From positions 24,824,651 to 24,888,650 of the forward strand of contig OX387603.1 of assembly GCA_947568835.1 (NCBI GenBank): DNA of 64,000 nucleotides, in the 5' to 3' direction. The notes beneath the pieces are model-generated. The model made no database searches and was not told the DNA's origin. It worked only from the letters and a program-made list of their open reading frames with translations. Both the position numbers and the translations under genes were made by a program. Below are positions 1-64,000 of the stretch, one piece after another; position 1 is the stretch's first letter, and every line of letters starts with the position of its first letter. The DNA comes from Protonemura montana. Taxonomy: Eukaryota > Arthropoda > Insecta > Plecoptera > Nemouridae.

Positions 1-472
1 TTTAAAAGCGGCCCTGTGAGAATAGAGGACTAGAAAAGCCTGGCTTAAAGATATGCTCCATAGACGTGCAAATTAAAACCCATCTGAGTTTCCACACAAA
101 TGGTGCTGGACATTGAATTTGGATATGGAACCGGACCGGCTATCAACAAAGTGGCTGGAGGCAGGGGATTTCGACGACACAACAGGAATCTGAAAGGAGC
201 TAAAAAAAAAAAAGTAGCTCGGGGGTACGAGAAATAAATTGCAGGTAATTAAGAAAATAAATATGTTTATTGGAACAAACTCGTATGATTACGAAATTCA
301 CAAACCAGTAAATACTAACTGTGATCAAACATTATTTAACTAACATGAAATATGGCACGTTTGATCGAGAATCAGCACTTACATAGTGATATCGTAACAG
401 AGTTTGTATACAAATTCGTATAAAAATATAAAATCTATAGGAAGCGAACACAGGGTGCTGACAGCAGTAGAA

Positions 473-1307
473 TTAGTAGGCGTAGGTGGCGTACGGCGAC
501 GAGAAGGTGGCCTTGCCATACGATCCGTGGGCGGCGACGGCAACCACGGGGGCGGCGTACTTAGCGACCACGGGGGCAGCACGGTAAACGGGGGCGGCGT
601 GGTAGACAGGCGCCGGGCGGTAGACGGGGGCGGCGTGGTAAGCCAGAGGGGCGGCGTATTTGGCGACCACAGGGGCGGCGACGATGGCCTTGGCGACTCC
701 AGCCTCACGGTGGACGACCGCGTTGAAACCGTTGTGGTCATCGGCGGTGTACTCGACAACGCGACGGCTGCCGTCGGCCTCGATCAGCGAGTACGAGCCG
801 CGGACGACGTCACCGTCGCGGGACTCTTCCTGGGTCTTCTGGTCGCCGGTGTGCGCGTCGTGGACGGCGTACGCAAAGTGGTACTGGGGGTGGGCGTCTA
901 CTTCGACGGTCTTCAACAAGGGGGTGGCATAGCCGAGGGGGGAGGCGCTGGCGGCGGCCACGAGGGCGAACAGGGCGAAGAGCTGTAGATGAAATCGCAA
1001 GGTTGTTAGCCTAAGCGCTATTAATAGCAGATATAACCAACGAACAATAGACATGTTTAAGAGTGCTCACTAAAAGCTTAAGGTACTTTAACTGAATCAT
1101 ACATTAAAATAAAAAATGCGAAATATTTTCAATCAAGCTAGACTGTTATTTAACGCTAAAAGGAAATTTGACTTCAGTGTCCTTATTATGAATATTTTTC
1201 TGGTAAACCCTCTTAGCCGGGATTTGTTGAGCTAAATGGCTGATGCGATTAACCGGGCACTTTTTGAATCGCAGTGTGATAACTGAACCATGTACCTTGA
1301 ATGCCAT
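473..1307 (-). CDS. CPR-1: RR-2 cuticular protein (173 aa), join(473..982, 1296..1307)
   Basis: Secreted structural protein of the cuticle, predicted to bind chitin fibres through its RR-2 domain. Exon 1 (1296-1307) codes M-A-F-K and ends at a GT donor. The 313-bp intron ends in CTACAG, and exon 2 (473-982) continues in phase 0. Residues 1-17 form a signal peptide ending ASASA/SP. The RR-2 domain spans about 31-95, starting E-V-D-A-H-P-Q-Y and holding TGD, DGDVV, the aromatic Y-S-L and E-Y-T-A-D, and closing G-F-N-A-V-V. The tail is AAPV/Y-rich and ends SSPYATYAY, a terminus shared with CPR-2 and CPR-3. A poly(A) signal (TTTATT on the plus strand) is at 266-271. The protein is identical to CPR-2. 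The long frame open on the opposite strand is a composition shadow. Confidence 0.93.
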
Positions 1308-1360
1308 TTCTGCGGAGTGCTGCGTGCTGTACTGTTGGCTTCTGGAAGACGGATTAATCC

Positions 1361-1400
1361 AAACTGATACTTTCTGCACTTGTCGCCCGGGTATTTATGT
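1361..1400 (-). promoter_or_regulatory. CPR-1 core promoter (TATA-like + initiator)
   Basis: On the minus strand, an ACATAAATAC TATA-like box at 1391-1400 lies about 30 bp before GTATCAGTTT at 1361-1370, which fits the arthropod initiator TCAGT. The initiator is about 55 bp before the ATG. The TATA box is weaker than the TATATAA/TATAAAA of most other genes in the array. A GC-rich block at about 1405-1600 upstream, including CACGTG at 1580-1585, is kept with few changes in CPR-2. Confidence 0.72.
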
Positions 1401-1809
1401 GTCTACGAGACGCTGGCAAACACCCGGTGCAGCGGGGCACCCGGGGCTGGCGTGGGGTAAACGGGGCACCGGTCGCCGGGTGAGGGAGAATTGGCACCGA
1501 CCCACCGTCCGACTTCCCTCGCCGCCTTCCTCCGGCCACGGCGTTATCGCACTCGGAAAGTGAGAGATCGAGGCGTGACCACGTGCGATAGGTGCTAATT
1601 GAACTTTTATTGTATTCTCTGCGCGAGCGATTGGGTCGGCAATTAAACCGAACTAGCCACAAATATTGGATGGGGATATTGTCTTGAGTTGCATTAGGGG
1701 AACAACGTCTTTTTTTTTCAAAAAATTATGTTTCTTGAATTAATACGTTGTAGATACCGGGCGAAACTAGGATAGGAAGTGGAAGCAGTTATGCAAGGTG
1801 TTACAGAAG

Positions 1810-3400
1810 GAATGAGCCCTGTGGCCAGCGCAGCAATGTTGATTGTTACGATTGGCGAGACTGACTGACGTTTGTTGGAGTGATACCGGTGGCGTCACAC
1901 TTATTTGTATCTGCTGATTAAGTTTTACTAACTATGATGATTGCCCGGTAGGGTTATTGTTAGTACAAAAATAAAATCAATTGAAGGAACATTTTATGGT
2001 CTCAGGGGTTGCCTTTGATGAAAAAAAAACACTTTAATTTTACTTTTTATGTGTGGCAACGTCTTAGGGACTCGAAGATATTTGTTATTTACAGCGAAAC
2101 ACAAGTTGTAGTTCAATTGAACATATCTGGCGACTGTTTGCTCATTTCAAATTGTGCTATTTGACTGCCATTTCTAAGCTGGTGCTTAGAAATGATAACA
2201 TCACCATTTTAGTAGAGTTGTGTAGTCCTTTGCTGTCCAAATAAAAGAATAGGTAAGAATTAAAAACTTAACAGAACCGCAATAGCATATCAACGAATTG
2301 GAACTTTAAATTCGTTTTTAAGAACCGGTTTTACCGATCTCCCCAAATCTTAGTCGAACTAAGTGTCAGGCGTTTTACCACATTTTTGAAGTGAAAAGTT
2401 CCTCGTTCAACGTTTAGAACCCTATTTTCTGTATTTTTTGTTGACAAATTGAGAGGTAACTCCGAGTTGATGACGCACAACTAGCATCATCTACTTTACT
2501 ATTCAGATTTTTGCTCATACTAACAATGTTTAAACATAAGTTCTGTTTTGGCGCTCAGTGAACGGTCGGTGCACGACAATACCCGGTTTTGGCCATCGTG
2601 CCTGATTTTCAATTCATTTGCAGATATATCTGCATGCCTAATTTAATCAAGAGCCTCGGTTTTGAACCGCAATTCACAAGGTGAAATGCGTTTTCTTATC
2701 AAATTCTGACTTCTTGCCAAAATATGTGTTCTTTCGGAAGCAATTTTGAAGCTCCTGCTCGGCGAGTATTTCCTCGGTTCCACTTTGAAGGCAAAACGCA
2801 TCAAGCAATTCTGCTTAAAGTCCAGGCTCTTGGGACACAAATATTTACCAAAATTGAAAATGTTTTTCACTTTTAAAGCTGTTCTTCAAAATCAACCATA
2901 TGCATAATGTTGTTGTAAGTGTGATGAGTGTCAATAGCATATTTCTTTTTCTTTTTTTTTCTTTTTTTTGCTGGTGCCCCCATCTTGCCCCGGCAGCAAG
3001 GCGATCGCTTTACACTACACCCCCTCTGCCTCGCACTACCAAAGATTGTGAAGCCCGTTGCAAGCAACAGGAATCTCTGATGTGCGGACATGCAAGGATT
3101 CATGCAAGGATCAACAATGTTGGAGAGGTAGAAGGCATTGTTCAGCATTTCGGCTGGTGTAATGCTGTCATGCTTGGTAGTTAGTAGGTTTGACATTCCA
3201 AGATGCAATCGAGAAGAGAGAGAGAGACAGTAAAAAGACCGACACGAAAGTAAGATTGTGACGATCAAACACTCTGCCGTGACATGTAGATAGAGAAGAG
3301 TAGGTTGCATCCCCACTAGAAGTGAGTTGGCTAAATCTGCGATAGGGCTGTCAATGTAGTCTCCCTGGGAGTAAGAATTGGATTAGATGAATAGCATCAT
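1810..3400. other. Intergenic, no gene seen
   Basis: Between the two duplicate units I see no recognisable coding exon, RNA gene or transposon domain. A T-rich polypyrimidine run lies at about 2941-2970. Open frames here are short and match no family I know. Confidence 0.55.
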
Positions 3401-3886
3401 GCTAGTGACCCGATTTTTAAAAGAAACCCTGTAAGAATGGGGGGCTATAAAAACCTGGCTTAAAGATAGTCTCCAAAGGCGTGCAAATTAAAATCCATCT
3501 GAGTTTCCACACAAATGGTACTGGACATTGAATTTGGATATGGAACCGGACCGGCTATCAACAAAGTGCCTGGAGGCAGGGGATTTCGACGACACAACAG
3601 GAATCTGAAAGGAGCTAAAAAAAAAGTAGCTCGGGGGTACGAGAAATAAATTGCAGGTAATTAAGAAAATAAATATATTTATTGAGGAACAAACTCGTTT
3701 GTTTACGATATTAACAAACCAGTAAATACTAACTGTGATCAAACATTATTTAACTAACATAATATCTGGCACGTTTGATCGAGAATCAGCACTTACATAG
3801 TGATATCGTAACAGAGTTTGTATACAAATTCGTATAAAAATATAAAATCTATAGGAAGCGAACACAGGGTGCTGACAGCAGTAGAA

Positions 3887-4706
3887 TTAGTAGGCGTAGG
3901 TGGCGTACGGCGACGAGAAGGTGGCCTTGCCATACGATCCGTGGGCGGCGACGGCGACCACGGGGGCGGCGTACTTAGCGACCACGGGGGCAGCACGGTA
4001 AACGGGGGCGGCGTGGTAGACAGGCGCTGGGCGGTAGACGGGGGCGGCGTGGTAAGCCAGAGGGGCGGCGTATTTGGCGACCACAGGGGCGGCGACGATG
4101 GCCTTGGCGACTCCAGCCTCACGGTGGACGACCGCGTTGAAACCGTTGTGGTCATCGGCGGTGTACTCGACAACGCGACGGCTGCCGTCGGCCTCGATCA
4201 GCGAGTACGAGCCGCGGACGACGTCACCGTCGCGGGACTCTTCCTGGGTCTTCTGGTCGCCGGTGTGCGCGTCGTGGACGGCGTACGCAAAGTGGTACTG
4301 GGGGTGGGCGTCTACTTCGACGGTCTTCAACAAGGGGGTGGCATAGCCGAGGGGGGAGGCGCTGGCGGCGGCCACGAGGGCGAACAGGGCGAAGAGCTGT
4401 AGATGAAATCGCAAGGTTGTTAGCCTAAGCGCTATTAATAGCAGATATAACCAACGAACAATATACATTTTTAAGAGTGCTCACTATAATCTAAAGGTAC
4501 TTTAACTGAATCATGCATTAAAATTAAAAATACAATCGACTTTCAATCAAGCTAGACTGTCCTTATCACGATTTTTTTCTGGTAAGCCCTCTCAGGTAAA
4601 CGTGAGTAAAGCAAGAAGGGATTTGTTCAGCTAAATGCCCGATGCAATTAACCGGGCACTTTTTGAATCCCAGTGTGATAACTGAACCATGTACCTTGAA
4701 AGCCAT
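3887..4706 (-). CDS. CPR-2: RR-2 cuticular protein (173 aa), join(3887..4396, 4695..4706)
   Basis: Tandem duplicate of CPR-1 with an identical predicted protein: signal peptide 1-17, RR-2 domain about 31-95, AAPVY-rich tail ending SSPYATYAY. Exon 1 (4695-4706) is M-A-F-K, using GCT for Ala where CPR-1 uses GCA. The intron is 298 bp, with the acceptor CTACAG directly before 4396. Exon 2 differs from CPR-1 at only two bases that I can find (3956 and 4028), both silent. A poly(A) signal (plus-strand TTTATT) lies near 3679. It is intact by every visible criterion and probably adds dosage of the same cuticle component. Confidence 0.93.
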
Positions 4707-4759
4707 TTCTGCGGAGTGCTGCGTGCTGTACTGTTGGCTTCTGGAAGACGGATTAATCC

Positions 4760-4799
4760 AAACTGATACTTTCTGCACTTGTCGCCCGGGTATTTATGT
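4760..4799 (-). promoter_or_regulatory. CPR-2 core promoter (TATA-like + initiator)
   Basis: Same design as CPR-1: ACATAAATAC at 4790-4799 and GTATCAGTTT at 4760-4769, both read on the minus strand. CACGTG recurs upstream at 4979-4984. Confidence 0.72.
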
Positions 4800-5214
4800 G
4801 TCTACGAGACGCTGGCAGACACCCGGTGCAGCGGGGCACCCGGGGCTGGCGTGGGGCAAACGGGGCACCGGTCGCCGGGTGCGGGAGAATTGGCACCGAC
4901 CCACCGTCCGGCTTCCCTCGCCGCCTTCCTCCGGCCACGGCGTTAACGCACTCGGAAAGTGAGAGATCGAGGCGTGACCACGTGCGATAGGTGCTAATTG
5001 AACTTGCAGTGTTATATCTGCAAGAGATATTAGGTCGGCAACCGACCAAACTTTTGAAGCTGGACCTAAATTTTCTATGGAACCATTATTCGTGTTTTTA
5101 TTTTAACCGAAAGTGGCCTTTTTTTCAGCGTTATTTTTTTTTAAGTGATTTAATCTGCCATCGATAAGTCGGGCGAAACTGGATAGGAAGTCAAAGTGGT
5201 TATATGCATGTTTG

Positions 5215-6365
5215 CCCGCGAAAGACACGCGGAAGTAGGCTGCGAATTCTAGTCCATGAGCAACATTTTGTACTTGGTCAAGCTGCATGCCTCTGTCTAC
5301 AGTTCCCGATGATGTAAACGTTGTCTATGCTATTGCTAGGGGTGGTGCATGCCTGTCTTTGTGGCTGTCGATGAAACTCAGGGCTCTAACACAGCAAATT
5401 GAAATCTAGACGAGATGTTAATCTCACCATTTAGGTGCGTCCTTCACTTGCTTCACTGTAGGTACTTTATTGATCGGCAGAACGAACACATAAAGTCTGA
5501 TAAATTGCGGATGTTACGTGGCGGCACAAGTAAAGCATCCTCTTTTCAATGGCAATCAGATTTCCTTTTTCTCTCTTATTGCATCGTTAGGACATAACAA
5601 CTTCTGCACTCTTCATAAACTCTTATACAAAAGTTTACGTGAAACGGCGCTTTTTTTGCTAATTTTATTTCAATGAAATTGTACCTGGTCCCCACACAGT
5701 AAGTACAATTTCTCGTGCACAAACGGGTTGCAAAATCTGCAAGCAGTCAGAATTCTAGTGTTATTGAACAATCATATCACGGTATCGATAGTAGAACAGA
5801 TACAAGTGCTGACCACTCGTTCAAAATACGGCGCAAGCCTTTCATAGGTAATTTAGAAAAATGAGCCAGCTAAAAGTGAGTTTTGCTCTCCTCACACCAG
5901 GCACAGTTCATGGCAAAAACCTTGCAGCGAGCGGCGAATTCTTTATGATTGTCAAAACGCGACCGAACGTATATGTGAGGTAATAGTGCAGTGGGTTATG
6001 TAAAGGTGAAATAATTTCAATTAGCCTGTTGTTATGGCACACGATACGATAATGAAAGCACTTGCTCCATTAAAATAGCACGGTGAAATGTGCCGACTCA
6101 TTTCTGCGGAAAATGCACGCAACGCAAGGCGACTTTCAGCGGGCGCGACGAAATAAAAATAACAAAAATATTCGCCGCACGCCGAAATGATTTTACTTTT
6201 TTTCTGCTCGACCATATTGGAGCAATGCAATGTATAACTTTCATCAATAAAACTTGCATGTTTGTCGAAGACCATACGCGACATACAATTCGTTGTTATT
6301 GCCAGCCAGGAAGAAAGGAAACGGGCGGATCGACAAATTACCAAGAGACAATTAAGAAGAAGTGC
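5215..6365. other. Intergenic, no gene seen
   Basis: No coding exon or repeat is recognised. The right part (from about 6370) is the 3' untranslated side of CPR-3, with a TTTATT poly(A) signal at 6370-6375. Confidence 0.55.
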
Positions 6366-6578
6366 CCAATTTATTTTCAAATTGAATCACATTTTTACAT
6401 TAGCGTATCGCGCCCAAACGGGCACGGTACTTTTGTAGCAGTAGGCAAAGCGTTGCATGGTCGACCACATGAAGGGCCGCTAAACATAAGACAATCCGCC
6501 AACGCTGCGCTGGACAGCGCTGTACTGGCCATGGTGGGACTCTAGGATCACTCTCTTGTGCGTCTCGCACTTACGCTT

Positions 6579-7788
6579 CTAGTACGCGTAGGTGGCGTGC
6601 GGCGACGAATAGCTCGCCTTGGACACGAAGCTCGGCGCGTACGAGTAGCTCTTGACGGCAGGGTACGCCAAGGCAGGTGCGGCGTACGCGATCTTGGGCG
6701 CAGCGTAGGTGACGGGAGCGTACGAGCCGTGGTACGACACCGCGGGGGCGGCTTGTGCGTAGTGGACGGCGGGGGCAGCGTAGTGCAGAGGAGCAGGGGC
6801 GGCGTATTGAATGGGGGCGGGCGCGCTGTAAGCGACCTTCACGGGGGCGGCGTATTGAACGGGGGCTGGTGCGGTGTACGCGACTTTGAGAGGAGCGGCC
6901 ACCACCTTCGGGGTGCCTTCGTTCTTGACGACGGCGTTGAATCCGTTGACATCATCGGCGGTGTAGTCGACGGTACGACGGGTGCCGTCAGCTTCGACGA
7001 ACGAGTACGATCCCCTGACAACATCGCCATCGCGGCTCTCCTGCTGGGTCTTCACGTCTCCGGTGGAAGCGTCGGCAACGGCGTACTCGTAGCTGTACTT
7101 GGGGTGGGCATCGAAGGGTTCTAGCTCCTGGACTTTGAGGGGGGCGGCGTAGACGACGGGCTTAGGGGCGATGTAGGTAGCCACTTGCTTGGGCGCCACG
7201 TAGCTGTAGGTAATCGGCTTGGGGGCGTTGTAGGCAATGGGGGCGGCGTACTGGACCTGGGGGGCGGCATAATGGACCTGAGGGGCAGCGTATTGGACCT
7301 GAGGGGCAGCGTATTGGATCTGAGGGGCGGCGTGGTACTGAACTGCGGGTGCAGAGTACGCGACGGCGGGCTGCGAGTATTGGTACACCTGAGGGGCATT
7401 GATGTAGCCGGCGGAAGCCGAAGCCAGCAGGGCGGCGACGAGGATCAACTGCGGAAGAGAACGAGGGGTCAGTGACGACGGGGTCAGGTCACAGGTCGGG
7501 GGCCAAAATACGGTGACACGGCCAGATTTCTTGTAACCCTTTGCTATAGGAAAAATACACTACTGTAGCATTCCGTCTCATTTTTGAGAAAAGCAAAACA
7601 AAGAAACAATTCAAAATGCAACTGGGTTTATGAAAACCGAAAATAAATTGTATTTTTCCCACATTTTACCCACAATAGGTTTCTAGGGCGATTCCGAAAT
7701 AAGCACATTGTGTCACTTCAATTTCAACTTAGAGTAGGTAATTACTATATATGTGCAATACTGAGTGAAATACTACCTTAATTGCCAT
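6579..7788 (-). CDS. CPR-3: RR-2 cuticular protein with long N-terminal arm (293 aa), join(6579..7448, 7777..7788)
   Basis: Secreted chitin-binding cuticle protein. Exon 1 (7777-7788) codes M-A-I-K. The 328-bp intron ends TTCCGCAG before L-I-L-V at 7448. The signal peptide is about 1-18. A long arm (about 20-115) has repeated Y-A-A-P-Q-V units. The RR-2 domain is at about 116-178 (F-D-A-H-P-K-Y, TGD, DGDVV, D-Y-T-A-D, G-F-N-A-V-V). The C-terminal arm is rich in YAAP and ends SSPHATYAY, almost the terminus of CPR-1/2, so these three form a subgroup. A poly(A) signal (TTTATT on the plus strand) at 6370-6375 gives a 3' UTR of about 200 nt. Confidence 0.93.
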
Positions 7789-7818
7789 GGTGTGGTGCTG
7801 GTGTCGAAGAAATGATCG

Positions 7819-7854
7819 AACTGAATGATCCAGATGATCTTCCCCGCTTATATA
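7819..7854 (-). promoter_or_regulatory. CPR-3 core promoter (TATA + initiator)
   Basis: TATATAA at 7848-7854 on the minus strand is followed about 32 bp later by ATTCAGTT, whose TCAGTT occupies 7819-7824. The initiator lies about 35 bp before the ATG. Confidence 0.82.
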
Positions 7855-7889
7855 CTCGTCTCATCTGCGAGGATCCTCGGTGGTCGCAT

Positions 7890-10860
7890 CGCCTCTCCCA
7901 CTGCCCTTTCGACCGCCGCCTTCCACAGCCTACTCGCTTGCTTGCTCGACCGCTGGTTAATTATTTCACAAAAACAAATAAAGAACCAGTCTTCTCGCGG
8001 TGGTAATAAAGGAAAAGTGCTCGCCGCAGAGAGGAGAGGCTGCTGAAGCTATTTCAGGAAACCGCGACTCTTCGAACTGGGTCGGTAGGCACTTGGTCCG
8101 AAGATCACCTCGACATGTCAACAGAAACACTGAATTATCGGCGTCCGAAACTCGTCTTTTGAGGACGATTGAAAAAAAGAGCTTCGCCTGTCTTCAATGC
8201 CAGACGAAGCCGAATGTTGCAGTCATCCAAATTGTCCACTGCATTGCAGCCGAGGAATTTGGAGCGCATTTAAAAACCTGACGTGATACGCCATGTGCTG
8301 CGTCGAGGGGGTTAACAAGGGCGTCGTGACATGTCGTGAAAAACTAGACGTGGAAGCAATGAAAAACTTCGTGGCTCTCAGTAAATCATCGCAGCGTTCC
8401 ATTGGCTGGACACACAAGGCATCTTGGCGGCAAATAATGGATTCTTTCTACTTTTTTGCTAATGTCAAGATAAAATCTCGGCTCCACATGGACCGTATCG
8501 ATGTGATGGTTCGCCTACACGGTCTTGTTTTTGCCACAGGACAATAAAATAAGTCAAAGCTGGCATATATGATAGTCTTGAAGGTGAAATAATTCAAAAA
8601 CCACCACCGCTATACCTGTATGGGAAAAAAGGCCATGCCATTTCGATGAAATGACCAAGTCGATATACAATATGATGGCGACCAGCACTGCATGCTAAGC
8701 ACTTCTCCAGAAACGCAGGGAATTTGAGAACAATCTGTTCTAATCTTAGCAGAGAACATGTTTTCTCAGTAACCAATCGCAGCCTGATTACACCCCGAAA
8801 ATTCGGAGACAATCGCCCATAAATTTATCCGGTGATTTATCCGTACCAGCGAGCACCTGGAGCCTGGGGCAAGGCCGCGCCTAACCAGCTCGTTACAGAA
8901 TTGTTACCGACGTTCACATATATCTTTAGATTGTCTGGCCGGGAAAAAGTTGTTCTTATAACAACGAGCACATCCGCACACCGGCGTGGTTGCCACCAGG
9001 AAAAGTGCACGTTTCGAAACGAAACGCGTCAAAAGATCGAACATTCGGACGTGAAATACGTCCGAGGAGCGGTATCGAAGAAGACTCGAACTCGTCTTTA
9101 ATAGGTTTTACATAACTCGCTGCTCCAAAACTCCAGAATCCCGGTTGCCGGTTACGTTTGCACAGCGCGGCGATTACATACCATGTTTTATGGAGATGCC
9201 ACGAGAGAAAAAAAACACGAAACTCGGGCCGAATTAATCAAGCGGACCTTCATGACTGCAGAATTAAAGCCATCTGAATCGTGTAGAACTTTTTATTAAC
9301 CGTATCAAAACATGGCTGGCATTTCGCAAGGCTGATAAGTAAAACCAGATCCGCGCAAAGGAGTCAATTGGAATCTGTTTCACTTTCGACCAGTTGACAT
9401 TTGTTGATGAGCGATGACCCCCCGTATAACGCCGCGGTCTGGTCACCGCGCTGTAAACCAGCCACGATTCGTCCTTGCCAGCCTGCCGGGCCTGCCGTAC
9501 GCGCTCAAATATGCCCTCATTACACCTCAATTAGGATCGTAGGTACCGAGAAGTTACACCCACTCTACAAGGGACCCAATTTAACTGAGGCCTGGCTATC
9601 TCTTGTAAACATACTTTTGGTTATTTGGAATTATTTGGCAATGATGGTGAACCTTTTGAAGGGGTGAACCAATTTGTAGCACGCATTGTGTGACGTGGCA
9701 GACGGCGAATTTTGAGGCACCTGACCTGGGTCGGTTATTGAGGGCTCAGATTGCAAGAAATGGTATTCGTTCTGGCGCCACAGGCAATCTCATCTACTTT
9801 TCCTAACATCAATTTCACATTTATATGTCTTTGCAACATTATACATTTGCCAACCAAAATACTACCAATGTAGATATGTGCTTCCAGCATCCATATCTCA
9901 ACAACACCCAGCCGCGTATGTCTGCAGTATGCGTTTCGACGAACGTTAGTAAAGGTACAGGTAGTAATAATACCATTAACGCAAACTGAGCTAAATCTCA
10001 AGAAAACTCACGAATGTCGCACAAAAATAACGGACTCGCACATAAAATGATCAAACTGGTAATTTAGATGTCATCGTCGCTAACGGGGAGAAGTGATGTG
10101 CTTGGAGACGAATAGACAACAGCTCATAGTGCACATTAGGTGTGGTGAGTCCATCAGGCAACGACGCTGTACGGTAAGACCGTGCCTGTCTCAACACGCA
10201 GGAAATGCAGCTGCACTTGCTGGCGCCTCCACCTCGATGTCTTCGGGCGTCGCAGCTGCAGCCGCGATCCGCGGACGGAAGCGAGTTTCACTTTCCGGTA
10301 TGGAACGCCAGACAAACGTCTAACTAATCGCCGCATGACGCGTCGTTGCAATTCGCCCCAAATACCCGTAATCGTTTCACCTTGAAAGATTTACATAATT
10401 ACTGTGACATAAGCGACATGCGTTGGGCTGGCTGGCTTTCCTAACTCGACTTCAATGAGATATTTGATACATTTCGATCTCGTTTATCAAATAGATTGAT
10501 CTAGAATCTTGTTATAGTGGTTTACAAAAACAGGTAAATAAATAAGTGGGCAAAAGTTGATCGCATTGACCCAGTTAATGGCCACCGACGGACAAGTCGA
10601 CAACGAAGAGCCTAGGTAGTTCACGAGAACTAAGACAGGTATCTCCTCGAGCGACGAGTCTGCAGTTCTACTACAGCCGAGACTACCATCGGCCCAACTC
10701 GAGCTGGACCGAAGAGATCACGGTGGTTTGGATGAAAGATCGGCAATGAGCTGGAGCGAAGACTACAATTGAACAAGAGGACAACGACAGGAACGCGAAC
10801 AAAACCGGGAGGCGCATATAGGAATATCAGGGCTCATACCAACGCAAGAACAATGCAATT
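7890..10860. other. Intergenic, no gene seen
   Basis: About 3 kb with only short, unrecognised open frames and no splice-flanked exon that I can support. No tRNA, SINE or other repeat was identified. Confidence 0.5.
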
Positions 10861-10961
10861 CTGTAGAAAGATAATTTATTTAGCACATGGCTAGCTTTGT
10901 ACGATAATCTTTGAAAAATAAGTTAGAACACAGTCACTTTCAATCAAAGCGAGGTTCCACT

Positions 10962-12312
10962 TTAGTAGTGGTGGGCGGCGTAAGCCAGAGGAGAAGCATG
11001 GCTGGCATAAGCCAGGGGAGCGGCATGGCTGGCATAAGCCAAGGGGGAAGCATGGCTGGCATAAGCCAAGGGGGAAGCATGGCTGGCATAAGCCAAGGGG
11101 GAAGCATGGCTGGCATAAGCCAAGGGGGAAGCATGGCTGGCGTAAGCCAGGGGAGCGGCATGGCTAGCGTAAGCCAGGGGAGCGGCGTGGCTGGCGTAAG
11201 CCAGGGGAGCGGCATGGCTGGCATAAGCCAGGGGAGAAGCATGGCTGGCATAAGCCAAGGGGGCGGCGTGGCTGGCATAAGCCAAGGGGGCGGCGTGAGC
11301 TACAATGGGAGCAGCGGCGTAAGCGTGGTGGACGGGGGCGGCGTAGGCGACGGGGGCGACGGCCTTGGCGACGACGGCGTGGGCGAGGGGCTCTTTGCGG
11401 ACGACGGCGTTGAATCCGTTAACGTCATCAGCGGTGTAGTCGACGACACGTCGGGTACCGTCGGATTCGATCAGAGAGTACTGTCCCTGGACAACATCTC
11501 CCTGACGGGTCTCGTGCTGGCTCTTCACGTCTCCGGTGAGAGCATCCTGGATATCGTAGGAGTACGAGTACGATGGGTTGGGGTCGAAGTCGGTGTCGAT
11601 GGCGTGGACGGCGGGTGCAGCGTAGGCCAGGGGGGCGCCGATCACTCCGGCGTTGGCGACGGCCACGAGGGCGGCGAGAATCACGAACTAGAAATCCGAT
11701 GGAAGTTTTTAGGTGATTTTCCTTGAAACTAACTCACTTATAACGGTTCTAGCGATCCTCAGTTACAGCACAGCACGGTGAATGTATGTTTTACCGTTTA
11801 CAAATGATTGTCTGTATCCTCAACCCCCCAAATCCCAGCCATGACAACGGTTAGCACCTAATTCTGCTCAATCCCTGGTTGTAACGCGCATTAATTTCAA
11901 CCAATCGTTCAAATTACATTTAATATACATCTTTTAAAGATAACTACAAGCAAGCAAGATCACCATGCACCGAGCATTGCAAGTTTTAATAAACACTTAG
12001 ATATATGAACCATTTCAACGTCAAGCCGTGAGCAAATATTCAAGGAAAAATTGAGTATGCCAGCAAAGAAAAAAAACCGTGAGTATAGCACGAATCCCCA
12101 ATCACCAAGTAAGTAGGAAAAGTTATGAACGAAATGCCGCAAACACTTGAGACTTAAGACCCGAGAGGCGGCCGCGCATTGAAATCACCATGTTAAAGCA
12201 TACGGCGAACACTTTCCACGACGAGCAGAAGACAATGGTTATCACGGCACTAATGCTATTCTAATGACTAGAGTAACCTCACACCAGCGATCGAACCTAC
12301 CTTGAATGCCAT
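10962..12312 (-). CDS. CPR-4: RR-2 cuticular protein with SHAAPLAYA tandem repeats (245 aa), join(10962..11687, 12301..12312)
   Basis: Exon 1 (12301-12312) is M-A-F-K. The 613-bp intron ends TTTCTAG before F-V-I-L at 11687. Signal peptide about 1-17 (ending VANA/G). The RR-2 domain is close to the N-terminus, about 36-101 ([31 protein letters not shown]). The C-terminal half is about 11 tandem copies of a 9-residue unit, S-H-A-(A/S)-P-L-A-Y-A, coded by 27-bp repeats at about 10980-11285, ending in A-H-H-Y. The same unit is found in CPR-9. A poly(A) signal (plus-strand TTTATT) is at 10875-10880. CPR-4 is head-to-head with CPR-5, 557 bp between ATGs. Confidence 0.92.
10980..11285 (-). repeat. 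27-bp coding minisatellite inside CPR-4
   Basis: About 11 head-to-tail copies of a 27-bp unit code the nonapeptide SH-A-(A/S)-PLAYA. Neighbouring units in the middle of the array are identical or nearly so (GAAGC versus AGCGGC variants mark the S and A forms), as expected from slippage or unequal exchange. The frame is kept throughout because the unit length is a multiple of three. Confidence 0.9.
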
Positions 12313-12337
12313 TGTAAGTAATGTAAGTCAACTGAGT

Positions 12338-12374
12338 AACTGATGCTCAACAAATAATACGTGTCGCTTATATA
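12338..12374 (-). promoter_or_regulatory. CPR-4 core promoter (TATA + initiator)
   Basis: TATATAAGCGAC begins at 12374 on the minus strand (TATATAA at 12368-12374). ATCAGTT, with TCAGTT at 12338-12343, follows at about 32 bp. The initiator is about 28 bp before the ATG. Confidence 0.82.
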
Positions 12375-12801
12375 CTAACAAAAAGTTTCTTAATTTTCCA
12401 TAATATTAACGTTGAGTAACGCACACCAGCATTTGAGGGCCAAGCGCATTGGCAGGGGCACACCACACGCGGAGGAGCGACACGCCCTGCCCGATCGCGG
12501 TGTTATCGTCGAACCATACTGGTTTTCACAAACAAGGTTTCGGCCGAGGGTTGCAAATACCAAAAGCAGGTGGACAACGGCGCGCTGACTCCTACAACAT
12601 GCATACCTGATCTACATCGGGGAAATATATTAGATTGTCATGGACGCGAACGCCCCCCGAGGTGGGGTATTGTTGGCACATCGGCCCCAAATTGGTCGCT
12701 GCGTAGGTGTCTGCCGGCCACCGGATTGGAGTAACCACACATGCTCGGTATGCGTCGCGTGTGACGCGATGCGTAACGGCAGACGCGAAACTTTTTAATA
12801 C

Positions 12802-12838
12802 TATATAAACGATGGACAGCGTCCAATATGTATCAGTT
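12802..12838 (+). promoter_or_regulatory. CPR-5 core promoter (TATA + initiator)
   Basis: TATATAA at 12802-12808 is followed by GTATCAGTT, whose TCAGTT lies at 12833-12838, giving a 5' UTR of about 35 nt. This promoter and that of CPR-4 face away from each other within about 430 bp. Confidence 0.83.
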
Positions 12839-12869
12839 CATTTTGTGCAATCAAAGCAACCAATTTGCA

Positions 12870-13658
12870 ATGGCATTCAAGGTACAACTGGCAAATTAGC
12901 TTGGCAGAATTACAGTCAGGCAGGCCATAAGTGGACAATCAATATCCTAATAATTAATATCATGCTATTCTTAATTGAATTTTAGAAATCAGAGTACAAA
13001 CTAACATCAAGCAATTTAAAACAGATTAACGCGTTGATATGATTTTAAATAATACATTGCAGCATAAACATGCAAAAAATATCAACTTCCTTGACCTTCG
13101 TGGTCCTTTTCACAGTGGAATTCGCCGGGGAATAATTACGGTAACCGTTGTAGCCATGGTCTTACGGTAATTAATCTATTTCAGTTCGTCCTCCTCGCCG
13201 TGGTCCTGGCCTCTGCTAACGCCGGCATCATCGGAGCCCCTGCTTACTCGGGCTACGCCGCGACGGGCTATGCTGCCCCCCTCGCCTACGCTGCACCCGT
13301 CGTCCACGCCGTCGACACCGACTTCGACCCCAACCCATCGTACTCGTACTCCTACGACATCCAGGATGCCCTCACCGGAGACGTGAAGAGCCAGCACGAG
13401 ACCCGCCAGGGAGAGGTTGTCCAGGGACAGTACTCCTTCATCGAATCTGATGGCACCCGCCGTACCGTCGACTACACCGCCGATGATGTCAACGGATTCA
13501 ACGCCGTCGTCCGCAAGGAGCCCGTCGTTCACGCCAAGACTGTCGTCGCTGCCGCCCCTGCCTACGCATCGTACGCCGCCCCTGCCTACGCATCGTACGC
13601 CGCCCCTGCCTACGCCTCGTACGCTGCTCCCGCGTACGCTCACGCTCGCGTGTACTAA
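12870..13658 (+). CDS. CPR-5: RR-2 cuticular protein (161 aa), join(12870..12881, 13185..13658)
   Basis: Exon 1 (12870-12881) is M-A-F-K. The 303-bp intron ends CTATTTCAG before F-V-L-L at 13185. The signal peptide is about 1-17 (ending SANA/G). The RR-2 domain is at about 48-114. The short tail has four Y-A-A-P-A-Y-A units and ends A-H-A-R-V-Y. This is the shortest protein of the array. A poly(A) signal AATAAA is at 13696-13701, just 38 nt past the stop. Bases 13431-13523, coding the second half of the RR-2 domain, are identical to the matching 93 bp of CPR-11, 28 kb away on the other strand. Confidence 0.93.
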
Positions 13659-13704
13659 GTCTCTTAATACTTAAGATTTCATAATTTATTCGACAAATAA
13701 AAAA

Positions 13705-14475
13705 CATACACTACATCCACATTTGTTTGACATTAGCTGGGGGCAAGACAAATACCCCAACTCGCCTAATCCCTTGCACTATCAAATCCTCGAGAGGTTT
13801 CTGAGACCAACGCCAAGAGAAAGGATTCACTTACTTCTTCGTTATAAATACACCACGTCAAATAGTTTCGAAGAAGTAAAAATGAAATTCCTTCGCAAAC
13901 ACGCACTTTACAGCCTTCCGCTTTTTAAGTGGATAATTGGAAAAAGTGTCTGGCAGTTGGCATTTATTCCTGTCCATTCAAGGCTTGCTAATTATAATCG
14001 AAACTATTGCTGGCATTCAATTGCTTGACATAATAGTAAAGGCTATCAGGTAGTAAAACCATTAACCGTGACGATGAACAGCAATCGGGTGCCTGAAGGA
14101 GAGGGACAATTTAGACATTTTTGTGGCAAATCTTGCGATTACTGGTTACCGGTAAGTGACAAACCATGCGCAAGACCATGCACCGCGTGTCGAATGTGTT
14201 GACACAACGACACTGTGACTTCGGAGGTAACCAGCATACCAGGTCGACGTGAAGAATGGTCACGCGTTTCGGAGCAACGGGTTTGCAATACGTCATTCCC
14301 GATGCAGAAGCTAGTAATTGCGTAAACTAAATTGTCGCCAAGCTTTACTGAGCCAGTTCCTTGTGCGGGTAGTCGAAGGGTAGTCGAAGGGTAGTTAGGG
14401 AAGTTTGGGAAATAGGAACTTATGATAATAGCATAGCCGAAAGAAGCAGGCAGTGTATGGTTTAGGTCAATGGTA
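13705..14475. other. Intergenic, short tandem repeat only
   Basis: No gene is seen between the tail-to-tail ends of CPR-5 and CPR-6. A small direct repeat of GGGTAGTCGAA lies at about 14367-14394. The CPR-6 poly(A) signal (plus-strand TTTATT) is at 14480-14485. Confidence 0.55.
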
Positions 14476-14682
14476 TATTTTTATTTTCTTTGACTTGATA
14501 TCAATAATCAGACGTGGTTGATGGCGTTACCAAATGACACATGACATGGCGTTCAACGGAAGGTCCTCGCCAGCGCGCCCGGCAAACGGCGGCCTCCGAC
14601 TTCAACGTCGGCTACCCCGTTGGCCGAGCACCTCGCAGAGGGTGTGACTACGTGCGCGCGCGTCGTTCCTCCTGCACCCACT

Positions 14683-15568
14683 TTAGTGGTGGTACGCGTA
14701 GGCGGGGGCCGACACGTACTTGGGGGCGGCGGCGTAAAGGGCGGGGGCGGCGGCGATGATTTTGGGAGCAGCAACCACTACCTTGGTGGGAGCAGTCTTC
14801 TCGACGACCGCGTTAAATCCGTTGTGGTCGTCAGCGGTGTAGTGCACGGTGCGGATGCTGCCGTCGGCTTCGGCCAGCGAGTAGCTACCCTGAACGTGGT
14901 CGCCGTCGCGGGTCTCCTGAGCAGACTTGTGGTCACCGGTCGACGGGTCGTTCACGCCGTACTTGTAGCTGTACTGAGGGTGCGCGTCGGCTTCAACCAC
15001 CACGGTCTTGACAAGGGGGGCGGCGACCTTGACAATCGGGGCGGGTGCGTAGTGGACGGCGGGGGCGGCATGGGCGTAGGTGACAGCCGGGGCGGCGTGG
15101 GCGTAGGTGACAGCCGGTGCGGCGTGGGCGTAGGTGATGGCAGGGGCGGCATGGGCGTAGGTGACGGCAGGGGCGGCGTGGGCGTAGGTAACGGCAGGGG
15201 CGGCATGAGCGTAAGCGACGGCCGGGGCGGCGTAGCTAGCGTAGCTCAGAGGGGCGGCGACGGCCACTTTGGGGGCGGCGTAGCTGAGCGTAGGTGCATA
15301 GCTGGCCACGAGGCCGGCGTGCGCGGCGGAAGCCACGAGGGCGAGGATGAGGACCTGCGGACCAAGACAGAAATCAGTGAACCAAACGCTTGACAGTTAT
15401 TGTAGAAATAATTTGCAATTCTCTGGCTAAACCAAAACATTGTTCACTGTCGAATGAACTATAACTGACTCTAATACTGTGGGCCGATGGTCTGCAAGCC
15501 ACGCGCTGCGAAGTAATCCACTGGTCAGCTCGTTGTCGGTGCTTCGATGCACTTACCTTAGAAATCAT
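14683..15568 (-). CDS. CPR-6: RR-2 cuticular protein with YAHAAPAVT repeats (227 aa), join(14683..15354, 15557..15568)
   Basis: Exon 1 (15557-15568) is M-I-S-K, an unusual start for the array. The 202-bp intron, the shortest here, ends GTCCGCAG before V-L-I-L at 15354. The signal peptide is about 1-17. An N-terminal arm (about 20-120) carries about six copies of Y-A-H-A-A-P-A-(V/I)-T/H, coded by 27-bp tandem repeats at about 15035-15215. The RR-2 domain is at about 124-188 ([30 protein letters not shown]). The C-terminus is A-Y-A-Y-H-H. The DAHPQY start of the domain groups it with CPR-1/2/3 rather than with the DTDFDPNP genes. Confidence 0.92.
15035..15215 (-). repeat. 27-bp coding repeats inside CPR-6
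   Basis: About six imperfect head-to-tail 27-bp units code the nonapeptide YAHAAPAVT and its variants in the arm before the RR-2 domain. Unit length equals that in CPR-4 but the sequence differs, so the two expansions appear independent. Confidence 0.82.
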
Positions 15569-15624
15569 TGCTGGAGTGCTGCTGATGTATTTCTGTGTCT
15601 TCTGCTGGGCTGTTGAGGCACTTG

Positions 15625-15658
15625 TGATGATTGTCGAGGCGGGCAGTTCGCTTATAAA
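15625..15658 (-). promoter_or_regulatory. CPR-6 core promoter (TATA + weak initiator)
   Basis: TTTATAA at 15652-15658 on the minus strand. About 30 bp later is ATCATC, a weaker initiator than the TCAGTT of its neighbours. Confidence 0.65.
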
Positions 15659-15679
15659 CCCTCTAGAGACACTAACACA

Positions 15680-17040
15680 TCGCCTAATCCCACCATTGCG
15701 CTGCACACATCCATATTGCACGCTCGTTGCATCTCCGACGCGGCGTGCACCGGCCAGGCAAGCGAGCATGCAGCGTAATCTCTCATTCAGAAATAGCGTA
15801 TGGAGGTCTGCTTCTTATTACGCAAACCTGTTCACTCGAACAACACATTTTTTCACCTTAGATTTCATACTTGATTGAATGAAATGCACTTCCAATATAA
15901 AATCGTGCAATTTCATAAAGTAAATAAGAGAAAATATGGGTTAGTTGCGCACTTGGAATACGCATAAATGGCATTAAAAAATGCCCCGCGCGTGGTCTAG
16001 ACGCGGGCATGAGTGCAATTCGCTGCACTCTATGGTATACCTTAGCATCGATTGCGAGTCGAGGACAGGAATGCGATCCGGCGTGCTTAATTAGGGCTGA
16101 TTAGGCACAGGTCAATCCGTACTGCATGTCGTACGGTCACATATGGTGCGTGAGAACTGTGCGTAGGGTGATTCGATTCGATTTTGATTCGACCAGTGCC
16201 ATTGCGTATCGGGGCGCAAATGTGCGCACAAGAAAATAATACACAAATAAACCATTACGGCAGCGTATCTGCAGATTGTTATCGCGCATCTGGAACGGAA
16301 GGCGACTCGATTTGGGTGAGCAAGGAATCACTTTGACAAGAGGATGATAAAAGTTACAATTATAAAATAATTTATTATTCAACTTTTCATTTCTATATAC
16401 TCGACCATAATCGACGTGTAAGTTTCTGTCCGGCGTGCTGCCTGCCGTTGTGAAAGAGAGTGGGGACGTAGAAATTAAATCGCTTATAAACAAACGACAT
16501 TTAAAACTTGCGCCAATAATAATAATTATTAGCTATGCTGTGGGTAACATACACACGTGGTTAACTGGGCTCGGGAACTTGATTAGCATAACGAAGGCCG
16601 TAGAAAAATGACCGGGAGCTGCTAAATGTAGTGTAACAAAAGAACCAATCGGCCTGTCGATCGCTGGACACTCATATATTCAAAAACAATCTGTAATGAA
16701 GCAAGCCACGAAACTTTCCCCGTTTTCGCGTCGAACAGTTTGTGATACGAATAATTGATAGCCGCGAAATTCCTGCCCACTTTGGTCAAACTTGAAGGAA
16801 ACTGTCGATCAAATTAGCGAACCACTTGGCGCTATTGAACAAGCTCCGTATCAAAAAGGACTTATAAAAAAACCAATAAAGAAATTCACAAATTATGTAT
16901 CCAGATTTGTATTTCGTCAGGTATACAATAAATAACGATTAAAAGTATAATAACAGCTTATAAAAACTAGGAGACATGCGTTTAGCTAGGTCATATGATA
17001 CAGTTTTGGTATAGGTATGTTTTCAATTATAGGTAGACTT
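15680..17040. other. Intergenic, no gene seen
   Basis: Only short open frames without family resemblance. AT-rich between about 15880 and 16960. Confidence 0.5.
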
Positions 17041-17063
17041 TTTCGACACTGCTCTACGCCTGT

Positions 17064-17848
17064 CTAGTAAAGTCTGTACCCTGCCGGCGTCAGTGGCAGC
17101 GGCGCGTACCGATGCCCGGCAAACCCGACCGGTGCCGGCGCAAATCTCGCCTGTGCCGGCGCATAGTGTACCGGCGCAGCGCCGTAGGCTAACGGAGCCG
17201 GTACCGGCACAGGTAGGGGCGCTACCGGCGCCACTGGTACTGGAATAGCCGCTGGAACGAGCGCCTTGGCATGCACTAGGGGGCCGCGTTTGACGACGGC
17301 GTTGAAACCGTTGATGGGGTCGGCGACGTAGTGCACGGTGCGTACGTTGCCATCAGGCTCCACCAGCGAGTAGCTGCCCTGGACGACGTCACCGTTGCGG
17401 GTCTCCTGCTGGCTCTTGCTGTCTCCGGTCAGATCGTCCTGCACGGCGTACGCAAAGCTGTATTGTGGATTGGGATCGTAGTCGGTGCGAACGCCGACGC
17501 CGGGGTAGGCGACGGCAACGGGCGCAGGCGCCGGGTAGGCGATGGGCGCCGCGAACGGGACAACGCCGCCGTGGACGACGGCCGCCAGGGCGAAGAGGAC
17601 GCACGCGACCTGCGGCAAGGCGGAGGTGATTAGAGTCACAACCGAGGCACACACTGCGTGAAGTTCGTCGCATAAAAACTTGTCGGTCAGAGTAACACCA
17701 AGCAAAGACAACCAATTAATTCAATGGAGTAACGAAACTATAACATAGATTTCTTAGGGATATATCTTGTAAGTTGTATGGTTCCACTCACCTCATGGAT
17801 ATGATTCGGAAATAAAGATGAAAGTACTGTACTTACTTTGGTAGCCAT
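17064..17848 (-). CDS. CPR-7: divergent RR-2 cuticular protein (185 aa), join(17064..17609, 17837..17848)
   Basis: Exon 1 (17837-17848) is M-A-T-K and ends in AAA at the donor instead of AAG. The 227-bp intron ends CCGCAG before V-A-C-V at 17609. Signal peptide about 1-18. The RR-2 domain is at about 46-111, with [18 protein letters not shown] and H-Y-V-A-D; Val replaces the Thr of the usual Y-T-A-D. The arms are Pro/Val-rich (P-V-P-V-A-P) with almost no YAAPAY repeats, ending A-G-Y-R-L-Y. It is the most divergent member of the array by composition. I see no canonical AATAAA within 150 bp of the stop. Confidence 0.9.
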
Positions 17849-17912
17849 GTTGATCACTTGGTGCCGGATGGTCTAGCACTGTTTTAAGTCTGACTGGTCG
17901 AGGTAATCGATG

Positions 17913-17949
17913 AACTGATAATTGTCACTGTGCCCGGCGGCCTTTTATA
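17913..17949 (-). promoter_or_regulatory. CPR-7 core promoter (TATA + initiator)
   Basis: TATAAAA at 17943-17949 on the minus strand, followed at about 30 bp by TTATCAGTT, whose TCAGTT occupies 17913-17918. Confidence 0.82.
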
Positions 17950-18414
17950 CCAGTCTGACGCCTCTCCCCGCAGGTTCCATCCTCAACGTGATGTCCGACG
18001 TGGCAGGTGCCAACGCGGAAAGCGACGTCGAGGTGGGTCAACGACGAGCGCGTAACGACACCTCGGTTTGATATTCGCACAACGTGGTCCGCGATTTGGT
18101 GCGCGCTCGAATTGCACCATCGTGAGGTTTCCTTTTCGCGACCCAGAGAAAGGAGGCGCACGCACACGCGTGCGGACGAACGAGGGTGAAATCTCGGGCC
18201 AGGCACCCCTGGCACCCAGAGGAACACAGGTAGCGCCCAAGCATTGGCACGCAGTTCAAGATAGATACTACCCTCACACAGGTAAGTTATGGATGTCCGT
18301 TGGTGGTAGAGATTTAGTCTGGTTCGTCGTGGGGATAATGGTCACTCAAAAGACAGAACAAAATCTTACTCCAAAAAACCATGTTTCTACAGCACAGACC
18401 TTCCGTGATGAACA

Positions 18415-18850
18415 TCACAAGAATTATGCATTTTGTTAATTTGACCGCAAGCCTAATGGCCTCGGTGAATAAGTGGATGATGATGAGGATGATTTTGAAC
18501 CAAACCTTGCATAGAAAGGAGGAGGGGAAACCTACGCAAAATTTGGTTCATCATCATCCTGGCACGTAGCCTACTCCTGTCGAAGAGCACCAAGTAAACT
18601 ACCAGCTTCATGTCTCTTCTGAAGGACAGTACAACGCAAACAACAGGATTCCTCCAAAAATCCATACTGTAAAGAGGTTGATAAGCAAGGCGAATGACGT
18701 TGCTGCATTAACTTTCATCCCTCCAACCTCTCTCTCAAACAGAGCTGGTCATGTGTATGATAGTCACCCATCCAATACCTGACATAGCGCAGTGTTGCTT
18801 AACGTCATGCTTAACTCGCATGACAACCATCGTTTCCTACACGCAAAAGC
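18415..18850 (-). mobile_element. 5S rRNA-derived SINE (SINE3 type), diverged copy
   Basis: Read on the minus strand, the copy has a 5S-like head with the segment TATTGGATGGGTGAC (the 5S C-box region), a body matching the other two copies (CAACCTCT, AGGAATCCTG, GGTGCTCTTCG, GGGTTTCCCC-like) and a TCATCATC-rich tail. The first 40-50 bp of the head are badly diverged, and no target duplication is clear, so this is an old copy. The edges are approximate. Confidence 0.8.
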
Positions 18851-19043
18851 ATTCGGTGTTGAAGACGACACAGATTATAATTGCATCACTGTCTCCAGTA
18901 ACCTTGAAATTATCTTTCGACGCAGGGGCGGTCACATTTTGGGCAGCGAACGATTTAACGGGTCTGCTTTCTTCGCCGACTGCATCGGGGTCCGTGCCAG
19001 CGTCCGCCTTGGTATTGGAGGCACGGACGTGTCCTCTTCGCTG

Positions 19044-19069
19044 CGACGACGACGACGACGACGACGACA
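19044..19069. repeat. (GAC)n trinucleotide run
   Basis: About eight GAC/CGA units. All three plus-strand readings (Arg, Asp or Thr type) and the minus-strand Ser reading stay open around it; see findings. Confidence 0.85.
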
Positions 19070-20827
19070 CACTTGCGGTTTCGTTCGGACGCCGTCAACT
19101 TGCGGTTACGAAAGTGGTGCGTGTCCGAGCACGGTAAGTTTCACACAAGATTTCTAGCGCATTGCTTTTCTACGCGTGCTGAAAATTGCACGTGGTTTCC
19201 ACTGACATTTTCACGGGTTTTCCACTGAACACTTAAACGGGTTTTCCGCGTTTTCTTCGGAAAACTCTCACACACTACACAGCTAAACACAAGCCTTTTT
19301 GGAATACTGCAAAGTTGACTTGCAATGGGGTTGTGGGAAACGAATTGGTTGCATTCTTTTTCTGTGCCGGATGTCAGCAGTTGGCAACCAAATGAGACAC
19401 CTGATAATGCATTCACCGAAACTTTTTGCAAAAAACACTAATATCACAAGCATTATTGAAAATGATCGAAACGACCGATCAATCGTATGGTCAGAATTCT
19501 TTTCGGAACATAACGCGATGACAGAAACAAGATCCTGAAAAGTGGGAGACGGGAAACGAACGCATCTTGCAGCGCGGGACAAAGATAAAAAAGTACAGGG
19601 TACATTCTGCCGGGAAGGCAACATGAAATCTAGCCAAAAAAACGATATCACTCACATAGCAGCAGACGTAGAGGTAGGATTTGCTCTTCAGTAAGCAGTG
19701 ATTTCTTACCTGAAACAAAGCGAGACATAAAAAATTAATATCACGCTCAAGTACCGAATCTCAAATCCCTGGGGCTTGATCACAGAAACAAATCTGTGTC
19801 CATGACATCGGTTTTCGATACCCAAGTACCAGTATTACAGGTGGCGTACTTTTCATGACAATGGCCCTCTGACAATGACCGTGGCCCGGTCGGCTTGCCC
19901 AGCCTTCGCGGTTACCATCGCGGTCGAGTCGACCATCTTGCGGCACTTGGCTGCAGACGACCAGAGGACCCCACCTCGAGGAACCTCCAGAGGGGACGCG
20001 TACAAATAACGTCGCCACTTTCATCAATCATTTCTCTCGATGACAGATATATATTTATATATTTTGTATTTACGATAATTATTATACGGCTCCATTTCGT
20101 AACAGTCCCGCATCTGGGTCACGCAGCACTGCGTAACCATGTGTCGAATAGCACACACCTTTGCTCGTGGGTTTACTATACATACATACAGCTGAGGAAA
20201 TCGGCTTTCCACGGGGGGAAAATCCCAGGGAAAACAGGAAATATCTTGGAAAATCTATCAGCATAGGACCAACGACAAATCATGCAATCGAACGTCATGT
20301 GGTGATTTACTCTCTACAAGGCTTGCTCCCGAGTTTGTGATTGCCCGGTATCTCACGGCCCACACCTTGCTACCGTTTGCCAATCAATTACGCAAAGCAA
20401 TTTCGAGAGTAAACATTTTCATGACCACACTCGGTCCGCGTGAGATCGGGTACAGCCTCCACGGATTAGTTCCGGACCCGATTGTACTTTGCGGCGTGAC
20501 CTAGGCGTGGACTTAGACGACCTTTGGTTCTACGGCCCTTCGAACATTGTCCAGAAATTCCTGCGTGACGTCAACACGCGATCATTGTTGACGTTTTAAT
20601 TGCTTTGATCCAATTTCCCAACCCCGGTGGAGGTTACATGAAAAACATCCTGGTAAGGCGCGAAGTGGTCAATGCAAACCAATCACAACTCACGTATCAT
20701 AAAATGCAACTCACTTCAAGCAAAATGCAAAGTATCACCGCTTAATTTTCATTTTTCTTACTAGCGATTTTTCACCAAACAAACCGGAGTGGGGAAAAAC
20801 CAGTCGTTACGGTTAAAGAGTTTTTCA

Positions 20828-20845
20828 GCATCATCATCATCATCA
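20828..20845. repeat. Short (CAT)n microsatellite
   Basis: Six to seven CAT/ATC units in non-coding DNA. No flanking SINE sequence is recognised, unlike the TCATC tails of the 5S-SINE copies. Confidence 0.75.
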
Positions 20846-23800
20846 CCAGTGACATCGTCCTTGCTGAGAACGCCCCAGTATAATGAGACTTTCTTCAACC
20901 GCCGATTAAGAATGCTAATCAGATTGGAAATTGAATCATCTGCAGCTTATAGGCGACGTGACAATAGCATTGCTGGTGCCTCTATTTGGTAAAGTCGCTC
21001 GGCCGTGCCGTAACAACGTCGAGTGGCGAGTGACCCACGTACCTACGATTACGTGCCGCATGTGTATCACCCTCTCGGCGGCCACGTGACCCCCTCGTGG
21101 CCGCTACACTTTCTCTTACATCACATGGCAGGTACACTGGAGGCTTGGAGGTGGAGTAGGCCAGCCAGCTCGCTGAAGTCTATATCAGAGCACGGCGCGA
21201 TCTGTTCTGAGTGACTCAATCGCGGGCAGCGGCCGAGTCACCGTCGTCTCCTATGGTCCGCGTCGGTCAGCGAAGCCACCGACGCCGACGCCTTCGTAGC
21301 GTTTGTACCGAATTGCAGACCGCATGGAAATGGTTTTTTAATGGGAAAGAACTGAAAAGGTATGCGGTCACGTAGTAGGCCCATTTAATAGTTCAGCCGC
21401 GGTAAGGGGAAAATACATAACTAATAACTCAACTTCATCGTCATGCATTTAATGTGTACCAAAGTCTATCTCTTTAACGTTATAGGGTCGGCTCAATGCC
21501 GTGCTCCCAAATTTAACACGCGATAACGGGCAGTCAGCACCACTCGTTTTGACATTGCTAAGGAGTAGACTGCTAGAGTCGCTATGTTAGTTAAAAAAGT
21601 GGGAAATCGTCCGATCATAGTATTTAGAACTCTCGCCAGTTTTCCAGAGGCGCCGCAATTTTCGACACTCGGCTTTTAGGAACGCAATAGGACTTAAGCA
21701 AACATTCCAAGCTCTTCAACGAGTCATTTCGCAACAGCTGATCGTAATAGTTCCCGCCTCTCCGACGAAGGAAACGCGCTCCAGATCACGGGTATAAATG
21801 AGCGTTGAGTTAATGACGTGCTGTTGACAGACGTCATATTCGCGTTTTTAATCTGCGCACCTGGGACAATGTGAGATCGTCGTCTGTCGCCACGCATCCA
21901 AATCACTTGATTAAAGAAGGTCTCCGAGCGGTGAAATGCCACAGCGGGCCGACGCGTGGACTTCCGTAATGCGTTCTCGTTTGCGTTTCGCAGTCGATTA
22001 CCCAACTGCTAGGCGGCCGTAAACTAGATCGGACCTCGTGAGGTAGTGTAACTGAGCAGGTCAAGCAGCTAGCCAAGATAACTTATTGCTGTTTCTTAAA
22101 CGAGCCACCGAAGTCGCGGATAAATCCCTGTCTCAGTTGGCAAGAGGCGCAACTGGTCTTTTAGCGGTGACATACTGGCTGACCGTTAATAAAAATAAAA
22201 CCCCTACAAATCATCGCCACTGATAGCCACTCTTTTGCATTTGGTCAAAACTTTTGCCATACGAAGATTTTTTTTCGAGCTATTTTAATAATTTTCCTGG
22301 CAATTAGAACAATCATCGGAATCCTCTGCAGATATGACAAGTTTTTTAAAACCTCGTCACTGAAATCACAACCGACCTTTCATAGATGAGTTAGTAGCAA
22401 TGCAGATGTCATTCTTTCTCCTGGCATCATCTCTTACAGACTGGACTGTGTGGAGTCCTCGGTGCAATAGCTTCGGGGCACTTCGGTGACCTCTGACCGA
22501 ACACCTGGTATTCAGAAGATCCCCAACTGATAACAATGATTGCTCAGTGATTGGCAAATAATTTTGAGTGTTCGTGGATAATTGGCGTGATTGACTTGTT
22601 GGTATTTGGCCGAATGTGATTGGGAAAGCGACTGCAGTCAAAACCTTACTCCCAATTTTCACCGGTCCTATGTTGGAGGCCCCAAAGAAGCCACACAAGC
22701 GCTGTACCGTACAGGACGTTTTCTTCAAGCATCCCAGGAAAATTCCTGGAAAAGTGTTCAAGGGCTGGATGATAGTTTTGTGCTGCTTGCCCTTTCACAG
22801 CAATAACGGCTTTCCGAAGACTTCTTTAAACGGTGTTTTGGTGACATCCGTAGTTGTCACCACACGGCGCCAACGCTCCGGATGATTAATTAGAAATCGC
22901 AACAACGGAGAGAGCCCAAAACTCGATTGGAATCCCCAAGAGAGCACACACTTCATCAAAATACCTAAAATTAGCAGCATAATTAGTGACTTGACCTTGG
23001 GGGCTCAACCAGCACCCAACGGGGTCCACTACTCGCCGTACCCATGGCAGTACACGTCGTGTCGGTGCCTCGTTCCCTTGACTTTACCCTCAAGGGTCAG
23101 CGTGAAAGCTCTCCGTGACGCTCGATCGTGCGCCTGGCTTAGCTAGCCACGCTGCATGCACTAGAGTTATCCAAGCTCTCGTTGAGTCCGAGACCGACGA
23201 TAGCAAAAGTGGTGGAGTCATCGAGCTACCGCTGAGGCAATGCACCAAACAATTCGCCGCTGCATGCGCTTATTGTAATTGCGTCTCAGTTATTTGGGAC
23301 AAGAGAAAATCGGTTACAAGTGCAATGGTTAAGGGGGTGAAGGTTAGATTTGGATCCTGTGCTGGCATTTTTCCTTTTGATTCAGCGGTTATTGCGATTA
23401 CGACGCTAAGGAGACGGGGCCGGCGCCTCCATCGACGTGGAATGGATAAAATGGATGTATTCAGGTCTATTTAGAAGATAGGTTCACGTGAAGGGGTTCT
23501 AATAGTTTGGCAAATGAAATATAGAAACGCCGTGACATTTATTGAGCAGGATAAATTCAGAACTTTTAACTTGTATGTTACCTAATAAAATCTGTTGATT
23601 TTTTAAGTGGATGTCAACTCCTTAAGATTAAAACCATTGTCGTGTAGCCGAGCGACGAGCACAAACAATTGTCCAATCAGGATGTGCTGTGCATGAATAT
23701 CGATAGGCAAATACCAATGAGCAATCAAGTGGTTGCTCGCTGGACGGTGCTTCGAGTCCCCCCCCCTAGGCATAGTCGCGCACCCGTCGGACAATACAAC

Positions 23801-26800
23801 GTGCAGTGTAGGTACAACACAATCCTCGGCACACCGCAAACGTCAAAAAATGAAAGTTACAGTTTACAATTGAGTGTTTTTTTTTTGTGCAATAGCAGTA
23901 ATAAATATTTAAATCAATATCTAAATAGACTGATTGAAACGTGCGACGCACACTTTCTTCCTTGTCGAGTCGCCTATGCATTAAATGCACTGTGCCAATC
24001 ATTATCAGATCTTGGATCTAATTAACCTAACGATATGAATTAACTGGAAAAACGCGTACAACGGCGAGCGGTTTTTTGAAGAGGGCTCAAGAAGAGAGTG
24101 TTACAGGCAGGCAGGCAGAATGCAATGTTGTTCTACAGCCGCCAGTTGGGAGTCGATCGCAGCTTGTTAGTCGGTTAGGTTAGGCGGCCAGCTCGCAGAT
24201 TGGCTATTAATTTTAACACATTTTTCTATCACGATTGAGATGGGATGAGAGGTGGCTAACGACTTGCAGCGTCGCGGACAATTACAAAATGCAGGCGCGC
24301 CGAAAGTTTCTCTGCGTTGAGCGCCGCCGGTGCACGGGCGCGATCAGCGCCCAGGTTGCAGTGCACAGTCTGTACAAGTTGCGTAATCCCATCGACTAAT
24401 GCAGGAGAAGAATAATTATTCTTTACGGCTTGATTATAGAGATTCAAAACGGAAAAAGTGATGGAGCGCTAGAAAAGAGGGCATATGAGTTTGAGAAAAC
24501 AACATCATCTAGTTCAGCGACAAATTGATTTGAAAAGGATTGGCAGTTCTCTGTAACAAAAACCACGGGACACATTATGTCGCTTATATTAAACCGTTGT
24601 TAGCTAAACACTTGACTGACCACTGTTACGTTCTCGATGCATTCGCAGAATCGTCAGAAAAAACGCACTAATGCGACTAGAATCGGTTACTATTTCCGAT
24701 GAGTCATCGATTATCGGCAATCGGTTTCATAGAAAACACACCCATGCCACGGTATAGGAAGCCCTACCCATTGCTATAGGTGTCTGCAGCAGTTACAGCC
24801 TGCTATCAGTGTCTTGAATCAGCGCTCGGTCAGGATTCATGGTGAATGTTACAAATTGCCCCATCAAGCCAACTGAGCCGGAACACAGCCATTGTTTTCC
24901 AAGTAGTGAACAGTAAACACAGCGAAAACTGTGTGAAATGCAAGGCTGCGGCCAAGATCCGATCTGGCCAAGGATGCCGATGGCGGGAAGCACAACATCC
25001 GTCGAGAGGATCCGGGATTGTCTGCCGGCACTCCACGCGGCAAACGCGGAAGTGAGAAGCTGGTTCGATCGACGGCATGCATGAAATATTAATTGATACA
25101 GATCGTTTAATAGAGAGAACACAATGACCATCATTAATTGACGGGCAAACATTGCTGTGAGAGTGGCCGAGGTGTGTGGGGCTTGCAGAGCCCGCCGATA
25201 CGATGAATGTTCGGCGGACACTTCCCAGGTGTTTAGCCACATCTGGAGCCTCTATCCCTGTGGGAATTGCCAAGCAGGAAGACCTGTTGAGTAGATGGCG
25301 TGAAGCGACGAACAACAAGGAGAAGGAATCTTGTCCGGCGTGCAGCGTTTTTTTCCAAGAAAGTTTTCAGTTTCAGACATGAGGTACATGGAACCCAAAC
25401 ACCTTTTCAAGCAATGTTTGCTGAAACAAGTGCAAGACTCAAAGATGATTCTTAAACAGATGCGATGCCGGCCCACCTCACGACCATCTCGTATCCCAAT
25501 GCACGAATGCGTGGACCCCTTCTCTACTCTTATGGTGTAGATTGTGCCCCGAAGCACGCCGATATTTGGTCCACCTCTCGCACCACGTATGACTACACAA
25601 ACATTGCTACATGCATGACGCAACGGCGCACTTTTTGCACGAACCCAATGAAATGCACTCAGTACACGAGTTTCAGAACAGCCCGCTTTAATTACGGGCA
25701 AATATTCGTTTCAAAACGTTGCCCGCCGATGGCGCACCCGACCGTTGCGAATTCGAAATTAGCGGAAGCGGATCGCTCGGGACAAGAAGCCGGCCAGCTT
25801 TGCGCTGGATGTGCCCCAAAGTGATACGGTCAGAGAGTTGTCTGGCTAAAAGGCGCTATGCGTTTGCCGAAAATAAATTTCCATAGAGCTTTTCAGTCCG
25901 TCTACGTTTGTAAGCATATTATAGTTACAAAGAGGGCTTTCAATAATAAAACTATAGTGTAACAGTTGCTTGTATAATAGTTCAAATGTCTTTCATCATT
26001 TTTCGTTCTGTATATGAGTATAGAGTTGAAATGTATAAGAGTTGCAGTATCCCCGTTGCAGTTGGCTTTAGTGAGCATAGATTATACTTTGTACGATGCA
26101 AATTAACGATGCTTTAATTATAGAAACTTGGCAGGGTTCGCCTTCAATACAATCACCAAAACAGATTCAAGAACAAGTTTCAAGACTTTAATCGGTACTT
26201 GCATATTTTTTGTTGGGACCAATTTCTTAGTGCAAAAGTACGCTTTCATTTGCACCCCAATTATGTATTAACGAAGACCATAATCACATATTTTACAAAA
26301 CCAGCCAAAACGACACACATACCAGATGGTGGAAATGTTTGTTAAAAATAGCATTGCTGTACGCCGAGCTAAGAGATATTTCTCCAACAAGTGTACCGTG
26401 GTGCCATCATCGCCCAGCCAGCCTCTCGGTGGGCTGACAAATCATTCGCACGCCTCCAAGCTCGACACTAATGGCTAATGGTGTTTGCTGTAATGTGCAC
26501 TGGAGATCATGCACTGGCCTAGTTAGTGTCGCTCCGGGCACCCACGGCATCCCTCCCCCCCGACGCCACACGAGCTCGCATCGGCTGCTGCCGGAAGCGG
26601 CGAACGCCGCGGGGACGGAGGCGTTTTGAGAGCATGGGTGGCCGGCCAAGGAGATTCCGTGACGATCGAGGAAGAGTATCGGTACTGCCCCTTTCATCAA
26701 ACGTTTTAAATGCACACAGTCTTGTTGCATTCATTTCACTTCTTATTGAAGATTTCGGGACTTAAACTTCATAAGTATTCACAAATACTTCATGCTTATG

Positions 26801-28134
26801 CAATCAGATATTAGTTGGACGCTTCTTTAATAGGTACAGACCGACAGTAATTTCGTGCCATTTAGTTTGATCCCAAATAGGTACGCTTTGTGGTCGCCCA
26901 TCGCGTTGAAAATGAGGTAGAAACCGTTAGGAAAAGTCCTCGTCTCGGCCTTGACGTCGGCCGTGGGAGGAATATCGAGTGTCACGGCGCGGTAACAATA
27001 CACCGACGTCGCGTCGCCGACGTCGTTAACTCAACGACTTGTAACTGGAGCGGCGCGTTCAGGGCGACGACGAGTAACCCAGCCCCTCGGCGTCCTGCCC
27101 TGCGTGCTGACTTTCACGCGCGTTCTTGGGTGCACAGCGTGCAGCCCGATGCACCGTTGCAACAGATTTATGGTCCCTGTTCAGGTCGTGTCTGGCTATC
27201 GCACGGCGCTCGGGTTACGGAGAACGACTCGCGGTTTTTTTAATTAGATCGTCATTTTCATCGCAGGGACGGGTCATGTATGCGATGAGGCAATCAGCCG
27301 GGATAAAAAAAAATACAAAACGCTTAGACATGTAGGTTGGTGCGCTAAGAAAAAACCGCATCGAACCAGGACAACACTTAAGCTCATAAGAGATTGGCAA
27401 GTCTTTCCGAGAATCGTTTGTCGCTATTAATGACCGGCGCCGGCTAATTTCTCGCAGACTTTTGCACGTCCATCCGAAAGCCGATCCCTGCAGAGTTACC
27501 AAATAAGTGGTGTGCTGCGTGATTTACGTGATTGATTACCATAAAATTAAGCCCGAGCGGTGATCCAACGCCATGCCAGACCGCAATAATGTCGGTCGAT
27601 CCAATAAAAGACCAATCAATCTCGATGCCCACATGCTACACACCGGGCCGCCACACGAATTAAAATTCGTCAATCGACTTCCCCTCTTACTCAAGTCAAA
27701 ATTTCGGCAGACCTTCCTCATCGACGCACACATCGCCACGCGGTGAACACATTTCGAAGACCACACCTCGAGCTTTCACCATATTAGGTCCTAATCTAAT
27801 ATTACGTAAAATTTAATCGTACATCTTAAGAATCGCATGTAAGAGTATTATCAACACCAATATACTTGCGGCATACCCACACTCACAATAAAGACACAGA
27901 TCACGGGCACTGTCTGCCTTGCTTGTGGTGGCATTGTGTCGGCCCTAAGGGAGATAAGCACGCGAGGAGTGGTCTCCAGCCCGGTGCGCAACTAATACAC
28001 ATCTCAGGTGCACTAGTGAAAGGAAGGGTAAGGAGGGAAAACCGAGACAGACCATCATAATGTTAGGTTAGAGATACGCGCGATAGACTTGCATAACGAA
28101 AGGGAGTTTAATGGCGGCGTGCAGAGGGAATGGG

Positions 28135-28175
28135 TATATAAGCCCCGCGCCATTCTGACAAGAGTACATTCAGTG
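28135..28175 (+). promoter_or_regulatory. CPR-8 core promoter (TATA + initiator)
   Basis: TATATAA at 28135-28141, then ATTCAGTG with TCAGTG at 28170-28175. The spacing (about 37 bp) is slightly long. The 5' UTR would be about 38 nt. Confidence 0.78.
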
Positions 28176-28209
28176 CCCGGTTCATCTTACGACTACTAGA
28201 GCAATCACA

Positions 28210-29513
28210 ATGGCATTCAAGGTAGGTGCATCACGATCCTCGGCAGCCGTGCTTCGAAATAACAAGACCAACGATTCACGATCGTGCAGTGCGCTCGCCA
28301 TCAGTGTGTCCGGATTATCGCCACCACCTCGGTCGATAGGATGTGATACTAAACCAAACAGTGATACGCATACCAAAGTGGAAAAAACTCGAACTCTGCA
28401 AATATTGATTTTGTACTGAAGTTGTGGCCAGCCTCGTCCTATTGTTGAGCCTTCCAGTTTTGTAGATTTGCATTACATTATGTTAACGGCGGTTCACTCG
28501 ATCTGACTGACCCAATAACCACAGTTAAACCCACATGAGTCGCCTTAATGCTCACTCACAAGCCCATGCTAACTTGCGTCCTTTGCTTACAGCTTGTCGT
28601 CCTGTCCGCCGTCCTCGCGCTGGCCAGCGCTGGAGTCGTGCCGTCGCACTACGCAGCCGCCCCCGCGGTTGCCTACCAGTCGTACGCAGCCCCAGCCGTA
28701 GCCAAGTACGCCGCTCCCCTGGCCTACGCCGCTCCCGTCGCCCAGTACGCCCACGCTGCTCCCGTCGCCCAGTACGCACAAGCTGCACCCGTCGCTCAGT
28801 ACGCCTACGCCGCCCCCGCAGCCCAGTACGCACACGCCGCCCCCGTCGCTACCTACGCTGCTGCCCCCGTTGTCGCCAAGTACGCCGCCCCTGCCATTCA
28901 AGCGTACGCCGCCCCTGCCTACGCCAAGGTCGCCGCTCCCCTCGCCTACGCTGCCCCTCATGTCAAGGCCATCGACACCGACTTCGACCCCAACCCCCAG
29001 TACTCGTACGCCTATGACATCCAGGATGCCCTCACCGGAGACGTGAAGAGCCAGCACGAGACCCGCCAGGGAGATGTTGTCAAGGGATCGTACTCTCTGA
29101 TCGAAGCCGACGGCAGCCGTCGTACCGTCGAGTACACCGCCGATGATGTTAACGGTTTCAACGCGGTCGTGCACAAGGAGGCTGGAGTCGCCAAGGCCGT
29201 CGTCGCTGCTGCCCCTGCTTACGCTCATGCCGCCCCTGCTTACGCACACGCCGCCCCCGCGTACGTAACTAAGGCAGTTGCTCCCGTCGCCTACGCCGCT
29301 CCCGCGTACAAGGTTGCCGCCCCCGCTTACGCCCAGGCTGCATACGCCGCCCCTGCCTACGCCCAGGCTTCTTACGCTGCCCCTGCCTACGCCCAGGCTT
29401 CTTACGCTGCCCCTGCCTACGCCCAGGCTGCTTATGCTGCCCCCGCTTACGCTAAGGTGGCCGCCCCCGTGGCCTACGCGTCGCACGCCGCTCCCCTGGG
29501 ATACCACCACTAA
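28210..29513 (+). CDS. CPR-8: RR-2 cuticular protein with two long repeat arms (310 aa), join(28210..28221, 28593..29513)
   Basis: The largest protein of the array. Exon 1 (28210-28221) is M-A-F-K. The 371-bp intron ends TTGCTTACAG before L-V-V-L at 28593. Signal peptide about 1-18. An N-terminal arm (about 20-130) has A-P-V-A-Q-Y-A-H-A style repeats. The RR-2 domain is at about 131-199 ([33 protein letters not shown]). The C-terminal arm contains about four decapeptide units (A-Y-A-Q-A-(A/S)-Y-A-A-P; 30 bp, about 29328-29450) and ends G-Y-H-H. A poly(A) signal AATAAA is at 29612-29617. A 59-bp stretch coding DIQDALTGD and beyond is identical to CPR-5. Confidence 0.93.
29328..29450 (+). repeat. 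30-bp coding repeats inside CPR-8
   Basis: Four head-to-tail 30-bp units code A-Y-A-Q-A-(A/S)-Y-A-A-P. The two central units are identical at the DNA level over at least 28 bp. Confidence 0.85.
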
Positions 29514-29639
29514 GCCGACAGCTTAGCTCGAGTGTGCGAGACCATTTTCAAGTATTATCATCGTTGATTGATCATCTGCATTCGCCATCATTATTATGTT
29601 TGTATATAAATAATAAAGTATTATTTGCTAAAAATGAAA

Positions 29640-32600
29640 GTGTCCCATGTTTTTTTGGCTAATTGTAAATCAATCTTACCATTTTATACTTCCGCAAAGG
29701 ACCAAACGTCTTTTTTGGGTGACATTTAAACACCCAAATGACAAATTACATTCTCAATGCATGTAATTACATTACTTAATATGGACCAAAGACAAGAAAA
29801 TGAGCATAACGAGGAGGTATTTTAGACTGGGCAGCTTCGGCGGTCCAAAACTAAACCTCTCATTACTTGTTAGAGAGTAATTGCACTTGTTAAAATACCG
29901 GCCGACTATAAGGTTATATGTTAAGAAACGGTAGCCATATAGCGGACTGAATTTCCAATTAGGAATAAAGTTTAGAGGTAATTGGGAATGCTGTCTGCGG
30001 ACCGAACCAAGACTGCCTTATAAGACCTGCTCATGCTTTCTTAAGCCCACGCTCGCAGCTTGTCACTCTAGTTTCGGTATCTAGTTGGATCACTATGGAA
30101 AACAATGCAGTGCACATGGAGCTGCAATTGCTACTGCATAGGTATGTTCTGCCCGCGGAAGTCGATTGCTGGCCGATATGTGAGATTAACGAACGTTCAC
30201 TTTCTGCTACTTGCAATGCGGAGAGCAGTAATTGAAATCTCTCCTCTTATCTTACGATCTTATCCCGAAATTGCGATCGCTTCTCTATCAGGAAAAATTA
30301 GGTCAAACTGCAGCCCGTGAATGCTCGCAAAACAATAGAGAACGTTTGGCATAAGAAAACAATAATTATGTGCACGGTTTTTCATTTCAACTGCCATCGT
30401 ACAATTGAATCGCCGGTCAGCGGTGCAATTAATGCTCCAGCTTTTGTTAATTGGCCAGATTACCTTCGAGTTGGCGAGCAAGGCGAGGCGGCTAGACAAT
30501 ATGTCTCCAAAAAAAGTGCCCAGACGCAGTCGGATCGAGAACGGCGTACCAAAATGAGACAATGATTGCACTTAGTTTTTTGCTGCATCATGGCGAATGT
30601 GCAGCTGCCCTATTTGGCATGCACTGCACCAGCTCAAAGTCACCTCTGAAATACGACTTTCTGGCAAATCCAAAACACGTAGGAATCATTTGCGTGGAAT
30701 TGAGAATCCATAGGGAAACCACGGTTCTACCCCAAACGAAACTCAACCGCAAACGCAAGCAAGAAACGGTAACATTACTACCCTATGTATGAAGAAAGAC
30801 ATCGATAAAAAGGTACTACCGAACGGTTTGGCGTATTGGAAAAACCGGTTCTCATGAGATCACCGAAATTAAGCAAAACTGCGCTGAGTCCGGTATTGGA
30901 TGGGTGACCATCATACACATGACCAGTTCTGTTCGGGAGAAAGGCTGGAGGGATAAAAGTTATTACAGCAAAATTACCCGCCTTGCTTATCAACCTCTCG
31001 ACAGCATGGATTTGTGGAGGAATCCTGCTGTTTGAGTTGTAGCGTCCTTCGAAAGGGACGTTAAGCCGGTGGTTCCCTTGGTGCTCTTCGATAGTAGTAG
31101 CAACGGTATGTAGGCTACGTGCCGGCATCGGGTTTCCCCTCCTCCCTTCTAGGCTAGATTAGGTTCATCATCCTCATCATCATCATCTACTCATTCACCG
31201 ACGCCATCAGACCAGTGCCGCACGGCCATATGTCAAAACAATGCGTCGTTAAACACCACAAATAAATATAAAGAAAGAAAGGTACTACGAATAGGTGGTG
31301 CAGAAGCAGGTTTCAGCAATAAACCATAAAATACGCAGCTCCAACTCAATGGGCACCATTTAAAATCGACATTATAACTCAATTACAAATCATGGATATG
31401 TCGGCAACAACAAATCAAACTTCTAAATGTTTCTCTTGCCTCACAAAATGATACAAAGTGTGTAATGAACACGGAGAGCGAGCATTATTGTTGCGATATC
31501 GGAGCTCGAAAGATTTACAGACACTCAGATGCGAGTCGAGGTCAGAGGTCATGTTTTACAGATCTCGCTGCAAAGATAACGCACGCGTTTATTGGTGAGT
31601 TAGGGATAGGTACACACTACACAGCAATCAATAAGACAATTGCACAAACCAACACTTTTACTCTCCCGCAGTGCAATTGTGTTCGCATTCGCTGGATCGA
31701 AATGAGATAGACCGCGACATGTTGCCGCGACAGGAGGCTGAAAACGAGTGAAACAAAAGCCAAGGCGGCTTGTGATCCATTGAAAAGCGAACACGTCGGG
31801 TGTAATCTGAATAAAGTGTGCAACGCGATTTGAAATGTCGTCGCAGATTCGAACGTCTGCATGGCGGGCGGTTCCCAGCAGCGCAAGAATTGAAGGTAAC
31901 GAGGTATGACAGTTGAATGCTTTTTGACACGACGCTAGGTGTCGAATGTGTAGCAAGCGGCTCGGGGAGTGAGTCAAGACCACTCTGCGATGACGACTTC
32001 ATTACCTGAATGACCGCGCGAGAATGACCGGCGTGAATTTGCGCCGGCATTCAAATCACCCGAAGTAAAAGTGGCCTTAGAGGTTGCGCCCGCAGCAGCC
32101 GCAAGACAATCCATGATTAATAACTAATGACACGCCACAATATCGGATAATTGTAATGGGGCTGCTGTTTTTTTTATAAAGCTATCATTCCTGGAATTGG
32201 AAAAACGGTTCGATCTCATGGTTATGTACATTCTTTAAGAGACTATCGGCTAACGGGGAATTACCCTTTCCCTTATTGTAATTATCGTGTTAGCACGGCA
32301 ATGGAGTAAAAAGTCTTTTTCTTAGAATCTAACTGTTCGCTAATGCGCTCACTAAAAGGCCACGAAAGTAAAATGCATGTAATTAACGAATAGTTAAGGA
32401 GGAACGCATCGCGTGGTGTCCATTTTCCCAAACGAATGTTATATTGAATGTAATGTGTGAGGTGTTCAATTAACCCACGAACGTACCAACCTGTAAATGA
32501 AATAAAGTCAAACCCCGCAATTAAACGATCAAAATCGATCGTTTAAAGTTAATATTAAGCTACTCTCTCATCAATTAGCCCAAAAAATCGATCAGGAAAT

Positions 32601-34080
32601 CTAATCCGCTTGCAAAATCCCTTCCAACCCGTCCATACCAGTAACCAAATGAGATTTAAGAGATTGACATAATTTCTGCAACATATAATAATGCATTAAT
32701 ATATTCATCGCCGATTATGCACCGGCTCGTAATCCATTTTCCACGCATGATCCCAGAGCTGCAATTAGCCGTACAACAATGGAGCTCAGCCAACAGGTGA
32801 GTGCATGTCTTTAGAGCGCTCGGAAAGGTTATTATTACCGTAACACTTTCGATTGCAGGCACGACATTCATGTCATGCAGTCTCGCTTAAGAGGACTACA
32901 TCTGCGTGCTATGATGCGTTGGTGCTCGGTGACACAAAGCAGTTAGGCATCTGCCACTAACTGGAGCAGGAGCCGAGGCGTCTTCCTGTGTCGTGATGGT
33001 AGATGTCCTCAGTCCGGCAACATGCGTCGGTCAAGGAAGGAGTTCTCTAGGGTTCTCCCACTCACGAAAATAAATGCTCTTGTTAGTCTTGTTACAGAAA
33101 TTCACTTTCAGTGTTGGGAGATCGGACAAAACCTGTTCTGCGCTCGGTGGGGGTATTTGTGTGACTCGAAAAGAAATTAATCACCGATATTATAAAGAAA
33201 TTATTTTATGTTTGTGATTACGGCAACAAATTATTATCGCTAACGAAAATACAGACCGTGCCAACTGCCACCGGAATTTGATGTTGATTGACACGGTCCT
33301 GGCTTGGGACTCGGCGTGGGTTGCAATCGTTTCCATTGCAACCTCGAACGCGGAAGATTTTCTCGGCCCAGTTTTCACCAGGAATTTCCCAAGTCTACAT
33401 TTCAGAAGCTCAGCGGCCCAATTACTTGACCTTGGTCGCTCAGAATTTAGTATCATAGAACATACTAGAACATGTAGAGTGCGGGAAAAAAACTCTGGTA
33501 GAGTGCGTGCATATCTGGAGACACTTGAAGGTAAATTCCCAAATTGGTGCAATAATTTGTCTCGAAAAAATTCCACCACTTCAATGAGCTTGTTGTGCAC
33601 CTGTCCAGACATTCGCGAGCAGTAATTTTAGCAATTACCTTGCACAAATCGTCGTAGAGTCAGTCAGTGCCAAAAACTAGACCAAACAGTCCTTGATTAA
33701 GACTTCGGAATACCGGAATACAATAAAGATCAAGTCAAAATATAACTTTCTCTGCATCCACGTACAAAATATAATATTAGGTATACCAAATACATCAGGA
33801 AAAAAAACAACAATAAGGCCAAAAATTAAATTCTAATGAATATCTCGAAGTGGCACATAGTGGCATGTTGTTTCACATGGTCCTTACCTAATAATTAGTC
33901 TAGAACGGTGGTTATTAAGAGAAGAGGGAGCCGATGAGGGGAAGCCGCGATCAAGGCGTGGTGGTGGTGGACTTCCAAACGGCGAACAAAACCGTAGGAT
34001 ATGTTTCGAGAAAGAAAGGGAGGGACGCGTTTTCTCGGATATTGTAGCATACCGTTCTTACATCAGAGCAACGAATAGCG
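29640..34080. other. Intergenic, contains one 5S-SINE
   Basis: Apart from the SINE at about 30820-31279 no gene or RNA was recognised. A TGACCTTGG motif (reverse of CCAAGGTCA, the FTZ-F1-type monomer site) lies at 33427-33435, about 0.7 kb before CPR-9. Confidence 0.5.
30820..31279 (+). mobile_element. 5S rRNA-derived SINE (SINE3 type), near-complete copy with target duplication
   Basis: The head starts GAACGG at about 30821 and reads CCGGTTCTCATGAGATCACC then GAAATTAAGC, TGGATGGGTGACC: the 5S rRNA internal-promoter region in the right order. The body is about 290 bp. The 3' part has TCATCATCCTCATC repeats, then ACTCATTCACCGACGCC and an A-rich end (AATAAATATAAAGAAAG). The flanks repeat AAGGTACTAC at 30810-30819 and 31279-31288, a target-site duplication that supports LINE-mediated insertion. 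No protein is coded. Confidence 0.9.
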
Positions 34081-34096
34081 AACTCATATCAGTACC

Positions 34097-34133
34097 TATA
34101 TAAGACCAGCAGTAGCCTCAGTAAATTATCACT
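34097..34133 (+). promoter_or_regulatory. CPR-9 core promoter (TATA + initiator)
   Basis: TATATAA at 34097-34103. TCACTC at 34129-34134 is at the right distance, while a closer CTCAGTA at 34117-34123 matches the initiator better but lies only about 23 bp from the TATA start. The start site is therefore uncertain. Confidence 0.7.
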
Positions 34134-34163
34134 CGAGTATCACCTCTTCTGAACAACACAACA

Positions 34164-35654
34164 ATGGCATTCAAGGTAGGTGCAGTGTCTAGTAACAACT
34201 AACCAGCAGTTAGAGATAGTTCGCTGTTTAGCCAAGCGGTACTAAACAACATCGATACAACTTCTGTGATTTACTGCCAAAAATATTGTCGCCAGACTCA
34301 AAAAGTTTGTTATAAAAGCGACAAGGAGCACAAATTTACCGATAGCAATCATTTCCTGACAGTAAATCTTTCTGCATCGGTTTGAGGTCAGAACCAGGCT
34401 AAATGTCGCCCAATCTGACCGCGGCACTGAGTAGCGGGCAAAGGTCCTTGGCAAGGTTGAGGCTGCTCTCGGGTCGCATCCTTCAACTTGGCTCGTACTT
34501 AACAGTCGCCAGATCTTGCTCCTTGCTCTTGCCCGGCTGACCAGTGCACACTTGACTTATCGGGGTTCGGGTTCAGAGCTCAAAATCACTCACTGTATCT
34601 TCTGAGTTAGTTTCTTATGGTAGTGTACGCAAACCTTTCATGCCAGGCACACTACTCACGATTGAATTGACAGAGTCCCGACCGCTTCGGCGGGATACTC
34701 ACAACCGCTAATACCAGAACCGAAGGTACCAATGTGAAACGTGACAATCCCATGTCCGACTCATGTGCTTCACCTTCGACGGCACCCTGCAGTTCTAACC
34801 CTGTGGTCTCTCGGTTACAGCTCATCCTCGCCCTCGCCTTCGTGGCCGTGGCTAACGCCGGAGTGATTGGAGTGCAGCAGCAGCTTGGCTACGCTTCGCA
34901 CGCCGCCCCCGCCTACGCGTACGCTTCGCAGGCCGCCCCCTTGGCCTACGCCAGCCACGCCGCCCCCGCTGTGTACGCTAGCCACGCCGCTCCCGCCTAC
35001 GCGTACGCTTCGCAGGCCGCCCCCCTGGCCTACGCCAGCCACGCTGCCCCCCTCGCCTACGCTTCGCACGCCGCCCCCGCTGTGTACGCTAGCCACGCCG
35101 CCCCCGCTGTCTACGCTTCCCACGCCGCCCCCGCTGTCTACGCTTCCCACGCCGCCCCCGCTGTGTACGCCGCACAGGCTCCCCTTATCGTCAAGGCTGA
35201 GGCTCCCGCCCAGTACTCCTTCTCTTACGACGTCCAGGACCACCACACCGGAGACATCAAGAGCCAGCACGAGACCCGCCACGGAGACAACGTCGAGGGA
35301 CAGTACTCCCTGGTCGAGTCTGATGGCACCCGTCGTATCGTCGACTACACCGCCGATGCCCACAACGGATTCAACGCCGTCGTCCGCAAAGAGCCCCTGA
35401 CCCACGCCGTCAAGGCCATCGCCCCCGTCGCCTACGCCGCCCCCGCCTACAAGGTTGCCGCCCCCGTGGCCTATGCCAGCCATGCCGCCCCTCTGGCCTA
35501 TGCCAGCCACGCCGCTCCCCTGGCTTACGCTAGCCACGCCGCTCCCCTGGCTTACGCTAGCCACGCCGCTCCCCTGGCTTATGCCAGCCATGCTTCTCCC
35601 CTGGCTTATGCCAGCCATGCTTCCCCCTTGGCTTATGCCAGCCACCATTATTAA
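34164..35654 (+). CDS. CPR-9: RR-2 cuticular protein flanked by SHAAP repeats (281 aa), join(34164..34175, 34821..35654)
   Basis: Exon 1 (34164-34175) is M-A-F-K. The intron, 645 bp and the longest of the array, ends TCGGTTACAG before L-I-L-A at 34821. Signal peptide about 1-17. Unlike CPR-4, the repeat arms lie on both sides of the domain: about 28-120 with Y-A-S-H-A-A-P-(A-V/L-A) units and about 215-281 with S-H-A-(A/S)-P-L-A-Y-A units ending A-S-H-H-Y. The RR-2 domain is at about 129-195 ([29 protein letters not shown]), with no DTDFDPNP lead-in. No AATAAA follows closely; ATTAAA at 35804-35809 is a candidate signal. Confidence 0.92.
34890..35165 (+). repeat. Coding repeats, N-terminal arm of CPR-9
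   Basis: Tandem 24- to 33-bp units code Y-A-S-H-A-A-P-A-V and Y-A-S-Q-A-A-P-L-A variants. A longer period, [11 protein letters not shown] onward, is itself repeated twice, showing nested expansion. Confidence 0.8.
35470..35648 (+). repeat. 27-bp coding repeats, C-terminal arm of CPR-9
   Basis: About seven 27-bp units code S-H-A-(A/S)-P-L-A-Y-A, the same nonapeptide as in CPR-4. The last units change to TCC/TCT serine codons, as the S-type units do in CPR-4, so the two arrays share ancestry or have exchanged sequence. Confidence 0.85.
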
Positions 35655-35829
35655 ATCATTAATCTTCACGTTAAGGGAAGATATATGCATTTAATTACTA
35701 TCTAGCATTCGTCATTATGTCCTTTGAATGAGCCTGAAATGTTTGTTATATTTTATTAGGAGTGATTGTGCTTGTGTTTGTGTTTCTGTCATCATCTTCG
35801 CAAATTAAATCAATTTTTGATATTCAAAA

Positions 35830-38800
35830 GAAAATGTTGCTGTCTTTTCGTTGTATTTCCTCGAGGTGAACCGTCCTGGCTCGACCCAATCCTCGAAACT
35901 AGGAGCGCTCCAAGTATCCAATGGTAGTGACCGGTGCTGGTAATCGGTGGCCGATTGTTGTAGCTGTGCTCGGCACGGCGCCTCCACCTCGCGTGGAAAG
36001 CTTGCAGAAAGCGACGCCGCACGGTGTAAAGCGGCACGGTACAAGCGCGTTCCTCAAGACTTGCTCTCAAACCGAACATGCATCGCAACGCATGACTTTC
36101 ATAAGACACATGTGATTTAGCGACATCTTATGGCAGGTTTTAACGACAAAAAAGACCAGAAAAACACATAATTAAGTCACTTTTATTCCATCGCAGAGTG
36201 GCAGCTATATTTGTTTCAAGGCGGCGCGAAAAATACTATTGTGAGGTTTTTTCCCCATTTTGCAAACTTTGCAATCGACGAGACATCTTCTTTTAAATGA
36301 AGTTTGTCACTTCCGTCTGCATTTAGTTATTGCATGGCAGTTCATTGCATCGACTAAACCAAACGATTTGGTTTTGCGACATTTTGCTAAGAAGATCTAT
36401 GAATAACAAATAGGGTCCTACAAGTTTCGATCGCAGGGACAATTCGTCTCCACTTTTTGGTGGTTAGAAGGTCGTACATGACAAATCTTAAGAATCACAG
36501 ACCACTTGGACCTTTGTATCATTTGCAAACATTTCTACAGAGTTGATTGATTTGTGGTGTTTAACGACGCACTGTTTTGACAACTGGCCCTGCGGCACTG
36601 GTCTAATGGCGTCGGTGAGTGAGTGAGTGATGATGATGATGATGAACCTAACCTAGCCTAGAAGGGAGGAGGGGAAACCCGGTGCCGGCACGTAGACTAC
36701 TCCTGTCGAAGAGCACCAAGGGGACCACCTGCTTAACGTCCCTTCCGAAGGACGGTACAACGCGAACAACAGGATTCCTTCACAAATCTATGCTGTCGAG
36801 AGGTTGATAAGCAAGGCGAATTAAGTTGCTGTACCAACTTCCATCCCTCCAACCTCTCTCCCGAACAGAACTGGTCATGTGTATGATGGTCACCCATCCA
36901 ATACCTGACTCAGCGCAGTGTTGCTTTACGTCGGTGATCTCACGAGAACCGGTGTTTCCAACCCGCCATACCGTTCAGTGTCTACAGAGATACTAGCGCT
37001 TCTCAACGCAATTTGAACTGCATTTTAGATGAGCGTATTTTATTTTGTTTTTTATTCCTTTACATTTTCTTTGTAAACGAATACCCTGCATCCTTCTCTC
37101 GGAATTTTCTGCTGATTGAATTTACGTTCAAATTTGTGGAAACGTTGACATGAAAATTTTAATAGAACAATGATAACTTTTCACAAAATTTGAAAATATT
37201 TAATTGGCAATGAAAGTATCTATATCTGCAAATTTCAACAACAATGTGTATGTATGCTTCGCTTAAGTGCTTCGCTCATTAATGATCATTTTCTGAACTC
37301 CGTGTAGCTTTTTAATTCTTAGATACCTGCAGTGGTCGCACATAAACACGTTCACCAACTTGACCAGTGTGACATTTTTTTTCCTTTTCCCATTGCAAGA
37401 AATTCAGCGGATGGTCAAACGGGTATCAACAATCCGTTTTCAACGTAGGCTGTTTCTACATAGTTTCCTATGACAACCGAACGAACTCAATTAACTGCAT
37501 GCATACACTTCTGAGAAAAAGGTAGGCAAGTCACAGCGAAATGCATCTAAGAATGCAGCTGTCAGATGGCCGCCGAAACCGCAAGTTCAAGTACTGCAAG
37601 TGCAAGTTCTCGTTGCCGCAATCGCTGGGAGCAAGAGTCCACCACCTCTGCGATCTACCACAAGCGCAAAGATGTCGCCGCCCGTACCGAAACGTGTTCC
37701 TATGGAATGGAGGAACTGACAGATGCTGTAGAAAGTGAGGTTATCTTGAACAATTCGTGTACGTAATTTTCCCTTCTTTCATCGTCCAAGGGCGTCGGTA
37801 ATCATGCGACGACATTGACCTAAACATCCAACCCGACTGGCTAAGACGTGCCGCGTACCCGTGAGGTGGACAGCGTCGGTCGAAGAGAGGATTGCGTCTT
37901 AGGAAACGCGTGACACGCACGAACACGCACTTTTCGCACTGCGTTGGGACGTGAGGACGGATCTACTTCATGTTCGATCGAGCGCTGGCTTGGCCAGAGA
38001 TTGGACACCGAATAGCTACACGCTAAATTACGATCGTTATTACATGCTCAATTCCGTGGCCTTACCCAAGGTGTTTTGAAGAGTGGAATCCTATTAAACA
38101 TCAATTACCGAAATTTTATTTATAAGGAATAAAGTTATATCTCAATGCCTAAGTGTTTTACAATGGAACGTAGCCTCCAGTGCATTCATATCTCAAGCGT
38201 TCAATCTACATAATAAATTTTTAATTAAGGTGGCCTATTTTCCAGCTGCTTTCTGCACTCACGAGGTTCGAGGCAAGAATCAAAATTATTTGGGGACATG
38301 CGATCATTGTGAGTGGTCAAAGTCCAAAATATTTCGCCCCCTTCTCGTCAAAATGGCGAAATACACTCAAAAAGTCCCAAAAAGTAATCGTTTTTAGCCA
38401 GTGATGTTTCGAGCTGAAGTTCTGATGTAAATCTCCCCCATTCCGTGGTAGATAGCCATCGGGGCGGGCTGCCAGTAATCCTCGAAACCCGAAACCTTCG
38501 CGTGGTCACAACGCGTCGCCCGCGCGCCCGAAATTCACAGATAATTTACAAGGGGCAGGCGCAATTAAAAAGTTGTGTGAACTTGGCACTGTTTTTTTTG
38601 CGCGCTCCGTCGACGCGCTAGCGAGCTCGCGAGTCGTTTGCCCCAATTCAGGACTGTACAAAAGTTGCGCGGCGGTGTGGAAAATAAAGCAAGTCATGGC
38701 GTAGGTGCACTAAAGAAGTTTGACAAGGTAATGCTCTTATGCCAAGAGGAGTACGTTAGCTTTCGCAAACAAAGGGTTATGGGGACAAAGCGTTATGCCC

Positions 38801-39280
38801 GATAAAAATTTCACAAGAATATCAAGTCGTAATGACTATAATTAATGAACGAGTAATTTAGGTACTATCAGGAAATACCATTGAGAGTGATTTTGAAACC
38901 AGTGATTTGCGTCCTTGCGAATCATACTCTAAAACGTCGAAAGCTAATCACATATGACGGACCCTAACCCCAAAAGAAGACCAAGTCGAAAAGAATGCAG
39001 CCAATTGTATACCCCTGTGAGTGAGTTTTAACCTGTGATGTTTAGCAACTAGATGATTACATCGTGAGATAAAATCAATTGTCGATACGCCGGGGCTAGC
39101 TTGCACCCGAAGTTGACGCTGGCACAGGCGTGGTCTCGCCTGTGGTACGTGTTTTCTCCTTGCGTTACATCAGCGGCATGGTCCGCGCGTATGTTGTGCC
39201 CATGCCATGCACATGTGGCATGCGCTGGCCGAGAATTAAGACAAGGCAAGGCCAGAAAGGAGCAGAACCACCCGCCTAGC
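35830..39280. other. Intergenic, contains one 5S-SINE
   Basis: Apart from the SINE at 36543-36980 I recognise no gene. Short open frames near 37541-37766 lack family resemblance. Confidence 0.5.
36543..36980 (-). mobile_element. 5S rRNA-derived SINE (SINE3 type), complete copy with target duplication
   Basis: On the minus strand it starts GAACGGTATGGCGGGTTGG, runs through ACCGGTTCTCGTGAGATCAC and TGGATGGGTGACC (5S-like head), shares the body of the other copies and ends with TCATCATCATC, ACTCACTCACTCACC and AAACACCACAAATC. It is flanked by TCTACAGAG at 36534-36542 and 36981-36989, a 9-bp target-site duplication. It is the best preserved of the three heads. Confidence 0.92.
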
Positions 39281-39295
39281 GACCGGCAAATTTCC

Positions 39296-39333
39296 TATAT
39301 AAACGAAACAGTTTCGATAGCACAGTATCATTT
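39296..39333 (+). promoter_or_regulatory. CPR-10 core promoter (TATA + initiator)
   Basis: TATATAAA at 39296-39303, followed by AGTATCATTT (TCATT at 39328-39332), the same initiator variant as CPR-13 and CPR-14. The 5' UTR is about 26 nt. Confidence 0.8.
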
Positions 39334-39355
39334 GAACTCCGATCACAGCTCAGCT

Positions 39356-40503
39356 ATGTCTCTCAAGGTAAACATTGTCAAAAAATATTTCTACGCAAGC
39401 GCTGGCGATGTACGAATTTGGATAACGCATATCGACCACTGGACTTTCAGGCCAAATTTGCTCCAGCAAGCATTAATTTCTTACCAGTAATCAGTGTAAT
39501 TTGCATTCTCAACGCAATGAACATTGTTACACTTGAAGATAAGTGCTCCTACTCTGTGAACGCAAGACTTCAGTGAAAAACTCTCGGCATTTTGTGGAAA
39601 ACTTGGGGTTTTATAAAACGAAATACTTAAGTGTTGCATATTTACACAAAAAAATCGCATTCGATTCGAATGGAAAAACTCGAGTCAGAAAATTGGCAAA
39701 AACTTTCGAGTAAATAAGTGTGTGCTTCAAACATTCTTTAGTTTCGAAGTAGTCTTGCAGTAAAAGCTAACAGCTAATTACAGTGGAAATCAACCAAAAA
39801 ACGTATTCAGAAAGAGAAGCCCAATGTTGCTAAATAATGTATTGAGAGACTCGAGAGAATCTCACCAACCAGTAAAGCAAATCTGTTAACTAATACGGTT
39901 TCCTTTTGTTTGCAGTTCGTCGTCTTCTCCGCCCTCGTGGCCGCCGCCAACGCCGGTGTCATCGGCGCCCCTGCCGTCCTCGCCCCCGGCGCGCCCCTCG
40001 GCTACGCCCGATCGGCCTATGCCGCCCCTCTGGGATACGCTTCCCCTCTGGGATACGCTGCCCCCGCCTACGCCCACGCCGCTCCCCTCGCCTACGCCGC
40101 CCCCGTGGCCAAGGCCGTCGTCCACGCCGTCGATACCGACTTCGACCCCAACCCATCGTACTCTTACTCCTACGACATCCAGGATGCCCTCACCGGAGAC
40201 TCCAAGAGCCAGCACGAGTCCCGCCAGGGAGATGTTGTCCAGGGACAGTACTCTCTTGTTGAGTCCGACGGTACCCGACGTGTCGTCGACTACACCGCTG
40301 ATCCCGTCAACGGATTCAACGCCGTCGTCCGCAAAGAGCCCCTCGTCCAGAAGGTCGCCGTCGCCCCCGTCGTCGCCAAGTACGCCGCTCCCCTGGCTTA
40401 TGCTGCCCCCGCCTACGCCCACGCTGCCCCTCTGGGATACGCCGCCCACGCTTCTCCTCTGGGATACGCCGCCCCTGCCTACGGCAAGGCCTACCTTGGT
40501 TAG
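39356..40503 (+). CDS. CPR-10: RR-2 cuticular protein (199 aa), join(39356..39367, 39916..40503)
   Basis: Exon 1 (39356-39367) is M-S-L-K. The 548-bp intron ends TTTGTTTGCAG before F-V-V-F at 39916. Signal peptide about 1-17 (ending AANA/G). The N-arm is rich in P-L-G-Y-A. The RR-2 domain is at about 76-142 ([32 protein letters not shown]). The tail ends A-Y-G-K-A-Y-L-G, the terminus also of CPR-11, -13 and -14. A poly(A) signal AATAAA is at 40552-40557. From residue 68 on it equals CPR-13 except for one extra A-H-A-S-P-L-G-Y-A unit. Confidence 0.93.
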
Positions 40504-40579
40504 ATTCTTTTAACCATTTGTCATCTTTAAATTATTGTCAAAGAAAAATGAAATAAAATTGTTTTGCAATTCTAACTCA

Positions 40580-41940
40580 CAAGTTTTATCACCCCTCAAA
40601 TCACCTCTAAACACCTCAAACCACCTCTCTCTAGACGTTTACTACTCCTCAGCCTTCCTGACTGGCCGATCATAGCAAGCAAGCACCCATGACCGTTCTA
40701 ATCGCATTCCCCGTGCAGGTCTCACGTTCACAAATCGCCACCCCGCCCAGAACGGTTAGCTCTCGGGAATAGAACAAGCAGGACTTTCAATTCTATTAAC
40801 CTCTCGCCTATCTTCCAATTAGCCGTTGTAATATATTAATTGCAGTTGAACCTTGAACCTTGAACGATTGTTGCAATTCTTGAATTATTACCTTGTGCTA
40901 TAAATCTAGCAAAATGTTTCAGACTAGTACGCGTACTTTGTAATTATAATATTTACCATTATAACGCCTGTCCAGCTACACACAAGTTTCAACACGAACG
41001 TATTATAACCAGACGTTTTCTCGCGAAATCAAAAAATGGCAATCAACTATCAGACCGCGCGCATGATAAAAGAAGACATTTTTTTCACCGAGAGTCATTC
41101 TAATTATTCGAGTTTCAAATTTCGCACCAGCGTTTCGCCAGCCGTGTGCAGATGTCAGCCACGAGAGCGAGGCGAGAAAGCAGATCACATTTGTCATGCA
41201 TGTAAACTCGGGTCGCAAGTGTGCAATGCACGTCGCCGTAATGTATGCACCGCTCGAGCGACGGCTATAGGGCTAACGAAAGAGTTAAAACAATGTTTCG
41301 AAAATGATTTCAGTCTGACGCAACGCGGCTCGCCGCGAGATGAACGCCTTCTGATCGATGGCTTGAGAATCGTAACACCGCGTCAAACGACTTGGGTTTC
41401 GCAAAAAGCCGGTCGCTATCGCAAAGTCTGGTCTGACCGGCGGGCGGGCCGGGCCGGGCCCAGCGACCCGAACGAAGCCTTGCCACACGTCCCGTCCCAG
41501 AGGTCTACGCTGAGTGAGTTGACCGCGGGGCGTGTACGCATCTCCGTCATGTCCATTGCCATGCGTACAGTGTGGAGAGATCAATGCGCGAGCAGACATA
41601 TGGACGAAACGATGTTATTCAATCGCCGAATAGAAATTAGGCGTTCCGATTTGCAAATCATTTAAGGCCATTTGATAGGAGATAACCGCTTCATCCCGAC
41701 TCTAAAACAGAGAGCAGTCTTTTGGAAGAAGCGTTTAGGAAAAATATCATATACCTACCTACCCCAAGACAGAAATTGAGAAACGAGTAGACTTAAAAAC
41801 GCTGGCGCACTCCTACAGGCTGTAACACGACTCTATCCTTCATGACGGAAACTTCAGGGAAGATGTGTTAAACCCTAAGATGGTGTGGATCATCTCGAAT
41901 TTGCTATTTTTGGTATCATACTCAAGAAATCATGGATAGG
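40580..41940. other. Intergenic, one unrecognised 209-codon frame
   Basis: A plus-strand frame from 41039 to 41665 stays open, but it matches nothing I know, has no promoter or signal peptide, and sits in GC-mixed DNA where such a length can arise by chance. A few CACCTC-type short repeats occur at about 40590-40630. Confidence 0.45.
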
Positions 41941-41989
41941 TTGACAAATAATTTATTAAATAAGTTAACATAACTTAGGAAAGCATAAC

Positions 41990-42825
41990 TTAACCAAGGT
42001 AGGCTTTGCCGTAGGCGGGGGCGGCGTATCCCAGAGGGGCAGCGTGCGCGTAGGCGGGGGCGGCATAAGCCAGGGGAGCGGCGTACTTGGCGACGACGGG
42101 GGCGGCGACGGCGACCTTCTGGACGATGGGCTCCTTGCGGACGACGGCGTTGAATCCGTTGACATCATCGGCGGTGTAGTCGACGGTACGGCGGGTGCCA
42201 TCAGATTCGATGAAGGAGTAAGATCCCTGGACATTCTCTCCCTGACGGGACTCGCTCTGGCTCTTCACGTCTCCGGTGAGGGCATCCTGGATGTCGTATC
42301 CGTACGAGTACGATGGGTTGGGGTCGAAGTCGGTGTCAACGGCTTGGACGACGGCCTTGGCCACGGGGGCGGCGTAGGCGAAGGGAGCGGCGTGGGCGTA
42401 GGCAGGGGCGGCGTAAGCCAGGGGGGCTTGCGCGTAGGCGGGGGCGGCGTATCCCAGAGGGGATCCGATGACTCCAGCGTGGGCGACGGCCACGAGGGCG
42501 GCGAGGATAACAAACTAACGAAGGAGAAAAAAGACTGAAAATTAAGACAATGCCGAAAAAATGATGGCCTTACGCGTTTAGCAAAAATGAGGCAATTCTG
42601 TAGCGAATGAATCATACGAGCTTTCAAAAGAAATGCAATGTCGTATTTATTTTCTTAACCAGTAATTTTGCGAGCAATTGAACGCATACGTGCGCACCAA
42701 CGTATGTTACTCGAAAGCCAAATAGCCATGGTGGCTATTACGTGAGAGTAATCACATTTTGCGGTTCAATTTGTGCCATTGTATGGAGCGAAGTCGATCT
42801 GAATGCATCTTACCTTGAATGCCAT
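41990..42825 (-). CDS. CPR-11: RR-2 cuticular protein (178 aa), join(41990..42514, 42814..42825)
   Basis: Exon 1 (42814-42825) is M-A-F-K. The 299-bp intron ends CTTCGTTAG before F-V-I-L at 42514. Signal peptide about 1-17 (ending VAHA/G). The N-arm has Y-A-A-P-A-Y-A units. The RR-2 domain is at about 63-129 ([39 protein letters not shown]). The tail ends A-Y-G-K-A-Y-L-G. A poly(A) signal (plus-strand TTTATT) is at 41952-41957, giving a 3' UTR of only about 40 nt. It is most like CPR-14, which lies on the opposite strand, and is head-to-head with CPR-12, 470 bp between ATGs. Confidence 0.93.
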
Positions 42826-42857
42826 GATGTGTCTTTTACAAGCGCTGAGAAACGAAT

Positions 42858-42891
42858 TGTGACTTTCGGTAATCTGGCCCCGGCTTTTATA
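42858..42891 (-). promoter_or_regulatory. CPR-11 core promoter (TATA + weak initiator)
   Basis: TATAAAA at 42885-42891 on the minus strand, with GTCACAA about 30 bp later (TCA at 42860-42862). The initiator is weaker than in most neighbours. Confidence 0.68.
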
Positions 42892-43228
42892 CCACACCAC
42901 GCCCCATCCTTAGCGAAAATCAGTCGCGCCACTATGCAGGCGGCCATAAATGCAGTTCTCAATGACGGGTGGTACCCATGGTCCAGATATTACCAAATAT
43001 TGATACCTGTCTGACCCCAATCATTACCATGCTCAAGTTCATCACATAATAATTGAAACCTGGAGGTACCGAGGCGACGGCGGAGGTGAAAGCTGCCTGC
43101 CGCTCAGACCGACTGACTGGCTGGTTGGCTGGCTTGGTTGGGCCGAACCAGAGGGGACTCGACGGAGTCAAGGGTTGGCCCACACCGGCGAATTGCCTAA
43201 CCGCGCTGACGTCGCCGCCGTCGCCGCG

Positions 43229-43260
43229 TATAAAACAGCGGCCGAAATCCGACATCAGCA
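43229..43260 (+). promoter_or_regulatory. CPR-12 core promoter (TATA + initiator)
   Basis: TATAAAA at 43229-43235, then ACATCAGCA with TCAG at 43255-43258, 28 bp from the TATA start. The 5' UTR is about 39 nt. Confidence 0.78.
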
Positions 43261-43295
43261 CGATTTGTTCTCAAACCGCCGAACCACAAGCAACC

Positions 43296-44070
43296 ATGTT
43301 TAAGGTATGGAGGGTAGCTCTTGGAGCAAACGCTCTTGCTGTTGACTAGTTCTTTGCTGTCAGCTAAAATTTAGCAATTTCTAAGATTATTTGCCTATTT
43401 TCCGACAAAAACTAGTAAATGTAACTAAAAAATCGCAATCCACTGATAATTGCCAGTAGATAAAAAAATAATAAAAATAAATGCTACACATTTTCGATCA
43501 ATTTTACATAATTTGTGTATTTTTCAGTTTGTGATCCTCGCCGCCGTTGTGGCCGTCGCGCACGCCGGAGTCATCGGAGCCCCTCTGGGCTACGCCGCCC
43601 CCGCCTACGCGCACGCTCCCCTGGGCTACGCCGCCCCCGCCGTGCACGCCGCCCCCCTGGGCTACGCCGCCCCTGCCGTCCACGCCTACGCCGCCCCCGC
43701 TGTCGTCAAGGCCATCGCTCCCACCGTCGTCAAGGCCATCGACACCGACTTCGACCCCAACCCATCGTACTCGTACGGATATGACGTTCAGGATGCCCTC
43801 ACCGGAGACTCCAAGAACCAGCAAGAGTCCCGTCAGGGAGATGTTGTCCAGGGATCCTACTCGCTGACCGAGCCCGACGGCAGCCGTCGTACCGTCGAGT
43901 ACACCGCTGATCCCGTCAACGGATTCAACGCCGTCGTCCACAAGTCTGCCCCCGCTGTCCACGCTAAGGTCGTCGCTGCCGCCCCCGTCGCCTATGCCGC
44001 CCCCGCCTACGCGCACGCCGCTCCCCTGGGATACGCTGCCCCCGCCTACGGCAAAGCCATCCTTGGTTAA
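43296..44070 (+). CDS. CPR-12: RR-2 cuticular protein (183 aa), join(43296..43304, 43528..44070)
   Basis: Exon 1 (43296-43304) is only 9 nt, M-F-K, a form shared only with CPR-15. The 223-bp intron ends GTATTTTTCAG before F-V-I-L at 43528. Signal peptide about 1-16 (ending VAHA/G). N-arm of Y-A-A-P-A-(V-H/Y-A) units. The RR-2 domain is at about 74-140 ([38 protein letters not shown]). The tail ends A-Y-G-K-A-I-L-G. A poly(A) signal AATAAA is at 44136-44141. Bases 43726-43959 match CPR-15 with a single silent difference. Confidence 0.93.
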
Positions 44071-44159
44071 GTTACTATAGTTTTCGACGATGCCGATTTT
44101 TGATCTAATATTTAGATTATGTACAAAGTAAATTAAATAAAATTTGCAAAATCTACAAG

Positions 44160-47100
44160 TTCGCTTGTATTTTCTCCTTCTCCTCCGCCTCCTATTATGC
44201 GATAAGCGCCGCGAGCTCCCAACCTGCCGATCCTTGCGAAGTGAAAGGTCACGTCGGGTCAAAAATCCTCAGAGAGTCTCACGCCCAAGTAATTGCGTTG
44301 CCATTTCCACCACGTTGGCAGCAACCTCCACCTGCCGACCTACATCCCTGGCCGGCGTTCCCACCACGCCGTCGCCACAAGGAGGTAGCCTAGCCACGCA
44401 GCCGGCTCCAGACAATTTGCATACAACACAACTCTGCCTCGCGGGATATCATGTGTTCTATTGCAGAGCCTACCACGCGGTTATATCTAGGGCAATTCGT
44501 ATTTCTAATTAGATATACCAATAGAGTAATGACATAATTGGTGGACAGGCTGGCGCGATTGTATCTCACTCGATTGTAAATGACAAAGCTGTAATGCATG
44601 TGCTTTTATGCAATGGGGAGCGCTCTCGTGTTACATATGAGCTTGGTATTATGCGATACTGCACGTGAGTGTTGGTAACAATTACTTGGAGACCGCTGTG
44701 AAGCCCAATTTTAGTAGCACAGGGTTTTGCGTCTCGTTCATCTCTGCAGAGGACTTGGGACGTTCCACACCATGGATCGTACCATGTTCCACCAAGCATA
44801 TTTCATGGTAAACTGCACCAAGGTCTACCTCATGAAGCAAGCCGTGGTCCTTACCCGTTGAAGCAAATGCCAGGGGAGCTGGGATCAGTGGGCTCCTTTC
44901 AAATCGTCTTTGCAGAGAAGTCAGGTTCGTCCCGTAGTCATCGGACCGTAGAAGTACGCAAATGGCAGAGAGACGCCAGAGTATATTACAGTAAATCAAA
45001 CACTTTCATTCAGTTTTTGGTCAATCTATGAGGAAATTATCAAGCGTTGAGTAAGATCAATGAAGACACTAGCGGAGAAAAAAATAGGCGAACATAAAAA
45101 GTGAAATTTCTCATGATATCAGGTTTTGGGGGATTTTAATTGTTATTATGCAATTAAGGTGATCGCATGGTTGTGTTGTGAAGTTGACGCGGTGATGATG
45201 AGGACCTGAATCTCGGATTAAGTGTGTCAAAATCAATGCCAAGTCCATGTGCGAGACGGGCTGGGCTGGGCTGGGCTGGGCTGGGCTGGGCTGGGCGCAG
45301 GGACGAGTTCGCGTTGGGCAAGAGCCGCGATGGTCGGCCACTCGTCGAACCTGCCAATGTGAAATTTCATTGCAGCGTTTGATTGATCTGCGCTGATGAT
45401 TGACCCATGCACAGCGTAGCGTTTACGACAAGAAGTTTTTTGCCAACTATAGATCCTCTTAAGCGAATCGTGGGTGTGCAACCAGATAGAAATAATATAC
45501 CCAATGCGCTTGTTTGAATCGTTTGCAATGACGAAACCTGTAAGGTGCGAGGCGACGCACTGCTAGAAGAAATATTGCGTCTAGTAACAATCCCAATGGC
45601 TCTGTGATTGAACTCAGCAATCCGCATTCAAAAGTTCATCAATTTCAGCAGAGCATGGACTTTTCGTCTTTATTTCCAGAAATTGATGCGCAGAAGACCG
45701 AACCCCCTTGTGGATATGAGGAACCAAAGGCTGACAATTTTGGACACAGGTTGTAAAAACCAACAGGATTGTAGGCATTGCAAGCGGTATGGTGGTACGA
45801 ACATCCTTCATGCTTATAAAACATAATTTCCAAGACCAATAGCAAGGTAAACATGGAACGTCTACGTTTTGAATATCAATAGTAAGCACATTGAATCGCA
45901 TCGACCAGACTGCGGCCCAAACGCACTACGACGACATGAGGTCTCGCCGAGTCGCTGCCGACGTGTGAAATGAAGTCGTCATGTCCCGCACAGTGAACGT
46001 TGCTTGACCGATCGCTAGCCTCGCCGCAGCCTTGTGAAGGTCGGGCAACACGTGCGCGACACGTGACCGCGTGTCAGCGACAACTGTCAGAACAATGCCC
46101 GGCGAAATGCCGTCGACGGGGCGTGGTCAACAACGACGACTACACACAAAATAAAAAACCAAATGTTACCATTCGACATTTCGTCGATCTTGGTATTCTG
46201 GTTTGCTGAAAAGAAACGAACCGTTGTTGCGCTGTGAATGTCACTGACAGCTATGTCGAAGGCGGTTGCTATTTTTACCAAATGTCAGCGGAATTTAGTT
46301 CAGTCGCGAATTGTGTCACGGCAGGGCTGTGGCGACAGCGTCTACAAGCCTGTCTCCGAAAAATTAATAATGCATCTGATTGGAAATGTGGATCGATCAA
46401 TGATCTTGATCAGAAAACGCGAGGAATGAATAATGACGAAGGCCGATATGATGGTAAATCAGTCGAGTTCGCAAACAAGCATTACGTGTCCATAAAAAAA
46501 GAGCGAATTTGCACGAGATTTTTTAAAATGATACGCACAAGACTTTGTTCGAAAGGTAAAACAATAGCTTAGCACGGTTATTTATCGCACGTTGAGCATC
46601 GCAACAAATAGGAAGGTACCTAAGGCAATCGGGTTCTGTAACCCAAGAGCATGCAGCTTGCAATTTAAACTTTACACGTCGCTACTTTCAAATTGCAGGC
46701 ATCCACCTGATCGATATCTGCACACCAGCACCGCCAGCCCTTTGTTTACTTCGCTGCTAAAAAATTAATCAACGCTTTAGAAAGGAATTTCGCGGATAGA
46801 AGGACTAACCCTCGGACACGACCTTACCAGCAATCGTTCGGATTTTACCACCGATAACAATCACCACAAATGGTATGACCATCGCCCCTTTAGGTACCGC
46901 AGCCTGCAACACAGACTGCACCGAGACCGTTGCAGCGCTCGTCGACTGCGCCCAACTGCATATTGTGCGGTGGGTGTGGTTGCCACGCGGGATTTTGACA
47001 CCATTTCGCCGCCTGCACGGCCTGGGTGTTATGTGTGCGCAGAATTCAGAGCAGTGCACACGGAAAAAATGATCGGTATCTCGCCAGCAAGGTACTCGGC

Positions 47101-47690
47101 AAGGCTAAGATTGGAGCGAATTTGCACAGAGGAAGAGGGCAACAAGCCTGCAGACAATCGGGCCTCGACGCAGATTCAATTGTAGATAAGTGGAGACACA
47201 ATGGTAACTTTGCAGATCGTAATGGAGGTACCGGTATCAATGAATTGAAAGCGCTCACGAACTTCTGGCAAGCCAGGTGATTTCAATGCGCTAACATTAC
47301 GCTAATAATTTCAATGCGCGAACATGCCGGGAACGAAATCGAAAACACTTTGTACCTGATATAAGTATCAGCCGGTCATCGATGCAGACCAAAAATCGAG
47401 CAGCCTGGGGCCACATGCTAAACACCATGCCAAGCGTCATCTTATTGGCACACACAGAAAAGTGAAAATGCACAATGTGTGCACAAAACACCGACGGCTT
47501 TCTTCCCCGACATTTAGGAGGTCCCCGAAACAAGCTGTAAGTGCTGTGAAGCATGCGTATTGCCGGGTACTTGACGCGGCCACCGCTGTGCTGCGCGGGC
47601 ATTGGTCACTCTGACCCTGGCCATTAGCGAATAATTAAAACGAGGCGAGGCGAGCGGGAGGCGAGCGGGAGGCGACACCGTGGGGGAACA
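44160..47690. other. Intergenic, minisatellite only
   Basis: No gene recognised. It holds the CTGGG pentanucleotide array at 45258-45296 and, just before CPR-13, two copies of GAGGCGAGCGG at about 47645-47670. Confidence 0.5.
45258..45296. repeat. (CTGGG)7 pentanucleotide array
   Basis: Seven uninterrupted CTGGG units with a partial unit at each end, on the plus strand. The guanine triplets are evenly spaced. Confidence 0.92.
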
Positions 47691-47715
47691 AGCAAGGGGT
47701 GCAGGACACGCGGAG

Positions 47716-47752
47716 TATAAATAGCCGACGTTTCCATCGTTAAAGTATCATT
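47716..47752 (+). promoter_or_regulatory. CPR-13 core promoter (TATA + initiator)
   Basis: TATAAATA at 47716-47723 and AGTATCATTC at 47745-47754. The 5' UTR would be about 11 nt, very short. The same two elements with the same spacing occur in CPR-14. Confidence 0.8.
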
Positions 47753-47760
47753 CAATCGCA

Positions 47761-48627
47761 ATGGCAATCAAAGTAAGTACCCAGCGCAGTCTTCAGAAGT
47801 TGATTACATTCAAATTGTCTCGCATTCCGAAGGGGGTCAGCGATTTTTCTTATAAAATCTGAAGTCAATTATCGAATTACGTTTCACGATTACGAACCAG
47901 TGTGACATAACAGGGAAAACTTGTTCTCAAAAATGTTCGATCTAGTTAAAACTGGGAAAAATATCTGGGCCACTGGCCATAAAAATACAAATTGTTCTCC
48001 TGTTCAAAGTTTCTCCCTCGAAACTAATTTTGGTCTCTCTTCCAGCTGTTCGTCCTCGCCGCCCTCGTGGCCGTTGCCAACGCCGGACTCCTCGGAGCCC
48101 CCGCCTCCGTGGTTGCCCACGGATACACCGGACCCTCGTACGGAGGCCCCGTTGCCGCCCCTGCCTACGGATACGCCGGAGCCGTCCGCGCCGCCCCCCT
48201 GGCTTACGCCGCCCCTGCCTACGCCCACGCCGCTCCCCTCGCCTACGCCGCCCCTGTGGCCAAGGCCGTCGTCCACGCCGTCGACACCGACTTCGACCCC
48301 AACCCATCGTACTCTTACTCCTACGACATCCAGGATGCCCTCACCGGAGACTCCAAGAGCCAGCACGAGTCCCGCCAGGGAGATGTTGTCCAGGGACAGT
48401 ACTCTCTTGTTGAGTCCGACGGTACCCGACGTGTCGTCGACTACACCGCTGATCCCGTCAACGGATTCAACGCCGTCGTCCGCAAAGAGCCCCTTGTCCA
48501 GAAGGTCGCCGTCGCCCCCGTCGTCGCCAAGTACGCCGCTCCCCTGGCTTATGCTGCCCCCGCCTACGCCCACGCTGCCCCTCTGGGATACGCTGCCCCC
48601 GCCTACGGCAAAGCCTATCTTGGTTAA
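47761..48627 (+). CDS. CPR-13: RR-2 cuticular protein (197 aa), join(47761..47772, 48046..48627)
   Basis: Exon 1 (47761-47772) is M-A-I-K with an AAA|GT donor. The 273-bp intron ends TCTTCCAG before L-F-V-L at 48046. Signal peptide about 1-17 (ending VANA/G). The N-terminal 50 residues are unusual for the array, with Gly/Ser/His-containing segments such as [11 protein letters not shown]. The rest (RR-2 domain about 83-149, tail ending A-Y-G-K-A-Y-L-G) equals CPR-10 except for one missing repeat unit. A poly(A) signal AATAAA is at 48665-48670. Confidence 0.93.
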
Positions 48628-48689
48628 GCCATTTTCTTTCTATCTCGCGTGAATGTTGTATTTAAATAAAAAAATATAAAATAACTAAT

Positions 48690-50180
48690 TGTTTATTATC
48701 TGTGGAACCTATAGCAATCCTATTCGGCGTCCCTTAGCAAAGACAAGTTGATACCTTGTTTTTTCCATGCAAGTGAAAGGCAACGAAAGGGTTGTTATGC
48801 CGCAGTCTTCTACCCTGCTATTAAAGTGTGCGGTAATATCATTACAAACAATGAAATCCCGACTGTACTGAGCTTGAAGGACTTCCCACACAATGTGTCA
48901 AATGGTACACAAATGCCTCGTGTTTACTTGTACGCAAGTAATATTTTCTCTTGGTATAAACAAACATAACCCGGGAACCAAACAAACGTGGATGAACGCC
49001 TGGCTCACACATTGCCATACGCAGCTATGGATTGAATGTCGACATCTTTCCAAGATTCACTCAAAAGTTCAAGGAGCAATGGAGTCACGACCGTTGCGTT
49101 TGAAGTGCGTGCGTTTTAAGCCCATGTTCTGTAATTATGGTTTACCTGAGAGCGGCTAAAGAGCTTCGCCGACATTTTCGGGAGAGGATCGCATTTTACA
49201 AGTTTAGATATGCAATGGTTCTGCCACCTCATTATTTAGGATGTCTGTGTAACACACATGCAGATCCGTTGCTAGCTCTCCGCAGTGCATTTACCTGGCT
49301 GTGGAATTCAAATGACTACTTCATTGTTTTGCGCTCGACGCCGAATGCGGCAAGCAAGCGTTTCTAACGTGTATATATATATATATGTACTCCCATACAT
49401 CGTCTTTCTAGCCGTGGTTTCTTGATTTAGTACATGCACTAAACCAAGGAAGCAGGGAAAACAGCATCCCGGATTTTCACTCTCAAACTTCTGGCGACCT
49501 CAGACGCATAAGTTTCCTCCCGTCCGTTGCTTTTGGAACCAAACGCCACCACCGTCCCCACGTTTGGAGACCACGAAACCGAGGAATTAAATTCCAACGG
49601 CAACCATCAACAACTTGACTCTCAAGAGAAGACCGCAAAGATCGGTACCAACTGAAACCAGCCTATACTTGCTCAACTTCCCGAAACAAACGCGTGCCCC
49701 AAAACTCCCGCTCCCAAATTACGCATTTCAAAGAACTAATCAGCAAATAACACTAATTAACACAGACAATCTTTTAATAGAGCTCACGGCAACATTACCA
49801 AGACAATCAACCTGTTTATTTTACAGTTTAAGATACAAATCTCGACGCCGAACTCTCGATTATAATTATTGTAATTACTCTGTAGCAAAAGAGTTTCATA
49901 ATTCGTCGCCGGCGCACTTATCACATCGCCACTCTGTCCAGGTGATAGTCGCCAACCGAAGCGTTTACAACATGGGTGTGGACTCTAAATGTAACCCAGC
50001 ACCGAGCGACATGGACAGGCGATTGTTGTGTGCCGGCCCGGCCGGGCCGCGAATCCATCGGGCAACGCTCGTCGAGGTGAAAGGGAAATGACCAGCTTCA
50101 GCGTCGACGTCGAGGGAGTATCCCGCTCTGCGCGGCGTGCGTGTTGCATGTGCGGCAAGGAAGGGGCTGGCGCAACAATG
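48690..50180. other. Intergenic, no gene seen
   Basis: Nothing recognised apart from a short TA run at 49372-49386. Confidence 0.5.
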
Positions 50181-50194
50181 CCGCCAACAGGGTG

Positions 50195-50232
50195 TATAAA
50201 TACTCAATGCTAACACCGGAGAAGTATCATTC
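50195..50232 (+). promoter_or_regulatory. CPR-14 core promoter (TATA + initiator)
   Basis: TATAAATA at 50195-50202 and AGTATCATTC at 50223-50232. The 5' UTR is about 12 nt. Confidence 0.8.
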
Positions 50233-50240
50233 ACTCTACA

Positions 50241-51130
50241 ATGGCATTCAAGGTACGTACAGCAGCGTCTCGAGAGGCCACCTTTACTCAAGTTGTTTCA
50301 TGTTAGCACTGTGTAGGGTTCAATGCATTGGGGACCAGCAACTCAGCCTAGCATCAGTACATATTGTATTTAAAATCCACTTTTCCACTACAAAATATGG
50401 ATCAGACTAAGGCTTGTACTTGCTTTGCCCCATTCCGGGCCCAAATTGAAATATCTGGTAGACCCGTCTATCAGTAATTGCTCATAACGTACAGCTTGTG
50501 CTTAGCAACAATGCTCAGAAACGGCTACTCATATTTCTATCATTTCAGTGACTAACTTGACTCCTCTGTTTCTAGGTTGTTATCCTCGCCGCCCTCGTGG
50601 CCGTCGCTCACGCCGGAGTCATCGGATCCCCTCTGGGATACGCCGCCCCCGCCTACGCGCACGCTCCCCTCGGCTACGCCGCCCCCGCGTACGCCCACGC
50701 CGCCCCTCTGGGCTACGCCGCCCCTGCCTACGCCAAGGTCGCCGCTCCTCTGGCCTATGCCGCCCCCCATGTCAAGGCCATCGACACCGACTTCGACCCC
50801 AACCCATCGTACTCGTACGCCTATGACATCCAGGATGCCCTCACCGGAGACGTGAAGAGCCAGCACGAGTCCCGCCAGGGAGAGAATGTCCAGGGATCTT
50901 ACTCCTTCATCGAATCTGATGGCACCCGCCGTACCGTCGAGTACACCGCCGATGATGTCAACGGATTCAACGCCGTCGTCCACAAGGAACCCATCGTGCA
51001 GAAGGTCGCCGTTGCTGCCCCCGTCGTCGCCAAGTACGCCGCTCCCCTGGCTTATGCCGCCCCCGCCTACGCGCACGCCTCCCCTCTGGGATACGCCGCC
51101 CCCGCCTACGGCAAAGCCTACCTTGGTTAA
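50241..51130 (+). CDS. CPR-14: RR-2 cuticular protein (188 aa), join(50241..50252, 50576..51130)
   Basis: Exon 1 (50241-50252) is M-A-F-K. The 323-bp intron ends TGTTTCTAG before V-V-I-L at 50576. Signal peptide about 1-17 (ending VAHA/G). N-arm of [12 protein letters not shown] units. The RR-2 domain is at about 72-138 ([39 protein letters not shown]). The tail ends A-Y-G-K-A-Y-L-G. It shares the rare E-N-V and S-F-I-E features with CPR-11. The lead-in to the domain ([11 protein letters not shown]) is instead shared with CPR-8, which makes the gene a mosaic. The first AATAAA is at 51407-51412, so its 3' UTR may be about 300 nt, longer than in its neighbours. Confidence 0.93.
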
Positions 51131-51429
51131 ATAACCTATCTTGATTATTTATTCGAGAATGCGCCGTTTTCCCTTTTCCTTCTAATTTGAGGCACAAAAT
51201 TTAGTGTTTTTAATTGTGTTCTGGCCAATTGCCTTAAAAGTGAAAATCGATTTTGTATTCCGCCTGTATCATCTGCCATCAGCCCATATTGCACAAAGCC
51301 ATTGTACATTTCGACACCCATCAGTATCATTCGCTGTATTATACGCTTCTGTACCTAGCGCCCACAAAGCAAGCTGTGGAGCTACTACGTATCTATAGTT
51401 GTTGAGAATAAAATACTTATTCAACAGAC

Positions 51430-53630
51430 AGCAAAATAATTCGTACCACGTTTACTGAACCAACCCATGATTCCCCTTCTCCTCCTTTACTATGATTGAC
51501 AGAATTCATTTTGCTATTCGCTTAAGATAGCAATGAGACCTTGCCAAGAAAAATATATCTATATACAAAGTTGATAAATTAATAGCTGTCAATTTAATTT
51601 ACTCCACATTCAATTACTACCATATCCAGCAAGTAGCAACTCGGTAATCAATTGGTTGTTGATATTAATAATAATAATAACATACAATTAAAAATGTTAC
51701 GTTTCAATTTCTAAAAAAATTATCCAATGAAAATTTAATAACAGCAATCCGGTGGTCGGCATTTGATATCGAAGTGGAAGATCTCTAGCGGTAGCCCGAG
51801 GCCCATCGTTGGCCTAAATCGATACAAAATCGATCGATCAATCCGAGCTGATATCGACAATCACGATCAGCCACTTAAAAAATAATGCATATCATAAATT
51901 TCGTCGCGATCGACGACTAATTTGGAGAGCGGTGACACATTTCGGCGAAAACAGCTTCACCCAGCAGCCGAGCGTTCTCAGGGCAAGGAAAGACTCACAA
52001 CTTTGTCAAAACTGCCTGAGATATGTACTATAACGTCTGGTATAAAGTGTGTAATGTTGGCCAACTTCCTTATTCATATGGATGACTTATCTTATTTAAC
52101 CATCTATATCTGCACACCTGATCTATGATTTTATGTGCAACCGCTGCAACATGTGCAAGAAGTCATGTCGACTTAAAGTAAAATCTCATCGCTTCCGCAT
52201 GCATCGATGGTAGTCATGCCACAAAAGTCAACTTTTGGCAGCAATCGACACCGCAATGTCGCAATGGCTCAATATTGGCTGGAAAACGAGGCAAAACCTC
52301 AGTCGACGTGGCCCAAATGCATGTGCATGGCCTAAGTTGCGACAGTTGCATCATCATAGCACATACAAGCTTCAATCTCGACAGCTAGGTACCACCAATG
52401 CAGCTGCAAGGCCACTTTATGGGAGGCAATTGCGACCGACCGGCTCGCGATCGGGAACACACGTAACATGCGATTACACCTCAAACCGTGGCAGGTACCA
52501 ACGCAAAATCGTGTGTAAGGTGGGGGACCCATTGAGGTATACGATGACAATGTCATGCTACTAAGGTTTCCAAGTTTTCTTGTACTTCCAAGATCTGAAT
52601 GTCCCTTTATGTTCTTCTGATGATCTGCGAAGCAAGTGCCATCATCTCATTACGGTAATATTTACTCGTTAATGATGCATAAGATTTCCAAGAGGAATTT
52701 GACGATTGATGCGCATCAACAGTGAGTCCATCGTTAACCAGGTTTGATGGCGCTAAATTTCACCGATGCCGTCGATAAAACTGCATGTAAAGTGAAGATG
52801 GGACAAAAGTGCACGCATGCTAAGACGATCCATGTAAGGCCCATGCATGCTTGACGGGAAAGCCGACAGTCGTAGATGTACTCTGATGCAATTGAGACGA
52901 CACTCGCTGCTGCATCAAACGCATGTGTAAACATAAACACCGATCAAACAGGAAATCGTGCACGTAGTGCAGGCAAAGCACACATGTCGCCGAGGAGGGT
53001 ACTTGTTAATAGACTTGGTGCGGCAAGATTGCTGCCAAAAAGTGAAAACAATTTCGCCGGTTAGAGAGAAAAAGTGCATCGTTGACGGATTTATTGAACA
53101 GGAAACCGATCGAACTGTTGGCTAGCTCCGCGGCAACACATGGAGGTCAAAAATAGCAACGCATTGGGAAACAGTCACCGGGGTGGCCATTATGAGAAGT
53201 CGGGACAACCTAGGAGCTTCACACCTGTCTCCAGAATCATTTCTCTTTCAAATGGGCACAGTATCATGGAGACACAATTCGCAGCTTCAACAGGTTGGAG
53301 GAGCGACCACGTCGTCTCGACTTTCCGACCTTCCGAAATCACAAAAGAACAGAGAAGGCCCTGAAAATCTTTGAACGTGGTACCGACAAAACTAGGTGGC
53401 CAAATCGCGACACTTTTTCTCGCCTCGCTTGAGGGCAGCGCGTGACAGGCGACCTGGTCATGTACCGCGCGTGCTAAGGGTGGCTCGGAATGGGCGTGTC
53501 CGAACCGCGACCGCCGCATGTCGCGAGACTTCCCCTGCCCCTGCCCCTGCTGTCGGGGCCACCTAGATACGACCTGGGAACATGGAGCACGGCGCGGTGA
53601 AAGGAGCACTGCACCGAGCATGTGTCTCGT
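51430..53630. other. Intergenic, no gene seen
   Basis: AT-rich left part with an ATA/TAA run at about 51662-51680. No gene, RNA or transposon recognised. Confidence 0.5.
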
Positions 53631-53646
53631 TACCCAATTGCGCGGG

Positions 53647-53680
53647 TATAAAACGACGAGCACTCGCCGAAGACATCACA
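53647..53680 (+). promoter_or_regulatory. CPR-15 core promoter (TATA + initiator)
   Basis: TATAAAA at 53647-53653. ACATCACA (TCA at 53676-53678) is at the usual distance; TTCAGTC at 53688-53694 is a better initiator match but about 44 bp away. Confidence 0.7.
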
Positions 53681-53714
53681 CTTTGCTTTCAGTCAAGAGT
53701 CCAGCATTTCAGCA

Positions 53715-54527
53715 ATGTTCAAGGTACGGACAGACACCACGCCAGACACTAGCTTTCAGTGAAGACAATTTTTTATTTAAGGGATGATTTTTAGTTTTGC
53801 AGTTTTTGAGATAAGAATAGCTGAAACTAAGGGTTGGAGTTTCAGTGCATTGTAGAAGCTAGATTACTTTTGCAGTCGGATAATACTTAAGGGGTTAAAT
53901 ATTAAGGGTTTGGGGTAAGCCATACGGGCCATTTGCTGTTACTTATTCTCACTCAAGACAATTTCCCTGGTTGATTGAGGTAGTTCTAGCCAGAAACCAG
54001 TCCCACAGTCTGGACAAATTTTAACAGTAGCTCGCTCTTGCTTGCAGTTCGTGATCCTCGCCGCCGTTGTGGCCGTCGCCCACGCTGGAGTCATCGGTGC
54101 CCCTCTGGGATACGCCGCCCCCGCCTACGCGCACGCTCCCCTGGGATACGGCGCCCCCACTGTCGTCAAGGCCGTCGGCCCCGCTGTCGTCAAGGCCATC
54201 GACACCGACTTCGACCCCAACCCATCGTACTCGTACGGATATGACGTTCAGGATGCCCTTACCGGAGACTCCAAGAACCAGCAAGAGTCCCGTCAGGGAG
54301 ATGTTGTCCAGGGATCCTACTCGCTGACCGAGCCCGACGGCAGCCGTCGTACCGTCGAGTACACCGCTGATCCCGTCAACGGATTCAACGCCGTCGTCCA
54401 CAAGTCTGCCCCCGCTGTCGCCAAGGTCGCCATCGCCGCCCCCGTCGTCGCCAAGTACGCCGCTCCCCTGGGATACGCCGCCCCCGCGTACGCCAAGGTC
54501 GCCGGTCCCCTCGCCTACCACGGTTAA
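53715..54527 (+). CDS. CPR-15: RR-2 cuticular protein (162 aa), join(53715..53723, 54048..54527)
   Basis: Exon 1 (53715-53723) is 9 nt, M-F-K, as in CPR-12. The 324-bp intron ends TTGCTTGCAG before F-V-I-L at 54048. Signal peptide about 1-16. A short N-arm has P-T-V-V-K-A-V-G-P. The RR-2 domain is at about 54-120 and is identical in protein sequence to that of CPR-12. The tail diverges ([11 protein letters not shown]) and lacks the A-Y-G-K-A end. A poly(A) signal AATAAA is at 54684-54689. This is the last cuticular protein gene I can see toward the right. Confidence 0.93.
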
Positions 54528-57484
54528 GTCGCTCTGTTGAGTCGACACTCAACGGTTTGCTTTGGAACATCACGCGCGTTGCATCCAGCAAAACGCCTCT
54601 TGTTTTTTCAAAAAATGCAGCACCTTAGTCAGCCACCTCCTATTGTTCGTGTGTATATTTATATAAATGTGTAAATTAATGGTAATAAAATACCAATCAA
54701 ACCAATCGCCGAGTTGCTTTACTCTGTATACCCTGCGCTGTCCCCAGACCCAATCCAAGGCCCAACGCCTAACTCACAACACCACCGAGGCAGCGCCTGG
54801 CCTCGATGTGGATGTGGATGTGGCCTGGAAGCTGCTGTTAACTCAACGAAGCATAGAACCTGACACCGGGCCAGCCTGTCATTGGGGCACTATTTTCGAG
54901 TCCTCTAGGGAGGTTCAATGCATGACCTTAACACGCTGATGGTTCCTGAAAAAACAGTTTATGTCGAACGTTGGTTCTCCGACGGGACGGTTTCCCACAG
55001 GGTTCACAGTTTACCAAAGGGTTCACATTTTCCCGGTCACTTTGGAAGACGTTCGCGTCGCTTGGGATCGGCGCAAAGGCAGCCTGGAAAGCGCGCGATA
55101 GAGCCCTGCACCATGAGGAATAAAGCGCATTGTTGTCGACTGCAACAACAAATGCAGCACCGCATTTGAGCACACCCAAGCGTCCAAAAGAAAGCGCGAA
55201 TCTTGCGCTTCGGATGATCCAGTTAGTTCAATGAATTACCGCCGATCGCGCGCTTGATACGGAGCATATTTTTTAAACGCGAAAACGAGGCGACTCGTCA
55301 AACCACTTTCAGTTTCTGCGGCATCAAAATGGGGTATCGCCGTGGCGTTGGGTGAGGCAACACGAGCAATTATTGTTCGCGGTGCATTGGGAACCCGTCG
55401 GGGGAGCGAGCATCGCGTTGCGTCAGCCACGCCTGCGCCGGTGAGAGCATGCATATGGCGGCTGGTCGGGCTGAAATGCATTCGAGATATCAATTTCAAT
55501 CCGAGCTCACTTCGCAGCCGAACAGATAAATTATGAGTGATGTAAAAACAACTTTGGCGAAATGTAAATTGGCAGAGCGGTTGCGTAAGAAGGCAATTAA
55601 ATGATCGATAAACTGATTGGGATGGGATTTGCAGCAAAGAGTCTGGCTTTGACGAATTGGTGCGCTGCAAGTCACGTTGGGGGAGGAGAGCGCGATTAAG
55701 ACGTCTGCGTGCCAAAGAGAAAACTCCACTCCTCCCTGTCACGATGTGATCGCATTAAATGTGATTAAAATATGAGAGACGACCCCAGAAACACCGGCAA
55801 TGCAGACCTAGGCACTGCCTCGATCGTGTTATGCGAATTACCAACCCACGGGTCACGTAACCGACTTTTGATGCGAATGCTTATCGATGAAAGCCCTCGG
55901 TTAATCACCTTCTCCTAACAATTGCTAACTTAAGCCTTCAATATACAAATAAACTGAAAGTACTGGTTCATTGCGGCTACCACCTTTCCTCTAGAACCCA
56001 GCGCGCCCAAAGATAACAGTCCTCCACCAGCCTGCCAGCAGCCAGCGATGGCCCATCTGTCTACTAGGTGCCCACCTCCGCCTCGGGCCGGGTGCCCTCC
56101 TGATCGAGTCACCGCAAGCCCCCGGGGGGCGAGGTTGTGCAACGAAACTGGGCCAACGTGTGGCTCTATTGTATGCCGTTACGTTACCATACACCAACTC
56201 GACTGCATACATTATAATCATTAAACTTGGAACCGGTTCGCGAGGACGTAATAATGAGCCGTTGTAGGCCTGCACCGCGCGGACCCTGACCCTGATTCGG
56301 CGAGCACGCCAAACTCCTTTCACTCTCCGCCGCGGCGGGCGAGACGCGACGGCGGGAACAAGTCGGGACGCGGCAGGTGGCATAATCCTTCATCGTCGGA
56401 GACAACTGATGGATCCCCCGCCGCCAAAGTGGGAGGCCATTTTGGCCGAAAGGGTTACCGCTCGCCACATGATCGATGTTCTTTGTTGTAACACGCTATT
56501 TGCAAATGACCGCTTTCCCGCGGTCGGAAAATTCCTTTCCCTCCGCGAGGAAATTGGAAACAGCACTCGGGGGGGATTTGTGATGCAAATTTCGCTGCAC
56601 ACACGAGACAAAACGCGATGGTAATTCTACGCGAAACGCGGTGTAATTGACACGTTAATTCATGTCACCTAGCCGTCTAGTGGAAAGAAACGTTCCAATC
56701 GGCGATTTACATTTCAAATTTATTTTGATGTCTTGCTCAAGCCGTGACTCTCAACGTCACCGCGATAAATCTACAATCGCAAAGCAGCGCTCGATTGCAC
56801 GGTGTCGCAATCATTTCAATTCAATCAGATACGTTATAATACAGTTGAGAATACCTCTATTGGTACCGTATCGATTGGCAATCATTGATTGACATTCGCA
56901 TGATCATAATAAGACTCGGCAATATGGGTCAAATGCGGAGCACCTAACCTCTGGAGGTAATGACTCTACAACAGCCATCACACGAGATTAATATTTTCAT
57001 GATTTAACAACGCCAACAATGGGAGAGGTCGCGTTCGGGTCAAAGAGTTCGTCACGGCGCAAACGGTGCTGAAATTGACGTTTACCTTCGGTACGGTGAG
57101 GGCGCAGGCGATAAATCCGAATCCACTTCGAAGAATCGGCCCCAGGCCACCGTTCGTGGGAGCAATCCATGCGCCGACGATGTCACTTTATCACTACACA
57201 CATACAAAGGCACCGAGATCCTGTGTCAAGTAATCCAGGCAGTCACCCAAAGGGTCCTAGTGCGTGCTGTTGCGTGCAACGCAGTGCCATTGCAGTGTCG
57301 CTGTCCACTGCACGGGGCCATAGTACGCAATGTGACGTCGGAGATGATGAAGATGTTACCGACGCGCTCACTGACGTGTAACTACCCGCAGTGTGGGCAG
57401 AAAGAGACGAGCATCATCTGGGCCGAGATGAAGCAACGCGAATAAAAGGCTCGTCCTCACCGTGTGCTGCGATTTAGGGCGATT

Positions 57485-57505
57485 ATCATCATCATCATCA
57501 TCATC
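57485..57505. repeat. (ATC)n microsatellite
   Basis: Seven ATC units with no recognised SINE sequence next to them. Confidence 0.8.
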
Positions 57506-58517
57506 GTAATCGCAGACCAGTTTAAACGTGCAGAGATGCACTCTAATGAGTGACTCAGCGGCATCTCAGCGGCATAAAAAAAAACTTGTATCGCATTATT
57601 TTGACGAGAGTACGTCGAACGAATACTAAGTGCGCCCAGAGTTTTTGCCTCATTTTTATCGCGAGCCTTGATCTAGTTCTGTCTGCATGCTCTTTGCGCC
57701 GCTGCAGTTCTCGGGCCTATCTTCCAAATCGACAACTGGGTGATAACGGTCTGGTATGGGTCTTGACACAGTTTCACTCATTCACATAATGGATGCTAAT
57801 TATAGTTTTGAAAAACGTACATTTATTACTTTAATAGATCGTTAATCTACGCGGATGGGGAGGGGGGTAAACGCCATCTATCCTTGGGCTTGGATGAAGA
57901 GATTTGGCTATCTCGAGGACGCATGCCTAGACTTTTTTCGGTTCCCGAAACCGACACCGAGGGCCACCCTTGGGGGAGAATTCAATACAGGAAGGTGATG
58001 GCCATTCTCGTTTTAACATCATCGATGGCGCGCCCGCCCATGCATCGCTGGAGATCGTGATGCGAACAAGACCCAAGTTCTTCACCCTCCATACCAAAGG
58101 GTTGACGAGGAACTATCAATTCCAATGGGTGGAGAGAGAGATTAGTTTCCATTCATTGCTCTGTTCTTTCAGCCTGGACGTGGCTGCTGTTTCTGTGACA
58201 TGGTCTTGAGCGCTCGATTCGGGGAGCGCAAGCGGCGACCCAAACCTGTGTCTCCCTTTAGGCACCCGTGCTTCAACCACCGTGCTTGCACCACACGGCT
58301 GACGGCTAGCCACGCTGGACGCGCAGCTCGGCCTGGCGCAACGCAAACTGCTGCGCGTCCATGCATCGGACATATAAAGCCACGCGCACGCCCAACACTT
58401 GCCATTCGAGCGACCGGCTATCGGGCGAATTCGCTCTCTAATCGACCGACTTGAATTGAACTTTTCATTGCCTAGATGTGAAACGATAGCACAGGTACAT
58501 ACTATTTGATACAGTCT

Positions 58518-58541
58518 GGTAAAGGGTAAAGGGTAAAGGGT
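58518..58541. repeat. (GGGTAAA)3 short tandem repeat
   Basis: Three copies of a 7-bp unit in non-coding DNA. It is not the insect TTAGG telomere repeat. Confidence 0.75.
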
Positions 58542-59549
58542 GGTAATCTGATATAGCTCACGAAGATCTGGCTTGGCTAGGACTGTTCTGTCACCATGAT
58601 ATTTTACCGTTTTCCAAAGCTCTGTGGTTCGAGCCCCTGTGTAGCCATGCGTGCATGGACCGCCCCGCTGAAGCACGCGAATCACAAGCCTATCATGCCT
58701 TAGAATATCGAATTAATACACCTGTCATCCTTGCGTCGTGGCTAATTACCGCTAATTGCCAATTACACGAGCTCCTCGGCATTTTGCAAGACTCACGCGA
58801 CGAGGCAACTGCCGGTACAGCACGGTAACGAGACACTGTGGTGCTCCGACTCGCTCGTCTTCTGGAGTTATTGTTGTCATTCGAAACGCTCCGATTCCAC
58901 CCGAACACGTACACCTTGCCTCCAATTTGCGTCGACGCCGACAGATTAATGATATGATGATACAATCTTGCGACACGCGGGGGCGTCGACTTTCAAACGA
59001 CGAAGACGCTGTCACGGTAATGAGTGACTGTTGCCCGCACTGCACTCATTTGTGCCGCAAGCATACCATGCAGGATGCAGGATGTTCCTCTAGATCCATA
59101 AGGGCAGTTGGTTTTGGTAATGAAGAATGGTAAGTTCTTAAAAATATTCTCAATGTGTCAATTCTTAAAAAGCCGTGGGGCGTCCACGCTTTAATAAGCG
59201 GTTGCAGAGTAAGTCCATCATCGGATTTTTAGCTGGATGACAGTCGATACTGAGGATGACAGTCGATAATGAAGATGACGCTGAACCAACGAGGACCTCA
59301 ATATGGGTCTGTTTTTATGGATAGTTTCTGGTCATTCTAGGCAAGGGGCGTTGTTAGGTCTTCCCCATTACGCGTAGATATAATTCACATGTGGGGACAA
59401 TGCTTGAAGCTTTTGCAGAATGGACAAGTCCTCGTGAGGACTCCGATCGACGCGCAGAAGAGACCTTATGAGGTCCAGTTTACAAAGTCTGTACGATTAG
59501 ATCGTGTTGAGAGGTGTTGGACAGATTGAACTGGTTAGCAGGGTCCTAC

Positions 59550-59707
59550 CTTGATCGCCACGAGCCGCGCGGACCGATGTAGAACTGCTTGAGATGCCGC
59601 CACCGTCGCCGCACCATCAGCACTTGGTTGCGTTGCTGGTTGACCAGGTTGTTGTACCGGGAACTGTCTTCGGTCTGTCGCACCCGATACGCGCTGACCA
59701 CCTGCGC
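59550..59707 (-). CDS. Internal exon of a large gene, possibly neurobeachin/BEACH family (partial)
   Basis: A 158-bp exon with acceptor TTCCAG before 59707 and donor AAG|GTAGGA after 59550. It codes 52 residues starting A-Q-V-V-S-A-Y-R, with R-Y-N-N-L-V, R-R-R-W-R-H-L-K-Q-F and G-P-R-G-S-W. It enters in phase 0, fitting the exon at 61966-62115, and leaves with two extra bases. Evenly charged, non-repetitive protein and GC-rich codons set it apart from surrounding DNA. The W-x-x-x-K-x-F plus G-P-R-G-x-W pattern is reminiscent of the stretch before the PH-BEACH module in neurobeachin/LRBA/NBEAL-type vesicle-trafficking scaffolds. The exon call is firm; the family call is tentative. Confidence 0.7.
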
Positions 59708-61965
59708 CTGGAACCAAGTCATCGAACATTTCAGGCTACCGACAGGATTTGATCGAAGCCGGTATACGGGAACATGCACAGGTTTTCCGGGAATGTTTGT
59801 TAATCCAAGGGGATCAAGCCGTACTTGCAGGAGACTAGCAGGCAATCTTAACAGGGGGTGTGAAGGACTCTGGGGAGAATATACGGTATCGATATCGAGA
59901 TTGGTGTACATATAATAGAGTAGCCGTAGAGGAACTAATCACCGTTGCATTGTGCATTGTCTGCTGCGCTAGATGCGGCACCTCCACCTATAAGGGAACT
60001 CGACTCAATGACTGTAACAAGTGAGATGCCTTTTAAAAGCCTCAGGGACACTTAATCCTGAATGCAAGGCTAAAAAAAAGTTTTCCGAGCGCCAAGCGAA
60101 TTTTCCGCCTCGGATTAGCAAGGAAGGTCGGGAGCGCCAAGTGAAAAGCGAGGTGAGAAAGTGTCGCCGTCTGTCGGAGGATGCTTGCACTCCGTGGAAG
60201 TTGATTAAGAGAGTGAGCCGTCCTAGCGGGCCGCAACTAACCTATGAAAGTAGAACGCTCATCGCTAGCCGAAACAGCAGCGTACCTTGTTGTTGTTGCT
60301 CGACTAACGAATGGTCTTGAGATCAGAAGAGTTGGATTATCAGTTCCTAAGGCGGTCAATCAAGTTAATCAGAATATTATGATAATGGCCATAATCCAAA
60401 GAAACTCCCTGTCTAGTCGCGTGGCCGAATCAAAAACCGTGAATCGGGGCGAATGCTTAAGAAGCATGTAATTACAGTTACCAGGCCCACTCAATTGAAA
60501 AGCGCTAATTAATGTTGCATCCCAATTCGGTACGCGAAATGGTGGGGCAATCTGATGCCAGAAACTGGACGCGATTGTTGGACCACACCGACCGCGAAGG
60601 AATCGCAATGTGCGTGAAAATGACTCGTTTGATCCAAATTGGAAATTCCAATCGGCCATAAAAGTAAACACAGCCATGGAAGAAAGCTTTTCACCTCGAA
60701 AAGTGAGACCGTTTCATGTATGTTCTAGATCCGATCGAATCGAAATTGACGCCTTTTTTGGAAATGCAAGTCACTAATGGCTAATGAGAATTCTTTTTTG
60801 GGGAAATTTCTGACCAGCGCGCACGCCGACCAACACAATCACGTCTCTGTTTCTTCGAGGGAACCGATCTTGATAAAGCTAAATATAATGAGTGATTCAG
60901 CTTTCTTTCGAGGCGGGCACCCAAATTGTGATTAGCATGCGTTAGCCACGGTCGTCATTGCCCCGGTCAAAATGATTCGACAAGTTTATCATCGAATCGC
61001 ATGCTTGTGTACAAGTTGATCACAGTTGTCGATTGTACTTTTCTTCTTCGAAGACCTGCACTTCGCTCTCCACAGTTCATCGAAAGATGGCCCCAACAGC
61101 TAGAGCCGGAAAGACTTTCTGGGTAGACCAACTTGGCAAAGGGCTGTTGGTTAGGAGGGCGGCATCGTCCCAGCCTACTACACACCACGCTTCGGCATCG
61201 ACACGGTTGACACAGAGGTGACCATATACCAAGTCCACGGAGCGAACGTTCTTGGTAATTACACCACGACATAAGGGTACAGATACTATGCCATGTTTCT
61301 CGACTTGAGAAAGGAACAAATCTCGTTGGACTAAACGAATTAAGTTGGAGCTACATTGTGAAAGATCACGTCTTCTGCTCCAATTAAACGTTATTGAAGT
61401 CATGTTCAATAAAGTCTGGTCATTTTGCAAATTAAATTGAAGAGTGCAAAGTTATAGAGAAGGCAAAAGCTAAGGACGAGTCCGCACACATCTATAAAAC
61501 AATGGTGTTCGGTGTTTCAACCGCTCCTAGCTCGGATTTCATTGTCAAGCAAAAAGAGTCTCCGCCTGGCGATCGGTCGCGGCCAACGGACGCCTGCAAA
61601 AGTGAATGGCCGATGGTCTGCCGGAATTCGGTCGACGGCGTCGTCAAAAAACGCAGCGAATCAGGGAAAGTCCCTGCACGGCCAAGAGCAGCGCCGCAGA
61701 GCCGCGTAACCGAAACAAATTCCGTCACATTCCCAAATAAGTGGGCCAATTTTTCAACACACACTCGCTCACACAGAGTAACACATAAACAGCGCGGTCA
61801 GCATATCACTCTGTGCACGGCAAAGCATTCAAACCGAAACATGCTTCGTGGGCATTATACACCTGAAAAGAAAATGAACAAGAAAGAAAAGTAAAAGACG
61901 ACAAGAACACGACACGCGAATCGCGGTTCGCGTGTCTCGTTCGGACGTCGTCAACGATGTCGTAC
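59708..61965 (-). other. Putative 2.26-kb intron between the two exons
   Basis: It starts GTACG after 61966 and ends TTCCAG before 59707. No coding exon was recognised inside it. Confidence 0.6.
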
Positions 61966-62115
61966 CTGGAAACGCAGCTTGCTTTCGCCCACTTCGCGGT
62001 TCCGTCGGTGGACGGCCGTCTTCGAGCTCTCGTAGCACTCGGCCCAGAAGATGTTCATCGCCTCGGTCAGCTGGTTGGTCAGCGCCGTGAGGTAGGCGTC
62101 GTGCAGCGGCCGCAC
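61966..62115 (-). CDS. Internal exon of a large gene, possibly neurobeachin/BEACH family (partial)
   Basis: A 150-bp (50-codon) exon with acceptor TGTTGCAG before 62115 and donor CCAG|GTACG after 61966, phase 0 at both ends. It codes V-R-P-L-H-D-A-Y-L-T onward, then N-I-F-W-A-E-C-Y-E-S-S, H-R-R-N-R-E-V-G-E-S-K and L-R-F-Q. This is a helical, charged, non-repetitive sequence that reads on into the next exon (R-F-Q|A-Q-V-V). It is probably the same gene as 59550-59707; the remaining exons lie outside what I can recognise. Other large scaffold families are possible. Confidence 0.72.
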
Positions 62116-62119
62116 CTGC

Positions 62120-64000
62120 AACACACGGGGGCCGCCGTCGTCAGGAAGCGAAATACCGAGATACAATGAGTCAGAAACGGCAATGACCACGAAACAGTTA
62201 CGAGAAGGTCGCTACATTACGGGCATCGATAGTAAGGGGTTCATATCGATTGCAAAGCATGCGGCACGAATGTCAGGAATTGATATACAAAATACAATGC
62301 AGCAAAACATGAAGCCTCAACGCCATGGGGTCTCATTATTGATTGGAGACCAATGACAGGAAACCAATCGACGGTGCCTGCCGTATGAAGGCGTTTCTCC
62401 ACACTTAGTCGCGATTTGCGGACAAAACGCAGTTTGCAAACATCGGAAGCAGGACGTGTCAATCGAGATCTCCTTCCGTCGAATGCTACTCTCGATCGAT
62501 ATCTGTGCGACATCCCGAGGAAGCGTCATTTCACAACTTTCGTCCGATTCCCGCCGTGGACGTTAATATTTTTGCCAATTTCCACAACTGGCGCCTCGCG
62601 CGTTTTGGGTGCCGTGTCGACGGTCACAATTTCAATTCGCAAGCGCAGACTGGCGCGGTATATAAACACCGTTGCAATAAAACCATGCGTGGTCTGCAAG
62701 GATCCTTAGGGCATCCATCGAGATATTGACATCTGGCACATAAGCAATAGAAGCTGTGCATAAACTGCACCAAAATGCAGTCAGTAGCTTTAGTTTTTAG
62801 GTATTCATGAACTAACTAAGGCTCTATTTAGCATTTTCTCACCGCTTAGTTTAAGTATTTGTTACAACAATTTCCATAGCGACTTCCAATCACTTGCAGT
62901 GAAATTCAGATGATTTTGTCAGTTAGAACTCATAAATGAAGAATTTGGCAAAACCGGGTGTCAAGTGCATTTAAGGTGTCCATAAGTGTCCGTAGGTCAA
63001 AATCGCGGGCTTCAGCGTTAGGCCCGGCACCGCCACGACGCCGAAAGCGCCGCGACGCCCGTCCAATTAGCCAAAGCCACGCGCACGGCACCGCGTCGCG
63101 CTCCGACGAGCACGCGCGCCACGCCGCGATGCGTCGGCTAATTGTATTTAAAATAAATCACGTGTGTGTGTTAGTGTTGTAATTGTAAATCAGATATCGA
63201 TGTCATGTTGCTCATTTTATAAATCGCTAAATTACAAGTTTGATCTAAAAAAGAAACGAATTACCAATTGGAAACTTGATTTAGAACTTTTCGAGAACAT
63301 TTTCAAGCACATACAAAACTTTCTTTTCTGTTAAAACACACTATACGCTATCAGCGTTCCGGTGAACTCTGGCAGCGAGCGTTGGTTCCTGGATTTGCTT
63401 GCAAGCTCGACACGTCATTCAGCGGAATCCCAGTAGATGGATTGAAGCAATGAGGAGCTGTCAAGTTGTAAACAAGCCGGTCCCCGTTCACTTCCCAAGA
63501 CATGAGTGGTCATCGCATTAGCGGATTGCATGCAAGCGACGCATCATTTCAATCCTCCACTCGGACGACCTTATTCGAGGAATGCGTCAGAACAGTATAA
63601 TATGTAAATCATCTTCTCTAGAACTGAAAGAATGCTGAGCGTTTAGAGTAGCATATAACAGGCATAGAATGCGCGGAATCTGTGTTGGGCCTCACACCTA
63701 TGGCCTTCAACAATCGCACCTGGCTAGCAACTGTAAACAGCGAGAAAACAGCATTCGATTGGATTTTCTTCGGCGCTTAACGACAAGTGCACGCGGTGCA
63801 AGTTTTTGCGGCCGTTTGTCACAGAAGCAGCTCGGTATTGATGTCGACGGAGGCGATAATCATTCGGCAAAGAGGCTAATCGTCTCGGCTAAACTATTTT
63901 GCATTCGCCGGGACATCGGACTGATTGGTCGCGCTGCAAACAGATTTCATTTCCCAGCTCCCGAGATGCACGGAAATCGATTGGGCATGCGTTGTTTCCC
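62120..64000. other. No gene recognised; CpG-dense patch at 63010-63130
   Basis: Presumably upstream intron of the partial gene. The patch at about 63010-63130 is strongly CpG-rich against an AT-rich background. An isolated TATATAAA at 62659-62666 (plus) has no matching initiator or M-x-x-K exon after it. Confidence 0.4.

Follow-up and report, generated by a model that had tools for sequence, protein, structure and literature searches.

Three 5S-headed elements among cuticle-protein genes

The window, that is, the whole stretch of DNA analysed (64,000 bases), corresponds to C2:24824651-24888650 in an assembly of 258,480,905 bases and 34 contigs; C1, C2 and C11 denote contigs of this assembly, and L-numbers denote loci taken from it. 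The neighbouring genes encode cuticle proteins, and all three window proteins tested match Pfam Chitin_bind_4; of the "insect gene cluster" in the earlier note, the nearby cuticle-protein genes stand, while the Chitin_bind_4 matches indicate an arthropod only. A direct duplication with a spacing of ~3.4 kb (window 1-927 / 3416-4341, and also 1219-1518 / 4618-4917) carries a cuticle-protein gene, and the long pieces compared are 92-99% identical. The SINE copies of the window have one unit each, and their features are the following.

30809..30817, plus strand: 5' target-site duplication of copy 1, AAAGGTACT
30818..31277, plus strand: SINE copy 1, full length, one unit (Rfam match, H-U-B-T parse, target duplications)
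30818..30865, plus strand: segment H of copy 1, first 48 positions of the 5S-like head, aligned to Rfam model position 1
30866..30956, plus strand: segment U of copy 1, 91 bp, with the 5S boxes A, IE and C and a downstream stretch; multiplied in other copies
30957..31163, plus strand: segment B of copy 1, the body, from the segment parse
31164..31277, plus strand: segment T of copy 1, a TCATC-rich stretch, the tail with a possible GACGC..GCGTC stem, and an AT-rich 3' end
31278..31286, plus strand: 3' target-site duplication of copy 1, AAAGGTACT
36981..36989, minus strand: 5' target-site duplication of copy 2, CTCTGTAGA
36543..36979, minus strand: SINE copy 2, full length, one unit (Rfam match, segment parse)
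36534..36542, minus strand: 3' target-site duplication of copy 2, CTCTGTAGA
about 18453..18857, minus strand: SINE copy 3, decayed, one unit (BLAST, 78% to copy 1)

Regarding the heads, the Rfam 15 model RF00001 (5S rRNA; gathering cut-off 38 bits) matches copy 1 at 30818-30938 on the plus strand (53.8 bits, E 1.9e-8 for the window) and copy 2 at 36979-36859 on the minus strand (57.0 bits, E 2.7e-9 for the window), both matches spanning the whole model, positions 1-120; copy 3 lies below the gathering score, and 5S was called in two of the three copies. In a BLAST comparison of copy 1 with the window (E up to 1e-3), copy 2 aligned at 86% over 450 columns and copy 3 at 78% over 405, and no copies beyond these two were found. 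The host 5S gene, represented by the one 119-base sequence that 28 of 30 Rfam loci of the assembly have in either orientation, aligned to the three heads with 81%, 77% and 70% identity over 75, 74 and 79 columns (E-values of 3e-17, 3e-14 and 1e-8), a similarity far above chance. The three related 5S-headed copies proposed in the earlier note are therefore confirmed by Rfam (two of three), by BLAST, and by alignment to the host 5S (three of three). The promoter motifs that it had quoted, in order, for the heads are exact in copy 1; copy 2 differs, with GATCACCGACGTAAAGC instead, and those of copy 3 have decayed to GGTTGTC, GACGTTAAGC and GGATGGGTGACT. As for the two copies said to have clean target duplications, these are copies 1 and 2, with two more bases at copy 1 shared with the element start; none was found in the flanks of copy 3, whose 3' end is hard to follow. 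The Rfam match of the head, its alignment to the host 5S, and the duplications at both ends bear out the SINE3-type reading, and this family identity is certain for practical purposes.

A single-unit copy consists of H (48 bp), U (91 bp), B (~190 bp) and T (~110 bp), and its 3' end is an AT-rich simple repeat; transcription is expected, as in 5S genes, to start at the first base of H. Boxes A, IE and C, whose exact limits in U are those we presume, stand in this order along the sequence of the head. Their names follow the usage for other 5S SINEs (PMC8010984). The terminal 80 bases of the tail give a hairpin with GACGC/GCGTC as its closing stem, which folds slightly better than shuffled sequences (z -1.85; 7 of 200 shuffles as good). 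Hairpins of this kind are frequent in tails that LINEs recognise.

Family size and tandem arrays of the promoter unit

The family is present in thousands of copies in this arthropod genome of about 258 Mb. With copy 1 as query, 7,782 first-look candidates were obtained from the genome, the best 40 of which were scored; the exact tail 18-mer occurs 2,983 times genome-wide, the exact head-unit joint 4,191 times (some within the 92-bp arrays described below), the exact unit-body joint 5,067 times and the exact unit-unit joint 17,298 times, all reversed controls giving 0, and these exact-pattern counts are lower bounds that depend on divergence. The unit-unit and unit-body patterns are equal in length (20 bases), and there are ~3.4 of the former per one of the latter; the 91-bp units behind the joint count make up at least 1.57 Mb, or 0.6% of the assembly (17,298 x 91). 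An exact 34-mer of the unit had 0 matches in the collections genome_contigs and viral_contigs. The genome-wide search suggested earlier thus yielded a large family, and also tandem promoter arrays that were not visible from the three single-unit copies of the window.

Since the DNA search lists about the best 40 matches, copies sampled with copy 1 or with the tail lean toward the query. Thirteen of the 30 tail-seeded loci, the window copy being among the 30, have a seed element with at least two tandem 91-bp units, and each unit holds boxes A, IE and C; L035 reaches 14 units. In two arrays whose letters were inspected, the internal joints are, substitutions aside, GGATGA followed by AAGTTAAGC, and GGATGAAAGTTAGTACAGC comes after the last unit. 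The hexamer AAGTTA opens the unit (AAGTTAAGCAAC) and, 91 bp away, also the body (AAGTTAGTACAGCAAC), which makes it a plausible seat of the first duplication. On C1, the first 100 unit-unit joints (62-2,299 kb) form 27 groups. Measured by the spacing of exact joints, interiors not read, the smallest group spans 1 unit and the largest at least about 32; the latter has an exact tail at C1:989870, is still array at 993700, and has its 5' end beyond the region read.

A second tandem type joins H1-H48 to U1-U44, head to tail at 92 bp, with 805 exact joints (example L107, C1:1225110-1225340), and at L101 one 92-bp unit is followed by a second head leading into the 91-bp type. At L099 (C1:276745-277000), the 15-bp CATCATACACATGAC is repeated many times inside a unit, forming a nested minisatellite.

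Target duplications, unit variants and the origin of the arrays

Two origins of the 91-bp arrays were weighed: either the units were already in tandem in the RNA that was inserted, or the element is an ordinary SINE and its arrays are SINE-derived satellites that grew after insertion, through unequal exchange or slippage, array retrotransposition being rare. Among the 61 parsed elements with body and tail, 59 had enough flank for a duplication test; exact target duplications of at least 8 bp occur in 27 of the 59 vs 0.7% of 1,155 shuffled pairings, and those of at least 10 bp in 22 of the 59 vs 0 of 1,155. By group, exact duplications of at least 8 bp were found in 14/18 youngest single-unit copies, 8/18 other single-unit copies, 2/8 truncated copies and 3/13 arrays (L043, L040, L030). 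The small number of array copies with long exact duplications favours growth after insertion, and part of the arrays may be rebuilt at the 5' side.

The search was extended to all 16 of the 27 C1 joint groups that lack an exact head-unit joint, for which the 5' sides were taken, together with the 3' regions for 10; L112 has no recognisable tail, L094 and L092/L116 run past the 5' piece, and the other seven, with both ends readable, were judged. A duplication is present in three of them (L093, L103 and L106), and at L097, L100, L104 and L105, with both ends read, none was seen beyond about 7 bp. Five arrays in all have exact duplications, of 8-14 bp, and two of the five start inside a unit. The first of these two, C1:489500-490790 (L093), has a perfect 14-bp duplication, AAACACTGGACTCC, starts at about U53, and extends over seven unit lengths (490396-489759 = 7 x 91), with six exact unit-unit joints before the exact unit-body joint, interior not read; the second, L030, starts at U56 and has 3 full units and a duplication of 8/8 (9 including the base shared with the element start). 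The remaining three are L043 (6 units, 11/11), L040 (2 units, 8/8) and L106/L114 (five units by spacing, 9/9, TTGAAATCC on both sides); inexact duplications flank L103/L113 (2 units, 11/12) and L035 (14 units, 9/10).

A 5' truncation inside a unit, combined with an intact downstream joint and a duplication, means that the joint was present in the insertion template; growth after insertion does not account for such copies (that with the 14-bp duplication, and L030), which need the joint in the inserted cDNA. The passage of unit-unit joints through RNA is therefore well supported, and many relatives appear to have jumped with at least some tandem units already in place; at any single locus, the remaining units may still have been added later.

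Other arrangements were met at the insertion sites. At L050, the flanks of a SINE copy (1258-1637) have a 30-base exact match, far longer than the usual duplication; L026:1210-1774 holds a SINE copy and then a second tail without body. Inverted SINE heads lie beside SINE copies at L031 (about 1497-1940), L091 and L115, as if by 5' inversion at insertion or through a preferred neighbour site.

The unit variants bear on the same question. In 67 complete units from 14 arrays, the distance is 3.6% within and 6.0% between arrays, and adjacent units are no more alike than others (3.7% vs 3.5%). Unit position 22 is A in 30 units and G in 35, and both occur inside 8 of the 14 arrays, indicating a standing variation shared across different arrays that is not expected if each array grew independently from one unit. 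Local amplification also occurs, as indicated by private variants spread through single arrays (one base in 6/6 units of L034, two in 6/8 units of L023), and on this point the satellite explanation gains.

With regard to age, the median divergence of body and tail from the group consensus is 1.35% for single-unit copies that have A at unit position 34 (n=18), 2.9% for arrays (n=14), 4.3% for truncated copies (n=9) and 4.4% for the other single-unit copies (n=18), only the order being meaningful because the copies are best matches. Copies of the youngest subfamily have a single unit, which means that activity does not require arrays; members of this subfamily (e.g. L004, L010, L011, L012, L014, L016, L017) have GAATGGG in box C and mostly a (TAA)n 3' end. 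As for the promoter, the 5S part of the 67 array units (U1-44 without position 22) is 2.0% off the reference unit and the rest 3.5%, an order that 3.9% of bootstrap resamples over arrays reverse; in 35 single-unit copies the 5S part is at 4.3% vs 3.5% for the rest (box A 5.9%, box C 5.5%), partly because 18 of the 35 have the common box C change from GGATGGG to GAATGGG. Judged by these substitutions, the arrays give a hint that the boxes are conserved, and the single-unit copies give none.

Position was analysed on C1. Among elements with exact head-unit and unit-body joints, arrays number 7/10 below 2.4 Mb and 2/18 at 2.4-23 Mb (one of the 18, with spacing 58, counted as neither array nor single), and 9 of 11 loci with 92-bp joints, grouped by hand from the joint list, are in the outer 5 Mb at either end (binomial 6e-4); both distributions suit satellites grown in place. 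However, the first 5 Mb of C1 are also richer in SINE tails as such, by a factor of 1.7 (5.4 vs 3.2 per Mb), and unit-unit joints reach 67 per Mb genome-wide vs 45 per Mb at the C1 start (100 in 2.24 Mb), which argues against a simple end effect and indicates that arrays are not confined there. On balance, growth of the arrays essentially after insertion is possible but rather unlikely.

Two further explanations are very improbable. In one of them there is no SINE, and the head, a pseudogene of 5S or a satellite of 5S origin, came to lie beside an unrelated repeat; this would suit the head-only 92-bp arrays (805 exact joints, L107 among them), but it is already contradicted by the dispersed copies, in which H, U, B and T keep a fixed order between flanking target duplications. 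That the copies are fragments of a larger element, a reading the earlier note had kept in view, for example an LTR-type miniature with a 5S promoter such as Cassandra or Ajax, which do carry 5S boxes (PMC10886601), is contradicted by duplications mostly of 8-14 bp (5 bp in Ajax, as described there) directly outside head and tail, and by single-unit copies without a second 5S-bearing terminal repeat.

Proposed mechanism, related systems and significance

The explanation as a whole, a 5S-headed SINE with a lineage of RNA-borne promoter-unit arrays, is highly probable; its basis in sequence comprises the anatomy, copy numbers, joints, target duplications, truncation inside arrays and shared variants. 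RNA polymerase III would presumably transcribe the element, with the three 5S boxes of U as promoter, and the target-primed machinery of a LINE recognising T would copy it. One lineage multiplied U in tandem; this probably began with a jump between the AAGTTA that opens U and the one that opens the body, 91 bp downstream. RNAs with unit-unit joints were then reverse-transcribed and inserted with these joints in place, in some cases with loss of 5' sequence. The number of units also changes within the DNA of single arrays, which on C1 is seen more often close to the end of the chromosome, with recombination as the presumed local expander.

The partner LINE that the earlier note had hoped to recognise by a matching tail was not found among the reverse-transcriptase (RT) loci and LINE 3' regions compared. 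The partner would be expected to carry GTGCGTCGTTAAACACCA with an AT-rich repeat at its 3' end. Ten RT loci (L081-L090, several near-identical, mostly on C11) had no tail within 1.5-kb flanks, which may fall short of the LINE 3' end, the best match being a 35-base TCATC-like stretch in L081 (E 0.013); nor did the likely 3' regions of two further LINE families (L119, L120), whose reach to the LINE end is uncertain. Of the 150 scored RT hits, three are on C1. No exact tail follows any of these three within 8 kb, the nearest on the same strand lying 8,070, 216,257 and 483,615 bases downstream. Finally, no candidate LINE was among the 40 places listed in a tail-seeded search; SINE sequence is present in all 30 of those examined as loci.

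On C11, the stretch C11:70-105743 (L054-L080) contains 5S genes at regular spacing; over its first 50 kb there are three per ~9.5 kb, with both orientations represented. Histone mRNA 3' stem-loops are present in L055 and L073, and the end of L081 reads by eye as a histone gene; the 5S genes thus appear to be linked to a histone cluster. Many of the best RT matches of the genome lie close to these 5S and histone genes, within the first megabase of C11 (L081 at C11:54367-55119, and others up to about 932 kb), and may point to LINEs targeting this region.

In the papers on 5S SINEs, the retroposed 5S promoter is proposed to be silent or weak and dependent on upstream signals (PMC3272025, PMC8010984). 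Each promoter within an array has a constant upstream neighbour, so this proposal becomes testable here. It is doubtful that the array is a functional promoter battery, in which each unit would attract TFIIIA as well as polymerase III, with transcription beginning within the unit before it. If it were, the element would bring its own upstream context and escape the upstream dependence of the 5S type, different unit starts together with slippage at AAGTTA would shorten or lengthen arrays between jumps, and the array would be a polymerase III counterpart of the LINE-1 promoter monomers. Internal starts 48 bp upstream of box A, which predict 5' ends near U44 of the preceding unit, were not convincing: 4 of the 17 ends inside U are at U40-U48 (binomial 0.08; read by hand), a count without L096, L097 and L104, which start at about H44-H47, and without body-starting copies, and one of the copies in these data, L031a, adjoins an inverted fragment.

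Several known systems resemble the present one in part. The 5' UTR of mouse LINE-1 has variable tandem promoter monomers at the 5' end of a non-LTR element; the likeness lies in these variable tandem 5' promoter units, but those of LINE-1 are a polymerase II promoter in an autonomous element. Tandem arrays of Cassandra have reportedly been seen as well, and concern LTR elements. Both Cassandra and Ajax use 5S boxes as the promoter of a mobile element (PMC10886601), as here, but they have LTRs and the present family has none.

As for SINEs with a 5S head, those described in insects include HaSE3, PxSE4, PxSE5, LaSE2 and CsSE2 (PMC3272025, PMC8010984), and SINE3-1_TC of Tribolium, as cited in PMC3272025; a table of the Plutella paper gives 532 to 4,415 copies for four such families (PMC8010984). 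The earlier argument from rarity in insects to an undescribed family is not supported, given these elements in Helicoverpa, Plutella, other moths and Tribolium, and the type is not new for arthropods. The comparison with the insect families was by description, not letter by letter: like the moth elements, the present one begins with a head of 5S origin that holds boxes A, IE and C, and ends in a simple repeat, but the 3' repeats of the moth elements, where given, are (TGA)n or (ATGT)n and differ from those found here, and the word "tandem" is absent from the main texts of PMC3272025 and PMC8010984. In the parts of the open-licence literature covered, no report was found of a 5S-headed SINE with tandem promoter units or of RNA-borne 5S promoter arrays.

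The closest parallel among satellites is that of the squamate SINE-derived satellites sSat1-3, arrays of SINE-derived units adjoined by a SINE end, which reach up to thousands of loci per genome and prefer subtelomeric positions (PMC10702118, a study cited in a 2025 review). In both cases the tandem unit is a portion of a SINE and a SINE end adjoins the array; however, the squamate source SINEs are tRNA-derived, with a unit that includes box B in snakes and lies in the body in anole, and usually one SINE end is described beside the array (PMC10702118), whereas the present unit has all three 5S boxes, its arrays often have both ends, and its joints travelled through RNA. For squamates, the authors attribute the first duplication to unequal homologous recombination and leave open whether such satellites exist outside this group (PMC10702118). 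On that point, SINE-derived tandem repeats are shown here outside squamates; moreover, two repeat classes that are usually kept apart are joined in this family, in which tandem arrays appear to be seeded through retrotransposition.
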